Below are positions 1-64,000 of a stretch of DNA of 64,000 nt, piece after piece; the stretch's first letter is position 1; every line of letters begins with the position of its first letter. The notes under the pieces are model-generated. The model saw only the letters and a list, made by a program, of their open reading frames with translations, was not told the DNA's origin and ran no database searches. A program made the position numbers and the translations under genes. Source of the stretch: Acidobacteriaceae bacterium KBS 89 (lineage in GTDB: Bacteria > Acidobacteriota > Terriglobia > Terriglobales > Acidobacteriaceae); contig KB906755.1 in NCBI GenBank assembly GCA_000381605.1, positions 1,054,001 through 1,118,000 of the forward strand, given 5' to 3'.

Positions 1-119
1 CAACCATCATGAAGGACACACAGGAGGTTCCCAACATGGGCTGGTTCAGCATCATCATCGACCCCACCGGCGCCGCCCTCGGCCTCTGGCAAACCAACCC
101 CGCCGCCCCCAGACCATAA
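1..119 (+). CDS. VOC/glyoxalase family protein, C-terminal fragment (cut by window start)
   Basis: Reading from base 3 there is an open frame to a TAA at 117-119. The residues DTQEVPNMGWFSIIIDP, then TGAALGLWQ, match the last beta strands of vicinal-oxygen-chelate (glyoxalase/bleomycin-resistance) proteins, where a conserved D-P-x-G-A-x-x-G-L-W-Q ending is common. The 5' part lies outside the window, so substrate and metal ligands cannot be judged. The assignment rests on about 38 residues only. Confidence 0.65.
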   Translation, partial: TIMKDTQEVPNMGWFSIIIDPTGAALGLWQTNPAAPRP

Positions 120-210
120 CGCCTCACCAGCGACCCTCTAACAACCGAAAACACCCGGCCCCATTTATCGCGCACGGACGATGGATGGGCCCACAAACCA
201 CGCCGGGGCC

Positions 211-251
211 GGGTGCCCCATACATCGCAGTCTCATCGCGATGGGTGGGCA
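211..251. repeat. Inverted-repeat intergenic element (GGGTGCCCCAT type)
   Basis: TGCCCCAT at 213-220 is opposed by ATGGGTGGGCA at 241-251 with about 20 bases between them, allowing a stem-loop with one bulge. Similar GTGGGTGCCCC or GGTGGGCACCCCAT strings occur in the gaps at about 6024-6060 and 7830-7843, so this is probably a dispersed element family rather than a site for the neighbouring gene. Confidence 0.5.
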
Positions 252-370
252 TTCGCGCCAAGACGCGAACCATTCTCTTTCCCCAATCAAGAAAATCGCC
301 CCCATCGAAAGAGGCTGCTGAGCCCAAATCTATCTTTGCCTTTGCTTTTGCTTTTTGCACTTGGGATTAG

Positions 371-390
371 CGTGGGGATTCAGCCCCACG
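371..390. repeat. REP-like palindrome (GTGGGG..CCCCAC)
   Basis: CGTGGGG at 371-377 and CCCCACG at 384-390 are perfect 7-base arms around a 6-base loop. It lies 20 bases before a second palindrome and has no T-run, so a dispersed REP-like element is more likely than a terminator. Confidence 0.5.
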
Positions 391-410
391 AAAAAGCCAC
401 CAAAAGAAAA

Positions 411-424
411 GGGGCTTTAGCCCC
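411..424. repeat. REP-like palindrome GGGGCTTTAGCCCC
   Basis: GGGGCT and AGCCCC flank a TT centre, a perfect palindrome except for the central pair. The same GGCTTTAGCC core recurs at 14393-14406 and, with TTC, at 14356-14369, which marks a dispersed family. Confidence 0.55.
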
Positions 425-487
425 GGGCCTTCCCGTGCCCGCCACCAACCCTTGACACCCCTGCTAAAATTAAATCAGGAAGAAACC

Positions 488-509
488 AAGCCCGGCCCAA
501 GCCGGGCTT
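488..509. terminator. GC-rich hairpin, possible terminator
   Basis: AAGCCCGGC at 488-496 pairs perfectly with GCCGGGCTT at 501-509 around a CCAA loop. Only three T's follow, so termination would be weak. It stands about 370 bases after the VOC gene and about 100 before the next ORF, so it could serve either as a late terminator or as an insulating hairpin. Confidence 0.45.
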
Positions 510-605
510 TCGACTTTAGCACCACAACCATAATCGAAGTCCGAATTTAACTCTTTTATTTCTAAGACTTTGCACACTTTTTGACCGGGAGCGGGCCTAC
601 CACCG

Positions 606-1796
606 ATGCACCGACGCAAGCCACAAAACAGCCAAGCCGCAACCCTGCTTCTCCTCCTCCTCGCAACCCTCTCCACAAAAAAAATCCAGGCCCAATTCGA
701 CATCGAAGACTCCAATACCACCGCCAGCCTCCGCGGCATCCACAACGTAGGCGGCGGAGTCGCCTGGGCCAGCGGAACCGACGGCACCGTCCTCCGCACC
801 GAAGACGGCGGTTACCTCTGGCAGACCTGCACCATCCCCCCCGGAGCCGAAAAACTAGACTTCCGCGGCATCCAGGCCTTCGACGAAAACACCGCCATCG
901 TCATGTCCTCGGGCAAAGGAGACCTCTCCCGCCTCTACAAAACCACCGACGGCTGCCAAACCTGGAAACTTCTCTTCACCAACCCCGACAAAGAAGGCTT
1001 CTGGGACGCCATCCAATTCGCGGACGCGAATCATCTCCCAGCAGACAAAAGCTTCGGCATGCTGGTCGGTGATCCCGTAGACAGCAAATTCACAACATTT
1101 GTAACCTTCGATTACGGAGAGAGCTGGAAGCGTCAGTCAATCCAAGGGTTTTCTGAGCAAGGTGAAGGTCTCTTCGCAGCTAGCAACTCATCTCTGATGT
1201 TGTACGGAAAGAGCGAGCGAGCTTTTGTAACCGGCGGGCCTACTCATGCGCGACTTATTACCCAGAGCGCTCACAGTACATCGTTGGAGACCGGGGACTT
1301 AAAGCTACTTCGCGGAGGAAAGCCATTCCACTTTTCTGGGCCCATGGAGTGGACCGCAAATAGCATTCCGCTTGCAACCAGCCCATCCGCAGGTGCTTTC
1401 TCTATAGCCATGAAATCGTTCTCCACCGCACCTAGCCAAATTGACGTTGTCATAGTAGGCGGAGATTACAAGCTTCCAGACTCATCCACAGGAACTGCTG
1501 CGTCCAGTTTTGACGGCATTTTCAGTCCGGCCCAAACCCCACCCCACGGCTACCGCTCCTCCGTAGCCTACGACCCCACCCAAAAACTCTGGATCACCGT
1601 AGGCCCCAACGGCACCGACATCTCCACCGACGACGGCAAAAACTGGACACCCCTCAAACCCTCCGGCTACGACCCACCCGACGCCGACAAAAACTGGAAC
1701 GCCCTCTCGCTCCCCTTCGTAGTAGGCCCCAAAGGACGCATAGGCCGCCTCCGCACCATCACCCAAAAACCGGAGGCACCACCCCCACAAAAATGA
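606..1796 (+). CDS. Exported BNR/Asp-box (YCF48-like) beta-propeller protein
   Basis: A 396-residue protein with an N-terminal hydrophobic segment (about residues 12-28, ending near A-Q-A-Q) that looks like a signal peptide. At least four Asp-box-like motifs (S/T-x-D-x-G-x-x-W type) are visible: TEDGGYLWQT, TTDGCQTWKLL, FDYGESWKRQ and STDDGKNWTPL, typical of BNR or Ycf48-like propellers that are often annotated as oxidoreductase or photosystem-assembly-like proteins in Acidobacteriota. The ATG at 606 fits the signal peptide; a GGGAGCGGG stretch lies somewhat far upstream. Codon use is odd: about 1040-1500 uses many A/T-ending codons while both ends are almost all C-ending. It converges on the pilin gene with a 3-base gap. 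No enzymatic role is claimed. Confidence 0.7.
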   Translation: MHRRKPQNSQAATLLLLLLATLSTKKIQAQFDIEDSNTTASLRGIHNVGGGVAWASGTDGTVLRTEDGGYLWQTCTIPPGAEKLDFRGIQAFDENTAIVMSSGKGDLSRLYKTTDGCQTWKLLFTNPDKEGFWDAIQFADANHLPADKSFGMLVGDPVDSKFTTFVTFDYGESWKRQSIQGFSEQGEGLFAASNSSLMLYGKSERAFVTGGPTHARLITQSAHSTSLETGDLKLLRGGKPFHFSGPMEWTANSIPLATSPSAGAFSIAMKSFSTAPSQIDVVIVGGDYKLPDSSTGTAASSFDGIFSPAQTPPHGYRSSVAYDPTQKLWITVGPNGTDISTDDGKNWTPLKPSGYDPPDADKNWNALSLPFVVGPKGRIGRLRTITQKPEAPPPQK

Positions 1797-1799
1797 AAA

Positions 1800-2783
1800 T
1801 CACTGCGGCTGTTGCGGAGCAGTTGGCGCAGTCGGATTCGTCGGTGCAGTCGGACTCGAAGTCCCCGGCGTCGTACCAATCCCTGGAGTAGTAGGAGTAG
1901 TCCCAAAACCGGATTTCATGTCAGCAGCCGAACCCAACCCCGTCCCGCCCGTAGCCGGCCCTCCACCAAACAAACTCGCCTTCGCATACATCTGCTCGAT
2001 CCGCGGATCGTAAATAAACTCCCAGGTGTTGTACGTCGTCTGCTCGTTCAACACCGTAATCGAATCGCCCTCCTTCGGCGTCCCGACCCCGACAAACGGC
2101 CCAGCACCGCCACTACCGGTAAAGCTACTGGTAGTAGTAGTACTGGCAATCGCCCCCGCCGAACCCAGCGTACTCGTCGCCCCCGAGGCCGAGCTATCGG
2201 TCCCAGGAGTCGCCCCAGGACTGCCACCAGGAGCAGCGGTCGAAGCCCCACCAGCAGGACTCCCCAACCCACTCCCCGGCGACGACGACCCCAATCCACC
2301 TCCACCTAGAGTCGAAGACCCCAACCCACCGGGCGCCGGCGAGCTCCCCCCCACCCCCGGCGAGGCCATCCCCGCCGCCGTACCCAGCCCCGGCGCTAAG
2401 CCCGCCAGTGGCTGCCCAAAAAATCCCTTCACCGTCGTCTTCGCCTCACCCACATGGATCAGCCGCCAGTCCTCTTTCCCCGTCATCGGATCCACATATT
2501 TTTGTCGCAGAAACCGTATATTGTTCGACTTCTCCAGCTGATCCATCGACCCCGGATAGGTATTGTTCATCTTCCGGTAATACAGCCGGATCGCCCGCAC
2601 ATACTGGTTCCCCCGATGGACCGCCTCCACCTCACGATCCCGCCGCAGATCCTGTGCCACCTTTGGCGCAGCCACACTCAGCGCCAGCAAAATAAGAAAA
2701 ATCGCAACAATCAGCCCCACCAGCATGAAGCCATCTTCACCCTGCTCTAAGCCGTGCACCGCCCGTGTGCGAACGTTCCTCAT
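1800..2783 (-). CDS. Type II secretion/type IV pilus pseudopilin (GspG-like) with low-complexity tail
   Basis: Start chosen at the ATG at 2783 (327 residues), which has GAGGTAG upstream and lies 10 bases after the previous gene; the longer frame to 2981 overlaps that gene and reads as shadow. Residues 18-39 give the prepilin signature G-FMLVGLIVAIFLILLA, followed by a helix and a Y-R-K-M-N-N-T-Y-P-G segment typical of GspG-like pilins. Position +5 after the predicted cleavage site is Gly, not the usual Glu. Residues about 125-235 and 272-327 are Gly/Ser/Ala/Thr/Pro-rich with little complexity, flanking a short conserved-looking patch (about 236-270, with W-E-F-I-Y-D-P). The family is usually about 140 residues, so this protein is more than double size. 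It is the last gene of the pil operon. The exact class (GspG, GspH or minor pilin) is uncertain. Confidence 0.75.
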   Translation of the reverse strand: MRNVRTRAVHGLEQGEDGFMLVGLIVAIFLILLALSVAAPKVAQDLRRDREVEAVHRGNQYVRAIRLYYRKMNNTYPGSMDQLEKSNNIRFLRQKYVDPMTGKEDWRLIHVGEAKTTVKGFFGQPLAGLAPGLGTAAGMASPGVGGSSPAPGGLGSSTLGGGGLGSSSPGSGLGSPAGGASTAAPGGSPGATPGTDSSASGATSTLGSAGAIASTTTTSSFTGSGGAGPFVGVGTPKEGDSITVLNEQTTYNTWEFIYDPRIEQMYAKASLFGGGPATGGTGLGSAADMKSGFGTTPTTPGIGTTPGTSSPTAPTNPTAPTAPQQPQ

Positions 2784-2793
2784 CCCAACTACC

Positions 2794-3429
2794 TCATCGC
2801 CCCATAAGCGGCAGCGTCTGCCGATTGTTGTTGGCCATGTCCTCCACCAGGGCGGAATTGGCGGAGATGGACACGACTTTATACCGCCGCTGCACAATAT
2901 CGCCATCCGACGCCAAAAACACATCATCCCCGTGCAACAGAAACGCCCTCCGCTTCCCATCAGGCGAGGTAGCTGTCCCAAAAAACTTCAGGTCGATTGG
3001 CGGCGGCGGAGGTGGTCCCGGCGGAGGTGGTGGTGGTGCTGGCGGCAAGGGCTTCGTGCGCACCGCAGCTATCGGCTTGGGGATATCGACCGGAGCCGAA
3101 CTCGCCGAAAATATGTTCCGGCCACTTCCCGAATACACCAGCGACTCCGTTACCAGCATCGCGTCCATTCGCAGTGTCGGATCCAGTTGCGCCGAAGTCG
3201 TGCCGAGATTCTTCGCCGCTGCGCCAGCCACATTCCCCGCAGGCACCGCAATTACGTTGCCCGCCTTTGCCGTCGAAGTCGTCTTCACCGGTGCCGTAAT
3301 CACAACAGGCGCGACGGGCGGAGGAGGAGTATCGTCACGCAGCTGGTAATAAAGTATCCCCACTGCCAGCAGCACAAATCCACCAATCGCGGCACCCTTC
3401 TTTTGTTGGTCCGGAGTCAGCCGTATCAT
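2794..3429 (-). CDS. PilP/GspC-like inner-membrane assembly protein
   Basis: A 211-residue protein with one N-terminal membrane helix (about 12-28), a Pro/Val/Ala-rich linker, a run of prolines at about 130-143 and a C-terminal beta domain (about 145-205: D-L-K-F-F-G-T-A, then G-D-D-V-F-L-A-S-D-G-D). This is the layout of PilP and GspC, whose homology region links the inner-membrane platform to the secretin. Its ATG overlaps the stop of the PilO-like gene by 4 bases (ATGA), so the two are translationally coupled. It follows PilM, PilN and PilO in the order known from type IV pilus operons, which supports a PilP role; sequence alone cannot separate PilP from GspC. Confidence 0.75.
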   Translation of the reverse strand: MIRLTPDQQKKGAAIGGFVLLAVGILYYQLRDDTPPPPVAPVVITAPVKTTSTAKAGNVIAVPAGNVAGAAAKNLGTTSAQLDPTLRMDAMLVTESLVYSGSGRNIFSASSAPVDIPKPIAAVRTKPLPPAPPPPPPGPPPPPPIDLKFFGTATSPDGKRRAFLLHGDDVFLASDGDIVQRRYKVVSISANSALVEDMANNNRQTLPLMGR

Positions 3430-4133
3430 CGCCGGCCTCCCGCTGCAGGAGCGCTCGCATCATCGGCCGAATCAGCCTTATCTCCATCCGCTCCCGCCAC
3501 ACTCTTCTCCGTATTCTCCGTCCCCACCGGAGACCGCAGATACGTCGTCAGCCGCAACCGCAGCCCCACCGTCCCACTCTGTTGTCCTGTCAACGTCACC
3601 CCAGTGATCAGGAAAAACATCTTGTCCCGCTCCAGAGCATTGACAAACAACACTAGCGGCCGATAATCCCCGCTGAAGCTCGCGTCGATTCGCGCCTCAA
3701 TCACCTGACCGGCTGTTCCCTCCAGCACCGGCGCATACGCATAGTTCGCGCGTGTAAGCTTCACACCTTGCTTCTTCGTCAGCGTGCCCAGCTCTCCAAT
3801 CACTTCGGAGATTGAATAAGGTAGCCGCTGCTTGTAAAACTTGTCCGCGTCCTTGGTCGCCAGCGCCAGCTTCTCGTCCAGACCCTCCAGCGGTTGTCTC
3901 GCGATATCGGCCGTCTTCATCACCACGGTCTGATCCGCCAACGCCTGTGCGTCGTCGCTCCTCGCGGCCCGCCACGCAAACGCCATATGCACCAGCAGAT
4001 ATAAATTCATCAGCCCAAGCACCACCGCACCGGCAATGTGCAGGTTCAGCAGTGTCGCCATCGTGCGGGCTCGTTCCCGCCACTGTTTTGCCGCAACCGC
4101 CGCCTTCCGCTTCTCTGCAGTCGTTGTCGTCAT
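3426..4133 (-). CDS. pilO: Type IV pilus assembly protein PilO-like
   Basis: A 235-residue bitopic membrane protein: a basic N-terminus, one membrane helix at about 31-52, a coiled-coil-like stretch (about 60-105) and a ferredoxin-like C-terminal half ending in an acidic/alanine-rich tail. PilO forms heterodimers with PilN in the periplasm to align the motor with the outer-membrane complex. The family is poorly conserved, so the call leans on size, topology and its place between the PilN-like and PilP-like genes. Both ends overlap their neighbours by 4 bases (ATGA), indicating a tight operon. Confidence 0.8.
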   Translation of the reverse strand: MTTTTAEKRKAAVAAKQWRERARTMATLLNLHIAGAVVLGLMNLYLLVHMAFAWRAARSDDAQALADQTVVMKTADIARQPLEGLDEKLALATKDADKFYKQRLPYSISEVIGELGTLTKKQGVKLTRANYAYAPVLEGTAGQVIEARIDASFSGDYRPLVLFVNALERDKMFFLITGVTLTGQQSGTVGLRLRLTTYLRSPVGTENTEKSVAGADGDKADSADDASAPAAGGRR

Positions 4134-4879
4134 CGCGGCGCCCCCTTCTGTGCAGGAGCTTTCGTCACCTTACCGCGCGAAACATCAGGCCTCGAAGTCT
4201 TCTTCGTGCGCGGTCCGGCTGGTTCGTCACCCGTACCAACACTCGCGTCCTTATCCGCTCCCTTCGCGGCCTTCACCGGCGTCGCAGGCAGTGGGTTATA
4301 GCCGCTTAAGATATCGAACTGCACGGCTCCCGGCGCCAGCATCTGCACGTTTGCGGTGCGGCTGCCCTCCTGTGTCTGCGCCTGCTCGGAAGCCAACCGT
4401 GGCAAAAGGAATCGCTGCGAAGTCTCCAGGTTTCTCACCAGAAGCACCGCGCGCTCCCGGTCTCCGCTCACCCGCAGACGTATGTTGACGTCGCCTTCCT
4501 TGGTAATCAGCGGTTCGATGCTCGTCACCTGCACCCCGGTCGGTAGCACCTTCTCGAGGTCCATCATCACCGCGGTCCAACTAAAGCTCTTGCGTGCAAA
4601 CACGGCATTCAAATACTGCGATCGCTCCAGCACTGCCATGTTCTGCGGCTGATGCATCCTGGCTTCATTTACCATCCGCTCATGTTGGTACTGCTGCGTC
4701 TTCGCCTTCAACGCGTTCATCTGCGCCTGCGCTACCCTCGCCTTCGCAGTCAACGAGTGCAGCACAAGCCCCAATCCAACAGCCAGTACAGTCAGCACGC
4801 CCATCGCCAGCCGCAGCCGCGCAAATAATGGCCGCAGTTCAACGAATGGTCGAGTCGCAAGATTGACGGAGATCCGCAT
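4130..4879 (-). CDS. pilN: Type IV pilus assembly protein PilN-like
   Basis: A 249-residue protein that begins M-R-I-S-V-N-L-A-T-R-P-F, close to the conserved N-terminal cytoplasmic peptide by which PilN binds PilM (INLLP-like motif). A single membrane helix follows at about 25-45, then a coiled coil (about 45-85) and a periplasmic alpha/beta domain with L-P-T-G-V-Q-V-T-S-I-E-P, typical of PilN/GspL-type fimbrial assembly proteins. A basic, Pro/Lys-rich tail (about 205-249) is extra to the usual length of about 180-200. The start overlaps the PilM stop by one base (TGATG). Confidence 0.82.
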   Translation of the reverse strand: MRISVNLATRPFVELRPLFARLRLAMGVLTVLAVGLGLVLHSLTAKARVAQAQMNALKAKTQQYQHERMVNEARMHQPQNMAVLERSQYLNAVFARKSFSWTAVMMDLEKVLPTGVQVTSIEPLITKEGDVNIRLRVSGDRERAVLLVRNLETSQRFLLPRLASEQAQTQEGSRTANVQMLAPGAVQFDILSGYNPLPATPVKAAKGADKDASVGTGDEPAGPRTKKTSRPDVSRGKVTKAPAQKGAPR

Positions 4880-5979
4880 CAGTTTCTCAGTGCTCCCCGG
4901 ACACCGGCCAGCCAGCCCCGCGGCACGCTCGCCGTCACCGCGCCTACCTCCATCATTCCTGGATCCACCATCTCTCGCACCCGTAGACCCTCAACGCCAC
5001 TCTCTTCCATCAACGCCGCCAGCGACTCCGCCCCCATCGTTCCCGCCACCAGCACCTGATCCGGCGATCGCTGCAACGAATCCTCAAAATAGGCAGCAGC
5101 AATACTCACTGCCTGCGCCACCTCACGAGCCGCTGCTCTCGCACCGAATTCACGACCCGCGGCCGTCTCCACCACCGAAGTCTGCATCGCGGCCTCAGCC
5201 TCAAATCTGTCCCATCCACCCGGCCCAAGCGCCTCTTGCTGCGCCCACTCCTGCGCTGTGCTCTCCCGATCCACCAGCGGAACGACAGTCGTCACGGCAA
5301 GCGGCGCACTCGCACCTGCGTTCATATCGAACGAGCGATGCAGCAGCAGCGCCCCTCCCTGCACAATGGCCGTCGTCACAGCGCCTGTCCCCGCATTCAC
5401 TATCAACATCGGAGACTCGACCTCCTCCAGCCCCGCCATTGCCGCCAGCGTACTTGGCAGCACCGCTCCCGGCAGATACCCCGCAGCCAGAACCACCGCC
5501 TCATACTCTTCCAACACCGCCCTCGGCATCGCAACTGCGAGCAGCTTCACCGCGCCCTTCTCGTTCGACATCACCTGATAACTCACCATCGCGTCGTCCG
5601 CGTCGAACGGCAGCAGCTTCTTCAACCGAAACCGAACCACGGGCAACGCCTCAGCCGCCTTCGAAGGCAGCTGATCGAAGTCCACAAACAGCACCCGCAC
5701 GGCTGAGTCCGGGACCACCACGGTCACATCGCGCAATCGTTCCCGCCCACTCCCTGCAACGGCGTCAAGCGCCCGCCGCACCGCTCCCGTCACCGCAACT
5801 TTGTTCACAATATTGCCGGCCTTCAGGCCCGGCATCACCGCACCCTCAGGGACGTCCCCACGGGCCACTGCAGTCAGCAGAGCCGCCGCATCCTCAGCCC
5901 GCGCAGCTACTACGCCCTCTACCCGGACTTCAACGGCCAGCCGAGGTCGCGTGCCCAATGTCTTCGGTAAAATTTCCAT
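4879..5979 (-). CDS. pilM: Type IV pilus assembly ATPase-like protein PilM
   Basis: A 366-residue cytoplasmic protein of the actin-like PilM/FtsA fold. Visible landmarks are the V-T-V-V-V-P-D-S-A-V-R-V-L strand (about 125-137), F-R-L-K-K-L-L-P-F-D (about 158-167), which is a well conserved PilM segment, and I-V-N-A-G-T-G near 213, a nucleotide-binding-type loop. PilM binds the PilN N-terminus on the cytoplasmic face. It is first of the overlapping PilM-N-O-P-pilin set, 166 bases after the ATPase gene, so it may share the same transcript or have its own promoter in that gap. Confidence 0.85.
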   Translation of the reverse strand: MEILPKTLGTRPRLAVEVRVEGVVAARAEDAAALLTAVARGDVPEGAVMPGLKAGNIVNKVAVTGAVRRALDAVAGSGRERLRDVTVVVPDSAVRVLFVDFDQLPSKAAEALPVVRFRLKKLLPFDADDAMVSYQVMSNEKGAVKLLAVAMPRAVLEEYEAVVLAAGYLPGAVLPSTLAAMAGLEEVESPMLIVNAGTGAVTTAIVQGGALLLHRSFDMNAGASAPLAVTTVVPLVDRESTAQEWAQQEALGPGGWDRFEAEAAMQTSVVETAAGREFGARAAAREVAQAVSIAAAYFEDSLQRSPDQVLVAGTMGAESLAALMEESGVEGLRVREMVDPGMMEVGAVTASVPRGWLAGVRGALRN

Positions 5980-6145
5980 TCAGTCTTAGACTACCTTGCC
6001 CTGTCGATTGCCACTACCACTATCGTGGGTACCCATCCCTTGCTACCGTGGGTGCCCCTCTTCAACGCACTTATTCACGATGTTTGGGCATTCGCACTGT
6101 GCGCAAACCGCTTTCGTTTCAGGCTAGACCTCGAACCTGTTTCAA

Positions 6146-7777
6146 CTACCGTCCGGCCTCAATAAACGTGACCTTATTGATCTCCCGCAACGTCGTTATC
6201 CCGTCCCGCACCCGCTCCAGTGCCGAATCCCGCAAAAACGCCATCCCCTTGTCTCTCGCCTTCTTTCGGATCTCGCTTCCCGGCTTCTTCGCCAGCAGCA
6301 TCTCGCGGATCTCGTCATCAAGCTCCAGCAACTCGTGAATTGCGGACCGCCCGCGATACCCGGTCCCGCCACACTCAATACACCCCGGCCCTTCGCGGAA
6401 ATTAAAGTCGCGCCACTCTGCCGGATCGAGCCCACTCAGCAACAACTCCTGCTCGGAATAATGCACATCCTTCACGCAAAATTCACACACCTGCCTCACC
6501 AGCCGCTGCGCCAGAATACAGTTCAACGCCGAAACAAAGTTGTACGGCTCAACACCCATGTTCAAAAAACGTCCCAGTACATCGACCACGTTATTCGCGT
6601 GGACTGTCGTAAAAACAAGATGCCCCGTCAGCGCCGAGTTGATCGCAATCTGAGCGGTCTCCGCATCGCGAATTTCGCCGACCAGAATCTTGTCCGGGTC
6701 ATGCCGCAGAATCGATCGCAACCCGCGAGCAAACGTCAGCCCCTTCTTCTCATTCACTGGAATCTGCGTAATCCCGCGAATCTGATACTCAACGGGATCC
6801 TCAATCGTGATGATCTTATCTTCCTCAGATTTGATCTCATTCAACGCAGCATACAAAGTCGTCGTCTTACCGGAACCAGTCGGCCCCGTAACCAGCACCA
6901 TTCCGTACGGCTCTTTGATGTACCGCCGAAACCGCGTCAGATCCTTCTCCGCAAAACCGACAACATCCAGACTCAGCTGCTTGAACTTCTCCGACATCGA
7001 CTCTTTATCCAGCACACGAAGCACAGCGTTCTCCCCATGCACCGTCGGCATAATCGACACACGAAAGTCGATCAACCTCCCCTTGTACCGAACCCGAAAC
7101 CGTCCATCCTGCGGCACGCGCCGCTCCGCGATATCCAGCTCCGACATCACCTTGATACGCGACAAAATCGTCTGATGGTGCTCCCGCGCAATCGGAGCCA
7201 TCGCCTGCTGCAACACACCGTCGATGCGGTACTTCACCAGCAACGAATCATCAAACGTCTCAAGGTGAATATCTGAAGCCCGCCGCTCCAGAGCGGTAAA
7301 AATCGTCGTATCCACCAGGCGGATAATCGGCGAGATATCGTCCTCGCTCGTAAGCCGTTCAATTGAAATATTCGAGTCCTGGTTCTCATCGCCGTGCAAC
7401 ACGTCGAACGCAAGCCCCTCACTGGCCTCGTCCAGCACGCGCTGCGACTGCTCCGTCTTCTTCAGCAGCTCGGTAATCTGGCTCAGTGTCGCCACCCGCG
7501 TCACTAGCCGCTGCCCCAGCAGACCCGAGATCTCATCCAGCACCATCAGCTTCGAAGGATCGGACACGGCAATCGCCAGCCGCCCCTCCATCTGCTCCAA
7601 CGGGACGAAGTTGTACCGGAACATCATGTCCACCGGCACGCTCTTGAACAGTTCATGCGAGATCTTGAAGTTTTTCAAATCAACAAAATCCGCGTGATAG
7701 CGCCGCGCGATCAATTGCGCCCGCTCCACCTCATCCATCCCCGATTCGATCGGTACAGCCAACGGTGCCATTGCCAT
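6146..7777 (-). CDS. gspE: GspE/PilB-type secretion/pilus extension ATPase
   Basis: A 543-residue traffic ATPase. After an N-terminal MshEN-like domain (about 1-115), the core has Walker A GPTGSGKTT (298-306), the Asp box around I-T-I-E-D-P-V-E-Y (323-331), Walker B I-L-V-G-E-I-R-D (364-371) and the His box T-T-V-H-A-N-N (390-396). A zinc-binding tetracysteine module is intact: C431-x2-C434 and C466-x2-C469, which is typical of the GspE/PilB branch and absent from PilT. It would power pilin or pseudopilin assembly. The ATG at 7777 is followed by a second ATG two codons on; both lack an ideal ribosome site. The neighbourhood favours pilus assembly, but a type II secretion role is not excluded. 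Confidence 0.9.
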   Translation of the reverse strand: MAMAPLAVPIESGMDEVERAQLIARRYHADFVDLKNFKISHELFKSVPVDMMFRYNFVPLEQMEGRLAIAVSDPSKLMVLDEISGLLGQRLVTRVATLSQITELLKKTEQSQRVLDEASEGLAFDVLHGDENQDSNISIERLTSEDDISPIIRLVDTTIFTALERRASDIHLETFDDSLLVKYRIDGVLQQAMAPIAREHHQTILSRIKVMSELDIAERRVPQDGRFRVRYKGRLIDFRVSIMPTVHGENAVLRVLDKESMSEKFKQLSLDVVGFAEKDLTRFRRYIKEPYGMVLVTGPTGSGKTTTLYAALNEIKSEEDKIITIEDPVEYQIRGITQIPVNEKKGLTFARGLRSILRHDPDKILVGEIRDAETAQIAINSALTGHLVFTTVHANNVVDVLGRFLNMGVEPYNFVSALNCILAQRLVRQVCEFCVKDVHYSEQELLLSGLDPAEWRDFNFREGPGCIECGGTGYRGRSAIHELLELDDEIREMLLAKKPGSEIRKKARDKGMAFLRDSALERVRDGITTLREINKVTFIEAGR

Positions 7778-7952
7778 ATTTCTAAGACTCTCCCTCAGTT
7801 ACTCTCGTTACCAAACCCCCGCCATCTTCGGTGGGCACCCCATGCGCTTGTCCTTAGTTACTATGGACATAGTTCGTCCCCACTCCACCTCCAGAATATG
7901 CTATTCTCCGCCCATCGCTTAGGCCCTGCATCTACGACTTCTGGAGGACTCC
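7778..7952. other. Divergent intergenic region with GTGGGCACCCCAT element
   Basis: This 175-base gap separates the ATPase gene (minus) from the HdeD-like gene (plus) and must hold both promoters. It contains GGTGGGCACCCCAT at about 7830-7843, matching the element at 211-251. No conserved operator was recognised. Confidence 0.4.
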
Positions 7953-8516
7953 ATGAGCGCCACCCCGACCGCCCTCTCCGCCCTTGCTCCTAAAGCAGTT
8001 AACTGGTCCATCGCCCTCAGCATTCTGCTCATCATCGCCGGATTCATCGCCTTGCTCCTTCCCTTCGTCTCCGGCGTAGCCCTCACCATCTTCTTCGGCT
8101 GGGCCATGATCATCAGCGGCGTCACCCACCTCATCTTCGCCTTCAAGACCCACACAACCGGTGGCCGTATCTGGGAGATTCTCGTCGGCGCCGTCTACCT
8201 CGTCACCGGATTCGTCCTGCTCCGCCATCCCCTCGACAGCCTCCTCGTTCTTACCCTGGTCTTGGCCTACTATCTCTTCTTTGAGGCCATCGTCGAGTTC
8301 ATCCAGTTCTTCCAGCTCCGTCCCCGCCACGGCGCAGTCTGGCTTCTAGTCGACGGCATCATCACCCTTGTCCTCGCCATCATGATCTGGCGCGCGTGGC
8401 CTGCCAGCTCCATCTGGGTCGTCGGCACACTCGTCGGAATCAGCATGATCTTCAGCGGATTCTCCCGCCTCATGCTCTCCCTCGCCGCCAAACGCTTCCT
8501 CACCCACATCGCCTGA
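7953..8516 (+). CDS. HdeD family membrane protein
   Basis: A 187-residue protein with six predicted membrane helices in three hairpins, each beginning W-x-I/L and carrying small-residue-rich helices. The S-G-V-A-L-T-I-F-F-G-W-A-M-I-I-S-G segment and the repeated L-x(2)-G-x(3)-I-x-G/S-G pattern fit the HdeD family (short repeat of unknown function). In Escherichia coli HdeD contributes to acid resistance at high cell density; the molecular activity is unknown. GGAGG lies 6 bases before the ATG, so the start is secure. It is the only plus-strand gene inside the minus-strand pil locus and is likely a separate transcription unit. Confidence 0.85.
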   Translation: MSATPTALSALAPKAVNWSIALSILLIIAGFIALLLPFVSGVALTIFFGWAMIISGVTHLIFAFKTHTTGGRIWEILVGAVYLVTGFVLLRHPLDSLLVLTLVLAYYLFFEAIVEFIQFFQLRPRHGAVWLLVDGIITLVLAIMIWRAWPASSIWVVGTLVGISMIFSGFSRLMLSLAAKRFLTHIA

Positions 8517-8526
8517 CAGCCACGGC

Positions 8527-9141
8527 TTAGCTGAATCGGTACCAGCAAGACAGAAACTGTTGCACCGCCCCGGACGGTGTCTCGTGCAGATCCAGCGAAC
8601 TCTCGACCAGGCGAAATCGATCGCCGAACTCGCTCGCCAATGATGCCGCTTCGTACCGCATCGTTGCGAGCCCGCTGCAGCGCTCAGGCCCGGACGGTCC
8701 AAACGTGCTCACGATCAGACTGCCTCCCGGCTTCAATGCGCTCTTCACCCGCTCAACGTAAGCGCTGCGCTGCTCAGGCTCCGTAAGAAAGTGAAAAACA
8801 GCCCGGTCGTGCCACAAATCAAAGGAGGCCTCCGGCAGCAGCGTTTCGGTCACGTCTCCGCAGATCCATTGAACCGCTTCTCCCGGCCGCCCCACACGCT
8901 CCTTCAACGCGTCAAGCGCCGCCTGGGAAATCTCCAGCACCGTGATGTCTTCGTAACCGAGTCTCAGCAGATCGTCAACCAGCGTAGACTGCCCCGCGCC
9001 AACATCTAGAATCGACGCCTGCCGATCCCGCGCAGCTCGTTCAATCAACTCCAGCGACCGCTCCAGATGCGGGCGAAACCAGCTCACATGTTTCGGGTCT
9101 TTCATCGCATGCACATGTTCCCAGTGGGACCGCGCATCCAT
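8527..9141 (-). CDS. Class I SAM-dependent methyltransferase
   Basis: A 204-residue methyltransferase from the ATG at 9141; an AAAGGAG ribosome site 7 bases upstream decides this start against the TTG six bases earlier. Motif I is I-L-D-V-G-A-G-Q-S (about 43-51), the SAM-binding glycine loop; an acidic residue at the end of strand 2 (T-V-L-E-I-S) and W-I-C-G-D-V-T (motif II) follow. The D-L-W-H-D-R-A-V-F-H-F-L segment is typical of a UbiE/COQ5- or thiopurine-like class often annotated simply as SAM methyltransferase. Substrate unknown. It is convergent with the HdeD gene, 10 bases apart. Confidence 0.85.
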   Translation of the reverse strand: MDARSHWEHVHAMKDPKHVSWFRPHLERSLELIERAARDRQASILDVGAGQSTLVDDLLRLGYEDITVLEISQAALDALKERVGRPGEAVQWICGDVTETLLPEASFDLWHDRAVFHFLTEPEQRSAYVERVKSALKPGGSLIVSTFGPSGPERCSGLATMRYEAASLASEFGDRFRLVESSLDLHETPSGAVQQFLSCWYRFS

Positions 9142-9181
9142 ATCCAAACTCCTTTAGGCACGCACCGGTACTCGCACAGCG

Positions 9182-9850
9182 TCACTCCTCCGTGTTCAAA
9201 GAAGCAATCAGAGTATCCGCCTGCGCCATCGACGAGTCGAGACTGATCATCAAAACATCCACGTCCGTCGACATCTTTGCCGAAGTACTCTTCAGCGACC
9301 CAATCGCCCTCGCATTCAAATTGTGTTTCAGAAACGTCACCTGATCACGAAACGCAGTTATCACCGGCGTCATCCGCGTCTCGGTCTGCCGCATGGCTTT
9401 GATATAACTCGCCTCACTCAGACGAGACTGCCGCAACATCGTCGCCGACTGCGCCTTCAGCTTCTTGTTATCCATCCCATCGATCTCCTTCTGCCACTCC
9501 TTGAAGAGATCCCCCGAGACTTGATCGATCGAATCGATACGGTTGTGCAGCTTCTCCGCGCTGTCGGCGGCCTTTTCGTACTCACCATTCAGCTTCTTGT
9601 AATTCTTCTCCAACGCCCCGCCCTGAAACCCCGTCAGCCCCTGAAACGACTCCATCGTCGTCTTAATCTGTTCCTTCGCCTGCTGTTGTTCCTTCTTCGA
9701 ATCCTTCACCCGCGAGACCAGAATGTCCCGCTTCTCTTTGCCAAACGTCTTCATGGCCTTGTAGTAGGAGCTCGTGCACCCAACCAGAAGAATCAGCGGT
9801 GCCGTCCGCGCTGCGCCTCGCAGAATCCAACGACGAGAGACCACATCCAC
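9182..9850 (-). CDS. DUF2959 family lipoprotein
   Basis: From a GTG at 9850 the protein is 222 residues and starts with a short N-region containing S-R-R-W-I-L, a hydrophobic core and the lipobox L-L-V-G-C, giving a lipidated cysteine at about residue 25; the S-R-R pattern suggests possible Tat export. The frame stays open to a TTG at 9904, but that gives an implausibly long N-region. The mature part is nearly all helix and rich in Lys/Gln/Glu (coiled coil), with the G-G-A-L-E-x-x-Y-x-x-L-N-x-E-Y-E-K-A pattern of DUF2959. The function of the family is unknown. The gene lies just downstream of the DUF2306-like gene and could be co-transcribed with it. Confidence 0.75.
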   Translation of the reverse strand: MDVVSRRWILRGAARTAPLILLVGCTSSYYKAMKTFGKEKRDILVSRVKDSKKEQQQAKEQIKTTMESFQGLTGFQGGALEKNYKKLNGEYEKAADSAEKLHNRIDSIDQVSGDLFKEWQKEIDGMDNKKLKAQSATMLRQSRLSEASYIKAMRQTETRMTPVITAFRDQVTFLKHNLNARAIGSLKSTSAKMSTDVDVLMISLDSSMAQADTLIASLNTEE

Positions 9851-9904
9851 CCCCAGAATCTTCTCGAGCTTTGACGAATTGTAACGTGATCCATCGCCCT
9901 GCAA

Positions 9905-10591
9905 CTACGCCCCTGGATGCGCCATCCTCGCAACCGCCGCCGAGTGCCCCCTCGAACGCAACCAAAGCTCGATAGCAATCGTGTTGATTGAAAAGCCAAT
10001 CCAGAACGCAATCCCAAAGAACTGGCTAGGCTCAAGGTGCGTCAACTGCCTCGTAGCAAAAAACACACCCATCACGGGACGCGTAGTCGCAATACCGAGC
10101 AGGATCCCCACCGCCCGCAACGTCCATCGAATCTTCTCAGCCCCCTCGCCCCGCCGCATAAACCCATAGGCCCTGGCCAGCGAGAACAAAAAGAGGCTGT
10201 TGAAGAAGAGAACAGCGGAACGCTCCACCCATCCACCTACCGAATAGACGCTCATGGCGTACGCCGTGACCCCGACCACCGCTCCCAGCGGAAAGAACAG
10301 CCGCTCCGCCCACAGAGCACCGGGCCGACGCGAAAGTACAAGCGGACTCAGCATGACGAACGCCATCGCCGGCAGAATATGCGCCAGCGTTAAAGCCGCA
10401 TGGGAAGAAAACACCGCATCAAGCCCGGCCGTAGGTGAAGTCCCTCCCTGCGTCGGATGCGCAAGCGCCACCACTCGACGCAGCACCACAGCGACCGCAA
10501 TCGTTGCGCAGATCCAGAAACCCAGCTTGAGCCAACGAGGGTAAGTCCCTCGTCCCATCGCACTTCCCTGCACCGGCGCCTTCGCATCCAT
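9905..10591 (-). CDS. DUF2306-like multi-pass membrane protein
   Basis: From the ATG at 10591, preceded by TGAGGATTCGT, the protein has 228 residues and about six to seven membrane helices. H-A-A-L-T-L-A-H-I-L-P-A-M carries conserved-looking histidines, R-R-P-G-A-L-W lies between helices, and M-R-R-G followed by R-W-x-L-R-A-V-G-I and T-R-P-V-M-G fits the DUF2306 pattern, a family that may bind haem or a similar cofactor but is functionally uncharacterised. A longer frame to 10648 exists but lacks a ribosome site. It begins 63 bases after the PilC gene. Confidence 0.6.
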   Translation of the reverse strand: MDAKAPVQGSAMGRGTYPRWLKLGFWICATIAVAVVLRRVVALAHPTQGGTSPTAGLDAVFSSHAALTLAHILPAMAFVMLSPLVLSRRPGALWAERLFFPLGAVVGVTAYAMSVYSVGGWVERSAVLFFNSLFLFSLARAYGFMRRGEGAEKIRWTLRAVGILLGIATTRPVMGVFFATRQLTHLEPSQFFGIAFWIGFSINTIAIELWLRSRGHSAAVARMAHPGA

Positions 10592-10654
10592 ACGAATCCT
10601 CAAACCAGGCCATACCGCACTCACCTGATACGCAGGAAAACCCGTCACCGTTCC

Positions 10655-11854
10655 CTACTGTCCCCCCGCACCACCCGCGCTCAGACTGAAGATCGGCAAG
10701 TACAACGCAATCAGGATTGTCGTCACTACCAGCCCCATCATGATCAGAATTAGCGGCTCAATCAAACTCATCGCTGCGGTGAGATTCGTCTGCACATCCT
10801 CTTCAAAGAACTCCGCAACCGAATTCAACATCTGCGGCAACGCACCAGTCGACTCACCCACCTCGATCATCTCGATCGCCAACTCAGGAAATACCTTCGT
10901 CGACTGCAAACTTGCCGACAAGCCCTTGCCCTCGCGAACCGTCTCCACCGACTTGTACACCGCGCCCGCAATCTGCCGCGAATCGATCGACCTCGCCGCC
11001 GTCTCCAGCGACGGCACCAGCGGCAGACCGCCTGTCAGCAGCGTCGACAGTGTCCTCGAAAACAGACCCACCTGATACTTCAGCCAGACCGGCCCAAAAA
11101 CCGGCAACGAAATCCGGATCTTATCAATCAAATTTGCGCCTGCGTCCGTCTTCGACCACCGGTAAAGCAGAAACCCGACAATCGCCGTCACAATCGCGAC
11201 ATAGATCCCATACGCCTGCGCCTGCCTGCCAAGATCCAGCAGAAACATCGTCAGCGCCGGCAGCTTCGTCCCCAACTGGTCATACAGCTGCGCAAATCGC
11301 GGCACCACAAACGTAATCAAAAAGATGAACAGCCCGACCACCATCACCACCAGCAGCGCCGGATAGATCAGACTCGCCTTCAGCTTCTTCCGAAACGTCA
11401 GCGACACACGCTGAAAGTCCAGAAACCGCTGTAACACCTCTTCTAGATTTCCCGACCGCTCCCCCGCCAGCAGCGTCGTCGTATACACAATCGGAAACCC
11501 GCCCTGCGCCTCAAACGCCTGCGAGATCGACTCACCCGTCTTCACCCGCGCCGCAACGTCCTCCAGCTGTGCCCGAAAGTGCGGCAGCTTCTGCCGCCGC
11601 GCCAACAACTCCAGCGACCCAAGAATCGGCAGACCCGCCTTGATCAAGGTCAAGAATTGCTGGTTGAAGATCAAAAAGGTCTCCAGCTTGACCTTCTTCT
11701 TACTTCCTCCCAGCACACTCTTCGCCTTCACCGAATAGACGTAGTACCCGGCCTGCGTAAACCGTGCGCGCAACTCCTCTGCTGTAGCGGCTGCATGGCT
11801 CTGCTCCTGCACTCTGCCCCGCTCGTCCGCCAGCTTGATCACAAACTCAGTCAT
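10655..11854 (-). CDS. pilC: Type IV pilus/type II secretion inner-membrane platform protein PilC/GspF
   Basis: A 399-residue GspF-family protein. Two tandem GspF domains are seen: the first about 60-185 (F-N-Q-Q-F-L-T-L-I-K-A-G-L-P-I, A-G-E-R-S-G-N-L-E), the second about 265-390 (F-S-R-T-L-S-T-L-L-T-G-G-L-P-L, I-E-V-G-E-S-T-G-A-L), each ending in membrane helices (about 165-190, 215-235, 365-390). A small N-terminal domain (1-55) is typical of PilC. It forms the platform that the GspE/PilB motor turns. It stands about 2.9 kb upstream of the motor gene on the same strand, separated by unrelated genes, so the pil locus is split. AGGGG precedes the ATG closely. Confidence 0.9.
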   Translation of the reverse strand: MTEFVIKLADERGRVQEQSHAAATAEELRARFTQAGYYVYSVKAKSVLGGSKKKVKLETFLIFNQQFLTLIKAGLPILGSLELLARRQKLPHFRAQLEDVAARVKTGESISQAFEAQGGFPIVYTTTLLAGERSGNLEEVLQRFLDFQRVSLTFRKKLKASLIYPALLVVMVVGLFIFLITFVVPRFAQLYDQLGTKLPALTMFLLDLGRQAQAYGIYVAIVTAIVGFLLYRWSKTDAGANLIDKIRISLPVFGPVWLKYQVGLFSRTLSTLLTGGLPLVPSLETAARSIDSRQIAGAVYKSVETVREGKGLSASLQSTKVFPELAIEMIEVGESTGALPQMLNSVAEFFEEDVQTNLTAAMSLIEPLILIMMGLVVTTILIALYLPIFSLSAGGAGGQ

Positions 11855-12059
11855 AAACCCCTAACCCACCCAGCAAATCAGCTTGAAGGACCTTCGTCCA
11901 TCTTAGACGTTTCCCTCCATACATTCGTCCACTACAACCCATGGGTAGTCCCCTATGCACCCCAGCTATGCACCGGGGGTCACCCACCCGACCGAAGCCC
12001 GTCGCTATTTAGTTCATAACAAGGTTCAATTATCCCTTTACCTCCGCAAAACTGGCAGT

Positions 12060-14135
12060 ATGATGCACACATCCACCCGGAGGCCATTCTTGCGGACGTA
12101 CTGCCTATCTCTTCTGGCGTTGCTGTTCTTTTCTCCCGTTCTCTCGCTGGCACAACAACCCTCAACGTCTCCTCTAGTGATCAACGGCCTCGGCAAAGCC
12201 ACCGCCACACTCGATGGCACCTGGCAGTTTCACACGGGCGACGCCCCCTCCTGGGCCTCCCCCACCCTCGACGACTCCACATGGGAAGGCATCAAGACTG
12301 ATAAATCCTGGGGCGCGCAGCAACACTTCAACTACACCGGACATGCCTGGTACCGTCGCCACATTACCCTCGATCCGGCAACCAACCCCAACCTCGATCT
12401 CTCCCTCTTCATCCGTCACATCGACGACGTCTACGAGCTCTACTGGAACGGCACAAAGATCGGCACCTACGGCAAAATGCCGCCCAACCCAGGCTGGTTC
12501 TGGGCCCCGCCTCCACAGACCTTCGCTCTCGGCAAAGCGCAATCCGGCATCCTCGCCGTCCACGTCTGGAAACAAGTCCCTACCTCGTTCGACTCCGGCA
12601 TCCTTGGCGGATTCGTCGCTTCCCCTCTAATCGGAAGCAACGCCGCCGTCGCCTCGTACGCAGCAGAGCGAAAATACGGCTGGCTTCAATCCCGCCTATA
12701 CTCCGGCGGCCTCGCCATTCTGTACGGCATCGTAGGGACCCTCAGCCTGCTGGCCTGGATTCTCAATCGCGAGCGAAAATTACTCCTCTGGATGGCGATC
12801 TTTTCTTACACCCCATTGGCCCTTCAGCTCTTGTCGGGCTTCCGTATCCCCATCAATTACATGCTCTCCCTGAGCCTCCAACAGCCCATCTTCGCGCTGC
12901 AGGACATCTCTCTCTGGTTCCTGCTCTTGTATCTGTTGCAGCTCGATGACAACCCCCGCCTCGTACGATGGACAAAGATATTCGCATGCATCTCCATCAC
13001 CGCAGGATCTCTCGACGGCATGTTGGGTTTCATTGACCCCAGCGGACCGCTTGGGGTCTTCGCCCAATGGGCCGACGGCTTCTTCACCGTCTGCACTACC
13101 TCCGTTGAAGTGTTCCCCCTGATACTGATCCCCTTCGCCTTCAAGAAAAATCACACCACCGGTACATGGCTGGTTGCAATCTTCGCCTTCCTTACCGAGA
13201 TGATCTCCGTTGTTCGCATTGCATCCCAGCAGGGCTCACGATTCACCCACTGGACCCTCAGCGACCTTATCCAAACGCCAGTCTTCATCATCGACAACAA
13301 TCCATTTACGATCTACCTTCTCTCTTACACCTTCCTCTTCATCTCCATCGTCTACGCCGTCTACCGTTACTCTGTCGACGAAAGCAAACGTCAGGGCGCC
13401 ATCGAGCAGGAGTTCAAAAGCGCCCAGGAAGTCCAGCGCATTCTCATTCCCGAAACCCTGCCTCCACTTCCAGGATTCGCCGTCACCAGCGCCTACCGCC
13501 CCGCTCAGGAAGTAGGCGGCGACTTCTTCCAGCTCATCGCCAAATCCGAAGGATCCGCGCTCTTCATCCTCGGCGACGTCAGCGGCAAAGGCCTCAAAGC
13601 CGCTATGACCGTCTCGCTCATCGTCGGCACCGTCCGCACCCTAGCCGAAATGTTCGACGATCCCGCCGAGATCCTCTCCCGCCTCAACCGCCGCCTGCAC
13701 AACCGTCTCCAGCAGGGCTTCGTCACCTGCCTCATCCTCCGTCTCGACCCCGACGGCACCTGCACCTTCGCCAACGCCGGCCACCTCCCACCATTCCTCA
13801 ACCAGCAGGAGTTCCAACTCCCACCGGCGCTTCCGCTGGGCCTCGTCGCCTCCGCCAGCTACGACGAAACCAAAACGCAACTCAACATCGGCGACCGCCT
13901 CACTCTCTACACCGACGGCCTCCTCGAAGCCCGCAACGCCGCCGGCGAAATCTTCAGCTTCGAACGACTGCAGCAACTCCTCGCCACCAAACCCGACGCC
14001 AAGCAAGCCACCGACGCAGCAGTCTCCTTCGGTCAGGACGACGACATCACCGTCCTCACCATCACGCGCCTCGCCACCGGAGTCGAATCCACCACACTCC
14101 TCGAAGCCCCAACGCTAATCGCCTCCACGGCCTAA
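12060..14135 (+). CDS. Membrane-bound PP2C/SpoIIE-type serine/threonine phosphatase with extracytoplasmic sensor domain
   Basis: From the ATG at 12060 (691 residues; an open frame extends to 11955 but a signal peptide starts here). Residues about 10-31 are the signal peptide ending S-L-A-Q-Q. A galactose-binding/GH2-N-like jelly roll follows (about 40-195, with L-D-G-T-W-Q-F and W-Y-R-R-H-I-T-L), then seven membrane helices (about 205-445), a short coiled coil and a SpoIIE domain (about 460-680). The phosphatase metal motifs are intact: E-V-G-G-D-F-F near 483, L-G-D-V-S-G-K-G near 504 and D-D-D-I-T-V-L near 660. Such proteins usually act in partner-switching control of anti-sigma-factor antagonists; none is encoded nearby, so the target is unknown. 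Confidence 0.85.
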   Translation: MMHTSTRRPFLRTYCLSLLALLFFSPVLSLAQQPSTSPLVINGLGKATATLDGTWQFHTGDAPSWASPTLDDSTWEGIKTDKSWGAQQHFNYTGHAWYRRHITLDPATNPNLDLSLFIRHIDDVYELYWNGTKIGTYGKMPPNPGWFWAPPPQTFALGKAQSGILAVHVWKQVPTSFDSGILGGFVASPLIGSNAAVASYAAERKYGWLQSRLYSGGLAILYGIVGTLSLLAWILNRERKLLLWMAIFSYTPLALQLLSGFRIPINYMLSLSLQQPIFALQDISLWFLLLYLLQLDDNPRLVRWTKIFACISITAGSLDGMLGFIDPSGPLGVFAQWADGFFTVCTTSVEVFPLILIPFAFKKNHTTGTWLVAIFAFLTEMISVVRIASQQGSRFTHWTLSDLIQTPVFIIDNNPFTIYLLSYTFLFISIVYAVYRYSVDESKRQGAIEQEFKSAQEVQRILIPETLPPLPGFAVTSAYRPAQEVGGDFFQLIAKSEGSALFILGDVSGKGLKAAMTVSLIVGTVRTLAEMFDDPAEILSRLNRRLHNRLQQGFVTCLILRLDPDGTCTFANAGHLPPFLNQQEFQLPPALPLGLVASASYDETKTQLNIGDRLTLYTDGLLEARNAAGEIFSFERLQQLLATKPDAKQATDAAVSFGQDDDITVLTITRLATGVESTTLLEAPTLIASTA

Positions 14136-14250
14136 GCTTGGCGAGTTGCGGCTGCAGTTGCAGTGCGGGGAGGTGCAGTTAAGGTTGCGCTGCGTTCGTA
14201 TTTTGGGTTGTCATCCTTCGCCGAAGGCGGAGGATCTGCGGTTGCAATTG

Positions 14251-14340
14251 CCTTTGCTGTCGCTCTTGGCTTTGCCTTTGCTGTCGCTCTTGGCTTTGCC
14301 TTTGCTGTCGCTCTTGGCTTTGCTTTTGCTGTTGTCCTCG
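14251..14340. repeat. 24-bp tandem repeat, 3 copies plus partial
   Basis: The unit CCTTTGCTGTCGCTCTTGG plus CTTTG occurs three times without change (14251-14322) and then decays into a partial copy. On the minus strand it is a purine-rich AAAGCCAAGAGCGACAGC-type tract preceding a GGATGACAAC hairpin element, the same order seen around 25835-25910. It is not CRISPR-like, since there are no spacers. Confidence 0.8.
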
Positions 14341-14351
14341 TCTTCGCTTAA

Positions 14352-14372
14352 GGGCACGGCTTCAGCCGTCCC
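14352..14372. repeat. REP-like palindrome (ACGGCTTCAGCCGT)
   Basis: ACGGCT and AGCCGT surround TC, with a further GGG/CCC flank. It shares the GGCTTYAGCC core with the elements at 411-424 and 14393-14406. Confidence 0.5.
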
Positions 14373-14392
14373 GAAAGTATCCCGATCCCAAC

Positions 14393-14406
14393 GCGGCTTT
14401 AGCCGC
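14393..14406. repeat. REP-like palindrome (GCGGCTTTAGCCGC)
   Basis: GCGGCT and AGCCGC around TT form a perfect-armed palindrome, the third member of the GGCTTYAGCC family in the window. Confidence 0.5.
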
Positions 14407-14564
14407 TGAGGTACGTTCTTTCTTGCGTGAGGCACTTTTTCAAACCGCTTTCACCCCAGGCCCTCCGCTTCAATTCGCCTAGTCGCAATCATGCTCAACC
14501 CACGCCCGCAAGATCATGCGAAAACTACAGGTTCAACTAGCCAATTGCCCTCACACTCCCACAG

Positions 14565-15152
14565 TCAGCCAACCGCAATCCCATTCAGCATCGACTCGAG
14601 CGTAGCCGCCGCATCGCGGACCGCAGTTCGATTGCCCTCCATCCGGCTGATCATCAAAGCCCCCTCCAACGCCGCAATAATCGAATTCGCTACCCACCGC
14701 GGCTCAACCTCTCTCCCAATCTCGCCGGCTGCAATCCCATCTTCGACAATCGCACACAACCGCTTCTTCCAGTCCTTGATCCCCGCATGCACCAACCCGC
14801 GCAGCAACGTGTTCCCATCGTCCGCTTCGATCGCCGTATTCATCAGCGGACATCCCCCCGCAATCGGCCCCGTCGTATCCGCAAACCGCCTCACCAGATA
14901 GCGCAGCTTCTCCACCGCCCCATCCACCTCGTCCAACCCTTCACGCCGCAAATTGGCAGCCCGCGTCCACGAATAGCGAAACACCTCGGCGGCCAGCTCC
15001 TCCTTGCTCGCAAAGTGCCGGTACACCCCACCCTTCTCCAGTCCTGTCGCCTCTAGAACGTCCTTCATCGAACAGCCTTCAAATCCTCTTTGATTAAACA
15101 GCGGAGCAGCCTGCTCAATAATCCGCTGTCGCGTGCTCTCGCCCTTTGTCAT
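14565..15152 (-). CDS. TetR/AcrR family transcriptional regulator
   Basis: From the ATG at 15152, with GAGGTGAGGAG directly upstream, the protein has 195 residues. The N-terminal DNA-binding domain (about 3-50) reads T-R-Q-R-I-I-E-Q-A-A-P-L-F-N-Q-R-G-F, then the helix-turn-helix S-M-K-D-V-L-E-A-T-G-L-E-K-G-G-V-Y-R-H-F, a textbook TetR pattern. The C-terminal ligand domain contains G-C-P-L-M-N-T-A-I-E-A-D-D, common in the LmrA/YxaF-like branch. It is divergent from the EmrB-type exporter gene at 15318; an ACCG-TT-CGGT palindrome lies between them, so it probably represses the exporter and itself, released by a compound the pump expels. Confidence 0.88.
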   Translation of the reverse strand: MTKGESTRQRIIEQAAPLFNQRGFEGCSMKDVLEATGLEKGGVYRHFASKEELAAEVFRYSWTRAANLRREGLDEVDGAVEKLRYLVRRFADTTGPIAGGCPLMNTAIEADDGNTLLRGLVHAGIKDWKKRLCAIVEDGIAAGEIGREVEPRWVANSIIAALEGALMISRMEGNRTAVRDAAATLESMLNGIAVG

Positions 15153-15235
15153 CTCCTCACCTCGCAGAACGTCCGTCCGAAATCCTACTGCAAAAAAGCG
15201 CATCGAACGGCTCCTCGATGAATCGAATTACTTAA

Positions 15236-15251
15236 GAAACCGTTCGGTCTC
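15236..15251. promoter_or_regulatory. Candidate TetR operator
   Basis: ACCG at 15239-15242 and CGGT at 15245-15248 flank TT, and outer bases GA/TC extend the dyad to about 16 bases. This ACCGxxCGGT form is a frequent operator of TetR-family repressors and it sits in the divergent gap, about 85 bases from the regulator start and about 67 from the exporter start. Assignment is by position and motif, not by test. Confidence 0.55.
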
Positions 15252-15317
15252 TTTTAATGAGACTACGCCAGGCCAAAGCAAGAGTCCACAACGATTCACA
15301 AGGGAGATCCGACCCAA

Positions 15318-16964
15318 ATGGCGACCGCGACACTTATAGAGCCAGCCAAAATCGCGCCACCACCACCAGTCAAACCCGCCCCCAAGCCAGCCCGCCCCGC
15401 CATTAACCCATGGGTCATCGCCCTCACGGTAACCCTGGCCACCTTCATGGAGCTGCTCGACACCTCCATCGCCAACGTCTCCCTTCCCTACATCGCCGGC
15501 GGCCTCGGCCGCTCCTATGACGAAGTCACCTGGATCCTCACCACCTACCTCGTCGCCAACGCCGTCGTCCTCCCCATGTCCGCGTGGCTCTCCCGCGTCT
15601 TCGGCCGCAAGAACTACTACATGGCCTGCGTAGCGCTGTTCACCATCACATCCTTCTTCTGCGGCATCGCCCCCAGCCTCAACATCATGCTCATCGCCCG
15701 CGTCCTTCAGGGCATCGGCGGCGGCGGCCTCGCTCCAGTCGAGCAGGCCATCCTCGTCGACACCTTCGCGCCAGCGAAACGGGCCTCGGCCTTCGCCCTC
15801 TACACCGTAGCCATCGTCACCGCGCCCGCCATCGGCCCGGTCCTCGGCGGCTGGATCACCGACAACTACAACTGGCGCTGGGTCTTCCTCATCAACATCC
15901 CCATCGGCCTGCTATCCCTCTTCCTCACCAACCGCTTCGTCCACGATCCCGAGTCTTACGCCGGAGAGCGCAAGAGCGTTCGCAAGAACGGCAAACTTAG
16001 CGTCGATGGCATCGGTATCGCCCTCATCGGCCTCGGCTCCGCCGCCCTCGAAGTCCTCCTCGATCGCGGCCAGATCGACGACTGGTTCGGCTCCCCATTC
16101 ATCATCTGGATGTTCGTCATCGGCGTCGGCTGCCTCGTCACCGCCGTCTTCTGGGAGCTTCACGTCCCAGACCCCGTCATCGACTTCCGCATGCTCAAGG
16201 TTCGCAACTTCGCCATCGCCAACATCTTCTACTTCGTCTTCGGCTTCGGCCTCTTCGCCTCAACCACGATGATCCCGCAGCTTCTCCAGTCCCTCTACGG
16301 CTACCGCGCCATCGACGCCGGCCTCGTCCTCGGGCCTGGAGCCTTCGTCATCACAGTCCTCGCACCCGTCGGCGCACAACTCGTACAACGCAGCATCATC
16401 AAGCCCAAACTCCTCCTCTTCGGCGCCGTCATGGTCGTCGGAATCTCCTTCCTCCACTACAGCCACTTCAACCTCGATACCGACTACAAGCACTACGCTC
16501 TCGCCCGCGCCCTGCAAGGCCTCGGCTATGCGTTCTTCTTCGTTCCGCTCTCCGTCATCGCCTACTCGCAGCTCAACCCTGCGCAAAACAACAAGGCCTC
16601 CTCGCTCACCAACTTCTTCCGCAACTGGGGCGGCAGCTTCGGCATCGCCTTCATCACAACAGTCAGCGAACGCCGCCAGAACTTCCACCAGTCCCGCGTG
16701 GGCAGCAACATCGCCGCATCCTCGCCAGCGTTGCAAGACAACGTCCACCAGACCGCCGCCTACCTTCAATCCCACGGCTTCTCCCCCACCGACGCCCTCA
16801 GCGCCGCTTACGCCCGCGTCTACGAGCAGCTGCACGCCCAGACCCAACTCCTAGCCTTTATGGACTGCTTCCACATCATCGGCATCATCACCCTCATCGC
16901 CGCCCCGCTCGTCCTCATCACCAAATCCTTCAAATCCCCAGCCAAATCCACCGGTGCTCACTAG
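15318..16964 (+). CDS. emrB: DHA2 family multidrug exporter (EmrB/QacA type)
   Basis: A 548-residue major facilitator protein with a Pro/Lys-rich cytoplasmic N-terminus (1-30) and about 14 predicted membrane helices. Helix 1 motif L-D-T-S-I-A-N-V-S-L-P (DHA2 motif D1) is clear, R-V-F-G-R-K (motif A) lies between helices 2 and 3, and A-P-A-I-G-P-V-L-G-G-W-I (motif C of drug antiporters) follows. These mark proton-driven drug exporters that usually pair with an EmrA adaptor and a TolC channel; neither is present here, so partners would be elsewhere. It is divergent from, and presumably controlled by, the TetR regulator. Confidence 0.9.
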   Translation: MATATLIEPAKIAPPPPVKPAPKPARPAINPWVIALTVTLATFMELLDTSIANVSLPYIAGGLGRSYDEVTWILTTYLVANAVVLPMSAWLSRVFGRKNYYMACVALFTITSFFCGIAPSLNIMLIARVLQGIGGGGLAPVEQAILVDTFAPAKRASAFALYTVAIVTAPAIGPVLGGWITDNYNWRWVFLINIPIGLLSLFLTNRFVHDPESYAGERKSVRKNGKLSVDGIGIALIGLGSAALEVLLDRGQIDDWFGSPFIIWMFVIGVGCLVTAVFWELHVPDPVIDFRMLKVRNFAIANIFYFVFGFGLFASTTMIPQLLQSLYGYRAIDAGLVLGPGAFVITVLAPVGAQLVQRSIIKPKLLLFGAVMVVGISFLHYSHFNLDTDYKHYALARALQGLGYAFFFVPLSVIAYSQLNPAQNNKASSLTNFFRNWGGSFGIAFITTVSERRQNFHQSRVGSNIAASSPALQDNVHQTAAYLQSHGFSPTDALSAAYARVYEQLHAQTQLLAFMDCFHIIGIITLIAAPLVLITKSFKSPAKSTGAH

Positions 16965-16967
16965 ATC

Positions 16968-17201
16968 CTAAGGCGTCGGGTACACCTGTTCACTCAAGGG
17001 ACGAAAGGGATTCGGCGAAAAGATCGCCTCCACCGGCAGCTTGAAGAACCGGCTCAGCTTGAACGCAAGCTCAAGCGACGGTGCATAGTCCCCCCGCTCC
17101 AGAAACCCAATCGTCTGCGAATTCACCCCGACCTCGCGCGCCAGGTCTTGCCGGCTCAGCGACCGCTCCGAACGCAACACAGCAATGCGGTTATAAAGCA
17201 T
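16968..17201 (-). CDS. Small Xre-family helix-turn-helix regulator
   Basis: From the ATG at 17201 the product is 77 residues, nearly all one HTH_3 domain: S-L-S-R-Q-D-L-A-R-E-V-G-V-N-S-Q-T-I-G-F-L-E-R-G, then P-S-L-E-L-A-F-K-L-S-R-F-F. The pattern with Y-N-R-I-A-V-L-R at the start and F-x-x-P-V-E-A-I-F-S near the end matches small stand-alone regulators that are often coded beside a small membrane protein (YozG/Cro-CI-like). Such a partner is not evident here. A TTG at 17240 would add a hydrophobic, unlikely N-terminus. It is convergent with the exporter gene, 3 bases apart. Confidence 0.75.
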   Translation of the reverse strand: MLYNRIAVLRSERSLSRQDLAREVGVNSQTIGFLERGDYAPSLELAFKLSRFFKLPVEAIFSPNPFRPLSEQVYPTP

Positions 17202-17269
17202 AAATAGCCATATCCAAAATAATACATTACGTATAAGCAATAAAACGGTGACCCCAGAAACAAATCAAA

Positions 17270-17424
17270 AAATATTTCAAAAAGTCGGCGTGTTTTTAGC
17301 CCACCAGAAAACAGTCGTCAATTGACCACCATTCACCACGAATCCACCACATCTTCACCACAAAAACACCACGCAAAAAACACACATTTTCCAAAACCAC
17401 CCTCAAAATGCCCACAAAAACGCA
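17270..17424. other. A/C-rich CCAC-repeat intergenic region
   Basis: Between the Xre gene and the ErpA gene lies an A-rich stretch with many irregular ACCAC/CACCAC units on the plus strand. No open frame or clear promoter is supported. Its composition differs sharply from the GC-rich coding regions around it. Confidence 0.4.
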
Positions 17425-17458
17425 GAAAAAAGCCCCGGCCACCGCCGGGACTTTTTTT
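17425..17458 (-). terminator. Rho-independent terminator after erpA (possibly bidirectional)
   Basis: AGCCCCGGC at 17431-17439 pairs with GCCGGGACT at 17444-17452 with one mismatch around a short loop. AAAAAA precedes it and CTTTTTTT follows, so either strand gives a hairpin with a U-tract. The minus-strand ErpA gene ends about 20 bases away. Confidence 0.8.
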
Positions 17459-17476
17459 CTACAAAATCAAAAAAAA

Positions 17477-17857
17477 CTAAACGCTGAAGCTGGATCCGCA
17501 GCCGCACGTGCTCTTTACCGCAGCATTCTCAAACTTGAACCCCGCCGCCTCGAGCGTCTCCACGTAATCGACTGTGCAATTCTGCAAATACATCGCCGAA
17601 GTCGCGTCCACAAACACCTTTAGATCCTCAAACTTATAGACCTTATCCATCATGCCGCTCTGATTCTCGAACGACATCGAGTACTGAAAACCCGAGCATC
17701 CGCCACCAACCACGCCAATACGCAACCCCGCTGGAATTGGGTTCTGCGTCGACATAATCTCCCGAACCTTGTTGATTGCAGCAGGCGTAAGGGTTACAGG
17801 CGTAGTCGAAGCCGGTGCGCCAACAACAACCTCAGGGGTAACAGCAGCAGTAGACAT
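17477..17857 (-). CDS. erpA: HesB/IscA-type iron-sulfur carrier ErpA
   Basis: A 126-residue A-type iron-sulfur carrier. The three invariant cysteines are present: C54 in G-G-G-C-S-G-F-Q-Y and the C-terminal pair C118 and C120 in S-T-C-G-C-G-S-S-F. The first 20 residues are an extra Ala/Val/Thr-rich lead not found in the usual protein of about 110 residues. A-type carriers deliver Fe-S clusters to apoproteins; the ErpA branch is preferred over IscA because no isc or suf genes are adjacent, but this is not proved. GAGGAG stands 7 bases before the ATG and a strong terminator follows, so the gene is monocistronic. Confidence 0.88.
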   Translation of the reverse strand: MSTAAVTPEVVVGAPASTTPVTLTPAAINKVREIMSTQNPIPAGLRIGVVGGGCSGFQYSMSFENQSGMMDKVYKFEDLKVFVDATSAMYLQNCTVDYVETLEAAGFKFENAAVKSTCGCGSSFSV

Positions 17858-18026
17858 CGCAATCTCCTCGTCTTACTTCAGACACTTCTAAGTGTAAGCG
17901 CCTGCCACCGCTCCGGCAAGCCCTTAACAAATAGATGCACGCCCCGCCGTTCCGATTCAGCCACAGTGATACACCTAACTAGCACAGATTCCTGCTACTA
18001 TTTCTCAAATCCCTCATCGAAGAAAC

Positions 18027-18200
18027 ATGAAGTTCATTCTGCTCATTTCGAACGCTTTCATCAACACTATGGGGATCACTCAACCCTCGCCACAAGCTGC
18101 AAATCGCGCCGCGTGGTTTATCGTTGTTATGCTCACTGCTGTGCTTGCGGCGATCGCGACCATCGCAATCATCGCGATTCATTGGGCTTCCAGTCACTGA
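18027..18200 (+). CDS. Possible small single-pass membrane protein
   Basis: A 57-codon frame with a clear membrane helix near its end (about residues 29-52: A-W-F-I-V-V-M-L-T-A-V-L-A-A-I-A-T-I-A-I-I-A). The start is uncertain: the ATG at 18027 has only a weak GAAG upstream, and an internal ATG at 18069 would give a 43-residue protein that is mainly the helix. I recognise no family. Codon use is compatible with coding, but the support is modest. Confidence 0.4.
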   Translation: MKFILLISNAFINTMGITQPSPQAANRAAWFIVVMLTAVLAAIATIAIIAIHWASSH

Positions 18201-18375
18201 ATCCACCTCCTGTTACAACCTGCACTCCCCCTACAAAAAGGCTGTTTCGCCGCTTCTTGAATGGCGTATGATTGCGGCGGATGTTCCCGTTACCAACTGA
18301 GCACGCGCGAATGGCCCATCAGGTACAGGGATCTTCCGAAAAATATCGGCCCTGTCATAGGGCGGAGGAACCGCT

Positions 18376-18657
18376 ATGACCGTTATGGAATCTATACCCG
18401 TTCTGCTCATTATCTGGGCCGCAATCGTAGCTTGTTTTCTCGGCCTGCTCGCCTATAAGGGGCAGTTGACCCGGTATGAAGAAGACCAGCTCTTCCTCAG
18501 CGAAACTGTCTCCCATGAGCAGCAAATGCAGTCAGAGATCATTCGCAAAGTCACCAAAATTCAGCCGTTTGTTCGAGTATTCGGCTTTGCCGCAGCCCTT
18601 ATGACCGCCGGCATTATCGGCATCTTCACCTACGACGCCTGGCAACATCTTAGGTAG
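18376..18657 (+). CDS. Small two-helix membrane protein, unknown
   Basis: A 93-residue protein with GGAGGAA 6 bases before the ATG. It has membrane helices at about 7-26 and 67-87, joined by a charged cytoplasmic or periplasmic loop (Y-E-E-D-Q-L-F-L-S-E, H-E-Q-Q-M-Q-S-E). The layout helix-acidic loop-helix resembles small conserved proteins of acidobacteria with no known role. It stands alone between the previous small ORF and a bidirectional terminator. Confidence 0.7.
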   Translation: MTVMESIPVLLIIWAAIVACFLGLLAYKGQLTRYEEDQLFLSETVSHEQQMQSEIIRKVTKIQPFVRVFGFAAALMTAGIIGIFTYDAWQHLR

Positions 18658-18680
18658 CGGGAGGCCATCGACGCAATCGA

Positions 18681-18706
18681 GAGCCGGAGGCCTTCACCTC
18701 CGGCTC
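18681..18706. terminator. Bidirectional hairpin terminator
   Basis: GAGCCGGAGG at 18681-18690 pairs perfectly with CCTCCGGCTC at 18697-18706 around a 6-base loop, followed by TTT. It lies between the 93-residue membrane protein gene (plus) and gnd (minus) and could end both. Confidence 0.8.
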
Positions 18707-18725
18707 TTTGCCATTGCACGAAGAG

Positions 18726-20186
18726 TTAGGCGTTATACGTCGACGAAGACACCTTTCCTCCGCGTCCCGTCCAGTTGGTATGGAAGAACTCGCCCCGAGG
18801 CTTGTCGACGCGCTCATAGGTATGGGCTCCAAAGAAGTCACGTTGTGCCTGCAAAAGGTTCGCCGGAAGTCGCTCGCAACGGTAACCGTCATAGAAGGCC
18901 AAAGCTGTAGAGAAAGCAGGCATCGGCACCCCAATCTCGATTGCATGAATTATCGCCTTCCGCCACGACCCCTGGTATTTGCTCAACGCACTCGAGAAGA
19001 AATCGTCCATAAGCAGATTTTGAAGCTTTGGATCCTTATCGAATGCCGCCTTGATGTTCCCCAGGAATACGCTTCGGATGATGCATCCACCGCGCCACAT
19101 CAACGCGATGCCACCCATATTCAAGTTCCACTTCTGCTCTTTCTCAACGGCCCGCAGCAACATGTACCCTTGCGCGTAACTGATCATCTTCGAGCAATAC
19201 AGCGCTCGCCGAACGTCCTCGATGAACTCTTTTTTATCCGAGACAGTTAGGACCTTCTTCGCCCCCTGCAGAATCTTCGACGCCGCAACTCGTTCCTCCT
19301 TCAACGCCGAAAGGCATCGCGCAAACACGCTCTCTCCAATCAACGTCACCGGCATACCCAGGTCGAGCGCAGAGATTGCCGTCCACTTCCCTGTTCCCTT
19401 TTGACCGGCAGTGTCCAGGATCTTGTCCACCATTGGCTTACCGTCGTCGTCCTTCTTTGCGAAGATAGCGGCCGTGATCTCGATCAAGTAACTATCCAAC
19501 TCGCCCTTATTCCATTCCGTAAACACATCATGAAGTTCGTCCGCCGACAATCCCAGTCCATCCTTCAACAGCTGATACGCCTCGCAAATCAGCTGAATGT
19601 CGCCATACTCGATCCCGTTATGCACCATCTTCACGTAGTGCCCAGCCCCGTCCTCACCAACCCAGTCGCAACAAGGGACGCCCCCCTCCACCTTGGCCGC
19701 GATTGCCTGAAAAATTTCCTTCACATGCGGCCAAGCAGCAGGATTGCCACCAGGCATAATCGACGGTCCGAACCGCGCACCTTCTTCACCACCAGAGACG
19801 CCCGTACCGACAAACAGAATTCCCTTTTCGGCCAATTCCTTCGTGCGCCTGTTCGTATCCGTGAACAAGGAGTTTCCACCATCGATCAGAATGTCGCCTT
19901 TCTCGAGATAGGGCAGAACGTGCTCGATCGTCTGATCGACGACCTCGCCCGCCTTTACCATCAACATGACGCGGCGCGGCAGCTTCAGCGCTGCACATAA
20001 CTCCTTCGCCGAGTGCGTTCCTACCACCTGTGTTCCTTTAGCCTCCTCGGAAAGGAACTCGTCCACTTTGGACGTGGTGCGGTTAAACACCGCCACCTTG
20101 TATCCGTGGTCGTTCATGTTAAGCACGAGGTTCTGGCCCATCACCGCCAGCCCAATCAATCCGATATCGCAAGTTCCTTCCGCCAT
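18726..20186 (-). CDS. gnd: 6-phosphogluconate dehydrogenase, decarboxylating
   Basis: A 486-residue enzyme of full family length. It oxidises and decarboxylates 6-phosphogluconate to ribulose 5-phosphate with NAD(P)+, in the oxidative pentose phosphate pathway. The N-terminal Rossmann motif is I-G-L-I-G-L-A-V-M-G-Q-N-L (8-20), and N-R-T-T-S-K (about 35-40) is the site that usually binds the NADP phosphate. The substrate site shows G-G-N-S (about 103) and K-M-V-H-N-G-I-E-Y (about 184), holding the catalytic Lys and conserved His-Asn. C-terminal R-G-G-C-I-I-R and F-x-T-x-W-T-G-R-G-G are typical. TGGAGATGTGAG precedes the ATG. It is monocistronic, between two terminators. Confidence 0.96.
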   Translation of the reverse strand: MAEGTCDIGLIGLAVMGQNLVLNMNDHGYKVAVFNRTTSKVDEFLSEEAKGTQVVGTHSAKELCAALKLPRRVMLMVKAGEVVDQTIEHVLPYLEKGDILIDGGNSLFTDTNRRTKELAEKGILFVGTGVSGGEEGARFGPSIMPGGNPAAWPHVKEIFQAIAAKVEGGVPCCDWVGEDGAGHYVKMVHNGIEYGDIQLICEAYQLLKDGLGLSADELHDVFTEWNKGELDSYLIEITAAIFAKKDDDGKPMVDKILDTAGQKGTGKWTAISALDLGMPVTLIGESVFARCLSALKEERVAASKILQGAKKVLTVSDKKEFIEDVRRALYCSKMISYAQGYMLLRAVEKEQKWNLNMGGIALMWRGGCIIRSVFLGNIKAAFDKDPKLQNLLMDDFFSSALSKYQGSWRKAIIHAIEIGVPMPAFSTALAFYDGYRCERLPANLLQAQRDFFGAHTYERVDKPRGEFFHTNWTGRGGKVSSSTYNA

Positions 20187-20336
20187 CTCACATCTCCAAA
20201 AGCGATCCCTTCAGGGTTCGCAAATTCTCACTCGTCACTGAGCTATGGTCAAAAAGTGGTCAGTCCACGAATGACTTTTTTATCACACGTCTCTAACGTA
20301 TGGATAGGGCGACACCTTCGTCTCATCAATCAGCAA

Positions 20337-20365
20337 AAGTGCCCCGACGATTCGACGGGGCACTT
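20337..20365 (-). terminator. Hairpin terminator downstream of the amine oxidase/RidA genes
   Basis: AAGTGCCCCG at 20337-20346 pairs perfectly with CGGGGCACTT at 20356-20365 around a 9-base loop. On the minus strand it lies about 50 bases after the RidA stop. The upstream side is AAAA, giving U's on that strand. Confidence 0.75.
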
Positions 20366-20413
20366 CTTCTCTCAAGTTCGTACACGAACTGGTCACCAAA
20401 ACGGAGAAGGAAG

Positions 20414-20905
20414 TTACTTCCCCTTCACCGCAATCACTTCAATCTCAACCAGCGCCCACGGAGCGGCCAACGCCGCCACCTGCATGGCACTTCTTGCCGG
20501 CTTGTTTGGCTGCTCCTTCGTTCCAAAGAATTGTGTATAGGACGCTTGCAGTCCTGGAAAATCCAGCTTGTTATCTTTCGCCGGATCACCCGCCAGAAAC
20601 ACCGTCATCTTTACCACATCTTTCATATCGAGTCCCTGCTCTTTAAGCAGCGCCTGAATTTTGTTCAATGCACTCAGCGCCTGAGTCTTGGTGTCTCCGT
20701 AAACAGCGGCAGTTCCCTTCGCTTCATCGGCGGGCGTCGCCGGCGAAGCCAGCTGCCCGCTCAGATAAAGCGTGTCCCCCGCCCATACTCCATTCGCAAT
20801 CGGCGATTTCTCATTCGGCTGCAGATGCTTAACCACTACCTGAGCCTGCATCGCACATGCGACGGCCATCAAGGCCGTCGCCATCACACCATATTTGATC
20901 TTCAT
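20414..20905 (-). CDS. ridA: Exported RidA (YjgF/YER057c) family protein
   Basis: A 163-residue RidA-fold protein with a 22-residue signal peptide ending M-Q-A-Q, so it acts outside the cytoplasm. RidA proteins hydrolyse reactive imines and enamines formed by amino-acid enzymes; the key arginine is present (R138 in P-A-R-S-A-M-Q-V-A) together with V-E-I-E-V-I-A-V at the end, typical of active members. It begins 25 bases after the stop of the Tat-exported amine oxidase on the same strand, a pairing that makes functional sense because flavin oxidases release imino products. The cytoplasmic family length is about 128 residues; the excess is the signal peptide and a small insertion around 54-66. 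Confidence 0.88.
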   Translation of the reverse strand: MKIKYGVMATALMAVACAMQAQVVVKHLQPNEKSPIANGVWAGDTLYLSGQLASPATPADEAKGTAAVYGDTKTQALSALNKIQALLKEQGLDMKDVVKMTVFLAGDPAKDNKLDFPGLQASYTQFFGTKEQPNKPARSAMQVAALAAPWALVEIEVIAVKGK

Positions 20906-20930
20906 CGCTCTCTACCTCACAAAAAATTTG

Positions 20931-22514
20931 TTAGCCTTGCACAACGTCAGTAACAACACCGGACAGTTTCGCCGCCTTCACTCTGTCAGCAATCATGCCC
21001 ACGGCACGCCGCGCACTCAAGGCCGCGCCCTCCTGCCAACCCACAATGTGACTCGCCGTATCGCCCGCAAAATAAATCGGCCCATCGGCCTGGATGATCG
21101 TGTCATATCCACTCTGCCCACCCCCATAGCTGCGAATCCACGAGCCCTCATTCCAAGGCACTCGGCTCCATCCGCAGAACACAGGATTCTTCAACTCCTT
21201 CCCATGGCCCGGATGGATTTTTTCAATCGACGCGCGCGAAGCCTCAAACTTCTCCGCAAGCGTCATATCGTAAAACCGCGTTCCCAGTTCATCCGTATAA
21301 CCCGAAACCACAATGCCCGTCGGGTGCATCAGTCGCGACGACGGGTACCACACCGGGCTCGGCCCCTGCATCAGATACGAAATCCCGCCATAGATGTTGT
21401 AATCCTGCTCCCAGAATCGCCTGCTCTCCCACGCAAGCTTGTACGCTCCCCCCATCGTGCTCTCATCCACTGCTTTCTTAAATGGCGCCGACAGGTCGTT
21501 CGGAATCTTCTTCATCATCGAAAACGGCAACGCCGCAATACAGTACGAAGCCTCTACCTGCTTCGTCGCGCCGCCCTGCGTATACGACACCCGAACCCCA
21601 TTCGCCGTCTTTCGAATCTCTGTCACCGGCGACTCGTACTGCACAATCGGCCCCAACGTCTTGGCGAACGCATACGGTATCCGGTCCATCCCGCCCACCG
21701 GCTGCATCATCGTCGCCTGCCAGTCGTACGCCTCCTCCACAAACAGGTCATTCCAGAAGTTCTCATCCAGCAAGATGCGCATATCCATCGGCGCTTCATC
21801 CACACCGATCTGCGAACCGGCGCCCGGTGGCGTCTTATACCCCGCCCTCTCCGAGCCCACATACGCGCTCTTTTCGTTCAACGGCCCATAGATCTTCAGA
21901 AACGCCGTCATCCGCTCGCGATCTTCCTTGCTTAGCTCGGCATCCAGCGCCCCATTCGCCACACACTTCGACAGCAACTCCGACACATGGCCCCGCGTAT
22001 CGTTGATCGCCTTTCGTTGCACCACCGGCTTCCCACCATTCGCCGCGTCGTTTTGCAAAAACGTCGACCGCGAAGTATTGACTTCTACCTCCAGCGCAAC
22101 GCCAAGCTCGCGACAATATCCCAGCATCGTCCAGTGCGTGCTCGGCAGGCGCGCTGGCCCCATGTTCTGATAGTTCCCTTCCTCCCAACTGATCACCTGC
22201 TTCGTTCCATCGACGAACTTCACCTTCGTCCCGTTACGCCCCGTCCAGTTGCGTCCACCCGGACGCTCTCGCGCCTCCAGCAGAGTCACGTCGTAACCCA
22301 GCTTTTTCAGCTCATACGCTGAAACCAGCCCTCCGACCCCCCCGCCCAGCACCACCACTTTGATGCCCTTGCCCGAGCCCACAGCCGCCTGAATCGGCGC
22401 CACCTGCTCTCCCTTCATCGGCATCAACCCCAGCGACTGCATCGTCGCAAAGGCAGCACTATAGCCACCAACCTGACCTACACGCATCAAAAAATCGCGG
22501 CGGGAGACACCCAT
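20931..22514 (-). CDS. Tat-exported FAD-dependent amine/L-amino-acid oxidase
   Basis: From the ATG at 22514, with AGGAGAGG upstream, the protein has 527 residues; the frame runs open to 22640 without a ribosome site. It starts with a twin-arginine signal S-R-R-D-F-L-M (4-10). The FAD-binding Rossmann motif is V-V-V-L-G-G-G-V-G-G-L (53-63), followed by E-A-R-E-R-P-G-G-R (about 80-88), the flavin monoamine oxidase signature. Near the C-terminus Y-F-A-G-D-T-A-S-H-I and W-Q-E-G-A is the second FAD motif. Such enzymes oxidise amines or amino acids to imines plus H2O2. Substrate is unknown. RidA follows 25 bases downstream. A close paralogue lies at 49084-50739. Confidence 0.88.
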   Translation of the reverse strand: MGVSRRDFLMRVGQVGGYSAAFATMQSLGLMPMKGEQVAPIQAAVGSGKGIKVVVLGGGVGGLVSAYELKKLGYDVTLLEARERPGGRNWTGRNGTKVKFVDGTKQVISWEEGNYQNMGPARLPSTHWTMLGYCRELGVALEVEVNTSRSTFLQNDAANGGKPVVQRKAINDTRGHVSELLSKCVANGALDAELSKEDRERMTAFLKIYGPLNEKSAYVGSERAGYKTPPGAGSQIGVDEAPMDMRILLDENFWNDLFVEEAYDWQATMMQPVGGMDRIPYAFAKTLGPIVQYESPVTEIRKTANGVRVSYTQGGATKQVEASYCIAALPFSMMKKIPNDLSAPFKKAVDESTMGGAYKLAWESRRFWEQDYNIYGGISYLMQGPSPVWYPSSRLMHPTGIVVSGYTDELGTRFYDMTLAEKFEASRASIEKIHPGHGKELKNPVFCGWSRVPWNEGSWIRSYGGGQSGYDTIIQADGPIYFAGDTASHIVGWQEGAALSARRAVGMIADRVKAAKLSGVVTDVVQG

Positions 22515-22755
22515 GGAAGACACCTCTCCTAAAGGAATTCGATAGCGACAGCACCAACGCGAAAACCCCATTTGCATTGGAAGGAACTGCACTTCCGCAT
22601 ACAGGTATTGCAAGAAATCCTGCATGCCTGAATGTGACAAGGAAATCTGCTCTTTTGAAAAATTATGTTTCTACTCTATCGCAAATTCGAGTTGCGCTGC
22701 ATAAAACAATCATTGCAGGTGACGGACGGCAGACACAGCAAAGACGCATCCGTTA

Positions 22756-22770
22756 CGCTATAAGATAGCG
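22756..22770. promoter_or_regulatory. Perfect 6-bp dyad upstream of the membrane copper-like module
   Basis: CGCTAT-AAG-ATAGCG is a perfect palindrome with a 3-base centre, 19 bases before the ATG at 22790. It overlaps TATAAGAT, a plausible -10 hexamer region, so a repressor bound here would block transcription. The motif does not match the copper-sensor operators I know (for example CopY TACAnnTGTA). Confidence 0.45.
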
Positions 22771-22789
22771 CTATATCGTGTGAGGTCCT

Positions 22790-23998
22790 ATGTCCAGTGT
22801 GCCATTGTCAACGCATCAAGTTAGGGCAAAGGAGTCAACGCAGACCTCCCAAAAAACTGCGGGCGTTCCCTGGTATGTGTGGTGCGGCGCACTTGCTGTC
22901 ACCTCGGCTTCGATAGGAGGGGCATGGGACGTCTCCTGGCACCGTTCGATCGGTCGAGACAGCTTTTGGACACCGGCACACCTGGCGATCCAGGCCTGCG
23001 GGGTCATGGCTGCAGTCATCTGCGGCTATCTGATTCTGGTCAATACCTTCGGACAGTCAGCGAAACTGAAGACCACGTCAGTCAACGTGCTCGGCTTCCG
23101 GGCGCCGCTTGGAGCATTCATCGCTGCGTGGGGTGGTATTGCAATGATCACGTCGGCTCCGTTCGACAACTGGTGGCATGCTGCATACGGACTCGATGTC
23201 AAGATCGTAAGTCCACCACACACACTTTTGATCCTTGGTATGCGCGCAGTATCCGTAGGCATTCTGTTTCTGATTCTGGCGGCGATGAATCGCGCTTCCA
23301 CTGACGGCACGCCGCGCGGTGAGGAGATCTTCAAGAAGCTCCAACGTATCTTCCTTTACGTCGGCGGCCTTATCGTCTCCGGCCAGATGTTTTTCCTGAT
23401 CGAGTACACGTGGGACGTAAAGTTGCACTCGGTGAGTGCCTATATTGCGATGGGTATCGCGCTTCCGCTTGCTTTCGCAATGTTGTCACAGGCATCACGT
23501 TACAAGTGGGCGGCGACCACCGCGGCCGCGGTGTATATGATAATCGCAATTGCGGAGATCCTGATCTTTCCACTTTTTCCAGCGCAACCGAAGCTTGGAC
23601 CGGTCTTCAACCCGGTCACCCATCTAATCCCTGCCAAGTTTCCCATTCTGATTATTGTGCCCGCGATCGCGCTCGATTTGCTGTGGCAAAGGACCCGTGC
23701 CTGGAAGCCGTGGAAAGTCGCACTCGTTTCGGGCTTTCTGTTTGTCGCCGTTCTGACGATCATCGAATGGCCGTTCGCCAGCTTTCTCCTGTCCAAAGCT
23801 TCTGAGAACCGGTTCTTTGGGACGATCTATTTCGACTACAACTCGCGGCCAAATGGATATGACCGCCTGCGGCTTTTCTTTGAGCCGGACAACGGCGCGG
23901 TGCTGTATTGGGGTCTGCTGCGCGCTGCGATCTATGGCTCCATCAGTACCTGGATCGGCTTGAGCTTTGGACGTTGGATGCGGAGTGTACAACGGTGA
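22790..23998 (+). CDS. Multi-pass membrane protein with duplicated D-x2-W-H...P-H motif, unknown
   Basis: A 402-residue protein with roughly ten membrane helices and a soluble N-terminus of about 25 residues. Two similar motifs are visible: D47-x2-W50-H51-x3-G55-x-D57-x4-P62-x-H64 and D126-x2-W129-H130-x3-G134-x-D136-x6-P143-H144, each at a helix end. The paired histidines suggest a metal or haem site; this is inference. The start has TGAGGT upstream. Its stop overlaps the GTG of the next gene (GTGA), so the two are coupled. The downstream His/Met-rich protein suggests copper handling or a copper enzyme assembly role. I recognise no named family. Confidence 0.7.
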   Translation: MSSVPLSTHQVRAKESTQTSQKTAGVPWYVWCGALAVTSASIGGAWDVSWHRSIGRDSFWTPAHLAIQACGVMAAVICGYLILVNTFGQSAKLKTTSVNVLGFRAPLGAFIAAWGGIAMITSAPFDNWWHAAYGLDVKIVSPPHTLLILGMRAVSVGILFLILAAMNRASTDGTPRGEEIFKKLQRIFLYVGGLIVSGQMFFLIEYTWDVKLHSVSAYIAMGIALPLAFAMLSQASRYKWAATTAAAVYMIIAIAEILIFPLFPAQPKLGPVFNPVTHLIPAKFPILIIVPAIALDLLWQRTRAWKPWKVALVSGFLFVAVLTIIEWPFASFLLSKASENRFFGTIYFDYNSRPNGYDRLRLFFEPDNGAVLYWGLLRAAIYGSISTWIGLSFGRWMRSVQR

Positions 23999-25500
23999 AG
24001 GTTTTTTTTACGCCTTTTCGCTTCGTTCTGATCTTCGTGTTCTGCGTTATCACTGCCTCCCAGACGGCGCACGCCCATGTTGGCAGCAAAGATGTCTTTG
24101 AGACGATCAATGCTGGACCCTACAAGCTGTACGTCACTGTCCGCATGCCTAATGTCATCCCCGGCGTAGCGACCGTGGAGGTGCGATCGAGTGGGGCAAA
24201 TGTGAGTGGTATCAACATCACTCCCCTTCCGATCACGGGTGAGGCTTCGAAACATCCTCCTACTTCGGATCCGATGAAACGCTCGTCTGCGGACCCGGCT
24301 TTCTTTACGGGGAGCCTGTGGATGATGGCGTCAGGCTCTTGGGAGGTACGTTTTGAAATCGCTGGAGAGGGTGGAGTGCAGACGGCCTCGGTGCCGGTGC
24401 CTGCAGTCGCTCTCTCGACTCTGAAGATGCAGCGCGGGATGGGGATGATTCTGGGAGTGCTTGGCCTATTCCTGGTCGCAAGTATGGCCGGGATCGTCGC
24501 TGCCGCTGTGCGTGATGCCCGACTTGAGCCGGGCGCAATCGCTTCGCCAAATCGCAGGCGGCGGGCAATTCTCGCGAGCGCAGGGAGCCTGGTCTTTATG
24601 GCTCTGCTGATCTGGGGAGGAGCTACGTGGTGGAATGCTGAGGCCGCCAGCTACTCACTCGACGTCTACCACCCTCTGAAGGTTGATCCAGTGCTCTCGG
24701 GCAATGTACTCGATCTCAACGTACAAGCCTTTCGTACGGAGAGTGACCGACGTGGCCGCTCCAACAACGACTTTCTGCCCGACCACGGTCACCTGATGCA
24801 CCTCTATGCCATCCGTGAGCCGGAGATGGACGCCGTCTTCCACCTGCATCCAGAACTCGCCGGTCCGGGCAACTTCCGCATTTCACTTCCCGCCATGCCT
24901 GCTGGCGACTACACGCTCTATGGCGATGTGGTCCACGCCTCCGGCTTTCCCGAGACGCTCGTCTCAAAGATCACTGTGCCGGCCACGATGGCTGGAGGTG
25001 CCCTCGGTCCTGACGATGCTGCCGCACATCCGCAGCCGCTCAACGCTGGCGCGCTCGGCGACTCCTTCACGCTACCTGATGGCTATGTCATGGTGTGGGA
25101 TCGCCCTGCGACCCTGACCGCAGACACTGGATACACGTTCCGGTTCCACCTGCAGGACGCCAAGGGCGCTCCTGCGGCCGACGTGCAGCCATATATGGGA
25201 ATGGCGGGGCATGCGGCGTTCGTCAAGACGGACGGAACTGTGTTTGCGCATACTCATCCGGAGGGCTCTGCTGCCATGGCCGCTCTGATGTTGGCCAACG
25301 GTAACGATTCTTCCGCTCATGCAGGGATGGAAGGGATGGATATGAGTATGCCGATGCACATGGATCATCATTCTGAGCCGATATCCAATACCGTCGAGTT
25401 CCCTTATGGGTTTCCGTCTGCTGGGCGATATCGGATCTTTGTCCAGATGAAGCATGGGACAACCATCGAGACGGGGACCTTTGACGCAGTGATCCAGTAA
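23995..25500 (+). CDS. Membrane-anchored His/Met-rich protein with FixH/YtkA-like domains, probable copper binding
   Basis: The GTG at 23995 overlaps the previous stop by 4 bases and gives 501 residues; GGAG lies upstream. A signal peptide ends T-A-H-A, and cleavage at A-H-A would leave His as the first mature residue. A beta-sandwich (about 28-125) precedes a membrane helix (about 145-168) and another near 185-205. The outer part has two parallel His-rich repeats: D-H-G-H-L-M-H-L with V-F-H-L-H-P-E, and M-G-M-A-G-H-A-A-F-V with V-F-A-H-T-H-P-E. A Met/His tail HAGMEGMDMSMPMHMDHH spans 442-459, as in copper-trafficking proteins. The family is uncharacterised as far as I know; the copper assignment is inferred. 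Confidence 0.72.
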   Translation: MKVFFTPFRFVLIFVFCVITASQTAHAHVGSKDVFETINAGPYKLYVTVRMPNVIPGVATVEVRSSGANVSGINITPLPITGEASKHPPTSDPMKRSSADPAFFTGSLWMMASGSWEVRFEIAGEGGVQTASVPVPAVALSTLKMQRGMGMILGVLGLFLVASMAGIVAAAVRDARLEPGAIASPNRRRRAILASAGSLVFMALLIWGGATWWNAEAASYSLDVYHPLKVDPVLSGNVLDLNVQAFRTESDRRGRSNNDFLPDHGHLMHLYAIREPEMDAVFHLHPELAGPGNFRISLPAMPAGDYTLYGDVVHASGFPETLVSKITVPATMAGGALGPDDAAAHPQPLNAGALGDSFTLPDGYVMVWDRPATLTADTGYTFRFHLQDAKGAPAADVQPYMGMAGHAAFVKTDGTVFAHTHPEGSAAMAALMLANGNDSSAHAGMEGMDMSMPMHMDHHSEPISNTVEFPYGFPSAGRYRIFVQMKHGTTIETGTFDAVIQ

Positions 25501-25674
25501 TCTCTTTCGTTGTCTGCAGGCTTTTCGTTCCCTTTCCTTGCTTCGAACCCCGACAGGGGTACCCCCTATTGCCCGCGCGTAAACCATTTGCAATCATTTA
25601 TTTACGGCATGCCACTGTCTGCAAAATATTCATAACAAATGAGTTGCGTCCAAAATAGTCCAAATAAACGAGTT

Positions 25675-25697
25675 AGCCCCGGAAGAGGTCCGGGGCT
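25675..25697 (+). terminator. Terminator after the copper-like module
   Basis: AGCCCCGG at 25675-25682 pairs perfectly with CCGGGGCT at 25690-25697 around a 7-base loop, extendable by one pair. TGTTTGATTTTG follows. It is about 175 bases after the stop at 25500. Confidence 0.7.
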
Positions 25698-25819
25698 TGT
25701 TTGATTTTGATCTATATATCCAGTATAGCGGGTCGGACCTAACTAATACGCCACGCCGATGTTATTGATTCGTAAACGATTTAGTGGATTTAGGGCTTGA
25801 CATGCGATTTTTGGGCAGA

Positions 25820-25950
25820 AACAGCAAAAAAAATAAATTCAAAGGCAAACAGCAGATCCCTTTGGGATGACAACAAGAAAGGCAAGAGCAACGACAACAG
25901 CAGATTCTCTTCGGGATGTCAGAAGAGCGGCAACTGCAACAGCACTCAAT
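25820..25950. repeat. AG-rich dispersed element with GGGATGACA hairpins
   Basis: The tract contains ATCCCTTTGGGAT and a diverged second copy ATTCTCTTCGGGAT, each followed by GAC/GTC, and then GGCAACTGCAACAGC. The order hairpin, GGATGACAAC, AG-rich A/G/C tract is shared with the complement of 14140-14340. Confidence 0.5.
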
Positions 25951-25958
25951 GCAAACCG

Positions 25959-25993
25959 CAAAGAGGCAGCTCATTCCTTGAGCTGCCTCTTTG
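25959..25993 (-). terminator. Strong hairpin terminator of TonB receptor 1
   Basis: A 15-base stem, CAAAGAGGCAGCTCA against TGAGCTGCCTCTTTG, with a 5-base TTCCT loop. It is 53 bases after the minus-strand receptor stop. U-rich sequence beyond the stem is weak, but the stem itself is very stable. Confidence 0.75.
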
Positions 25994-26045
25994 TGTTGGG
26001 TTTTCCTGGAAGTTGAAGCGGCCAGCGAACTGGCAGTGGCTCCTG

Positions 26046-29000
26046 CTAGAACTTCACGCTAGCCCCCAGCCAGATGGTTCGGTTGCCGGGATCCGGACCG
26101 AAGAAACCACCCGGTGAGGCTGTACCGGTGATTACTCCAAAATTATTGTTGGTGCCTGTAGAACATAGTCCTCCGCTACCACCAACTGGACCGGGAACCG
26201 CAGCATTACCGGGACATGTGACATTCGGGTTAGCGAAGTGGGGCGTGTTGGTCAAACTGAACGCATCGGCCCGTAACTGCAGCGTGGCGTACTCCTTGAT
26301 TTTGAAGTCGCGGATCACGCTCAGGTTCAAGCTGAAGTATCCCGGACCGATGAATTGATTGCGGCCGGTGTTTCCATAATGTGCGGTCGAAGCACTGGTT
26401 ATCAGGGGTGCGGCAAAGGCGCTCGCGTCGAAGAAGTGACAGCTGAGGTCGGTCTGGCCACAGGTTTGCCCGGTGCGCAGCGGTCTCCCCTTCACCTTGT
26501 GGTAGGTATTGACGAGGTCGGCCGTTTGCCCGGAACCATTGGCGTTGAGGTTGCCTCCCGAGCCGACGGTAAACGGCACACCACTTAGAGCGCTCAGCAG
26601 TGGGTTGATCATCCAGCCGCCGAGAATCTTGCCGCCAACCCCTGTGGTCACCCAGCGTTGTCCACTGCCGAAGGGCGATTGAAACACGCCATAGACCACG
26701 AAGTTCTGGGCACGGTTGTAGCTAGCCAGTCCTCGGTTCTTCGCCCAATAGGTTGGGTACGGAAACGAGAGCGAGCTGAGGTCTTCGTTGTCTTCGTAGT
26801 TGATCGCCTTCGACCACGTGTAGACGACGCCAGCCATAGAGTTGTTCGCCCACCGATGTGTGACCGTGGTCTGCAGGGAGTTGTAGTAGTTGTTTTTGAA
26901 AGGAATCAATTGGTTGATTGTTCCGGTGTAGTTCTTGCCGTAGGCCTGGCTGAGAAGTCCACCTGCACTTCCGGTGCCGGGGAGCGAAGCGTTGGCGTTC
27001 ATGTTGACAAGAGGCCGAACAGCCATCGTGCCTACGTAACCGGCCTGGAAGACAAGCCAGCCCATATCCTGCTGAACCATGAGGTTGTACGAGTTGATGT
27101 ATCCGCGCCGGAACGGGTTAGGGATTGTCGTCGTGCTGGCGCTTGTGGGAAGCGGAATGACGCCGGTGCTGAGATCAGGAAGCGGCAGCAGAGAGATGCC
27201 GGTGGGGAGTGTGGGTAAGGCTCCTCCGGCCAGTCCGCTACCGTTCAGGCCGGTCAGGCTCGCAGCGGGAATGTAATCCGCGGAGTTCGAGGGGGCGTTG
27301 GTATCAAGGATCACGGCCGGGTAGGCGTTACGGAAGTAGCGCCAGTTGTTCGGATCCGCGCTCATGCCGTAGCCTGCACGAACCACAATCGACGGGGTGA
27401 CACGATAGCTGGCACCAAATCGCCCAAGGAACTGCCCGTGTCCGACATCGATGCCGTCATTCTCTGGAACGTTTCCGTAGCCGCCAATCAGAACGTTGCC
27501 CGTGCTCAGATTGAGATAGCGAAGCCCCTTGTCGTGGTTGCTATATCCGAAGGGGTAGTACTCCCATCGAACACCCACGTTGAGCGTCAAGTTGGGGGTC
27601 GCCTGCCATTGGTCGCGCACATACCATGACCACTGCGTCCAACGGAGCGCATTTGGGTTGAAGAGCGCTCTGGCTTTCCCGGTCAGATCCGGAAGACCAA
27701 ACATGAAATCGGCCCAGGAGTTGAACCAGGTTGGGGTCGAGCCTTGCTGAGAGGTGACGAAGCCGTTGAACGCGAATGCGCCTCGCGGCTGCTGGAAGGT
27801 GCCACCCTGCGGCTGGAAGTGGTTGATCTGCGCGTGGTTCCACTCGATACCGCCGCGGAAGCTATGCCTTCCTTTTATCCAGCTGAGGTTAGCGCCGGTG
27901 ACGAACTGGTTGTCGCGGAAGAGGAACGGATTGGCTGGTTGAGCATTGCCCAGATTCGCCTGGTTGTTCGGAATGGTGCTGCCCGGCGCCGCCTGGCCGG
28001 TGGGAAAGATGAAACCGGGATAGCCATAGTAGAGGGACGGGTCACCCGGGGCGCCGGCGTTGTTGGTTCCAGGGATGCCCAGGTTGGTGAGCCCGTTTGC
28101 AGAGACGAGATCGAAGGTCGACCCCAGCCGTTGGCGGTTGTAGCCGAAGTTCCAATCCAGCAGCAACTGGGGACTGAACGAGTGGGTTGCACCCAGACCA
28201 ACGCTCTGAACCCGGCCGGGAGCGTTGCCGAGTTGTCCTCCATTGGTTGCATCCCCAATTGCAGCTCCCAGAAGAGGCGGATCGTACACAAGAGTGTTTG
28301 AAATGCTGTACCGGCCAAAGAGGGTCGTTTTCTGGCTCGGAACATAGTTGATCTTGACATCGAAGTCGTTGCGGTTGAACAGCGCCGTCCCGTTACCGGT
28401 CCAGTTGTTCAAGCCGTTGGTGGTGGTGAATTCCTGCGCGATGTTCGGCTGAAGCAATTTGATCATCGCGACGGTCGCAGGATCAAAGCGGCTCGGGCAG
28501 ATGGTATTCAACACGCCATTGCAGGAGACCTGCTTTTTGTTAGCGCCGTGAATGTCTCCAGTGGCGGGGTCGTAGATGATAGGGTTTCCTGGCAGACCGC
28601 GGAAGTCTCCCGCGGCCATTGCGGCTGTCGGCAGTGTGCGGGTATCGGGTCCGGCGAGCTGGCGCTGGGTTGTGCGCTCGAAATCGGTGAAGAAGAAGAG
28701 TTTGTCCTTGATGATGGGACCGCCGACGTAGCCACCGTACTGGTTCTGGTTATTTCTGTTCTTCTTCGGGAAGAGGACTGGGTCGGTTTGGAAGTAGTTG
28801 CGCGCGGCGAAGTTCTGGTCCGTACGGAACCAGTTGGCGCCACCGTGGAATCTGTTGGTGCCGGACTTAATCTGCACGTTGACTGCGGCGCCGCCAGCCA
28901 TGCCCTGCTCGGCATCGAAGGAGTTGGTTACGACGTTGACATTCTCAATGGCGTCGGCGGGCGGGACATAAGCGACGTTGGCGGGCAGCCAGGAATACGA

Positions 29001-29654
29001 GTCCTGGGCGCCGTCGATTCGAGTGTTGACCCCCTGATTCGACTGTCCGTTTACGTTGACGTTTATTGAGCGCTGCGGATTGCCGGCAAGTGAATTGGTT
29101 TCGGCGGTCAATCCTGTACCAGGTACGGTCTTCAAAAGCGACTGGAAGTTTCGCCCCTGGGAACCCATGGTCGGCAGATTATCGACCTGCTGGGCGGTAA
29201 TTTCGGTATGGACGTCGGCCTTGTCGGTTTGGAGTAGCGGGGCTTCGGTGGTAACGATGATGTCTTGTGCCGCAGACCCTACCTTGAGTTCTGCGTTCAC
29301 TCGGGCGACTTCATTCGCGCGCACAAGGACGCCTGGGGTTTCCTGTTTGGAGAAACCACTCGCGATGACAGTGACTTTGTATGTGCCCGGCAAAAGGGCT
29401 GAGAGCCGATAGATGCCGCTGGAGTCAACGGTCGCGGTCTGGGTAACGCCGGTCTGAACTTCTGACGCGGTGATCTGAGCACCGGCGACAACGGCGCCGC
29501 TGGAATCAGTCACTGTGCCGGTCAGTGTGCCGTAGAGCACCTGCGCTCCTATCGTGGGCACGAGGCATAGACCGACGCAGACCACGATTGCAAAAATGAA
29601 TCCCTTCGACACTGCGTGAACCACACGGCGAACTGTGATGTTGATCTGCGTCAT
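26046..29654 (-). CDS. TonB-dependent receptor 1 with carboxypeptidase-regulatory-like domain
   Basis: From the ATG at 29654, preceded by GGAGGAG, the protein has 1202 residues. A signal peptide (about 10-36, ending I-G-A-Q) leads to a carboxypeptidase-regulatory-like beta domain (about 40-125; G-T-V-T-D-S-S-G-A-V-V-A-G-A), then a TonB plug (about 135-260; L-P-T-M-G-S-Q-G-R-N-F-Q) and a long outer-membrane beta-barrel ending in S-V-K-F, with terminal Phe. This Oar-like architecture is expanded in Acidobacteriota and usually imports glycan or peptide breakdown products. No enzyme gene is adjacent, so the substrate is unknown. A sigma-70-like promoter lies at 29771-29798 and a strong terminator follows. 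Confidence 0.9.
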   Translation of the reverse strand: MTQINITVRRVVHAVSKGFIFAIVVCVGLCLVPTIGAQVLYGTLTGTVTDSSGAVVAGAQITASEVQTGVTQTATVDSSGIYRLSALLPGTYKVTVIASGFSKQETPGVLVRANEVARVNAELKVGSAAQDIIVTTEAPLLQTDKADVHTEITAQQVDNLPTMGSQGRNFQSLLKTVPGTGLTAETNSLAGNPQRSINVNVNGQSNQGVNTRIDGAQDSYSWLPANVAYVPPADAIENVNVVTNSFDAEQGMAGGAAVNVQIKSGTNRFHGGANWFRTDQNFAARNYFQTDPVLFPKKNRNNQNQYGGYVGGPIIKDKLFFFTDFERTTQRQLAGPDTRTLPTAAMAAGDFRGLPGNPIIYDPATGDIHGANKKQVSCNGVLNTICPSRFDPATVAMIKLLQPNIAQEFTTTNGLNNWTGNGTALFNRNDFDVKINYVPSQKTTLFGRYSISNTLVYDPPLLGAAIGDATNGGQLGNAPGRVQSVGLGATHSFSPQLLLDWNFGYNRQRLGSTFDLVSANGLTNLGIPGTNNAGAPGDPSLYYGYPGFIFPTGQAAPGSTIPNNQANLGNAQPANPFLFRDNQFVTGANLSWIKGRHSFRGGIEWNHAQINHFQPQGGTFQQPRGAFAFNGFVTSQQGSTPTWFNSWADFMFGLPDLTGKARALFNPNALRWTQWSWYVRDQWQATPNLTLNVGVRWEYYPFGYSNHDKGLRYLNLSTGNVLIGGYGNVPENDGIDVGHGQFLGRFGASYRVTPSIVVRAGYGMSADPNNWRYFRNAYPAVILDTNAPSNSADYIPAASLTGLNGSGLAGGALPTLPTGISLLPLPDLSTGVIPLPTSASTTTIPNPFRRGYINSYNLMVQQDMGWLVFQAGYVGTMAVRPLVNMNANASLPGTGSAGGLLSQAYGKNYTGTINQLIPFKNNYYNSLQTTVTHRWANNSMAGVVYTWSKAINYEDNEDLSSLSFPYPTYWAKNRGLASYNRAQNFVVYGVFQSPFGSGQRWVTTGVGGKILGGWMINPLLSALSGVPFTVGSGGNLNANGSGQTADLVNTYHKVKGRPLRTGQTCGQTDLSCHFFDASAFAAPLITSASTAHYGNTGRNQFIGPGYFSLNLSVIRDFKIKEYATLQLRADAFSLTNTPHFANPNVTCPGNAAVPGPVGGSGGLCSTGTNNNFGVITGTASPGGFFGPDPGNRTIWLGASVKF

Positions 29655-29770
29655 AACTCCTCCAGTCGTACAAAAACCCAAGTCTTGAGTCATTCGGCGT
29701 TGCCGTCTCAGGGATGAATTTCCTAAGGAGTGCCGCCGTGTTCGAAGCTTATTTTCTATGCGTCGCGAAC

Positions 29771-29798
29771 TTTATACGGTATGAAATGAGACTGTCAA
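29771..29798 (-). promoter_or_regulatory. Sigma-70-like promoter of TonB receptor 1
   Basis: On the minus strand TTGACA (29798-29793) and TATAAA (29776-29771) are separated by 16 bases. Transcription from here would leave a leader of about 110 bases before the ATG at 29654. Confidence 0.6.
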
Positions 29799-30114
29799 GG
29801 GGAGAATTTGGGAACGACCGGGCGGCAACTAACTAGGGAACCTACTATGTTGAGAGTTACAAAAAGTCAAATAAACGGGCGTCAATTCTATGAAAAACGC
29901 GAAATGTGAGACTGGACGGCGTGCCCGCTCTACCTTGGCTTGAGGCAGGAATCTACGTGGACAAACCGGCGAATCGACTCGGTTGAGGGAGGTTTTAATT
30001 TTTTGGTAAGCAAATTAAGCTTGTCAGAACGACCTGACTTTGGGATTTAAGACGGGTGCGAAATTGAGAGTTTTTCGTCGACCGTTCCGAATCAGTCCGC
30101 GAATTGACTAACCG
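29799..30114. other. Intergenic, no gene seen
   Basis: The stretch between the receptor promoter and the sensor-kinase stop is relatively A/T-rich and shows no convincing open frame, terminator or repeat. Confidence 0.4.
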
Positions 30115-32697
30115 TCAGACAGTTGCGACGGGAGGGGTGGCTGCTAGAAGAGGAACGCCGGCGCGTATAAGCGTTCCGCCGCCTGGGGTGGATTCGATCG
30201 AAAATTCGCCCCCAATCAGATGCATCCTCTCCCGCATACTGACGAGGCCAAGGCCGGGTACGGCCTTTGATTCTTGAAGGTCGAATCCTTTGCCGTTATC
30301 ACGAACGATGAGATTGAGGTCTTCGGCGGCTGTCAGTTCTACTTGAACTTCCTTAGCGCCGCTGTGTTTGGCGATATTGTGCAGGGACTCCTGGACGACC
30401 CGGAGGAAGGCCAGGGCAACGTCGTTGTTCAACTTTGCGGGAATATTCGCACATGAGCACGCAACCTTGATGTGGTACTGCTCAGAGAATTCGCGGCAAA
30501 GTTTTGTAATAGCGACGGACAGGCCAAGGTACTCCAGTTCCGACGAATGTAGCTGATGGGACAGACGGCTGACGTGGAGGCCTATTGCGGTGAGGTTCGT
30601 GCAAAGTTTCTGCATGCCGAGATATATCGGTCCTGGTTCCATTGAAATCGATGCCGCGGCCCTCTGCATTTGGATACCGAGCAGGGCTATCTCCTGGCCG
30701 ATACCATCGTGGAGTTCGCGCGCGACGCGGGTACGTTCTGCCTCCTGGGCACTCATCAGGCGACGGGCCAGATCGAGCCTGGCTAACTCGATCGCTTTGC
30801 GATCATGGATGTCGACACAGCAGCCTATGTAGCCTGCGAATGTACCGTCCGAGAGGAACCGGGGAGAACCAGCGTCACTGATCCAGTGGTACTGTCCGTC
30901 GTGCCGCCTCAGGCGGTATTCCATCGAGAAGGGCATCCGCTTGTCGAAGGCTTCGATGTAAATTGAGAGGCACCTCTGCAAGTCGTCCGGGTGAACGCCC
31001 TCCGCCCAACCGTTGCCTAATTCCTGTTCGAGCGAGCGTCCCGTGAAGTCGAGCCAGCCTCGGTTGAAATCCGTGCAAAGCTTGTCGACGCCCGCCATCC
31101 ACATCATTATGGGGGCACCATCTGCCATGGCGCGAAAGCGCTCCTCGCTTTCACGCAGCACCCTCTCTGCGCGTCGCTGGTCGGTAATGTCGAGCATAGT
31201 GCCAATCATGAAAGCAGGCTTATGATGAGAGTCGTATTTCGGTTGTCCAGCCTCCAGCACGATGCGTTCTTCTCCGTTGGGCCGCACTATGCGGTGTTCT
31301 GCGCTGTAGGGCTGGCCGAGATCCGAGGCCTCTTTCATTTTGGCAACGTAGTACTGGTCGTCTCCTGGATGGATTAGACCGCCTGTGGCGGGAACGGACT
31401 GAGGAACCAACCCGAGGATGCGGTACATTTCGTCAGACCAATAGGTCTTGTTCTTCGTGATGTCCCACACCCAACTTCCACATTGAGCGATACTCTGGGC
31501 CTCGCGCAGCCTGGCTTCACTTTCGTGCAGATGCCGCCTGATGGTTCTCTCTTTGGCGCGTTGTCTCAAGAGTTCGAGGATGAGGGCCAATTGCCCGAAT
31601 AGAAGAACGAGTCCCCCAAAGACATAGCGCCCGTACGCTTCAATCAGTGTCGGCGGACGATTCAGCAGGATGCTACCGACGGGGAGGTTGCGCCCTTCAA
31701 GGCCCCAGCGTTTCAACGCGCGCCAATCAAACAGGTAAACATTCTCGCCTGCGACGATGGGGATGTCTGAAGCCTTCTGGCCGTTGAGGAGTTTCATGAC
31801 GTCTTCGGCGGCAACGCGGCCCTGAGCGGCATAGCTCATCACGTAACCACCGACCGGTCCCTGTCCCACCAACGTATCAGCCGTGGTGTAGACGGGTGCA
31901 TTCGCAGCGCGGATAACCATCGGAAGCGACTGAGTGGAAGAGACAAATTTGTTTCCCGAACCATCCTCGTTGATGAAGCCAAAGAGGATGATGGCGTGGC
32001 TCGGTATTTCTCTGAGACGTGGGAGTAGAGATGCCATCGACAAACCACTCAAATAGGTGAACTTGAGTTTGTCTTCGTAGTTGTGCAAACTCTTTCGAAA
32101 TAAGGCTTCCCTTACCCGGTCACCAGGAGAAGCTCCATTCACGACAATGACTTCTTTTGTACTGCGCTGAAGATGCAATGCGGCCTCGAGAGTCTTCGCC
32201 GGATCTGCATTCATCCAGGTCCCGGTAATCAGGGGGTCCAGTTCTGGGCGGTTTGTCCAGTTTTCTGTGGCTCCGCAGATAACGACCGGAACTCCCGGAA
32301 AGTATTCCCGATGCGCGTCGATCATGAAGCGGATCGGCGCGTCGCCAGCTGCGATGATTACGTTCGGCTGATGATCTCGATATTTTTGGAGGTACCATTC
32401 GCGAATTTTCTTTTGAGAGACCTCGTCAACAAATAGATTTGTTTCCATATATTCAACGTACAGATCGATGTGGTACGTCGATTGCTTGTCGAAGATCTCA
32501 CGGATCGCGCGATCGGCAAGAGCGACAGCAGTTCCAGATCGTCCCTGTTGATAAAGAACAAGGACACGGCGATCCTCTTCCGCGCCGGCGATGGCCGCGG
32601 CATGGCAAAGTAAGGCTGCGGTAAACAAACGGACAAGGAGGCTAATTCGCTTTCTGGTCTTGCCGGCGCGCGAGCATTTGGATTCGTACGGGATCAA
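30115..32697 (-). CDS. Sensor histidine kinase with periplasmic ABC-type substrate-binding domain, two PAS domains and HisKA_3
   Basis: An 860-residue kinase starting at TTG 32697; GGTGGAGG a few bases upstream decides for this codon, since no ATG occurs early in the frame. Order: signal/anchor (about 20-39), ABC-type substrate-binding-like domain (about 44-325), membrane helix (about 357-377), PAS 1 (about 395-508), PAS 2 (about 515-635), HisKA_3 with the phospho-acceptor H663 in R-E-L-H-D-G-I-G-Q, then an ATPase domain with N-box N774 and D-N-G-K-G-F-D (800-806). This is a NarX/DegS-type kinase that would phosphorylate a NarL/FixJ regulator. The periplasmic domain probably senses a small molecule. 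The receiver gene at 33424 is divergent and another NarL-type regulator is at 39309. Confidence 0.88.
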   Translation of the reverse strand: MIPYESKCSRAGKTRKRISLLVRLFTAALLCHAAAIAGAEEDRRVLVLYQQGRSGTAVALADRAIREIFDKQSTYHIDLYVEYMETNLFVDEVSQKKIREWYLQKYRDHQPNVIIAAGDAPIRFMIDAHREYFPGVPVVICGATENWTNRPELDPLITGTWMNADPAKTLEAALHLQRSTKEVIVVNGASPGDRVREALFRKSLHNYEDKLKFTYLSGLSMASLLPRLREIPSHAIILFGFINEDGSGNKFVSSTQSLPMVIRAANAPVYTTADTLVGQGPVGGYVMSYAAQGRVAAEDVMKLLNGQKASDIPIVAGENVYLFDWRALKRWGLEGRNLPVGSILLNRPPTLIEAYGRYVFGGLVLLFGQLALILELLRQRAKERTIRRHLHESEARLREAQSIAQCGSWVWDITKNKTYWSDEMYRILGLVPQSVPATGGLIHPGDDQYYVAKMKEASDLGQPYSAEHRIVRPNGEERIVLEAGQPKYDSHHKPAFMIGTMLDITDQRRAERVLRESEERFRAMADGAPIMMWMAGVDKLCTDFNRGWLDFTGRSLEQELGNGWAEGVHPDDLQRCLSIYIEAFDKRMPFSMEYRLRRHDGQYHWISDAGSPRFLSDGTFAGYIGCCVDIHDRKAIELARLDLARRLMSAQEAERTRVARELHDGIGQEIALLGIQMQRAAASISMEPGPIYLGMQKLCTNLTAIGLHVSRLSHQLHSSELEYLGLSVAITKLCREFSEQYHIKVACSCANIPAKLNNDVALAFLRVVQESLHNIAKHSGAKEVQVELTAAEDLNLIVRDNGKGFDLQESKAVPGLGLVSMRERMHLIGGEFSIESTPGGGTLIRAGVPLLAATPPVATV

Positions 32698-33423
32698 AAA
32701 CCTCCACCGGTAAAGCTATGCTCCCGGGTACAAAGCTGCCTGAAGTTCTACGGCCACCACTGCCATCAACGGCGTCGCGACCTGCCGGACCGCATGGGGG
32801 CTATTCGCGAAACGCTGCGATAGGTAATTATTGTGCCACACAAGATGTCATCAACGCCTTTGCCACTTATCAAGTGATGCCCATAGCTGACTTGCAGCTG
32901 GTCCGGGGACGCAAATGAGAGAACTCGATGGCCTGGCGATTGAGCTTTCCGCCGAATATTCGGTGGCTTATATCGACCGTAACCAAAATGCGCTAATCGT
33001 TTTTTTGTGAATCACCTACGAGTTCTGCTAGTGCCCATGTTGCTAGACATCCGCTAGGCTCGGTTCACATGAGGCGCGCTTCCGTTCCTCGGCTCGGCTT
33101 ACCCATCCATTGAGCGTCCAAGAAAGCCGCAGCGACTGGACTAGACGGCTGGAACCTCGGATACCGACTAGCTCCGGAGAATGAAACGCATGCGAACCAC
33201 AGAAAACGGTCTTCCCTAGTGAAAAAATATCGATCCGTTGGCCCAGCTGGTATCCCATTATGGACGTTAGATTGCCTTCAGCGGGGCACTGGAGGCAATA
33301 GAGATTCTCGAAAACACCTCTGATTGCGTCAGGTAGATTTCTAGTTCACAGACAGCTACTTTTGCCAGCAGATTGTCCATTCATGCTTAAGTAACATTCC
33401 GATAGGTTCGCCAGGTCAGCCGA
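32698..33423. other. Long intergenic region, no gene recognised
   Basis: These 726 bases separate the divergent kinase and receiver genes. Short frames exist on both strands but none has a ribosome site, plausible codon use or a recognisable product. The region must hold the two promoters and may contain decayed sequence. Confidence 0.45.
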
Positions 33424-33855
33424 ATGCAGGTGCTGCAGATAATGAAAACCAACTTTGTGGCCTTCCCGTCGCTCTTGCTAGCAGACGACAATCCTGCTCT
33501 TCTCGAAACCCTTGTCGAGATGCTGGAGCCGACTTACAAAGTTGCAGCGGCCCTGAGTAGTGGAGCATCCGTACTGAAGAAGGTCGAAGGATTTACCCCC
33601 GACCTTATCATTTTGGACGTGTCGTTGGGTGATATGACAGGTTTTGATGTAGCGAGGCGCCTCAGAGACGCCGGTTCACCGGCCAAGATCATCTTCCTGA
33701 CCGTTCATGAAGACATTGATTTCGTGAATGCTGCATTTGACCTGGGCGCATCTGGTTACGTGTTCAAGTCACGGATAACGGCCGATCTCACAAGAGCGAT
33801 CGACATCGTCTTCTCCGGAGGACGATTTGCGTCGACTGTTTCGCCGACGATGTAG
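33424..33855 (+). CDS. Single-domain response regulator (receiver only)
   Basis: A 143-residue CheY-like receiver. The acidic pocket D21-D22, phospho-acceptor D65 (in L-I-I-L-D-V-S-L-G-D), T93 and K115 are all present, so it should be phosphorylated. After G-G-R-F-A-S-T-V-S-P-T-M it stops, just where NarL/FixJ proteins continue with a linker and a LuxR-type DNA-binding domain. It may therefore act as a phosphate sink or by protein contact, or be a truncated NarL-type gene; no LuxR remnant is seen downstream. The start could also be the ATG at 33442. It is divergent from the sensor kinase, its likely partner. Confidence 0.8.
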   Translation: MQVLQIMKTNFVAFPSLLLADDNPALLETLVEMLEPTYKVAAALSSGASVLKKVEGFTPDLIILDVSLGDMTGFDVARRLRDAGSPAKIIFLTVHEDIDFVNAAFDLGASGYVFKSRITADLTRAIDIVFSGGRFASTVSPTM

Positions 33856-34145
33856 GAATGAACCTGGCTAAGCGAACCTCTGTCCAGAGATACTACTGGC
33901 ACAATTCGGATAGCAGACTCGCACTTTTTATAGTGCCCGCATAGCCCTGAGGGGCATATAGATAACTTATGGTTTATCTCGTGGTAGCCATCGAGTCGCT
34001 AGAACGACAACCTTTGTTCCGGCAAATTGACCGGGGGAATATTTCACGGTTTTCATTTCGGATCCTGACCGGGTTTGCTTACCGCGATTTGCTTTTCTCC
34101 TCAAACGCGTATGAGCCGAAAAACCTGAACGCCGCAAGGAGCAGT

Positions 34146-34895
34146 ATGCGAGCCATCCCATCCTTGAGTTTGTTGAAGTCCGCTTTGCTGGGACAACTGA
34201 TACTTTCTACCGGGAGTCGATGGTGCCGTTACCTACTGCTTGCGACGCTGGCTCCGGCGTGTTGGGCGCAAGTTAGCACGAGTTCAGGAGCAACTGAAGC
34301 GGCAACGCCCCAGAACCAGTTGGCGGTGAACTGGCTGTACGGGGCATACATCCCAAAGGGCGCTCCGCTAGAGCCACTGACAGGCGATGAACGCTTCAAG
34401 CTGTTTGTCCGACAAAGCTTTACGACACCTGGAATCTACGTCAAAACTGGTTTTTTTACCCTTCATGATCAAGTTAGAAACACTCCGCCAGAGTGGGGAG
34501 ACGGATTTGAAGGCTTTGCGAAGAGACTAGGAACGCGGCAGACCCAATTTTTACTGCAAAATTCATTCACGTCTTTGGGAAATGCAATGGTCGGTTGGGA
34601 GCCTCGGTACGACCGATGCAAGTGTGACGGATTCTGGCCACGGACTCGTCATGCGATTGTGCGAAACTTTGTGACCTACGACCGAAGCGAGACGCACTTG
34701 CGACCTCAACTGATGCCGTATCTGGGATCCTTTGGGGCTGGAGTGATCACGGCTACGTGGCAGCCCGGAGACCCGAATTATCTGGTCAAGGGATATCAGA
34801 GCGCACTGACCCAGGCGTGGGTAGGCAGCCTGATCAATGTGCTTGGCGAATTCGCCCCTGACATCACTCGGAAGCTCAAGAAGCATAAAAAGTGA
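34146..34895 (+). CDS. Exported protein of unknown function
   Basis: The ATG at 34146 follows AAGGAG by 4 bases, a near-ideal ribosome site that rules out the upstream frame to 33969. The 249-residue product has a hydrophobic segment (about 8-42, ending C-W-A-Q) consistent with a signal peptide. The mature part contains R-Q-S-F-T-T-P-G-I-Y-V-K-T, W-G-D-G-F-E-G-F-A-K-R and a basic end K-L-K-K-H-K-K. The spacing of aromatic and Gly-rich patches (F-G-A-G-V, Y-L-G-S) suggests a small envelope protein conserved in acidobacteria; I do not recognise a named family. Confidence 0.65.
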   Translation: MRAIPSLSLLKSALLGQLILSTGSRWCRYLLLATLAPACWAQVSTSSGATEAATPQNQLAVNWLYGAYIPKGAPLEPLTGDERFKLFVRQSFTTPGIYVKTGFFTLHDQVRNTPPEWGDGFEGFAKRLGTRQTQFLLQNSFTSLGNAMVGWEPRYDRCKCDGFWPRTRHAIVRNFVTYDRSETHLRPQLMPYLGSFGAGVITATWQPGDPNYLVKGYQSALTQAWVGSLINVLGEFAPDITRKLKKHKK

Positions 34896-34942
34896 TGGTT
34901 GGGAACCACTCTAGACGAACGACCAATCCGATTGCACTGTTG

Positions 34943-35998
34943 TTATCTGTTTCCAAAGGTCCAACTGAGTCCTGAGCTACTGCCGTAGTCGCTTTTGGGA
35001 AATGTGGCGGGAGGGCGAGTATCCCAACTTCCGTAGAACGAAAAATTCCAAGAGAGGTCGCTAATGATCTTTACGTAGTAGACCGCGTTCGTATTGAAAT
35101 GAACACGCCCGGTGTCTGAGATTGCTGGAATCAAGGATGCTGAAAGATCGAGGTTTGTTTTCTTGAATTTGAAGACTTTGACCTGGCTAGACACGAAAGC
35201 AACCGCGGTATTTTCAGTTCCCTGACCAGCCACGTTTTGTGTGTAGTCGATATTCTGCCAACCGAAGCCTCCAAGGACGGATACGCTCGCTCGATTGGTG
35301 TTTTTTAGGTAACGTCCGATCCCTCCGCCAAGGGTAGTTTGGAGACTAATTTCCTGTACGGAACTTTGCAGGAACCCCGCACTACCAGCGTAGAACCAAT
35401 TGTTCCAGCGCAAAAGCCTCATCGTGCTTATGTTTGTCTGGTTACGGGTCGTTATGTCGGCACCGCTATTCGAGGCGAAGGAGGAGTTAAAGCTTGCCTG
35501 ACTCGACCAGCGCTCCCTCGTGTAAGCCACTTGGGAACTCAGATTGTACTGAACCGATTCATTGCCCTTGGAGTAAAGGAAACCCGTATTAACTGCGCCA
35601 TCGAATCGATGCCAAAAACCCTCGGAGGTTTGGCTCAGTTTGATGATCTTACGCTGTGCAACTTCGACTTCCTTGCCAGCTACTTCGGTGATTTCAATTT
35701 TTATTGGGGGATCGTTGGATGCTCCCGTAGTCGAGATCTTTCCCGTATAAACAGCGCCACTCTCCGTTTGCACAAGAAATAGCCGATCGCTTTCCAGGCG
35801 AGCTACTTTTGACCATTGCATCGCGATAGTGCCATCTACGTAATCCAACTTGACTGAAAGTACTCCAGCGCTGAGACCCTTAATCTCGCAAGTAAAGCGA
35901 TCGCCATTCTTCATGACGATCACATCCTGGCTTTTTTGGGCGAAAAGAGGCAGTGAGAACAAAAGAGTGGAACTGAGGATGATGCTCCGAATGTTCAT
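34943..35998 (-). CDS. DUF481 family outer-membrane beta-barrel protein
   Basis: From the ATG at 35998 the protein has 351 residues: a signal peptide (about 2-21, ending L-F-A-Q), a small SH3-like region (about 24-75: V-M-K-N-G-D-R-F-T-C-E-I, G-V-L-S-V-K-L-D-Y) and a DUF481 beta-barrel (about 120-351) with alternating aromatic strands such as F-D-G-A-V-N-T-G-F-L-Y-S-K-G-N and a C-terminal F-G-N-R. DUF481 proteins are salt-induced outer-membrane proteins of the YdiY type; their function is not established. The same strand carries the patatin gene about 190 bases upstream, so they may be co-transcribed. Confidence 0.8.
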   Translation of the reverse strand: MNIRSIILSSTLLFSLPLFAQKSQDVIVMKNGDRFTCEIKGLSAGVLSVKLDYVDGTIAMQWSKVARLESDRLFLVQTESGAVYTGKISTTGASNDPPIKIEITEVAGKEVEVAQRKIIKLSQTSEGFWHRFDGAVNTGFLYSKGNESVQYNLSSQVAYTRERWSSQASFNSSFASNSGADITTRNQTNISTMRLLRWNNWFYAGSAGFLQSSVQEISLQTTLGGGIGRYLKNTNRASVSVLGGFGWQNIDYTQNVAGQGTENTAVAFVSSQVKVFKFKKTNLDLSASLIPAISDTGRVHFNTNAVYYVKIISDLSWNFSFYGSWDTRPPATFPKSDYGSSSGLSWTFGNR

Positions 35999-36190
35999 GG
36001 TGCGTCTGTCTCCGTGCCGTTTCTGACCTCCCGGCATCCAGGCCCATATTGTTTATAAGCCATCCGGAGCCAATGGATTACGCGGGGGTCGTGTACGGTA
36101 TCCAGACCGCAAACGTCCTTCCTTGATCTTGTCGAAAGGTCGCCAAGTTGTTTCTAGCTACGGAAAGATTCGTTGGAATCAACAATTTTC

Positions 36191-38401
36191 TTAGAACGTT
36201 CGTCCAATCCGGAAAAAGAACCGTCCGTGACCATAATCACCTACTGCGCCCGCGATCTCGACCGGCCCGAATATCGTGTTCACGAGGAGGCCTGCCGCAG
36301 CATCCATTGGGAGATTGGGCGGCTTGGGGCCAAGGGGAAGCTTGTAAGTCTTTCCCAACTCCAACAGGCCGAGGAGGTTGACAGAACTGCCCAAGAAAGG
36401 CGGCAGTCTAAGCAACTCTCGAATGTAGCCGACTTGCCCCAGAAAATATTGGTTCGTAAGTAACTCATTGGTATTCCATGCGACGAGGCGCTGCGATCCT
36501 CCCAGAGAAAAGGAAGGGACTCCCGTTTTGAAGCCATAGCTACTGCCGCCGGACGCGCTGACATAGATAGAGGTAAGTGCACTCAGGCGGAAGAACTGTT
36601 GTGCCGCAACTTCAGTCACTGGAAATGGCCCGGGGGCGTTGGGGTTCGTCGTATATCCCTTGGTGTACATCAGAATGTTGGTACCCGCGCGAGGGATCAC
36701 TGGATCGTCCAGCGTGGTCAACTGGTACTTGATTCTAAGATCGCCCGTTGTTCCAGAGGTAACGGGAAGCTCCGGGATGTTCCCAACCTCAGGAGATATC
36801 GTTTCGTAGCCGCCTTCATATCCAAATCGAAATTCTCCGGTCCTTCCAAACCCATATCCGGTATCGAGTCCGCCAAGCGCCTGCCTTATGCGGTAGCTGG
36901 CCAGCAAATCTGAGCCGGAGTAGATGTTAAATTGCTGACTGTTCACTCCAAATCTGGGAGCAATAAACCAATTGCTGGTTGTTGTAAGTGGGTGGTAGTA
37001 CTCGGCATTCAATAGGTATTGCGACCCGAGGATAACGTCGGTGCGAAGCTCTGACCGATAGCTCCCGACATCCATAAATGTGATCCTACCCCCAATGCTG
37101 AAGAGGACATTGTTAAATTGGGAACCGTCGATCTCAATGAGCGGACGCACGATGGGGGGCGCGTATGACTTCTGTTCTGCCTGAATCTGCAGACCCTGTT
37201 CGCCGTTTTTCTCCGTCATCGAATATGTGGCAGTGGCGAACCGTCCCATGCCAACGATGGTCATCATGTCCTCGTCCATTATCTTTGGTTCAACTGGCTG
37301 CCCTACCAGCGAAGACATCTGCTTCTCCATAGCCTTCGCCATATCTGGAGAGGTGCCAGTAACCTCGACAAATTTGGGTATTGGCGTGGTCTTTCGTTTG
37401 GCATTCCGCTTTGCGAGATATTCCTCCCATTCAGCGTCGCTTACTGAAAATGCCGACAACACAGTGGCTTTGGAGGCCGCCGCGTCGTATCCCAGCTTGA
37501 TGATGGCATCGGCTTTGTTGTAGTCCAGAGTTGTATATTTCTGCAGCGGAACCGTCACCAGTATGTCCGCCATCTCCATTGAATGAACTACGTTCACGGC
37601 GGACATGACGGAGATAGATTGACCCAGCACACCGAAACTTGACAGATTCGTGTTTGGATCCATCGGCGAACTCTCGAGGTGGATTGCAAGTGTGACATCG
37701 GCCCCCATCTCTTTTCCAACATCGACCGGAAGATTGTCGAGCATAAAACCATCTGCGTAGAGGTGTTTTCCAGATCGGACGGGCGTGAAGATGCCCGGTA
37801 AGGACATGGTCGATCTCATGGCGAATGCAAGAGAGCCGTCCCGGAAGACATGCGGCTTGCCAGAGATAAGATCAGTTGACACACAGGCAAAAGGAATCGG
37901 AAGATCGTTAAAGCTTGCAATCTCCGAATAAGGAAGAGCAACTTTGTCGAGAACCAGGTTCACACCTTGACCTGTGTTGAACCCTGAAGGAAACTGCAAC
38001 CCGCCACGCAAACCAAATTCAAGTTGGCCCGGGAAGTCGCGCTCGTCCTGTTTGCGCCGAAAGGACAGGTCGCGAAATGGGGTGACTCCGCTTAACACCT
38101 GGTCCCAGTTAATTCCATTGATGAGTTCCCTAACTTGTGCCGGGGATAGTCCAGTTGCGTACATACCTCCGACCAATCCACCCATGCTGGTTCCCGCGAC
38201 ATAACTGACAGGGATGCGATGCTCCTCCATCCAGGTTATGACGCCAATATGCGCAAGGCCTAATGCGCCTCCGCCCTCGAGAACAAGACCAAGCTTAGGG
38301 TGCGTGGGCTTGTCTTGCTTCGGAAGTTCTTGAGAATCGACGTAACTGCTCACCGCCAAAACGCAAAGGAGAACTAATGATTGCGCGGCTCGGATTTTCA
38401 T
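36191..38401 (-). CDS. Patatin-like phospholipase fused to a C-terminal beta-barrel (type Vd autotransporter-like)
   Basis: From the ATG at 38401, with GAGGG 5 bases upstream, the protein has 736 residues. After a signal peptide (about 1-24) comes a patatin domain (about 35-320): oxyanion loop G-G-G-A-L-G (43-48), nucleophile elbow G-T-S-M-G-G with Ser72, and the catalytic Asp of the D-G dyad at D217-G218. A POTRA-like region (about 340-425) and a 16-strand-type barrel (about 430-736) ending F-R-I-G-R-T-F follow, as in PlpD of Pseudomonas. Such proteins display or release a lipase. A Ser-Asp dyad is complete, so it should be active. The DUF481 gene is downstream. Confidence 0.87.
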   Translation of the reverse strand: MKIRAAQSLVLLCVLAVSSYVDSQELPKQDKPTHPKLGLVLEGGGALGLAHIGVITWMEEHRIPVSYVAGTSMGGLVGGMYATGLSPAQVRELINGINWDQVLSGVTPFRDLSFRRKQDERDFPGQLEFGLRGGLQFPSGFNTGQGVNLVLDKVALPYSEIASFNDLPIPFACVSTDLISGKPHVFRDGSLAFAMRSTMSLPGIFTPVRSGKHLYADGFMLDNLPVDVGKEMGADVTLAIHLESSPMDPNTNLSSFGVLGQSISVMSAVNVVHSMEMADILVTVPLQKYTTLDYNKADAIIKLGYDAAASKATVLSAFSVSDAEWEEYLAKRNAKRKTTPIPKFVEVTGTSPDMAKAMEKQMSSLVGQPVEPKIMDEDMMTIVGMGRFATATYSMTEKNGEQGLQIQAEQKSYAPPIVRPLIEIDGSQFNNVLFSIGGRITFMDVGSYRSELRTDVILGSQYLLNAEYYHPLTTTSNWFIAPRFGVNSQQFNIYSGSDLLASYRIRQALGGLDTGYGFGRTGEFRFGYEGGYETISPEVGNIPELPVTSGTTGDLRIKYQLTTLDDPVIPRAGTNILMYTKGYTTNPNAPGPFPVTEVAAQQFFRLSALTSIYVSASGGSSYGFKTGVPSFSLGGSQRLVAWNTNELLTNQYFLGQVGYIRELLRLPPFLGSSVNLLGLLELGKTYKLPLGPKPPNLPMDAAAGLLVNTIFGPVEIAGAVGDYGHGRFFFRIGRTF

Positions 38402-39308
38402 GCTTGCCCTCGGTTCTTGCTTCATATTTGGCCCACTTTCATCGCCGGGTGAGCTCATCGTCGAGTTTCGTTGTGTTCAGGTTGAATTTCCTTCGATAAC
38501 TAGATTTGTAAGCAAAACGGGCGGTACGTACCAACGCTTCCATCTCCCCCAAAAACGTTGACCGCACCACTGCCCCAGCCCCCCGTTCCAGCGGTCACCC
38601 CAACCACCTGAACGATCCCCCAAATCCCCAGAACACCCCTCTCCGCCGCTGCTAGTTTGAGAGAACAGTTGGCTCTACTCCACGCTCTGCTGCATGGCTC
38701 GCGCCCGCCGCTCCGTTCCACCGCGCTCCGCCTTCCACCTGAGGAGCCGGGCGGATTTTGCTGCAGGTAATTCTGAGTCAACAACCTTGATGTCTTTCGT
38801 GTTACCCGAAGTGCTGGATTGATTTGCACCATCAACTACTTTCTGTTGGACTAAACCGGTTGAGCGGGAAGGATCTTTCTTCCTGCTGCGACGAGGAACG
38901 GCGAAATGTTTGTGTTAGGTTGACAAACCGCTGGATCGAAACGCATTTGGGGACCATTTCAACGAAGTCTTGTTGTCAACTGAGCAGTACTTAGGCGTAA
39001 GACCGCACACATGCTTCTTCGAATCCTGACGACGTTCACATTATTCAAGCATCCCGCCGTTGCAGGAACTATCAAATCTAACAGGCATAACACTAAAAGT
39101 TGCCAGCCGCCAGCGTTAGTCCTGACACACCACCAGTTCCGGCCGCGTAGCTTCGGAATTGAGCCTGAAAGTGAATTGGAAAGCAGGAGATTGAGGAGAG
39201 CGAAGAAAGTGGACAGACCTGTTCGGTTCGCTGCTGGCTATGAAGCCAGCCGCCAGCGATGAAGTTCAAACCGGAGATGCCGCGTGGGACACGCACACAA
39301 GACGAAGT
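38402..39308. other. Long intergenic region with a GC-rich block
   Basis: This 907-base gap lies between the patatin gene (its 5' end) and the NarL-type regulator (its 3' end). A distinctly GC-rich block at about 38520-38760 is set in an otherwise A/T-balanced region and can be read as a 111-residue minus frame, but its Arg/Gly/Ser-rich product and lack of a ribosome site argue against a gene. A palindrome AAACCGGTTG is at about 38853-38862. It may be a decayed or dispersed repeat. Confidence 0.4.
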
Positions 39309-39959
39309 TTACGAAGAGATCATCTGGTGCTTGATTGCATATCCCAGGAGTTCAGCGTTCGTACTAATATTCAGAGTTTCCATCATTCGATACTTGTGAA
39401 AAGCTACTGTACCTGGCTTTACGTCAATCACGCTTGCCACCTGCTTCATCGACAAGCCTTCGGCGAGTAACTGCAGTATCTCGCTTTGTCTCTTCGTGAT
39501 CCGCTTTTCCTCTGTAAAGGGCTCTCTCTTGTTGAGGAGGAATGTTACGGTCTCCTTGGCAATGAGTGGCGAAAGGTAAGACTCTCCCCGGTTGACCTTG
39601 CGTACGGCGAGCAAGAGTTCATCGCCAGCCGACTGCTTGAGAACGTAACCAGAGGCACCGCGACGGAAGGCTTCAGCCGCTACGTCCGCTGCCAGCGTCA
39701 TAGTCAGGAACACTAACTTGACCCCCGGCATCTTCTGCTTTACTTGTTCGCCGGCATCCAGCCCGTTCAATCGCGGCATGTAGATATCAAGGATAATGAT
39801 GTCCGGTTTTAGTTCTGCCGCTGCATCTGCCAGATGACGGCCATCCGTGACAATGCCAACTACTGAAAATTCTGGTTCTAATAAACTCTTGCAGGCGTCA
39901 GCCAGAAGTTGATGGTCATCAGCAATCAGGATTCGTGCTGCTGGTCGTTGCTCTCTCAC
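39309..39959 (-). CDS. NarL/FixJ-type response regulator
   Basis: A 216-residue regulator starting at GTG 39959, where TAGGAGA 7 bases upstream decides the start. The receiver domain has D14-D15, phospho-acceptor D58 (I-I-I-L-D-I-Y-M-P), T near 84 and K near 105. The LuxR-type helix-turn-helix (about 150-205) reads I-T-K-R-Q-S-E-I-L-Q-L-L-A-E-G-L-S-M-K-Q-V-A, then V-K-P-G-T-V-A-F-H-K-Y-R. The recognition helix has F-H-K instead of the usual N-H-x. It could serve the HisKA_3 kinase at 30115-32697, but no kinase is adjacent. Confidence 0.88.
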   Translation of the reverse strand: MREQRPAARILIADDHQLLADACKSLLEPEFSVVGIVTDGRHLADAAAELKPDIIILDIYMPRLNGLDAGEQVKQKMPGVKLVFLTMTLAADVAAEAFRRGASGYVLKQSAGDELLLAVRKVNRGESYLSPLIAKETVTFLLNKREPFTEEKRITKRQSEILQLLAEGLSMKQVASVIDVKPGTVAFHKYRMMETLNISTNAELLGYAIKHQMISS

Positions 39960-40176
39960 GGTGATTCTCCTACAGTGCATTTTCAAAACAGCTAATGTTT
40001 GCGTAATAGCAGTTATGCCAAATCAGGCGGCAGGACTGATATCTCGAATACTAGCTCGAGCATTTTCGTAATAGAGAACTGGGGCCGTATTGACTGAAAT
40101 TCTACACTTCAGGTAGACCGTGGAGTTAAATATTTCGTGTTTTCGTGTGTTCTCAGTCACTGAGGAACATCGCAGC

Positions 40177-40896
40177 CTACTGTTTGGGCTGATAGTTCGA
40201 ATTCTGAATCGCTACCCCTAACTGTTTGGTAACCCCATTAACCTGCATGGTGGCGACATGGTTCGTTCCGTCAGGAAGTTTGGCGTATTGGACAGCAACC
40301 GTGACTGCATCGCTCGGGTCAGTGAGGTAGGTGGCAACTTTGACGCTTTGCAGGGCCTTATTCTGTTCGCCGAACACAAGGGTTACCGAGTCATTCGGTT
40401 TAAGGTAACTCTTAATGATCAGCCCAACAGTACCGGCGGAACCGTTTGGCTGCATCGAAATGTTGCCTTGCTGAAAGGCCTGCTGAAGCGCCTGAGGGTC
40501 GGTTTGAGCGTACTGTTTAGCAAGTGCGCCGATTTGCTGGCCGTATGCGACGAGTTCTTCTGTTTTCTTTTCAATAATCCGTTCTTTGAGTCCACGGCTA
40601 GGTTGAGCTGGTGGCTGAGGGTTCAACTCGGTCTTCTGTTGTTGTCCGTTTACCATCTGCACTTGAAACTGTTGGGTCTTCTTGACATCGCCCTTAAGGC
40701 TGATGGTCTGTTGCTCCAACCAGGTGTAGCGAGCGAGCGCCTGCTTGTTCGCTGCGGAAGCTTGCTTGATTGCCGCGAGTTTCTCTTGCAGCGCGGGATT
40801 CTGGGCTTGGGTCTGCGCTATAGAGCAAAACATTGCACACGTTGCAGCGGCCATTCGCATTGCCTTTGTAATGCCTCGTCCTAATCGGTTGTGCAT
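40177..40896 (-). CDS. Exported helical protein of unknown function
   Basis: A 239-residue protein with a signal peptide (about 10-32, ending Q-T-Q-A-Q). The first half is charged helix (L-Q-E-K-L-A-A-I-K-Q-A-S-A, L-K-E-R-I-I-E-K-K-T-E-E-L), with a Gln/Pro-rich spacer near 90-100; the second half is a beta domain with V-A-T-Y-L-T-D-P-S-D-A-V-T-V-A-V-Q-Y-A. A GAGAGGAA lies upstream of the ATG at some distance. I recognise a type of protein common in Acidobacteriaceae without a known function. It is transcribed alone. Confidence 0.65.
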   Translation of the reverse strand: MHNRLGRGITKAMRMAAATCAMFCSIAQTQAQNPALQEKLAAIKQASAANKQALARYTWLEQQTISLKGDVKKTQQFQVQMVNGQQQKTELNPQPPAQPSRGLKERIIEKKTEELVAYGQQIGALAKQYAQTDPQALQQAFQQGNISMQPNGSAGTVGLIIKSYLKPNDSVTLVFGEQNKALQSVKVATYLTDPSDAVTVAVQYAKLPDGTNHVATMQVNGVTKQLGVAIQNSNYQPKQ

Positions 40897-41421
40897 GGAT
40901 ATTTGTTTCCTCTCTTGACGCCTAACAACTAACTTTTACATTTTTGGGGGACCAGAAACCTACGTTCGAGCGCGAAAAAAGCAGCGGCAATGCCCTATTT
41001 GGACACGTTGGTTTGTTTCGTGTTCAAGGCTTCCGATTTCGACGATATCTCGTGCGTAAATTTTCGCCCACTGCCAAAAGTCCTAGTGTGTACCAACAAA
41101 TGTATGACTGGAGCTTTGTTGCGGTTTGCGTGAAACACGCTGAATCAAAACATTTTGGCGATCATTCCAGAGCTTTTGGCCTTCAGAACTCTTTGTCATC
41201 TCGGCACCCAAAGCTCGACACGGCCAGCGCTTCGTCCGCGTCTAGCAACTATTCGTAGTGGCACTAGCAGATATGCCAGAAGCGCGAACATGGAATAGAC
41301 CTTACGCTTGATGAGACGGCGGTTCGGTGTCGGATTGAAAGTCTTGTCCGGCTTTTACTAAAGAAGTGATTCTTATCCCGCTCCCGGATCATCGCCTCCT
41401 GAGTCGATAGATACCGTTGGT
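40897..41421. other. Intergenic, no gene seen
   Basis: This 525-base divergent gap between two exported-protein genes shows no convincing ORF on either strand and no recognised operator or repeat. It must hold promoters for both neighbours. Confidence 0.4.
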
Positions 41422-42138
41422 ATGTTCTGTAGCGAAATTTCTATGGTCCTTCGAAGACTCTGGCCGTTTCTAGTCTTTCTAATCTTGTTCTGCGAGGTCG
41501 CGAACGCGCAGGAAACGCAATTTCTGCCAGAGGTGGATGTCTATTTGAAACTCAATTCCTACTGGCGGCTAAGAGTTCAAGCAAAAGATACAAGAGATGG
41601 AGGGGATCCTACACAGGCCGCGATAGGTCCGAGCGTTGAACTTTATGTGAAGCCCCTGATCAGGCTGAGGGAGGTCACAACCTTTGACCTAGACGACTCG
41701 AAGACACGGCCCTTAGTATTTAGCGCTGGATACCGCTATCTCGTTTCGCCGAATTCACCTTCCACGAACCGAATGGAACTAACTGCAACGTTCCATTTCC
41801 CAATGAAGCCAGGCATGCTGCTAACCGATACGAATCGCTCTGATCTTAACTGGAGCGATGGTAAGTTCACATGGCGATATCGTAACAGGCCGCAACTGGA
41901 GAAGCCGATACGAATCCGGTCCTACCACCCTGCACCCTACGTTAGCGTCGAGATGTATTACGAAAGCCAATATGCAAAGTGGAGCACCACCGAACTCTAC
42001 GCTGGCTGCCTGTTTCCGATCGGTAGGCATTTCGAGTTTGATTCTTACTATGAGCACCAGAACAACACGGGCAAAAGTCCTAATAGCCAACTTCATGGAA
42101 TAGGGCTGAAACTGAATATATATTTGTCGGCAAAGTAG
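41422..42138 (+). CDS. DUF2490-like outer-membrane protein
   Basis: A 238-residue protein with a signal peptide (about 8-29, ending V-A-N-A-Q) and a beta-barrel pattern. F-T-W-R-Y-R-N-R-P-Q-L-E-K (about 152-164) and the alternating strands V-S-V-E-M-Y-Y-E-S-Q, F-E-F-D-S-Y-Y-E-H-Q and G-I-G-L-K-L-N-I-Y match DUF2490, a family of small outer-membrane proteins without known function. The first ATG and one at 41443 are both possible. It is the first of three plus-strand genes (22- and about 69-base gaps) that may form an operon with the channel gene. Confidence 0.7.
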   Translation: MFCSEISMVLRRLWPFLVFLILFCEVANAQETQFLPEVDVYLKLNSYWRLRVQAKDTRDGGDPTQAAIGPSVELYVKPLIRLREVTTFDLDDSKTRPLVFSAGYRYLVSPNSPSTNRMELTATFHFPMKPGMLLTDTNRSDLNWSDGKFTWRYRNRPQLEKPIRIRSYHPAPYVSVEMYYESQYAKWSTTELYAGCLFPIGRHFEFDSYYEHQNNTGKSPNSQLHGIGLKLNIYLSAK

Positions 42139-42160
42139 AAAGTAGTCTGAGATTTCAACC

Positions 42161-42904
42161 ATGACAAATGCCATCAAGGTAAACACCAATCCTGAAGGTG
42201 ATGGAGCCGATGGCGGGAATGGCAACGCCGATACGCTGGAGTCACAAGTCAGCATCTCGATCTTCCTGGGAATTCTCATTCTGACTGTATTTGTGATGCC
42301 ATCTGTTGGAGTTGGCCAGGTCCATACGGAGTGGTATAGCAACCTCGTCTTTACAGCGCTCTTCGTGTCCGGGATTTCGATTGCATGGCGTCGCAGAAGC
42401 CTGTTGATCTTCTCGTCTCTCCTGGGCGTGATCGCATTCTCAATGCGATGGATCGCCTGGTGGAAACCAACCCGCTTCTGGGAGTTAGGAGATGAGATCT
42501 CGACGCTCCTAGTGGTTCTGATTATTGAATACATATTAGTGTTTCAAATTTTCCGTCGCACTGGCCCAGTAACGGCCGTCAGTATTCAGGCAGCTGTAGC
42601 TATTTATCTCTTGTTCGGCATGATGTGGGCGAATGCATACCTAATGGCGATGCAGTTGGATCCCCACTCATTTCAAAGCTCTGTCGGATTGTCCTCATCC
42701 TCTGTCTCGGAGTGGTACTACTACAGCTATGTAACCCTGACCACGTTGGGCTATGGGGAGATCATCCCGCTAAGTCGGATTGCCCGCGCCCTTGCCATCG
42801 GAGAAGCTCTCACTGGGCAACTCTATCTTGCAGTTCTCATTGCGCGGTTGATCGGGATGGAGATCATCAGTTCGCAGGAAAGAAAGAGTCGCAATTCTCG
42901 ATAG
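42161..42904 (+). CDS. Ion channel (two-pore-helix potassium channel type)
   Basis: A 247-residue membrane protein. The cytoplasmic N-terminus is Asn/Gly-rich; six hydrophobic helices follow, in pairs near 33-52, 62-77, 81-100, 112-130, 145-165 and 210-230. The selectivity filter T-L-G-Y-G-E is at about 195-200, preceded by the pore-helix residues S-Y-V-T-L-T, so it should conduct K+ as part of an Ion_trans_2-type tetramer. No voltage-sensor array of arginines is obvious. The His-rich neighbour downstream may be a partner, but nothing is known to support this. Confidence 0.82.
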   Translation: MTNAIKVNTNPEGDGADGGNGNADTLESQVSISIFLGILILTVFVMPSVGVGQVHTEWYSNLVFTALFVSGISIAWRRRSLLIFSSLLGVIAFSMRWIAWWKPTRFWELGDEISTLLVVLIIEYILVFQIFRRTGPVTAVSIQAAVAIYLLFGMMWANAYLMAMQLDPHSFQSSVGLSSSSVSEWYYYSYVTLTTLGYGEIIPLSRIARALAIGEALTGQLYLAVLIARLIGMEIISSQERKSRNSR

Positions 42905-42973
42905 CATATCGATGAATGATTTCGGACTCGGCGAAGTGAACAAACAGGATATTTACCTGAATGGCAGGTGCAC

Positions 42974-43663
42974 ATGAGTGAAGTAACGTCCAATATTGAA
43001 TTTGCTCACAAAGTCCATGAGCATGGTCATCATCACTCGGAATCGACGAGCGGACGAGGCAGATTGGTCGAAATTCTCGAAGCGGTTGTGCTCGCAATCG
43101 TCGCCGTGTTGACCGCATGGAGTGGATATCAGGCGGCGCGATGGGAAGCCTTGTCCGCAAACAAGTACGCGAGTGGCACAAGGACCTCAGTGCGGGCGCA
43201 AGAAGGATTGACTCTCGCAGGGCAGGACCGTCTTTACGATATTGTGACTTTTAACGGATGGCTTGCCGCGAAGACCGCGAACAATGTGAAATTAGTCGAT
43301 CTATACGAGCGCCGTTTTCGCCCCGAATATCTCGTCGCGTTTAAGGCCTGGCAGAAACTCGATCCGCTCAACAATCCTTCAGCTCCGGCCGGCCCCATCT
43401 TTATGCCGGAGTATGTCAACTCACATTTGATCGAATCTGCAAAGCTCTCCGAGCTGGCGACCAGCTACTTCAACCAAGGGGTAGAAACTCGAGAGAATGC
43501 GGATAGCTATGTGAAGGTTACGGTCTTCCTTGCGACCGTCTTGTTACTGACAGCCTTGTCACAACGGTTCAAAACATTTGGTCCACGAATAGCCATTGTG
43601 GTAGTTGCATTCGTTCTGCTGACCATCAGCCTTTATTGGGTCTGGATCTTTCCGAGGGCCTAA
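42974..43663 (+). CDS. Membrane protein with His-rich N-terminus, unknown
   Basis: The ATG at 42974 is preceded by AGGTG. The 229-residue product has a cytoplasmic H-E-H-G-H-H-H cluster near 16-22, a membrane helix (about 33-50, ending T-A-W-S-G-Y-Q-A-A-R-W), a soluble middle part of about 110 residues and two more helices (about 172-192 and 199-224). Its role is unknown; it may bind Zn or Ni through the His cluster. It follows the channel gene with 69 bases between and could be co-transcribed. Confidence 0.65.
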   Translation: MSEVTSNIEFAHKVHEHGHHHSESTSGRGRLVEILEAVVLAIVAVLTAWSGYQAARWEALSANKYASGTRTSVRAQEGLTLAGQDRLYDIVTFNGWLAAKTANNVKLVDLYERRFRPEYLVAFKAWQKLDPLNNPSAPAGPIFMPEYVNSHLIESAKLSELATSYFNQGVETRENADSYVKVTVFLATVLLLTALSQRFKTFGPRIAIVVVAFVLLTISLYWVWIFPRA

Positions 43664-43915
43664 TTTCATCGGCAACGATGCTGAATGAAACTGGATGACC
43701 GACGGTCCGAGCCCGCACGTCTGAGAAGAACAAGCAAATGCCATTCGGAGGGCCATATGGTCCCCTGACTGAATGTGCAATGCGCCTGCTTGAGAATGCA
43801 TGGCGCCAACAATCCCCAGATACGCTTTCTATCTTTGCGTGTCCTGGCGCGTTTTGCGCCCTGTCAGAGGGAACGGCCTTGGCGATTTTTGCCGCGGTTC
43901 AGTCAAAAAAAAATG
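43664..43915. other. Intergenic upstream of TonB receptor 2
   Basis: About 250 bases precede the receptor promoter. No gene is seen; a frame that runs in from 43738 joins the receptor but lacks coding features before the signal peptide. Confidence 0.4.
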
Positions 43916-43944
43916 TTGACGTGATGTGCCATTCAAAATACATT
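43916..43944 (+). promoter_or_regulatory. Sigma-70-like promoter of the receptor 2 / M28 / oxidase operon
   Basis: TTGACG (43916-43921) and TACATT (43939-43944) are separated by 17 bases. Transcription would begin near 43951 and leave a leader of about 138 bases before the ATG at 44089. Confidence 0.6.
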
Positions 43945-44088
43945 GCAAGAACCACTACTCATTTTCAGCTTTTCGACTGCCGTCAACACCGCTTGAAGTC
44001 GATTGACCCAACGAAACCCGCATCTTCCGGGTTCACGGAGTTCTGCGCCCTAAACCTCGCACTAACTATCTGGCAATCAGGAGCCGAA

Positions 44089-47000
44089 ATGTCCCACCTC
44101 TGGAAAAGATCCCTGTCGTTGTTTTTTGTCTTACTCGTAGCTGTGTCAAGCTTCGCTCAGACCTTCCGCGGGACTGTCTCGGGAAACGTTGTCGATGCGC
44201 AGGGCGCCGCCATCGCCAACGCCGACATCCAACTGACCAATCCCGCGACGGCAACGACCTTGCGCGCGAAATCGAACGCCTCTGGGGACTTCAACTTCCC
44301 CGAGCTTCCTGTTGGAACATACGAACTTACGGTAGCAGCCAGCGGGTTCCAGACCCGCAAGATCGCCGGTGTTGACGTCGCCGTCACCAAGACCGTGAAC
44401 TTTCCCGTAGTGCTCTCCATAGGCTCCGAGAGCACCGTCATCGATGTCACTGCCAACGGAGTTCAGACCGACACCGAAACCGCCGCTCTTGTCGCGGTCA
44501 TCGACTCCAAGTCCGTGCAGGAGATGCCCATGAATGGGCGTAACTTCACGCAGATGGTCCGCTTCACCCCCGGCGCCAGCTCGATTACCAACTCCGTCAA
44601 CGGCTCCCGCACAGCAAGCATCAACTTCCAGGTGGACGGGGCCGACAACGTCGATCCGTGGCTCGGCATCGTAGCCTCCAACCAGGGCGGCATCGCCTCT
44701 GTAGCTGGCGGCCTCATCCCCATCGAAGCCATCGACCAGTTCTCGATGCAGTCCGGCGGTGAAGCCGACCAGGGCCGCAACGCCGGCGCCAACTCCAACA
44801 TGGTGCTCAAGAGCGGAACCAACAACATCCACGGAGACGTCTTCTACTTTGACCGCAATGAGTTCTTCGCTGCGATCTCGCCCGTAGCTCCCGTGGGTTC
44901 GCGCAAACCCTTCATCCGCGATCACCAGGGCGGCTTTACCCTGGGCGGCCCCATCTGGAAGGATCACACGTTTCTCTTCCTGGCCGGTGAGATTCAGATC
45001 GCCAAAGTGAATACGGCGTTGACCGACACAGTCATCAACGATGCATGGATTTCGCAGGCGACGGCCAACCTGGCGAAGTACAACCTGAAGCCCAACCAGC
45101 TCAGCCTGAACCTCTACAACCTTCTCTACCCCAGTGATTCGAAGTCGGGCCCGGCGACTACGAATAACTACTTCGCGCAGGGAACCTCCAACTACAGCAG
45201 TTACAACGGCATCATCAAGCTCGATCACCACTTCTCGGACAAGGAGCAGCTCTCGATCCGCTATCTGGGTACCACTGGTAATCAGACGGCACCCACGGCC
45301 TCCGATTACGCGTGGTACTTCCAGACCGCGCCGATGCACATCCACAACTTCTCGGTCATCCAGACGTCGATCATCAACAGCAACCTGCTCAACGTTGTCA
45401 CTTTTGCGGCAAACTACTTCCTCCAGACCTTCAACGACGCGAATCAGAGCTTTAATCCGCAGGCGAATGCCGGCCTCAACCTCGGCATTACGAACCCTAT
45501 CGTCGCAGCCGGCGCGCCGTCGATTCTCATCACCGGCTTCGACCAGACCGGCGCAACGCAACCCTCAGGGCGCACCGACGTGACCGGACACGTGACGGAC
45601 AACTTCCACTGGACGCACGGACGTCACCAGATGAAGTTCGGTGGCGAGTTCCGTCACTCAAACGTCAACCAGCTTTACTTTTCCTCTGCTCGTGGCACTT
45701 TCACCTTCGATGGCTCGCGCGGCCCGTGGGGTGGAGCAGGCACCAACCTTTCGGCCGTCTCGGACTTCCTACTGGGCGCTCCCTCAAACTCCTCAGGAGC
45801 CCGCCTCTTGCAAGGCAATGCGCAGCGTGTCTGGACACTCACCACGGTCGACGGCTGGGCGGCTGATACTTTCCAGGCAACCAAGAATCTCACTCTGACC
45901 TACGGTGTTCGCTACACCGTTCCGGGCGTGATTCAAGCGGCTGCGAACGATATCTACCAGTTCATTCCTGGCCCGACCCCTGGTTTTCAAAAGGGCTTCT
46001 ACCCTGAGTACTATAGCGGCATAGCGCCCCGCGTGGGTTTCACCTATTCGCCGTTTGAGAACCACACTACCGTCCTTCGCGGTTCGTACGGCATCTTTTA
46101 CGACTTCCCGGCCATGAGCAGCTGGGTCACCGGAACGACCACCAATGGCGGCGCCAACTACTCTCAGAACAACCCCGCTGGCCCCGACGCCGCAGCCATC
46201 TTCGTGCAGTCCAGCGTGAACTGGCTGGTAGGGGTTAATCCCTTCACCGGTTCGAATGCTCCGCAGGTTGGAGCCTTTGGTGTCAACCAGAACTTCCAGA
46301 TGCCTCGCGCAACGGTGGTTAGTGCGAATGTGGAACAGCAGCTTTCCAGATCCACTATCTTCACCGCTGGTTACGTGGGCACCTTCGGTCAGCACCTCCA
46401 GGTGCTCTATGACATCAACCAGCCGATTGTCAGCGGATCTTCTGTTTCGAACCCTCGTCCTTACCTGCAGACATCCTTTCTCAACGAGAATCCCACCTTT
46501 GCCGGCAAGCCTCTTCTCGGCATCAATCAACTCAACTTCGCAGCAGCTTCGAATTATCACTCGCTCCAAACCACTGTAAAGCAAGCTGCATGGAAGGGCG
46601 TTCAAACCACGCTGAACTTCACGTGGAGTAAATCGCTCGACGATGTCTCGTCCAACACTACTCCGATGAACAGCTACAACCTCCATCAGGACTATGGCCC
46701 GAGTACCTTTGATAACCGTATTCTTGTGAATGGCTTTGCCTACTACAACGTGCCACAGCTTGGTCACTTCATGCCAAGGCTCACCAAGGGCTTCCAATTG
46801 AATGCTCTCTATACCTACTCAAGCGGTGTGCCCCTCAGCCCCCAGTACAGCACCAACGTAGACGGAACGGGCGAGTTGAAGAATCGGCCCAACTACAACG
46901 GCGCAAACGTGTACGTCGGAGGAGCGCAGCTCTCGAGCAGCACGGCGAGTGGACGTCAGTATCGCTGGCTGACCAACGCCAATGGCGCATTCACCTGCCC

Positions 47001-47334
47001 CGGTGGAGCGGGCACGGCGTCGAATCCAGCTAGCTGCACGGCCGCGGTTACGGGCGTCTACGGCAACGAACGGCGGAACGCCTTTACCGGCCCGAAGTTT
47101 CGCTACGTCGACTTCTCGATCTTCAAGCACACGCCCATCACCGAGAAGGTCATGAGCGAGTTCCGGGTCGAAATTTTCAACATATTCAACATCAACAACT
47201 TCGCCGCTCCGGGTGTAAACCCGACCAGCAGCACCTTCGGTCTCATCACCAACACACGCAACGGTGCCAATGCCCCTGGTATCGGCAACGGCGAGCCCTT
47301 CAACATCCAGTTCGCTTTGAAAATCTCCTTCTAA
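44089..47334 (+). CDS. TonB-dependent receptor 2 with carboxypeptidase-regulatory-like domain
   Basis: The ATG at 44089 follows CAGGAG by 6 bases and leads into a signal peptide (about 7-24, ending S-F-A-Q); a frame opening at 43738 is not used. The 1081-residue protein has an N-terminal beta domain (about 28-110: G-N-V-V-D-A-Q-G-A-A-I-A-N-A), a plug (about 115-250, with M-N-G-R-N-F-T-Q-M-V) and a long barrel ending A-L-K-I-S-F. It is the first gene of an operon with an M28 peptidase (33 bases on) and a Tat amine oxidase (87 bases further), so its likely cargo is a peptide or amino compound. Confidence 0.9.
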   Translation: MSHLWKRSLSLFFVLLVAVSSFAQTFRGTVSGNVVDAQGAAIANADIQLTNPATATTLRAKSNASGDFNFPELPVGTYELTVAASGFQTRKIAGVDVAVTKTVNFPVVLSIGSESTVIDVTANGVQTDTETAALVAVIDSKSVQEMPMNGRNFTQMVRFTPGASSITNSVNGSRTASINFQVDGADNVDPWLGIVASNQGGIASVAGGLIPIEAIDQFSMQSGGEADQGRNAGANSNMVLKSGTNNIHGDVFYFDRNEFFAAISPVAPVGSRKPFIRDHQGGFTLGGPIWKDHTFLFLAGEIQIAKVNTALTDTVINDAWISQATANLAKYNLKPNQLSLNLYNLLYPSDSKSGPATTNNYFAQGTSNYSSYNGIIKLDHHFSDKEQLSIRYLGTTGNQTAPTASDYAWYFQTAPMHIHNFSVIQTSIINSNLLNVVTFAANYFLQTFNDANQSFNPQANAGLNLGITNPIVAAGAPSILITGFDQTGATQPSGRTDVTGHVTDNFHWTHGRHQMKFGGEFRHSNVNQLYFSSARGTFTFDGSRGPWGGAGTNLSAVSDFLLGAPSNSSGARLLQGNAQRVWTLTTVDGWAADTFQATKNLTLTYGVRYTVPGVIQAAANDIYQFIPGPTPGFQKGFYPEYYSGIAPRVGFTYSPFENHTTVLRGSYGIFYDFPAMSSWVTGTTTNGGANYSQNNPAGPDAAAIFVQSSVNWLVGVNPFTGSNAPQVGAFGVNQNFQMPRATVVSANVEQQLSRSTIFTAGYVGTFGQHLQVLYDINQPIVSGSSVSNPRPYLQTSFLNENPTFAGKPLLGINQLNFAAASNYHSLQTTVKQAAWKGVQTTLNFTWSKSLDDVSSNTTPMNSYNLHQDYGPSTFDNRILVNGFAYYNVPQLGHFMPRLTKGFQLNALYTYSSGVPLSPQYSTNVDGTGELKNRPNYNGANVYVGGAQLSSSTASGRQYRWLTNANGAFTCPGGAGTASNPASCTAAVTGVYGNERRNAFTGPKFRYVDFSIFKHTPITEKVMSEFRVEIFNIFNINNFAAPGVNPTSSTFGLITNTRNGANAPGIGNGEPFNIQFALKISF

Positions 47335-47367
47335 CGGCAGCCAAGCTTGTAAAGGATAGATATCGAA

Positions 47368-48996
47368 ATGATGTTTCTTAAGTCGAAGACCGTTGCAACC
47401 CTCCTGCTCGCCGCCATGCCTTTGGCGGCACAGGAGGCTCCCGAAAAGATCGACCTCGCAGTCCTCCACGACATCAAGAGCCAGGCCTTTCAGCACTCGC
47501 AGGTGATGGATCACCTTTTCTATATCTCCGACGTTTACGGGCCGCGCATCACGAGTTCGCCGAACCATCATGCCGCAGCCGAGTGGATCGTTAAGCGGCT
47601 GCAGTCTTACGGTCTGCAAAACGTTCACCTTGAACCATGGGGTCCTTTCGGAAACTCGTGGCAGTACAAGAAATTTTATGGGGCTCTCGTCGAGCCCAAC
47701 TACGCTCCACTGATCGGCTTCCCTCTTGCATGGACCCCGGGGACGGACGGTCCGGTCACAGCAGAAGCTGTGCTGGCCCCTATCCACTCCCAGGACGACT
47801 TCGCCAAATACAAGGGCAAGCTCAAAGGCAAGATCGTGCTCATCGTCGACCCCAAAGTGGTTTTGATGCACACCGAGGTTGAGGCCCACCGTCTTACCGA
47901 CGAAGAGATTGAGGCTCGCACTATTGTTCCCGATCCATCGCGTCTCGGAGCCGGTTTTGGTGGTGCCTCTCGCGGCGGCCGCAATGCACCGCCCGTCGCT
48001 CCGCCACCGATCGTCGATCGGGGAGCGGCACTCCGCTTGCGCAATGACACCAGCAAGTTTCTCTCCGACGAAGGCGTCCTCGTCGCCATCAACTACGGTA
48101 CGAACGGCGATGGTGGAACGGTCTTCGCTACCTTTGGCGGCTCGCAGGATCCCAAAGATCCGACCCCACCGCCAATGGTCGCCATTACACCTGAGCACTA
48201 TAACCGCATCGCCCGTTTGATCCAGCACGGCATGAATCCAAAACTCACATTTGATATCCAGACCGAGGTCTACAAGAACGACCAGATGGGATTCAACGTG
48301 GTGGGCGAGATACCGGGAACAACCAAGAAGGATGAGGTTGTCATGCTTGGGGGACATCTTGACTCCTGGCAAGGGGGCACCGGCGCCACGGACAATGGAA
48401 CTGGCTCTTCTGTCGCAATTGAAGCAGTTCGCATCCTTACCCAGCTTCACCGGCCAATGGCTCGCACGGTCCGTATCGCACTCTGGGGTGGCGAGGAAGA
48501 AGGCCTCCTTGGCTCAAAATTTTATGTTCAGCAACACTTCGCGCCGCGCGACACTATGAAGCAAACACCCGAGTACACTAAGCTTGACGCTTACTATAAC
48601 GACGATTCGGGCAGCGGACGCTTCCGCGGCATCTCTGCCGATGGAAACGATGAGATCGCCTCCATCTTCAAACAATGGGCCGCGCCTATTCGCGATCTGG
48701 AGTTCCAAGCTGTGGCAGGAGCTACCGCTGCGCCGACGCGTGAGCCTGGGGGTACCGATTCCACGAGCTTTTCCTGGATTGGCCTTGACGGTTTCGGCTT
48801 CATGCAGGATCCACTCGAGTACGCCAGCCGTACCCATCACTCCAACATGGATCTCTATGACCGAGTCCAGGTGGGAGACGTTATGCAGGGTGCGGCCATC
48901 GAGGCGTGGTTCGTCTACAACACAGCGACTCGCCCCGCAATGCTGCCCCGGCTCGATACTCCCTTGCCAATTGGTCCACCGGCGGCTGGCAATTAA
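47368..48996 (+). CDS. Exported M28 family metallopeptidase with PA-like insert
   Basis: A 542-residue zinc aminopeptidase/carboxypeptidase-like enzyme with a signal peptide (about 1-22, ending L-A-A-Q). A protease-associated domain (about 125-280) lies inside, and the M28 catalytic core follows: metal ligand H330 in G-G-H-L-D-S-W, D342 in A-T-D-N-G-T-G, catalytic/ligand E376-E377 in G-G-E-E-E-G, an aspartate in N-D-D-S-G-S, and H490 in R-T-H-H-S-N. All expected residues are present, so it should be active on exported peptides. It is flanked by the receptor and the amine oxidase in the same transcription unit, which suggests peptide degradation for use of the released amino acids. Confidence 0.9.
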   Translation: MMFLKSKTVATLLLAAMPLAAQEAPEKIDLAVLHDIKSQAFQHSQVMDHLFYISDVYGPRITSSPNHHAAAEWIVKRLQSYGLQNVHLEPWGPFGNSWQYKKFYGALVEPNYAPLIGFPLAWTPGTDGPVTAEAVLAPIHSQDDFAKYKGKLKGKIVLIVDPKVVLMHTEVEAHRLTDEEIEARTIVPDPSRLGAGFGGASRGGRNAPPVAPPPIVDRGAALRLRNDTSKFLSDEGVLVAINYGTNGDGGTVFATFGGSQDPKDPTPPPMVAITPEHYNRIARLIQHGMNPKLTFDIQTEVYKNDQMGFNVVGEIPGTTKKDEVVMLGGHLDSWQGGTGATDNGTGSSVAIEAVRILTQLHRPMARTVRIALWGGEEEGLLGSKFYVQQHFAPRDTMKQTPEYTKLDAYYNDDSGSGRFRGISADGNDEIASIFKQWAAPIRDLEFQAVAGATAAPTREPGGTDSTSFSWIGLDGFGFMQDPLEYASRTHHSNMDLYDRVQVGDVMQGAAIEAWFVYNTATRPAMLPRLDTPLPIGPPAAGN

Positions 48997-49083
48997 ATCA
49001 ACCAGAATAGATAGTTCCATTCCGCGGCGCTGTATGTTCCGGTCGCAGATTACATCGCACTTTTGATACGGAGATTGTGACTC

Positions 49084-50739
49084 ATGGGGATTACGAGACG
49101 GGACTTTTTGACTCGGGTTGGACAGGCTGGTGGCTACAGTGCTGCGTTTCTAACGATGCAGGGATTGGGTCTACTAGAGGCCAAAGCAGCTCCCGCAGTC
49201 TCCATAAGCGCAGCAGCGGGTTCGGGCAAAGGGACCAAGGTGGTAGTCCTTGGAGGCGGCATTGCCGGGTTGGTAGCGGCCTACGAGCTGCGAGCGCTCG
49301 GGTACGAGTGTACGATTCTCGAGGCTCGAGAGAGGCCAGGTGGACGGAACTGGACTGTGCGCGGCGGAGACAAGGTAGCTTTTCTGGATGGAACGGCTCA
49401 GTCATGCACATGGGATCAGGGCCACTACCAGAACTTCGGTCCGGCGCGTCTGCCGTCGATCCATCCGACGATCCTGGGATACTGCAAAAAGCTGGGTGTG
49501 GAGCTGCAGGTGGAGGTGAATATGAGCCGCTCCGCTTACCTGCAAAATGATAATGCGAACGGCGGCAAGCCAGCAGTGATGCGCGAGGTGGTCAATGACA
49601 CTCGTGGACATGTGAGCGAGTTGCTCTCCAAGAGCATTCATCAAGGAGCGCTTGATCAGGATCTTTCAAAAGAGGATCGTGACCGCATGCTCGGCTTCCT
49701 GCGCACCTACGGTCCGCTCGACGAGGCAGGCAAATACAACGGCAGCGACCGCGCGGGCTATGCGAGAACAGCGGGTGCGGGCGATCAAACGGGCGTGTTG
49801 AACCAGCCAATCGACATGCATACCTTGCTCGATGAGAGCTTTTGGCAGGGGATGCTCTTCGACGAACAGTTCGACATGCAGGCGACAATGTTTCAACCTG
49901 TAGGGGGCATGGACCGGATTCCCTACGCCTTCGCAAAGGCGTTGGGTGACGCCGTGAAGTATGACTCCCCAGTAACTGAGATTCGTAAGTCACCGAAAGG
50001 TGTCACCGTTACATACAAACAGAAGGGGTCGACGAAGACCATTGAGGCTGACTACTGCATCTGTACCATGCCGCTGACCCTCCTTAGGTCGACACCAAAT
50101 GACTTCAGCGCTCCATACAAGAAGGTGATCGACGAATGCACCTATGCCAGCGCATATAAGATTGCGTGGGAGAGCCGCAGGTTCTGGGAGCAGGACTACA
50201 ACATTTATGGTGGATTAGAGTTTGTAACCACCGGATGCAGTCCGATCTGGTTTCCATCGGCTGGGCTCTTCAGTGACCGGGGCGTGCTGGTAAGCGGATA
50301 CACGGATGAGTCGAACTCACCCTTCGGAAAATTGACTGTACAAGAGAAACTAGCCGAGAGCCGCAAGTCGATTGAACGGCTGCATCCTGGCCACGGCAAA
50401 GAGTTGGAAAAGCCGATGTATGTGAGCTGGGGCAAGATGCAATACAACGAAGGCTCCTGGATCAGGAGCTATGGCCCGGGCCAGCAAAGGGCCGGAGCCC
50501 GCTCAGCACAGCCAGGGCAAGTACAGCCTGCGGCAAGCGCACGAACGGCGGTAAATCCAGGGTATGAGACGCTGATCCAGCCAGATGGCCGGATCATCTT
50601 TGCAGGTGACCATGTAAGTCACATCGTCGCGTGGCAGGAGGGTGCTGCGTTGAGCGCTCTCCGCGCTGTAGGGCAGGTCGCCGATCAGGTGAAGGCGGCC
50701 AAGCTGGCGAACGGCGCAGACAAAGCGATTTCCGCCTAG
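49084..50739 (+). CDS. Tat-exported FAD-dependent amine/L-amino-acid oxidase (second copy)
   Basis: A 551-residue paralogue of the oxidase at 20931-22514, sharing nearly all motifs: twin-arginine T-R-R-D-F-L-T (4-10), FAD loop V-L-G-G-G-I-A-G-L near 54-62, E-A-R-E-R-P-G-G-R and the C-terminal F-A-G-D-H-V-S-H-I with W-Q-E-G-A-A-L. It carries about 25 extra residues after S-Y-G-P-G-Q (about 460-490), rich in Gln, Ala and Arg, absent from the first copy. It is the last gene of the receptor/M28 operon, 87 bases after the peptidase; no RidA follows. It would make an imine plus H2O2 from an amine or amino acid. Substrate unknown. Confidence 0.88.
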   Translation: MGITRRDFLTRVGQAGGYSAAFLTMQGLGLLEAKAAPAVSISAAAGSGKGTKVVVLGGGIAGLVAAYELRALGYECTILEARERPGGRNWTVRGGDKVAFLDGTAQSCTWDQGHYQNFGPARLPSIHPTILGYCKKLGVELQVEVNMSRSAYLQNDNANGGKPAVMREVVNDTRGHVSELLSKSIHQGALDQDLSKEDRDRMLGFLRTYGPLDEAGKYNGSDRAGYARTAGAGDQTGVLNQPIDMHTLLDESFWQGMLFDEQFDMQATMFQPVGGMDRIPYAFAKALGDAVKYDSPVTEIRKSPKGVTVTYKQKGSTKTIEADYCICTMPLTLLRSTPNDFSAPYKKVIDECTYASAYKIAWESRRFWEQDYNIYGGLEFVTTGCSPIWFPSAGLFSDRGVLVSGYTDESNSPFGKLTVQEKLAESRKSIERLHPGHGKELEKPMYVSWGKMQYNEGSWIRSYGPGQQRAGARSAQPGQVQPAASARTAVNPGYETLIQPDGRIIFAGDHVSHIVAWQEGAALSALRAVGQVADQVKAAKLANGADKAISA

Positions 50740-51062
50740 CAGTAGGCACGTTCACTCTCACCCTCGATGGTCGTTGGTTACTAAACCGGTCGGCCTATCA
50801 CCGAGTCTCTACACTACCGTTGGCTAATTTCCAGACTGTCATATCGCAGAAGAGTGCTTGGACGCAGTACAGGGCTGGCGTCGCTCGGATGACTACGCTT
50901 GGAAACGTCTTGGCAGTGCGCTCGTAGACAATCGTTTGTCCAGAGGAGATCCTACACTCTAGCACTTGACACGGATTGGGTTACAGGTGCTCAATGGTGT
51001 ACGTTCTGCAGTCGCTCAGCATGGCTTCACGCACGCGAGGAGCGCTACTTTTATGAACGTGA
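50740..51062. other. Intergenic, no gene seen
   Basis: The gap between the oxidase and the GH30 remnant shows no convincing frame. TTGACA occurs at about 50966 but no -10 follows at the right distance. A GH30-like frame cannot be traced here, so the gene's 5' part is gone rather than frame-shifted. Confidence 0.45.
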
Positions 51063-51488
51063 GTACAACGGATGATTCTTCGCCCCTTAAAAGAACCGGT
51101 TGCGCACCTGATCATCGGCACACCCGAGAACTGGAGCCGCCATGTGCTGCTATGGAATTTGGCAGCTGATCCGCAGAATGGACCACACACCAACAACGAC
51201 GGCCGTCCCCTCGGTTCCGGCGCGATTATGCTTGACGCCGAGACTGTCGTGCGCAATCTAGCGCACTACACTGCGGCACATGCATCGAGGTTTGTCCCGC
51301 CCGGATCTGTTCGCATTGCCTCAACCGCCGCACCTGATGCGTTGCCACATGTCGCATTCCTCACACCGCAGAAGCGCCCTGTGTTGAGCATTCCCACAGA
51401 GCAGGAGAGTACATTTTCCGTTCGCTTCCAGGGCAAAGATGCCACCGCCAGCCTTCCTGCAGGAGCCGTTGCTCGTTACGTCTGGTAA
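51063..51488 (+). pseudogene. C-terminal remnant of a GH30 (O-glycosyl hydrolase) gene
   Basis: From about 51090 the frame encodes I-I-G-T-P-E-N-W-S-R-H-V-L-L-W-N-L-A-A-D-P, then N-G-P-H-T-N-N-D-G-R, V-R-N-L-A-H-Y-T-A-A-H-A-S-R-F-V-P-P-G-S-V-R-I, which is the C-terminal beta domain signature of GH30 glucosylceramidase-type enzymes. An in-frame TGA at 51060-51062 closes the frame upstream, the two catalytic glutamates and whole TIM barrel are missing, and only about 135 residues remain. A translated short ORF from ATG 51072 is possible but would lack activity. It lies just before the GH55-like gene, so a larger glycan locus has probably decayed. Confidence 0.8.
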
Positions 51489-51531
51489 TCGCCGCTATTG
51501 GTTTCCATAACAGGTTTGACTGGAGTGAACT

Positions 51532-54516
51532 ATGTTTCGTTCGTGCTTACTGCTGTTGGCTGCGTGTTTCCCTGCTGTCATTTTGAATGTCGCGCAGGCA
51601 CAGTCATTTTACCCAGTTCGACTAGAGGATAAGGCTGCCGTCTATCTATCGAATGATCGTTTCGGCACAATAGGCGATGGTGTCACGGACGATACGGCCG
51701 GATTGCAAAAGGCGATCGACACAGTGGCCGACACAACGCATCAGGGTATTGTCTCCATCCCAGCGGGTCGCTACCGCGTAACGCACACGCTGTATGTGTG
51801 GCCGGGAGTTCGTTTGATCGGTTACGGAAAGGAGCGTCCAACGTTTGTGCTCGCAGCCAACACGCCGGGGTATCAGACTGGTCCGTCGTACATGGTGTTG
51901 TTTGCCGGCGGCAGGAGGGGTGAGCGCCGCCGCGGTGGCTTGCAACGACCAGCGAACGCTCCAGCCCCGCCACAGGTGGCTTTTCCAGGGACTGTTCCCG
52001 CTGCGACTGACATCGTGGATGCAAATCCCGGCACGTTTTATTCCGCCATGAGCAACGTGGACTTTGAGATCGGCGAGGGCAATCCGGGGGCGGTAGGCAT
52101 CCGCTTCCACATTGCTCAGCACTGCTTCCTTACCCATATGAACTTCCACATCGGTTCCGGGATGGCGGCCCTACACGATATCGGAAACGAGGGTGAAGAC
52201 CTCCATTTTTACGGCGGACAATACGGAATCATGACAGGCCGCCCTTCGCCAGGGTGGCAATTTACTCTGCTCGATTCGTCCTTCGACGGCCAGCGGGAGG
52301 CGGCGATCAAGGAGCATGAGGCTGGGCTCGCCCTGATCCACGACACCTTCAAGAATGTGCCAACTGCGATTGAGATCGAACCTAACAACATCGAAGAACT
52401 GTGGATCAAGAACTCTCGTTTCGAAAACATCTCAGGACCCGCGATCGTCATTAGCAGCGAAAATTCGAGGCTGACGGAGATTAACGTTGAGGGTGCGCTG
52501 TGCGATCGGGTCAAGGTCTTCGCTCAGCTTCGCGAGAGTGGGAAGATGTTTTCGGGCAAAGGGGCAACTTATCGCGTCGCTAGTTTTACCCACGGCCTGA
52601 TCTTCGATTCTCCACGGGCAAAAGGCGCGATCGAAACGCGCATCAACACAGAGACGCTTGCAGGCCTTCCGTTGGCCGATACGCCCGCGATTCACGCTCT
52701 ACCGTCTCAAACCGGCTGGGCGAATGTTCTTGAGCTTGGAGCGAAGGGCGATGGCTCTACAGACGATACTGCAGCGCTGCAACGTGCGGTGGATACCCAG
52801 CGCATCGTGTACCTGCCGAGCGGTCGTTACCGCCTGACGGACACTCTCCGGTTACGTCCGGATACCGTGCTAATCGGGTTGCATCCGAGCACAACGCAAC
52901 TTGATCTCGCGGACAGCACACCCGGTTTTGACGGTGTTGGTTCGCCGAAAGCCATGCTTCTGGCGCCGCAGGGTGGTACGACGATCGTGATGGGCATTGG
53001 GCTGTTCGCTGGCGGACTGAACAGCCTCGCTGTCCCTGCGATGTGGATGGCTGGCAAAGATTCCCTGATGGACGACGTGCGCTTCCTCGGAGGCCATGGA
53101 ACCAACAACGCCGACGGCACCCGCATGAATCCGTACAACAACACGCACAGTGGTGATCCGAACGCGCTCTATCGGTGGGACGCGCAGTATCCGAGCCTTT
53201 GGGTGCTCAACGGAGGGGGCGGCACATTTGCCGACATCTGGACACCCGTTACGTTCTCACAGGCTGGCATGTACATCTCTGATACCAAGACGGAGGGCCA
53301 CGTCTACGAGCTTTCGAGCGAACACCACGTTCGCAACGAAGCGAAGCTGAAGCGCGTCGCCAATTGGGAGATTGTGGCGCTGCAAACGGAGGAAGAGCGC
53401 GGCGAAGGTCCACAGTGCCTTCCGCTGTCCATCGAAGACTCAGAAGATATCACTGTAGCGGAGATGCATGCTTATCGCGTCGTGAGCAGTTTCGTTCCGT
53501 ACCCTGAGGCCATTCACGTTTCTAATTCGCGTAATATTCGTTTTCGCAACCTGCATATCTACAGCGACAGCAAGGTAGCATTCGACGCCTCAGTGCGCGA
53601 CGACGATAGTGGAGTAATCAACCGCGAACTTGAGATAGCCTCCCTCACTCTTCCGGGGCTCGATCCGGGAGGCGCGGCGGTGAACCCAAAGCACACTGAA
53701 GCAAGCCGTCTTGCGGGAGGGTTTTTCAACCCATCCAGCGCCACAGTCGACTCGCAAGGGCGACTCTATTTCGTCGATCCCGTAAAACAAAATATCTACC
53801 GCTATCTCCCGGTGGAAAAGCGCCTGGAATTGGTGCGTGACAATCCGATTGATGCCGCCAATTTATTCTTCGATCGAAGCGACAATTTGATGGTCGTCTC
53901 CTATGCCGGAACCGGAACGGTCTATAGCCTGAAGCCGGACGATCCGGCCGATGAGACCAAGATCTTGAAGCCGCAGCCTGCCGCCCTCCGTCCTGGAATG
54001 ACCCCGGTACTTGCCATCGATCATTGGCGCTTCGACAGTGAACAGAAAACTGACATCGGCGGAGCGAAGCCGTGGCAGTACATCTCACCTGACGGGACCA
54101 CCTTTCTTCCGGCGGGCGAGGATTTCGTAGATGGTGCGCTCTACTACGGCATCAAGATGGCCGACGTGCTGCGGGCATTTTCTCTCGGTAAAGCGACACC
54201 CGGAAAACCGTTTTATGTGAGCGACGAGCGCCAGAAAAAAACTTACGTCGCCGACGTGAAGGGTGATGGCTCGCTGAGTCGGGTGAGGCTCTTTGCAAAT
54301 CAGGGCGGGGAAAGCGTCGCGGTGGGGCCGGATGGAAATGTCTATCTCGCCGCGGGACAGATCTACGTCTATCACCCGGACGGCACGCCCGCAGGAGAGA
54401 TCGATGTGCCAGAGCGGCCGATCAGTATCGTCTTCGGCGGCAAGGATCGTCGAACGCTATTCATCCTCGCGCGAACGTCACTTTACTCGGCGGCGGCGCT
54501 TGGCAAGGCGAACTAA
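51532..54516 (+). CDS. GH55-like double beta-helix protein with C-terminal beta-propeller
   Basis: A 994-residue exported protein (signal peptide about 1-24). Two pectate-lyase-3-type right-handed beta-helices are present, each starting with the typical G-D-G-x-T-D-D-T-A-x-L-Q motif at 48-59 and 406-417, the paired arrangement of GH55 beta-1,3-glucanases. From about 725 on, the sequence turns into an SMP-30/gluconolactonase-like six-bladed propeller (V-D-S-Q-G-R-L-Y-F-V-D, F-D-R-S-D-N-L, V-G-P-D-G-N-V-Y-L-A), which is not part of standard GH55. Enzyme specificity cannot be read from the motifs. GGAG lies 7 bases before the ATG. It converges on the CRTAC1 gene. Confidence 0.82.
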   Translation: MFRSCLLLLAACFPAVILNVAQAQSFYPVRLEDKAAVYLSNDRFGTIGDGVTDDTAGLQKAIDTVADTTHQGIVSIPAGRYRVTHTLYVWPGVRLIGYGKERPTFVLAANTPGYQTGPSYMVLFAGGRRGERRRGGLQRPANAPAPPQVAFPGTVPAATDIVDANPGTFYSAMSNVDFEIGEGNPGAVGIRFHIAQHCFLTHMNFHIGSGMAALHDIGNEGEDLHFYGGQYGIMTGRPSPGWQFTLLDSSFDGQREAAIKEHEAGLALIHDTFKNVPTAIEIEPNNIEELWIKNSRFENISGPAIVISSENSRLTEINVEGALCDRVKVFAQLRESGKMFSGKGATYRVASFTHGLIFDSPRAKGAIETRINTETLAGLPLADTPAIHALPSQTGWANVLELGAKGDGSTDDTAALQRAVDTQRIVYLPSGRYRLTDTLRLRPDTVLIGLHPSTTQLDLADSTPGFDGVGSPKAMLLAPQGGTTIVMGIGLFAGGLNSLAVPAMWMAGKDSLMDDVRFLGGHGTNNADGTRMNPYNNTHSGDPNALYRWDAQYPSLWVLNGGGGTFADIWTPVTFSQAGMYISDTKTEGHVYELSSEHHVRNEAKLKRVANWEIVALQTEEERGEGPQCLPLSIEDSEDITVAEMHAYRVVSSFVPYPEAIHVSNSRNIRFRNLHIYSDSKVAFDASVRDDDSGVINRELEIASLTLPGLDPGGAAVNPKHTEASRLAGGFFNPSSATVDSQGRLYFVDPVKQNIYRYLPVEKRLELVRDNPIDAANLFFDRSDNLMVVSYAGTGTVYSLKPDDPADETKILKPQPAALRPGMTPVLAIDHWRFDSEQKTDIGGAKPWQYISPDGTTFLPAGEDFVDGALYYGIKMADVLRAFSLGKATPGKPFYVSDERQKKTYVADVKGDGSLSRVRLFANQGGESVAVGPDGNVYLAAGQIYVYHPDGTPAGEIDVPERPISIVFGGKDRRTLFILARTSLYSAAALGKAN

Positions 54517-54580
54517 GGGAATCGTCACCATTGAAGTGAAGGAGATCTAGCGCGATTCGGCTAGGGGAACCACCGGCTTC

Positions 54581-56332
54581 CTATTTCTTGCTTGTGAAGG
54601 TGACGGGAGTTAACCCTCCACCTTGCTTGAGTTTGTAGAAATGGTCGCCGGCGACGCTATGAAAGACCTGCGCTGCTGCACCCGGCCATAACACTTCGAG
54701 CGTGTCGATGCTTTTGGCAGTCCCCAGGCCGAAATGAAGACGTAGATCACTCTGTGAGAGATAGCTCCCACCTGAACGCACTTCGCTTAATTGTGTCTGG
54801 CCGTTCACAGTTACTCGCACACGAGCATTCAGCGCAAGCCGGTTGCGCGGCGCTCCCTCCAGTTCCACACTGACCCAATGATTGGATGGATCGGGCCTGG
54901 AAGAGAGAATTTGCGGGCCGCGCGTGAGATTTTCGACGACGACGTCAAGCGCCCCGCGATTGAAAAGGTCTCCGACGGCCAAGCCTCGGCCTACCTGCGG
55001 GACAGTCAGGGCGTCGCCAACCTTTTCGGTGGCTTCACGAAAGGTGCCGTCATGAGCATTGAGGAAGACGAGCTTCGGCTCGCGATAGTGGATACCAAGT
55101 TTCGCATTGTCTACCTGGGGGTAGACGTGGCCATTGACGAGAACGAGGTCTAGCCAGCCGGAGTTGTTCAGGTCGAGAAACGCATCTCCCCAGCCGACGT
55201 ATGGTTCAGTTGCATGGGCGACGCCCGCAGAGTGCGAGACGTCAGTGAAGGTCATGCCCCCATCGTTGCGATAGAGCGCCATGTACTCATCGCTGAAGTG
55301 GCTGATTGCGATACTCATGCGACCCTTGTTCTCGTAGTCACCGACTGCGAGCCCCATATTGGCCTGCTCAATTCCGTCCTCGCTGAAGGCCACCCCAGCG
55401 TCTGATGCAATCTCTTTGAAGTGACCGCCCTCATTGCGATAAAGATAGTTCGGCTGCCCGTCGTTTGCGACAAAGAGGTCAATCTTGCCATCGTTGTCAA
55501 AGTCTGTCCATACAGCTCCCAGTCCGAAGAAACGTTTTAGGTCTTCAACTCCGGCCTGTGCGGCAACCTCACTAAAAGTACCGTCGCCGTTGTTGTGATA
55601 AAGCGAGTCGGATGATCCTTTCAGACCACGCGGGCCGCACTGTACGGCGATTTCGTGGTATTGACAGGTTTTTGCCGAGCCGAAGAGAGGCAGGTCGTTA
55701 AGATCGAGGTTTACATAATGTGGGACAAAGAGATCGGGAAGACCGTCACCGTCGTAATCCCCGAACGCAACACCGGTTGCCCAACCCGAGTCTTTTGATA
55801 GACCGGATTTTGCGGTCACGTCCGTAAAGGTGCCATCGCCGTTGTTGTGATAAAGCACGACTCCGCCAAAGCAGCTGATCAAGAGGTCAGGCCGACCGTC
55901 GTTGGTCACGTCTGCGACCGCCGCTCCCATTGCCCAGCATGGATTGCCAACGCCAGCCTTGTCGGTGACGTCGGTAAAGGTGCCGTCATGATTGTTGTGA
56001 TAGAGCGCGCCTTTCGCCTTCCGCCCTGCGAGGACCATTGAAACGCTGGGTGCGTTGGTGAAGTAAATGTCCAACCAGCCATCGCCGTCGTAGTCGAAGA
56101 GCGCCACACCGCCACTCATGGATTCGACGATGTACCGTTGTTCCGGACTGGAAAGGTGCTCGAAGCGGATCCCCGTGGAAGCCGTGATGTCCTGTAGCTT
56201 TGGCGTAGATTCCGCCGACGGCTTGTCCTTGACCTGCTGAGAATGCCCCATGTATGCAGAGGCCACCATCACAGCGGTAACAAACAACTGGACTCTAATG
56301 GGGCACCTTGGGTGATGAGGGAACTGCTTCAT
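54581..56332 (-). CDS. CRTAC1 family FG-GAP/ASPIC-UnbV protein
   Basis: From the ATG at 56332 the protein has 583 residues; the frame extends further upstream but overlaps the TPR gene and lacks a ribosome site. A signal peptide (about 12-32) leads to many FG-GAP/VCBS calcium-binding repeats (G-V-A-L-F-D-Y-D-G-D-G-W-L-D-I-Y, V-A-D-V-T-N-D-G-R-P-D-L-L, D-F-D-N-D-G-K-I-D-L-F-V), forming a beta-propeller, and the ASPIC/UnbV domain at the end (about 505-570: V-E-L-E-G, R-V-T-V-N-G-Q, S-Y-L-S-Q-S-D-L-R-L-H-F-G-L-G). Function of this family is unknown. The start overlaps the TPR stop by about 38 bases, so the two genes are coupled. Confidence 0.85.
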   Translation of the reverse strand: MKQFPHHPRCPIRVQLFVTAVMVASAYMGHSQQVKDKPSAESTPKLQDITASTGIRFEHLSSPEQRYIVESMSGGVALFDYDGDGWLDIYFTNAPSVSMVLAGRKAKGALYHNNHDGTFTDVTDKAGVGNPCWAMGAAVADVTNDGRPDLLISCFGGVVLYHNNGDGTFTDVTAKSGLSKDSGWATGVAFGDYDGDGLPDLFVPHYVNLDLNDLPLFGSAKTCQYHEIAVQCGPRGLKGSSDSLYHNNGDGTFSEVAAQAGVEDLKRFFGLGAVWTDFDNDGKIDLFVANDGQPNYLYRNEGGHFKEIASDAGVAFSEDGIEQANMGLAVGDYENKGRMSIAISHFSDEYMALYRNDGGMTFTDVSHSAGVAHATEPYVGWGDAFLDLNNSGWLDLVLVNGHVYPQVDNAKLGIHYREPKLVFLNAHDGTFREATEKVGDALTVPQVGRGLAVGDLFNRGALDVVVENLTRGPQILSSRPDPSNHWVSVELEGAPRNRLALNARVRVTVNGQTQLSEVRSGGSYLSQSDLRLHFGLGTAKSIDTLEVLWPGAAAQVFHSVAGDHFYKLKQGGGLTPVTFTSKK

Positions 56333-57518
56333 GGACTTCGTCATCAGCTGCATCGTGGGGCGCTTGAATACGCATCGCTCCATAGACCTGCCGCATTCCT
56401 TCCTTGATCGCTTTGTACTTTTCGTACTCGGCAAGCTCTCTCTTTGCGTCGTCAGGCCTGTGCATCTTGCGATAGAGTGCACTCAGCCTGAAGTGCGCAA
56501 GCATGTTAGTTGGATCGGCGGTCAGAACTTGTTGTAACAGGGGCAAGGCCTTCTCGTTTTCGTTCTGTTCGCTATAGACTCGCGCCAGTCCCAGAGCAGC
56601 ATCAGCATTGTTCGGCTGCTGACTGAGTGCGCGTTCATAGAAATTTGCGGCGCTGGCCATATCTCCGCGATCTGCCTGCAAATCGCCCAGTCGAACGGCG
56701 GCCCCTACCTCGTGTGGATTCTTTTCAAGTGCGATGGCGTACTCGTGCTCTGCCTGTGCGCGATCAGCCTGACTGGCGGATCCATGCAATGCTTCTGCGA
56801 GCTCGAAGTGGATTCCGGGGAGGTTGGGATCGATTGCGTTCGCCTTTCTGAATGCTGCGATCGCTCCTGGGATATCGCGGATGCGTTCCAATTCGTGGCC
56901 GATGGCCTGTTGCATTTGTCCCGACTGCGGCGCAACGAGGGACAGACTGAGCAATGCTTCCCCAGCAAGGTCACTGTGAATGCGATAGGCCACGTACAAA
57001 ATCTCCGGATCAGTGGGGGCTTCATCCCGAAGCTTATCTATAGTTACTGCGGCAGCGGTCAAATCGTGTTGTGCCGTCTCTACCTCAATGAGCGTAAGTC
57101 CCACTTCTTTGCGGAACTTGGGGTCAGGCAGGTTTCCCACTACGGCAGACATGTCCGCGCGCGCGGCTTCGAGCTGGCCGAGCTGATATTCACACAATCC
57201 AAGAAGCGCCTGGATCTTCGGCAGGTTTGGATTGATTTGAATCGCCTTCTGGAGATGCTCTTTCGCATCGGAACAGCGGGCTTGGAAGTAAAGCAGGACT
57301 CCGAGGTTCGCTTGCGCGTCCAAATTGTCCGGCTGTACGTCCACCACAGCAACAAGTTCCGGAATGGCCTTCGCCGGCTCATTTGCCTTGAGATACTCAT
57401 TGGCGCGCCGAGCGTGTTCCTGGGGAGAGATGACGCCCTGTGCGAGGCTGCCTATCTGTGCCGTGATCAACAGCGCGAAGGCAACTCCAAAAGGCACTCG
57501 TCGTGGGACTGTATACAT
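56295..57518 (-). CDS. Exported TPR-repeat protein
   Basis: A 407-residue protein with a signal peptide (about 1-27, ending S-L-A-Q-G) and roughly nine tetratricopeptide repeats (for example A-I-P-E-L-V-A-V-V-D-V-Q-P-D-N-L-D-A-Q-A-N-L-G in the N-terminal part and later units with P-N-N-A-D-A-A-L-G-L-A-R-V-Y). TPRs form a protein-binding superhelix. It directly precedes and overlaps the CRTAC1 gene, and lies downstream of TonB receptor 3 with an intervening terminator hairpin. This order (receptor, TPR, CRTAC1) suggests an envelope complex; the partners are not known. Confidence 0.88.
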   Translation of the reverse strand: MYTVPRRVPFGVAFALLITAQIGSLAQGVISPQEHARRANEYLKANEPAKAIPELVAVVDVQPDNLDAQANLGVLLYFQARCSDAKEHLQKAIQINPNLPKIQALLGLCEYQLGQLEAARADMSAVVGNLPDPKFRKEVGLTLIEVETAQHDLTAAAVTIDKLRDEAPTDPEILYVAYRIHSDLAGEALLSLSLVAPQSGQMQQAIGHELERIRDIPGAIAAFRKANAIDPNLPGIHFELAEALHGSASQADRAQAEHEYAIALEKNPHEVGAAVRLGDLQADRGDMASAANFYERALSQQPNNADAALGLARVYSEQNENEKALPLLQQVLTADPTNMLAHFRLSALYRKMHRPDDAKRELAEYEKYKAIKEGMRQVYGAMRIQAPHDAADDEVHEAVPSSPKVPH

Positions 57519-57556
57519 GAGACTGCGGTAAACCTGCCAGCGTACGACTTAAAAAA

Positions 57557-57601
57557 CTCGGGGAGTGGAAGACGGCGGTAGACCGTCATCCACTCCCCGA
57601 G
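57557..57601 (-). terminator. Very strong hairpin between TonB receptor 3 and the TPR gene
   Basis: CTCGGGGAGTGGA at 57557-57569 and TCCACTCCCCGAG at 57589-57601 are perfect 13-base arms; inner bases GACGG/CCGTC add a second stem. AAAAAA on the plus strand gives a U-tract in the minus transcript. It would strongly reduce transcription from the receptor into the TPR gene. Confidence 0.85.
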
Positions 57602-57605
57602 AGTA

Positions 57606-60600
57606 TCAGAAGAAGAATCGTCCGCCGAGTTGCAGCTGTCTTCCGTTGTTGGTTGTGCTGCTGATGACGCCGGCCGAGCCCGTTGACAGGGAAATGCCGG
57701 GGTTGCCGAAATTGGCGTGGTTGAGGGCGTTGAAGGCATCCATCCGAATCTGGAACTGGTAGCGCTCAGCCCACAGATTGAACGTCTTACCCACGGAAAG
57801 ATCGAAGAGAATCTGACCGGGTCCGACGACACTGTTTCTCTGCATGTTGCCGAACGTTCCGTTTGCTGGAATCGAGAAGCCAGCTCCAGGCACAATGGCC
57901 GTCGCCGTGCTGTACGTCGGATTGAACCACTGCTGGAGTGTATGCGGTGTTCTGATTGGGATCCCGGTTGAATTCGGATACAGGTTACCGGACGTATAGG
58001 ACTGGGCAAGTGTGCTTGGCACCGTGATCGTGATTGGGTTGCCACTCTGCAGCACGTAGGTTGAAGAGAGACGCCAGCCGCCAATTGCCAAGTCAGCGAA
58101 TCTGTTCTGGTTCAGGAACCGCTGGCCATGGCCAAACGGCAGGAGGTAGATCGCACTTCCTTTGAACGCGTTTCGGGTATCGAAGTTCGATGGCCCGTAG
58201 TTCGCATGCGGATCGTAGGCATTCTGGTACGTCTGTGTACCGCCGCGACTTCCCCATGCCGATGAGTCCCACTCGTCGAGGAACTTAGACCAGACGTAGC
58301 TGGCGGCGAACGAGACGTTATTTGTCAGACGGCGCTGGAAGGTGGTTTGCAGTGAGTTGTAGTTTGCCTCCGCATTGTTAGTGCTGCCAGTGATGTTGTT
58401 GAATTGCGGAAAGGGCCGGAACTGTTGGTCAACAAGTGCCAGCTTGCCCACGGGGACCTGGTTGGTGTCCACGTTGAAGTTGAGATTCATCGATTTGCTG
58501 CCGACATAGGCGAGAGTCCACACCATATCGGTGCCGATCTGCTTCTCGAGTGAGATGTTGTACTGCTGGATCTTGGCTACCGGGGTCTGCTGCTGGTTGT
58601 AGTTGACTCCCTGACCATTGAAGGCCGAGTTCGACGTGCTCGCCGCAGTGTAGGGTAATTGGGGGTTTGGTCCGGTAAGCGAGCCGATCGGGGTAACTCC
58701 GTTTGTCGTATCGGTGAGAGATCCCCTCGATCCAAACGCCCCTCCCTCGCCGCTGCCATAGGTGTCGAGGCTCCACAGATACGCATAGAGCCCATACCCT
58801 CCGCGAATTACCGTACCAGGACGAAACTGGTAGGCGAAGCCGACGCGGGGTAGGAACGTGTCGTAGACGTTGTTTTGAAGCTGGTGACGTCCGTTGGCAC
58901 CGGTGGACGCATACCACATCGCGCCTAATGTTCCCGTAGCCGTGTTGGTAACGCGCGGATCAAAAATGGCTTGGTTATTCTTTGCGTCGGACCAGCCCTC
59001 CATGATCTGGTACCGAAGACCGAGGTTAACGGTCAGGTTGGCGGCCAGTTTCCAGTCGTCCTGAACGAACATCTGTGGCGCCTTCTGGCGTCCCGCGAAC
59101 TCTGGAGTCTGCTGTGCATTCCAATTCTGCATAGTGCCCAAAAGGAAGTCGGCGTAAGCGTTGCCTGAAGCGGCCACCTGCTTGGTCTGAACGCAGTAGG
59201 TGCACTGTGTGTAGGTGCCGGTGAAGCCGGTCGTCGCTCCAACTACGTTACCCCAGGCAGTCGAGTTGTCCTGGAAGATCAGGTACTCGCCGCCGAAGTG
59301 CAATACATGCTTGCCGCGAATCAAGGTCACAACATCCGAGGGATCAAAGTTATGTTCCTTGTACGTAGCAGTAGTTCCCGGGGTTAGTCCCTGGTAGCTG
59401 GTGATATTGACGACCGGGAAGATATCCGCCTTCGAGAATTGCAGCCCGAGTTTGGCCGGAAACCCCTGGCCCGCGCTCTGGGTGACAAAGAAATTCATCT
59501 GATTGGTGTAGCCCATCCGCAGTTCGTTGATGGCGCGGGGGCTGATATTCCATACATCGGTGATCTGTGCGTTGTAGCTAGAGACATCGCCTACGTAGCA
59601 GTTAATGGGACAACCGAGCGAGCCCGGATAGGTGGCCGGATTATCGCGTTCCGTTACAGAGGCCGTCAGGCGGTTGTTCGGGGTAAATTGGTAGTCGAAG
59701 CGGCCGAAGTATTTCTTGAAAGGTTGCGAGCCACGAATCGAATAGTAGTAGTTATTGCTCGTAATGCCAGTAGTTGCATTCGTTACGCCGGCCACGTTCG
59801 GTAACGGGTAGAACGCCTGAATATTGGCCGCGACCGGATTGATCGCTGGAAGCTTATTACCAGGGAACTGCGTTCGGTTGATGTACGATTTGCCGTCGGT
59901 TCCAACGGCGGATGTAGCCGTAGCCGGATTGTAGATAGGTGCCATGCCGGAGAAGTCTCCGTTACGCATCGCGACTGTGGGCACTGTATTGAAGCCGACC
60001 GACGCATTTAGATTGATGACCTGATCGTAGTTGAAGTAGAAGAACGCCTTATCGTGGATGACTGGGCCGCTGACCGATCCGCCGAAGTTGTGGAAGCGTG
60101 TGTACGGCGCGCTGGTCTGGAAATAACTGCGGGCATTGAAAAAGTCGTTCTGCGCGTACTCATACAACGACCCGTGCCACTTGTTCGAGCCTCCCTTGCT
60201 GATCTGGTTGAAGGCCGCGCCGCCGATGCCGTACTGAGCAGAGAAGGCCGAGGTACTGATCTGCACCTCCTGTACGGTTTCAAACACGGAGACGTCCGCG
60301 TTCCCAGAGTGCGACAGCGCGGAGGAAGCTCCATCATTGAGGATCGCGTTGTATGGCAGATTTCCATTAACCGATAGCGCTTGGCCGGTAGCGCCGGTAT
60401 AAGAGGTCGTGCCGGTTGCGCCGGGGATCAATTTGACGAAGTTCTGCCAGTCCTGGCCTTGGTTGGGGAGGTTCTGCATCTCTTTGGAGACAAGCGTGGT
60501 TGATTGTTCGCCTGTTTCGGTCTTTAGCAACGGAACGTCGGTGTTCACCACGATCTCCTGGCTAAGACCGCCAATCTTTAGTTCGCCGTTGATCTCGATC

Positions 60601-60908
60601 GTTCCTACACTCAGCGTGACGGAAGACCGGACAAATTGGCTGAACCCGGTTTTGGCGAAGGTAATCTTGTAGGTCCCGGTGACGATCGGACCAGTGTCAT
60701 AGAGGCCGGAGGCATTTGTCTTGAACTCTCTCGCGATGCCTTTTTCAATATCCAGAACCGTGACGGTGACATCGGGAACAACCGCACCTGTAGCGTCCGT
60801 AACCACTCCACGAATATCCGCGGAGTTTGTATTTTGAGCCCGCAGCATGGGACTAAACATCACCACCGCTAACGTAATCAACGAAATCGTCGACCGTAAC
60901 CACTTCAT
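57606..60908 (-). CDS. TonB-dependent receptor 3 with carboxypeptidase-regulatory-like domain
   Basis: From the ATG at 60908, with GGGGAGG 5 bases upstream, the protein has 1100 residues. Signal peptide about 5-24, carboxypeptidase-regulatory-like domain about 28-105 (R-G-V-V-T-D-A-T-G-A-V-V-P-D-V), plug about 115-245 (L-P-N-Q-G-Q-D-W-Q-N-F), and a barrel ending L-G-G-R-F-F-F. It is the first gene before the TPR/CRTAC1 pair and is followed at once by a strong terminator. A GntR-type dyad lies about 200 bases upstream. With the adjacent GH55 and GH30 genes a carbohydrate ligand is plausible but not shown. Confidence 0.9.
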   Translation of the reverse strand: MKWLRSTISLITLAVVMFSPMLRAQNTNSADIRGVVTDATGAVVPDVTVTVLDIEKGIAREFKTNASGLYDTGPIVTGTYKITFAKTGFSQFVRSSVTLSVGTIEINGELKIGGLSQEIVVNTDVPLLKTETGEQSTTLVSKEMQNLPNQGQDWQNFVKLIPGATGTTSYTGATGQALSVNGNLPYNAILNDGASSALSHSGNADVSVFETVQEVQISTSAFSAQYGIGGAAFNQISKGGSNKWHGSLYEYAQNDFFNARSYFQTSAPYTRFHNFGGSVSGPVIHDKAFFYFNYDQVINLNASVGFNTVPTVAMRNGDFSGMAPIYNPATATSAVGTDGKSYINRTQFPGNKLPAINPVAANIQAFYPLPNVAGVTNATTGITSNNYYYSIRGSQPFKKYFGRFDYQFTPNNRLTASVTERDNPATYPGSLGCPINCYVGDVSSYNAQITDVWNISPRAINELRMGYTNQMNFFVTQSAGQGFPAKLGLQFSKADIFPVVNITSYQGLTPGTTATYKEHNFDPSDVVTLIRGKHVLHFGGEYLIFQDNSTAWGNVVGATTGFTGTYTQCTYCVQTKQVAASGNAYADFLLGTMQNWNAQQTPEFAGRQKAPQMFVQDDWKLAANLTVNLGLRYQIMEGWSDAKNNQAIFDPRVTNTATGTLGAMWYASTGANGRHQLQNNVYDTFLPRVGFAYQFRPGTVIRGGYGLYAYLWSLDTYGSGEGGAFGSRGSLTDTTNGVTPIGSLTGPNPQLPYTAASTSNSAFNGQGVNYNQQQTPVAKIQQYNISLEKQIGTDMVWTLAYVGSKSMNLNFNVDTNQVPVGKLALVDQQFRPFPQFNNITGSTNNAEANYNSLQTTFQRRLTNNVSFAASYVWSKFLDEWDSSAWGSRGGTQTYQNAYDPHANYGPSNFDTRNAFKGSAIYLLPFGHGQRFLNQNRFADLAIGGWRLSSTYVLQSGNPITITVPSTLAQSYTSGNLYPNSTGIPIRTPHTLQQWFNPTYSTATAIVPGAGFSIPANGTFGNMQRNSVVGPGQILFDLSVGKTFNLWAERYQFQIRMDAFNALNHANFGNPGISLSTGSAGVISSTTNNGRQLQLGGRFFF

Positions 60909-61458
60909 AAAGCCTCCCCAAAAAGGTGTTCCTTGCCAAGTCGAGCGCACGACAAAATTCTCTGAGTTAAGCGTTTGTCTTTGAGCTCGTTAGGAATCGG
61001 AACCTATTCAAGACCTCCCTATTGAAACCTGTCAAGTGTTTTCTTTTATCTGGAACTGACCGAGGTTCCTCAAGATAACCGTTTGCCTTGCGGCAATGCG
61101 CTATGGATGCACTGGTCTTACCACTGGTCCAGTACGACTGATAAGTGGGTTGAAGTGAAGTCACCTCAGAGGTAACGCGCCGCTCCAGCGGTCGCCCTCA
61201 CAGCCAAAGACTTTCTCTGGCACGACCGCCCGCTGCAACCGAGAGGTATCAATTTGCCACCGCACAGCGGCCCGATAAGTACAAGCGATCGGATGTCTTG
61301 GCGCAGTGGAAGCAGATCGTTTTGATTGCGGAAACGGGATCCTGCTCTTGATGCAAAAGAGGCTAGCTTTGGGGTTCATTCGTCCAGAGCCAATCGTGGA
61401 ACAGGAATCCTAACCGCCTTGACACAGGAGCCGGTGAAGTTGGGCAGGCTCGATACCA
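60909..61458. other. Intergenic region upstream of TonB receptor 3
   Basis: This 550-base gap contains, near the receptor, a minus-strand TTGACA at 61035-61030 without a good -10, and the palindromes at 61111-61133. A short frame at about 61200-61340 reads as an unrecognised polypeptide; I do not call a gene. Confidence 0.4.
61111..61133. promoter_or_regulatory. Candidate GntR-type operator
   Basis: TGGT-CTT-ACCA (61113-61123) is a perfect dyad of the GntR/FadR half-site type, and ACTGG-T-CCAGT (61123-61133) is a second perfect palindrome touching it. The pair lies about 205 bases upstream of the receptor start. No GntR gene is in the window, so the regulator would be elsewhere. Confidence 0.45.
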
Positions 61459-62547
61459 CTATTCGATGGACCGTAGCAGCCGATCCATTCTTTCTTCCTG
61501 CTGCTCGATGGATTCAAGCAGCGCGAACTGCGTCCGGCAGCGATCAAGGTTGTGTTCGTCACGATGCACCTTGTAATACGGATCGCCGGCCAAATAGTCC
61601 GTCAGGAACCGAATGCCCTGCTCGAACGTTATCAATTTGCCCGAGAGGACAAGATGTTGCCTCTCCGCTTTCGTCAAAAAACTACCGGCCGAATCCAGAT
61701 AACCGCGCACGAGTGCCTCGAACATTGAGAACTGCATCGTCACTTTGGACAGATCTCGTTCGTCTTCCCTCGCCGAGCTTGTTGTCGTGCGCACCAAATC
61801 GCCGAAATCGTAAAGCGCCAATCCAGACATGACGGTGTCAAGGTCAACGACGCAGATGCCTTCGCCGGTGACGTCATCGAGCATGACATTGTTAAGCTTG
61901 CTGTCATTGTGTGTGATGCGTTCCGGCAAGTCTGCATCCAGCAGGACATCCGCGATCGACTTTCGCGCGAAAGCAAAGTCAATTTCCGGTTTTGCTTTGA
62001 TTGTGCGCCTTGCCACATCCAAGTCGAGTGCCTGCTCCAACGCCGCAAAACGCTTTGGCGTATGGTGGAAGTCCGCGATGGTATCGTGCAATCGCGGCGA
62101 TGGCAGGTCTACGAGGAGTTTTTGAAATCGTCCGAAGGCCTTGGCAGCCTGAAACGCCTGCTTCGCAGACTCGACGGAGTCATAAGTGCGTGCCTTCTCG
62201 ATAAAACGATACGCACGCCAAAAATTGCCATCCGCGTCCAAGTGCCAGACCTTCTCGTCACGCGCCGAAATTAACGTGAGCACAAGTCGGTTACAGTCCG
62301 GTTCACCCGACACCTTCGCGGCAAGGTGCGACGTCACCCGCTGGATGTTTTCCATGACAGCAACGGGGTTCTTGAAGATGCTTTGATTGATGCGCTGCAG
62401 CATGTAACGCACAGGCTCGCCCGCCTGATGGAACGTGACGCAATACGAATCGTTGATGTGGCCACTACCGAAGGGCTTAGCGCCGAAGAATTGCCCGTCG
62501 ATTTGAAATCGGCGAGCGATCGCGGCGATGTCGTGCACTTTACTCAT
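61459..62547 (-). CDS. nahK: N-acetylhexosamine 1-kinase-like aminoglycoside-phosphotransferase family protein
   Basis: From the ATG at 62547, whose ATGA overlaps the previous stop by 4 bases, the protein has 362 residues. The kinase core has F-G-S-G-H-I-N-D-S-Y (26-35), M-L-Q-R-I-N (49-54), the catalytic loop T-H-N-D-S-K-L-N-N (212-220, Asp215) and the metal motif V-V-D-L-D-T (233-238), the typical NahK variant of the APH fold. NahK phosphorylates N-acetylgalactosamine or N-acetylglucosamine at C1 for lacto-/galacto-N-biose use. The adjacent nucleotidyltransferase and glycosidase-like gene agree with this. The name rests on motifs, not a test. Confidence 0.85.
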   Translation of the reverse strand: MSKVHDIAAIARRFQIDGQFFGAKPFGSGHINDSYCVTFHQAGEPVRYMLQRINQSIFKNPVAVMENIQRVTSHLAAKVSGEPDCNRLVLTLISARDEKVWHLDADGNFWRAYRFIEKARTYDSVESAKQAFQAAKAFGRFQKLLVDLPSPRLHDTIADFHHTPKRFAALEQALDLDVARRTIKAKPEIDFAFARKSIADVLLDADLPERITHNDSKLNNVMLDDVTGEGICVVDLDTVMSGLALYDFGDLVRTTTSSAREDERDLSKVTMQFSMFEALVRGYLDSAGSFLTKAERQHLVLSGKLITFEQGIRFLTDYLAGDPYYKVHRDEHNLDRCRTQFALLESIEQQEERMDRLLRSIE

Positions 62548-63452
62548 GACCAAAGGCTCTTCGGATAAGTACCGTTGCCGATAAGTCGCTGTATGTTTTC
62601 GGCGATGCGCGGGCGGTCCGCGCGGTAGGTGATGCCACCCCATGAATCCTTCGTGCGCAAAACCTTTACCCGCGCCTGTCCAGCAACGACCAGGTCATTC
62701 ACCATGCTCGGCAGATAGCTTTCTGACTGCATATCCGAGACACTTCGTTCAAGAAATTTGTGAAACTGTTCTCCCAGTTGCCCAAAGACCCGGGGAGTAA
62801 AGCCCCACATGTTCATTGAAGCCACTTCGTTCCCTGTCAGTCGGGTCATCTGACCTGCCATGTCAGTGTTCCTGGCATACGCGCCATCACGTTCGACGTT
62901 TGTCAATTCAACGACACTCTCGAGGAAGTCGTCGTCGTTGACCTGACACACACCGCGTGACACCGGGCCGAAATCGGAGAGCGTATTGCGCAGAACAAAC
63001 CCGACCATTGCATAGTCCGTAGTTCCGGCTTGAAGATGTTGCGCTAATGCGCGATAACCCTCCGATCCGTAAAAATCGTCGGCGTTAATTACAGCAAAGG
63101 GCTCGTTGATTGCGCCCGCGGCCATCAGAATTGCGTGCATCGTACCCCATGGCTTGGTCCGGCCAGCGGGAACGGAAAATCCCGGCGGGAGTTTGTCGAG
63201 TTCCTGATAGACGTATTCGACTGGCATGCGCTTCTCAAAGCGCGCACCGACAGCCTTTTTGAACCGCAGCTCAATGTCTTTACGGATGACGAAGACGAGT
63301 TTGCCGAACCCGGCGCGAAGGGCGTCGTAGATTGAATAATCCATGATGGTTTCACCACCGGGGCCCACCGGGTCAATCTGTTTGAGGCCACCGTAGCGGT
63401 TGCCCATGCCGGCGGCTAGAACGAGCAGAGTTGGAGAGGCCATCGGTTTCAT
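62544..63452 (-). CDS. Sugar nucleotidyltransferase family protein
   Basis: From the ATG at 63452 (302 residues; ATG at 63443 is also possible and neither has a strong ribosome site). The N-terminal GT-A fold motif is L-A-A-G-M-G-N-R-Y-G-G (12-22), with K-Q and a later N-A-D-D-F-Y-G (123-129) that holds the metal-binding acidic pair. The family transfers NMP to a sugar 1-phosphate; the specific sugar is not readable. It sits between a glycosidase-like gene (16-base gap) and the NahK-like kinase (4-base overlap), so it probably activates the hexosamine 1-phosphate made by the kinase. Confidence 0.82.
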   Translation of the reverse strand: MKPMASPTLLVLAAGMGNRYGGLKQIDPVGPGGETIMDYSIYDALRAGFGKLVFVIRKDIELRFKKAVGARFEKRMPVEYVYQELDKLPPGFSVPAGRTKPWGTMHAILMAAGAINEPFAVINADDFYGSEGYRALAQHLQAGTTDYAMVGFVLRNTLSDFGPVSRGVCQVNDDDFLESVVELTNVERDGAYARNTDMAGQMTRLTGNEVASMNMWGFTPRVFGQLGEQFHKFLERSVSDMQSESYLPSMVNDLVVAGQARVKVLRTKDSWGGITYRADRPRIAENIQRLIGNGTYPKSLWS

Positions 63453-63468
63453 TAGATCAGCTGAAAGC

Positions 63469-64000
63469 TTATTGAGGCACGATGTCGAGTGTGAGCACCT
63501 CGAAAGGGGCGAGGTGAAAGTCATGACGCTCTTGAGCACGAAGTAAGAGAGCGCGGCCGCTTGCATCCTCTCTCCATGGGCTCTTTGCGGAGTACGCCTG
63601 CGCGGCTCCCGGCGGCAGTTCGAATGCATCCTGCAGCCTGACGCGAATCGTCTTCGCCTGGTCGCTCGGGTTGCGCAGTACGAGGATGCCTTTTCGTGGC
63701 GTCCAGGATGCCCACCCATACACCTCGAGCCACGTGGGATCGCCTCCAATCCAATGCGTATCTTTCAAGACCTCGGCGTTGGCGCGTGCCCACTTCGCCG
63801 CCTCGGCAAGGTCGTCCCAATTGGCGTGAGTCAGCAAGGACGGGGTTATGTACATCTCTTGAAGTTGCGTTCCTGTGCCGAAGTATGACCGGATCTCATT
63901 GCGAAAATCGTTTCCAGGATCGTTGTCCAGCTGCTTGCGATACTTCGCATAGATCATGCCGTGGAGCATGAGAGAGTTGAGCGGGAACAGCGGACCATTC
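63469..64000 (-). CDS. Large glycosidase-like protein, C-terminal part (runs off window)
   Basis: The frame stays open to the last base, so the 5' part lies beyond the window; the visible segment is about 177 residues. It begins N-G-P-L-F-P-L-N-S-L-M-L-H-G-M-I-Y-A, continues T-Q-L-Q-E-M-Y-I-T-P-S-L-L and W-D-D-L-A-E-A-A-K-W-A-R, and ends in a beta-sandwich (L-R-N-P-S-D-Q-A-K-T-I-R-V, F-H-L-A-P-F-E-V-L-T-L-D). This resembles the end of large secreted proteins often annotated enterotoxin or alpha-galactosaminidase-like. With NahK beside it a role in mucin-type or N-acetylhexosamine glycan release is likely. Confidence 0.65.
   Translation of the reverse strand, partial: NGPLFPLNSLMLHGMIYAKYRKQLDNDPGNDFRNEIRSYFGTGTQLQEMYITPSLLTHANWDDLAEAAKWARANAEVLKDTHWIGGDPTWLEVYGWASWTPRKGILVLRNPSDQAKTIRVRLQDAFELPPGAAQAYSAKSPWREDASGRALLLRAQERHDFHLAPFEVLTLDIVPQ

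Follow-up and report, generated by a model that had tools for sequence, protein, structure and literature searches.

A widespread acidobacterial gene pair that apparently encodes an overlooked relative of the CuMMO C and A subunits

What kind of complex is encoded by two overlapping genes of Acidobacteriaceae bacterium KBS 89, the first for a membrane protein (protein 1) and the second for an exported partner (protein 2)? The pair lies in a window of 64,000 nt (GCA_000381605.1, contig KB906755.1, positions 1,054,001-1,118,000 of the forward strand), and its features are collected in Table 1. A sequence-only reading of this DNA had proposed a possible copper system and knew no named system of such makeup. 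The latter statement is not supported: the repeated motif in protein 1 matches the CuC and CuD sites of PmoC/AmoC, the C-terminal half resembles PmoA, and the genes are ordered as in xmoCAB. Protein 1 is a genuine and widespread relative of the C and A subunits of CuMMOs (pMMO, AMO and HMO), apparently overlooked. These enzymes start methane oxidation and nitrification, and the site of their active copper (B, C or D) has long been argued.

Table 1. Features of the gene pair, in positions of the window.
Feature	Position	Strand	Remarks
Gene 1	22790..23998	+	Start ATG; 402 aa polytopic membrane protein; probable CuMMO homologue with C-like and A-like parts fused
PmoC/AmoC-like core, residues 20-172, four helices	22847..23305	+	hhalign to PmoC alignment, E 7.5e-6
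C-site motif D47-x3-H51-x4-R56-D57-x6-H64	22928..22981	+	Spacing as PmoC Asp156/His160/His173
D-site motif D126-x3-H130-x5-D136-x7-H144	23165..23221	+	Spacing as PmoC Asn227/His231/His245; Asp for Asn
PmoA/AmoA-like domain, residues 173-402	23306..23995	+	
GTGA start-stop overlap	23995..23998	+	Couples gene 1 to gene 2
Gene 2	23995..25500	+	Start GTG; 501 aa; exported, membrane-anchored, PmoB-like layout
Signal peptide, residues 1-27, ending A-H-A	23995..24075	+	Putative, read from sequence
Presumed mature N-terminal His28	24076..24078	+	88/88 loci, 120/120 close homologues
First beta-sandwich domain, residues 31-137	24085..24405	+	CrdA-like, without HxH
Two-helix membrane hairpin, residues 147-174 and 185-221	24433..24657	+	From model
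Second beta domain, H264, H266, H269, H283, H285 (HGHLMH...HLHPE)	24679..24978	+	
Third beta domain, H406, H419, H421 (GHAAF...FAHTHPE)	25012..25497	+	
Met/His-rich loop, residues 442-459	25318..25371	+	Poorly conserved

The AlphaFold2 model of protein 1 has ten helices of at least 13 residues and one of five, which agrees with the roughly ten helices first read from the sequence. The paired histidines pointed out there (H51/H64 and H130/H144) are as described and belong to fuller motifs, D47-x3-H51-x12-H64 and D126-x3-H130-x13-H144. In PMC12576850, the ligands of pMMO are given as Asp156/His160/His173 for CuC and Asn227/His231/His245 for CuD; the spacings of 4,13 in the C-site and 4,14 in the D-site are equal in protein 1 and PmoC. 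The Asp-x3-His-x12-His of a CuMMO C subunit is therefore present as D47/H51/H64. Of the Asn-x3-His-x13-His of the CuMMO D-site, H130/H144 and the spacing are present, and Asp126 replaces Asn in all 135 relatives of our conservation set (92 loci and 43 proteins, down to 23% identity). Within this set H64, D126, H130, D136 and H144 are identical in 135/135, D47, H51 and D57 in 134/135 with one gap, and the other histidines (H9, H213, H278) vary. The invariant columns of 20 homologues down to 30% identity include D47, H51, R56, D57, H64, D126, H130, D136 and H144, and the same nine are invariant in 35 homologues down to 23% identity. Loss of the paired histidines, named beforehand as an observation that would speak against a metal role, is not seen; they are kept wherever the relatives have letters there.

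The N-terminal half of protein 1 is very likely homologous to PmoC/AmoC. Residues 20-172 score 42.4 by hhalign against a broader PmoC alignment (E 7.5e-6), compared with a maximum of 23.9 over 200 column permutations and of 24.2 over 42 unrelated membrane-protein decoys; each of five single PmoC sequences also outscores all of these decoys, a small set of single sequences. Against an alignment of five PmoC/AmoC, E is 2.3e-5 (probability 76%) with both motifs in register, and with a narrower alignment it is 5.6e-4 (probability 30%). All six site residues are aligned by hhalign, and the nearby acids D57/D146 and D136/E217 correspond (second member of each pair in the numbering of the AmoC at locus L152). 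When the family profile was run against 177,635 PDB sequences, five were found at E <= 10, all of them AmoC/PmoC (best E 2.3e-4), and a wider alignment with distant members again returned five sequences, AmoC/PmoC only (best E 2.4e-5); these profile alignments span the C-site only. Of 20 members, 13 are matched by the Pfam AmoC model at E up to 10 (best 1.7e-4); at E up to 1, two NCBIfam AmoC/PmoC models match 13 and 11. For protein 1 itself, the NCBIfam model of the methane/ammonia monooxygenase C subunit covers residues 28-162 at E 0.0079 and 15.7 bits, below its cut-off of 280.6, and protein 1 stays below cut-off in the curated CuMMO C models PF04896 and TIGR03078. In the Pfam search suggested earlier for both proteins, single sequences gave nothing useful, and neither single sequences nor alignments gave anything over cut-off in Pfam and NCBIfam, where several weak matches were to unrelated families, but protein 1 drew sub-threshold matches to AmoC.

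The C-terminal half is probably homologous to PmoA, with weaker support than the C half. It has the PmoA/AmoA fold of a CuMMO A subunit: its top 12 structural matches are PmoA/AmoA, and its profile score of 32.1, obtained with three PmoA, exceeds a permutation maximum of 24.7. The Pfam PmoA model does not match protein 1, and the Foldseek E-values for protein 1 are weak. In a viral fold library nothing rose above probability 0.44 among the 50 matches listed, and no AmoC was found in phage records.

Low identity, curated cut-offs that are not reached, those weak E-values and the unmatched Pfam PmoA model would also suit convergence, in which protein 1 is unrelated and an internal repeat of D-x3-H-x12/13-H imitates the PmoC sites. 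We consider this very improbable, given the exact spacing at two sites, the agreement of residues close to them (R56-D57, T-P-x-H, D136, P142), C-half scores beyond all 200 permutations and 42 decoys, and a C-terminal half that separately matches PmoA.

Protein 2 is less easily placed. As the sequence-only reading had it, a signal peptide ending in A-H-A precedes a histidine (...QTAHA, then H28). We take PmoB to be an exported protein with an N-terminal His and a two-helix hairpin between flanking beta domains, a layout that protein 2 matches. By hhalign there is no similarity between the two, the whole-protein score being 17.8 against a permutation maximum of 27.1; PmoB is also absent from the 50 matches listed for the protein 2 model in either structural comparison, which excludes nothing. 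With respect to the CuB His brace, which combines an N-terminal His and an HxH, His28 is present and residues 28-137 contain no HxH; E117 and R119 sit where the HxH of PmoB was placed by eye. In structure, the copper protein CrdA comes closest to the first domain, level with a carbohydrate-binding module. Helicobacter pylori CrdA (PDB 9ll2, 9ll4) is described in PMC9182242 as having a Met-rich site and no His, whereas protein 2 has the invariant His28 and two further beta domains. A YtkA model matches 3/15 protein 2 members, and weak matches to SodC (E 0.097-0.18) were taken as chance. The comparison with CopC-like copper proteins fits one part of protein 2 and not the remainder. Two His-rich V-F-x-H-x-H-P-E repeats had been described as well; both are present, but as V-F-H-L-H-P-E (281-287) and V-F-A-H-T-H-P-E, with unequal spacing. 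The supposed Met/His tail is instead a low-confidence internal loop followed by some 40 more residues, in which M445 is Met in 36 and a gap in 46 of 88 sequences, and H459 is His in 8 and a gap in 55 of 88.

The 4-base coupling of the two genes was read correctly, with the GTG of gene 2 falling inside the overlap, and such an overlap recurs in 13/22 representative loci. Co-occurrence across genomes, proposed as a check, was found in 88/92 loci, where a gene 2 relative follows gene 1 in the same orientation and starts no more than 381 nt downstream (the set has 80 named and 12 unnamed loci, not de-duplicated, some partial at contig ends). The four without one are L115, where the contig ends, L086, L089 and L118. 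No conserved third operon gene stands beside the pair in 80 loci and the window, according to a simple gene finder that can miss genes (it recovered gene 1 as its own cluster in 59/81 loci and gene 2 in 71/81).

Among 8,000 candidates scored for each protein, at least 7,683 relatives of protein 1 and at least 3,043 of protein 2 were found at E <= 0.001. None of the 120 best relatives of protein 1 has a Pfam domain, and each is either unnamed or "hypothetical"; among the 120 best of protein 2, one carries PF00596 and nine are sourced as a TRAP transporter subunit, labels that we take as annotation noise. In GTDB contigs, at least 553 of 592 candidate stretches encode a relative, and the best 80 are mostly Acidobacteriota by record title. 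Matches occur in 16/61 related genomes, the source genome included, and in 23/396 genomes of a phylum sample; multi-copy genomes include G018 and Acidobacteriales bacterium 59-55, which has three loci. Cultured soil strains with the pair include Terriglobus roseus DSM 18391 (L078) and Edaphobacter lichenicola (L069, L070, L087). Relatives in MAGs labelled Acidimicrobiia, Myxococcales and Rhodanobacteraceae (L123, L145, L079, L086) may reflect misbinning or gene transfer. In-frame stops interrupt two copies, a TAG in the gene 1 relative of L006 (G032) and a stop that splits the gene 2 relative of L013 (G031), so some copies may be decaying. The literature searched, with preprints and most subscription papers outside it, yielded no description of a fused C-A protein or of the gene pair; the family may be in print elsewhere.

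More distant homologues of protein 1 are found on eight actinobacterial plasmid records, and the loci of seven (L157-L163) were examined. In six of them the protein has 475-616 aa; that of L159 is apparently incomplete. Five of these relatives are single chains of about 480 aa that bear an extra C-terminal domain starting with A-H-D-P-G-Q-G, and L162 reaches 616 aa. When six plasmid proteins are aligned with P0280-P0284, the ligand positions do not vary. The extra domain scores 21.3 against the first domain of protein 2, compared with a permutation maximum of 22.9. The surroundings include a multicopper oxidase and a cupredoxin (L157), heavy-metal P-type ATPases with a metal-sensitive regulator and a four-helix copper-binding protein (L160), CopC (L162), and a cupredoxin with a heavy-metal ATPase (L163). 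In L158 and L161 there are regulators of the BlaI/MecI/CopY type, not necessarily linked to metals, and L159 has neither copper genes nor such regulators. By a crude motif scan, the 80 named, mostly acidobacterial loci contain a copper-type P-ATPase in one case and a multicopper-oxidase motif in none. Plasmid pMYCCH.01 of Mycolicibacterium chubuense NBB4 carries both a canonical CuMMO-type C-A-B set (L156) and one of these distant relatives (L161).

The pair resembles CuMMOs in the D/H/H of its C-site and H/H of its D-site, with identical spacing and matching nearby residues, in the PmoA-like second half of protein 1, and in its C-A-B gene order. It differs in that C and A are fused into one polypeptide, some 90 residues found ahead of the C-site in PmoC are absent, the D-site has Asp rather than Asn, protein 2 is not detectably homologous to PmoB and lacks the CuB HxH, protein 1 lies below the curated cut-offs, and two genes stand in place of xmoC, xmoA and xmoB. 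Since neither a PmoB homologue with CuB, nor the three-gene plan, nor a curated score over cut-off was found when sought, protein 1 is not filed as a CuMMO. Nor does the pair appear to accompany a normal CuMMO, since no AmoC passes the PF04896 cut-off in 41 related genomes (the 4 sub-threshold matches are all the protein 1 gene) and PF02461 has no match in 61. PQQ alcohol dehydrogenases show no association with the pair, being over cut-off in 2/16 holders and 15/45 others, and give a methanotroph-like pathway no backing. Divergent archaeal CuMMOs (Angelarchaeales; Syntropharchaeia) are likewise deep branches recognised by conserved C-site residues, but have separate A, B and C subunits and CuB histidines reported as conserved (PMC9038741, PMC12533140); "fused" and "fusion" are absent from the main text of PMC12533140. 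An exported copper-binding domain with a polytopic membrane part also recalls CopC-CopD and YcnJ, as does the YtkA match, but protein 1 matches no CopD model (20 members searched at E up to 10 gave no CopD) and its sites match PmoC.

A copper role, raised from the start, remains the best reading. We infer copper as the metal, along with the topology, two-protein assembly, catalysis and substrate. Our leading proposal, held tentatively and just short of an even call, is that the pair forms a copper-binding membrane complex homologous to the CuMMO core and acts as an oxygenase. Protein 1, as a fused C-like and A-like membrane subunit, would hold copper at the C/D site near the periplasmic face, and protein 2 would be a periplasmic partner, anchored by two helices, in place of PmoB. 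Protein 2 would probably collect or deliver copper through its N-terminal His and HxH motifs, and the C/D copper would activate O2 so that the complex could oxygenate a small membrane-soluble substrate. PMC12576850 reports that CuC is conserved among methanotrophs and that methane is oxidised independently of CuB. Such results suit a complex that lacks CuB, so that the loss of CuB does not decide between an oxygenase and copper handling.

Copper import or handling is a close reading and a real possibility, if a somewhat lesser one. Here the CuMMO-like fold would act on copper, by binding, moving or oxidising it, and not on a substrate; protein 2 would capture periplasmic copper and pass it to the C/D sites of protein 1, much like the CopC and CopD domains of YcnJ in B. 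subtilis, and CuMMOs would share an ancestor with a copper-handling protein. YcnJ, a copper importer made up of CopC, a CopD membrane domain and YtkA (PMC13344008), provides a precedent, and copper genes near four of the plasmid relatives (L157, L160, L162, L163), the CrdA-like first domain, the YtkA matches and the lack of a recurring third gene by the crude gene finder all point the same way. Against this, metal islands are common on plasmids, which biases that context; the 80 named loci are nearly without copper genes by the crude motif scan; no CopD model matched; and a PmoA-like domain has no obvious need in copper transfer. A copper-independent complex, for example one that binds zinc, senses or is structural, with the fold kept and ligands for another metal, is improbable. 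Zinc can bind to D/H/H sites, and all relatives have Asp for the D-site Asn, but copper genes are plentiful in some of the actinobacterial neighbourhoods, and copper proteins are among the nearest named folds.

Returning to the oxygenase, a still more specific account would be a working two-polypeptide copper monooxygenase with a CA fusion and an unrelated B, needing no CuB and oxidising a small substrate, represented by thousands of sequences (mainly acidobacterial where named, distantly actinobacterial) and kin by descent to copper-handling proteins possibly ancestral to CuMMOs. Taken as a whole this is rather unlikely. A natural family of this size, with the C and D sites retained but CuB and the three-gene plan gone, is a natural test of which parts are essential. 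CuMMOs would also gain a deep outgroup, and perhaps an origin in copper handling. An important enzyme group may have a large branch that has been overlooked, and the pair adds a further complex to the Acidobacteriota, which are common in soils.

Finally, the neighbours of the pair vary. The commonest other cluster, of the outer membrane receptor type, occurs in 20/81 loci. In the window, a carboxypeptidase-regulatory-like outer membrane beta-barrel protein lies at 26046-29693 (-), and its clustered relatives are near the pair in 20/81 loci, the window included; this recurrence may perhaps be due solely to the abundance of such genes in Acidobacteriota. Upstream and divergent lie a RidA-type gene (PF01042) and a flavin amine oxidase (PF01593) at 20414-22640 (-), and the amine oxidase cluster adjoins the pair in 4/81 loci (the window, L069, L070 and L087).
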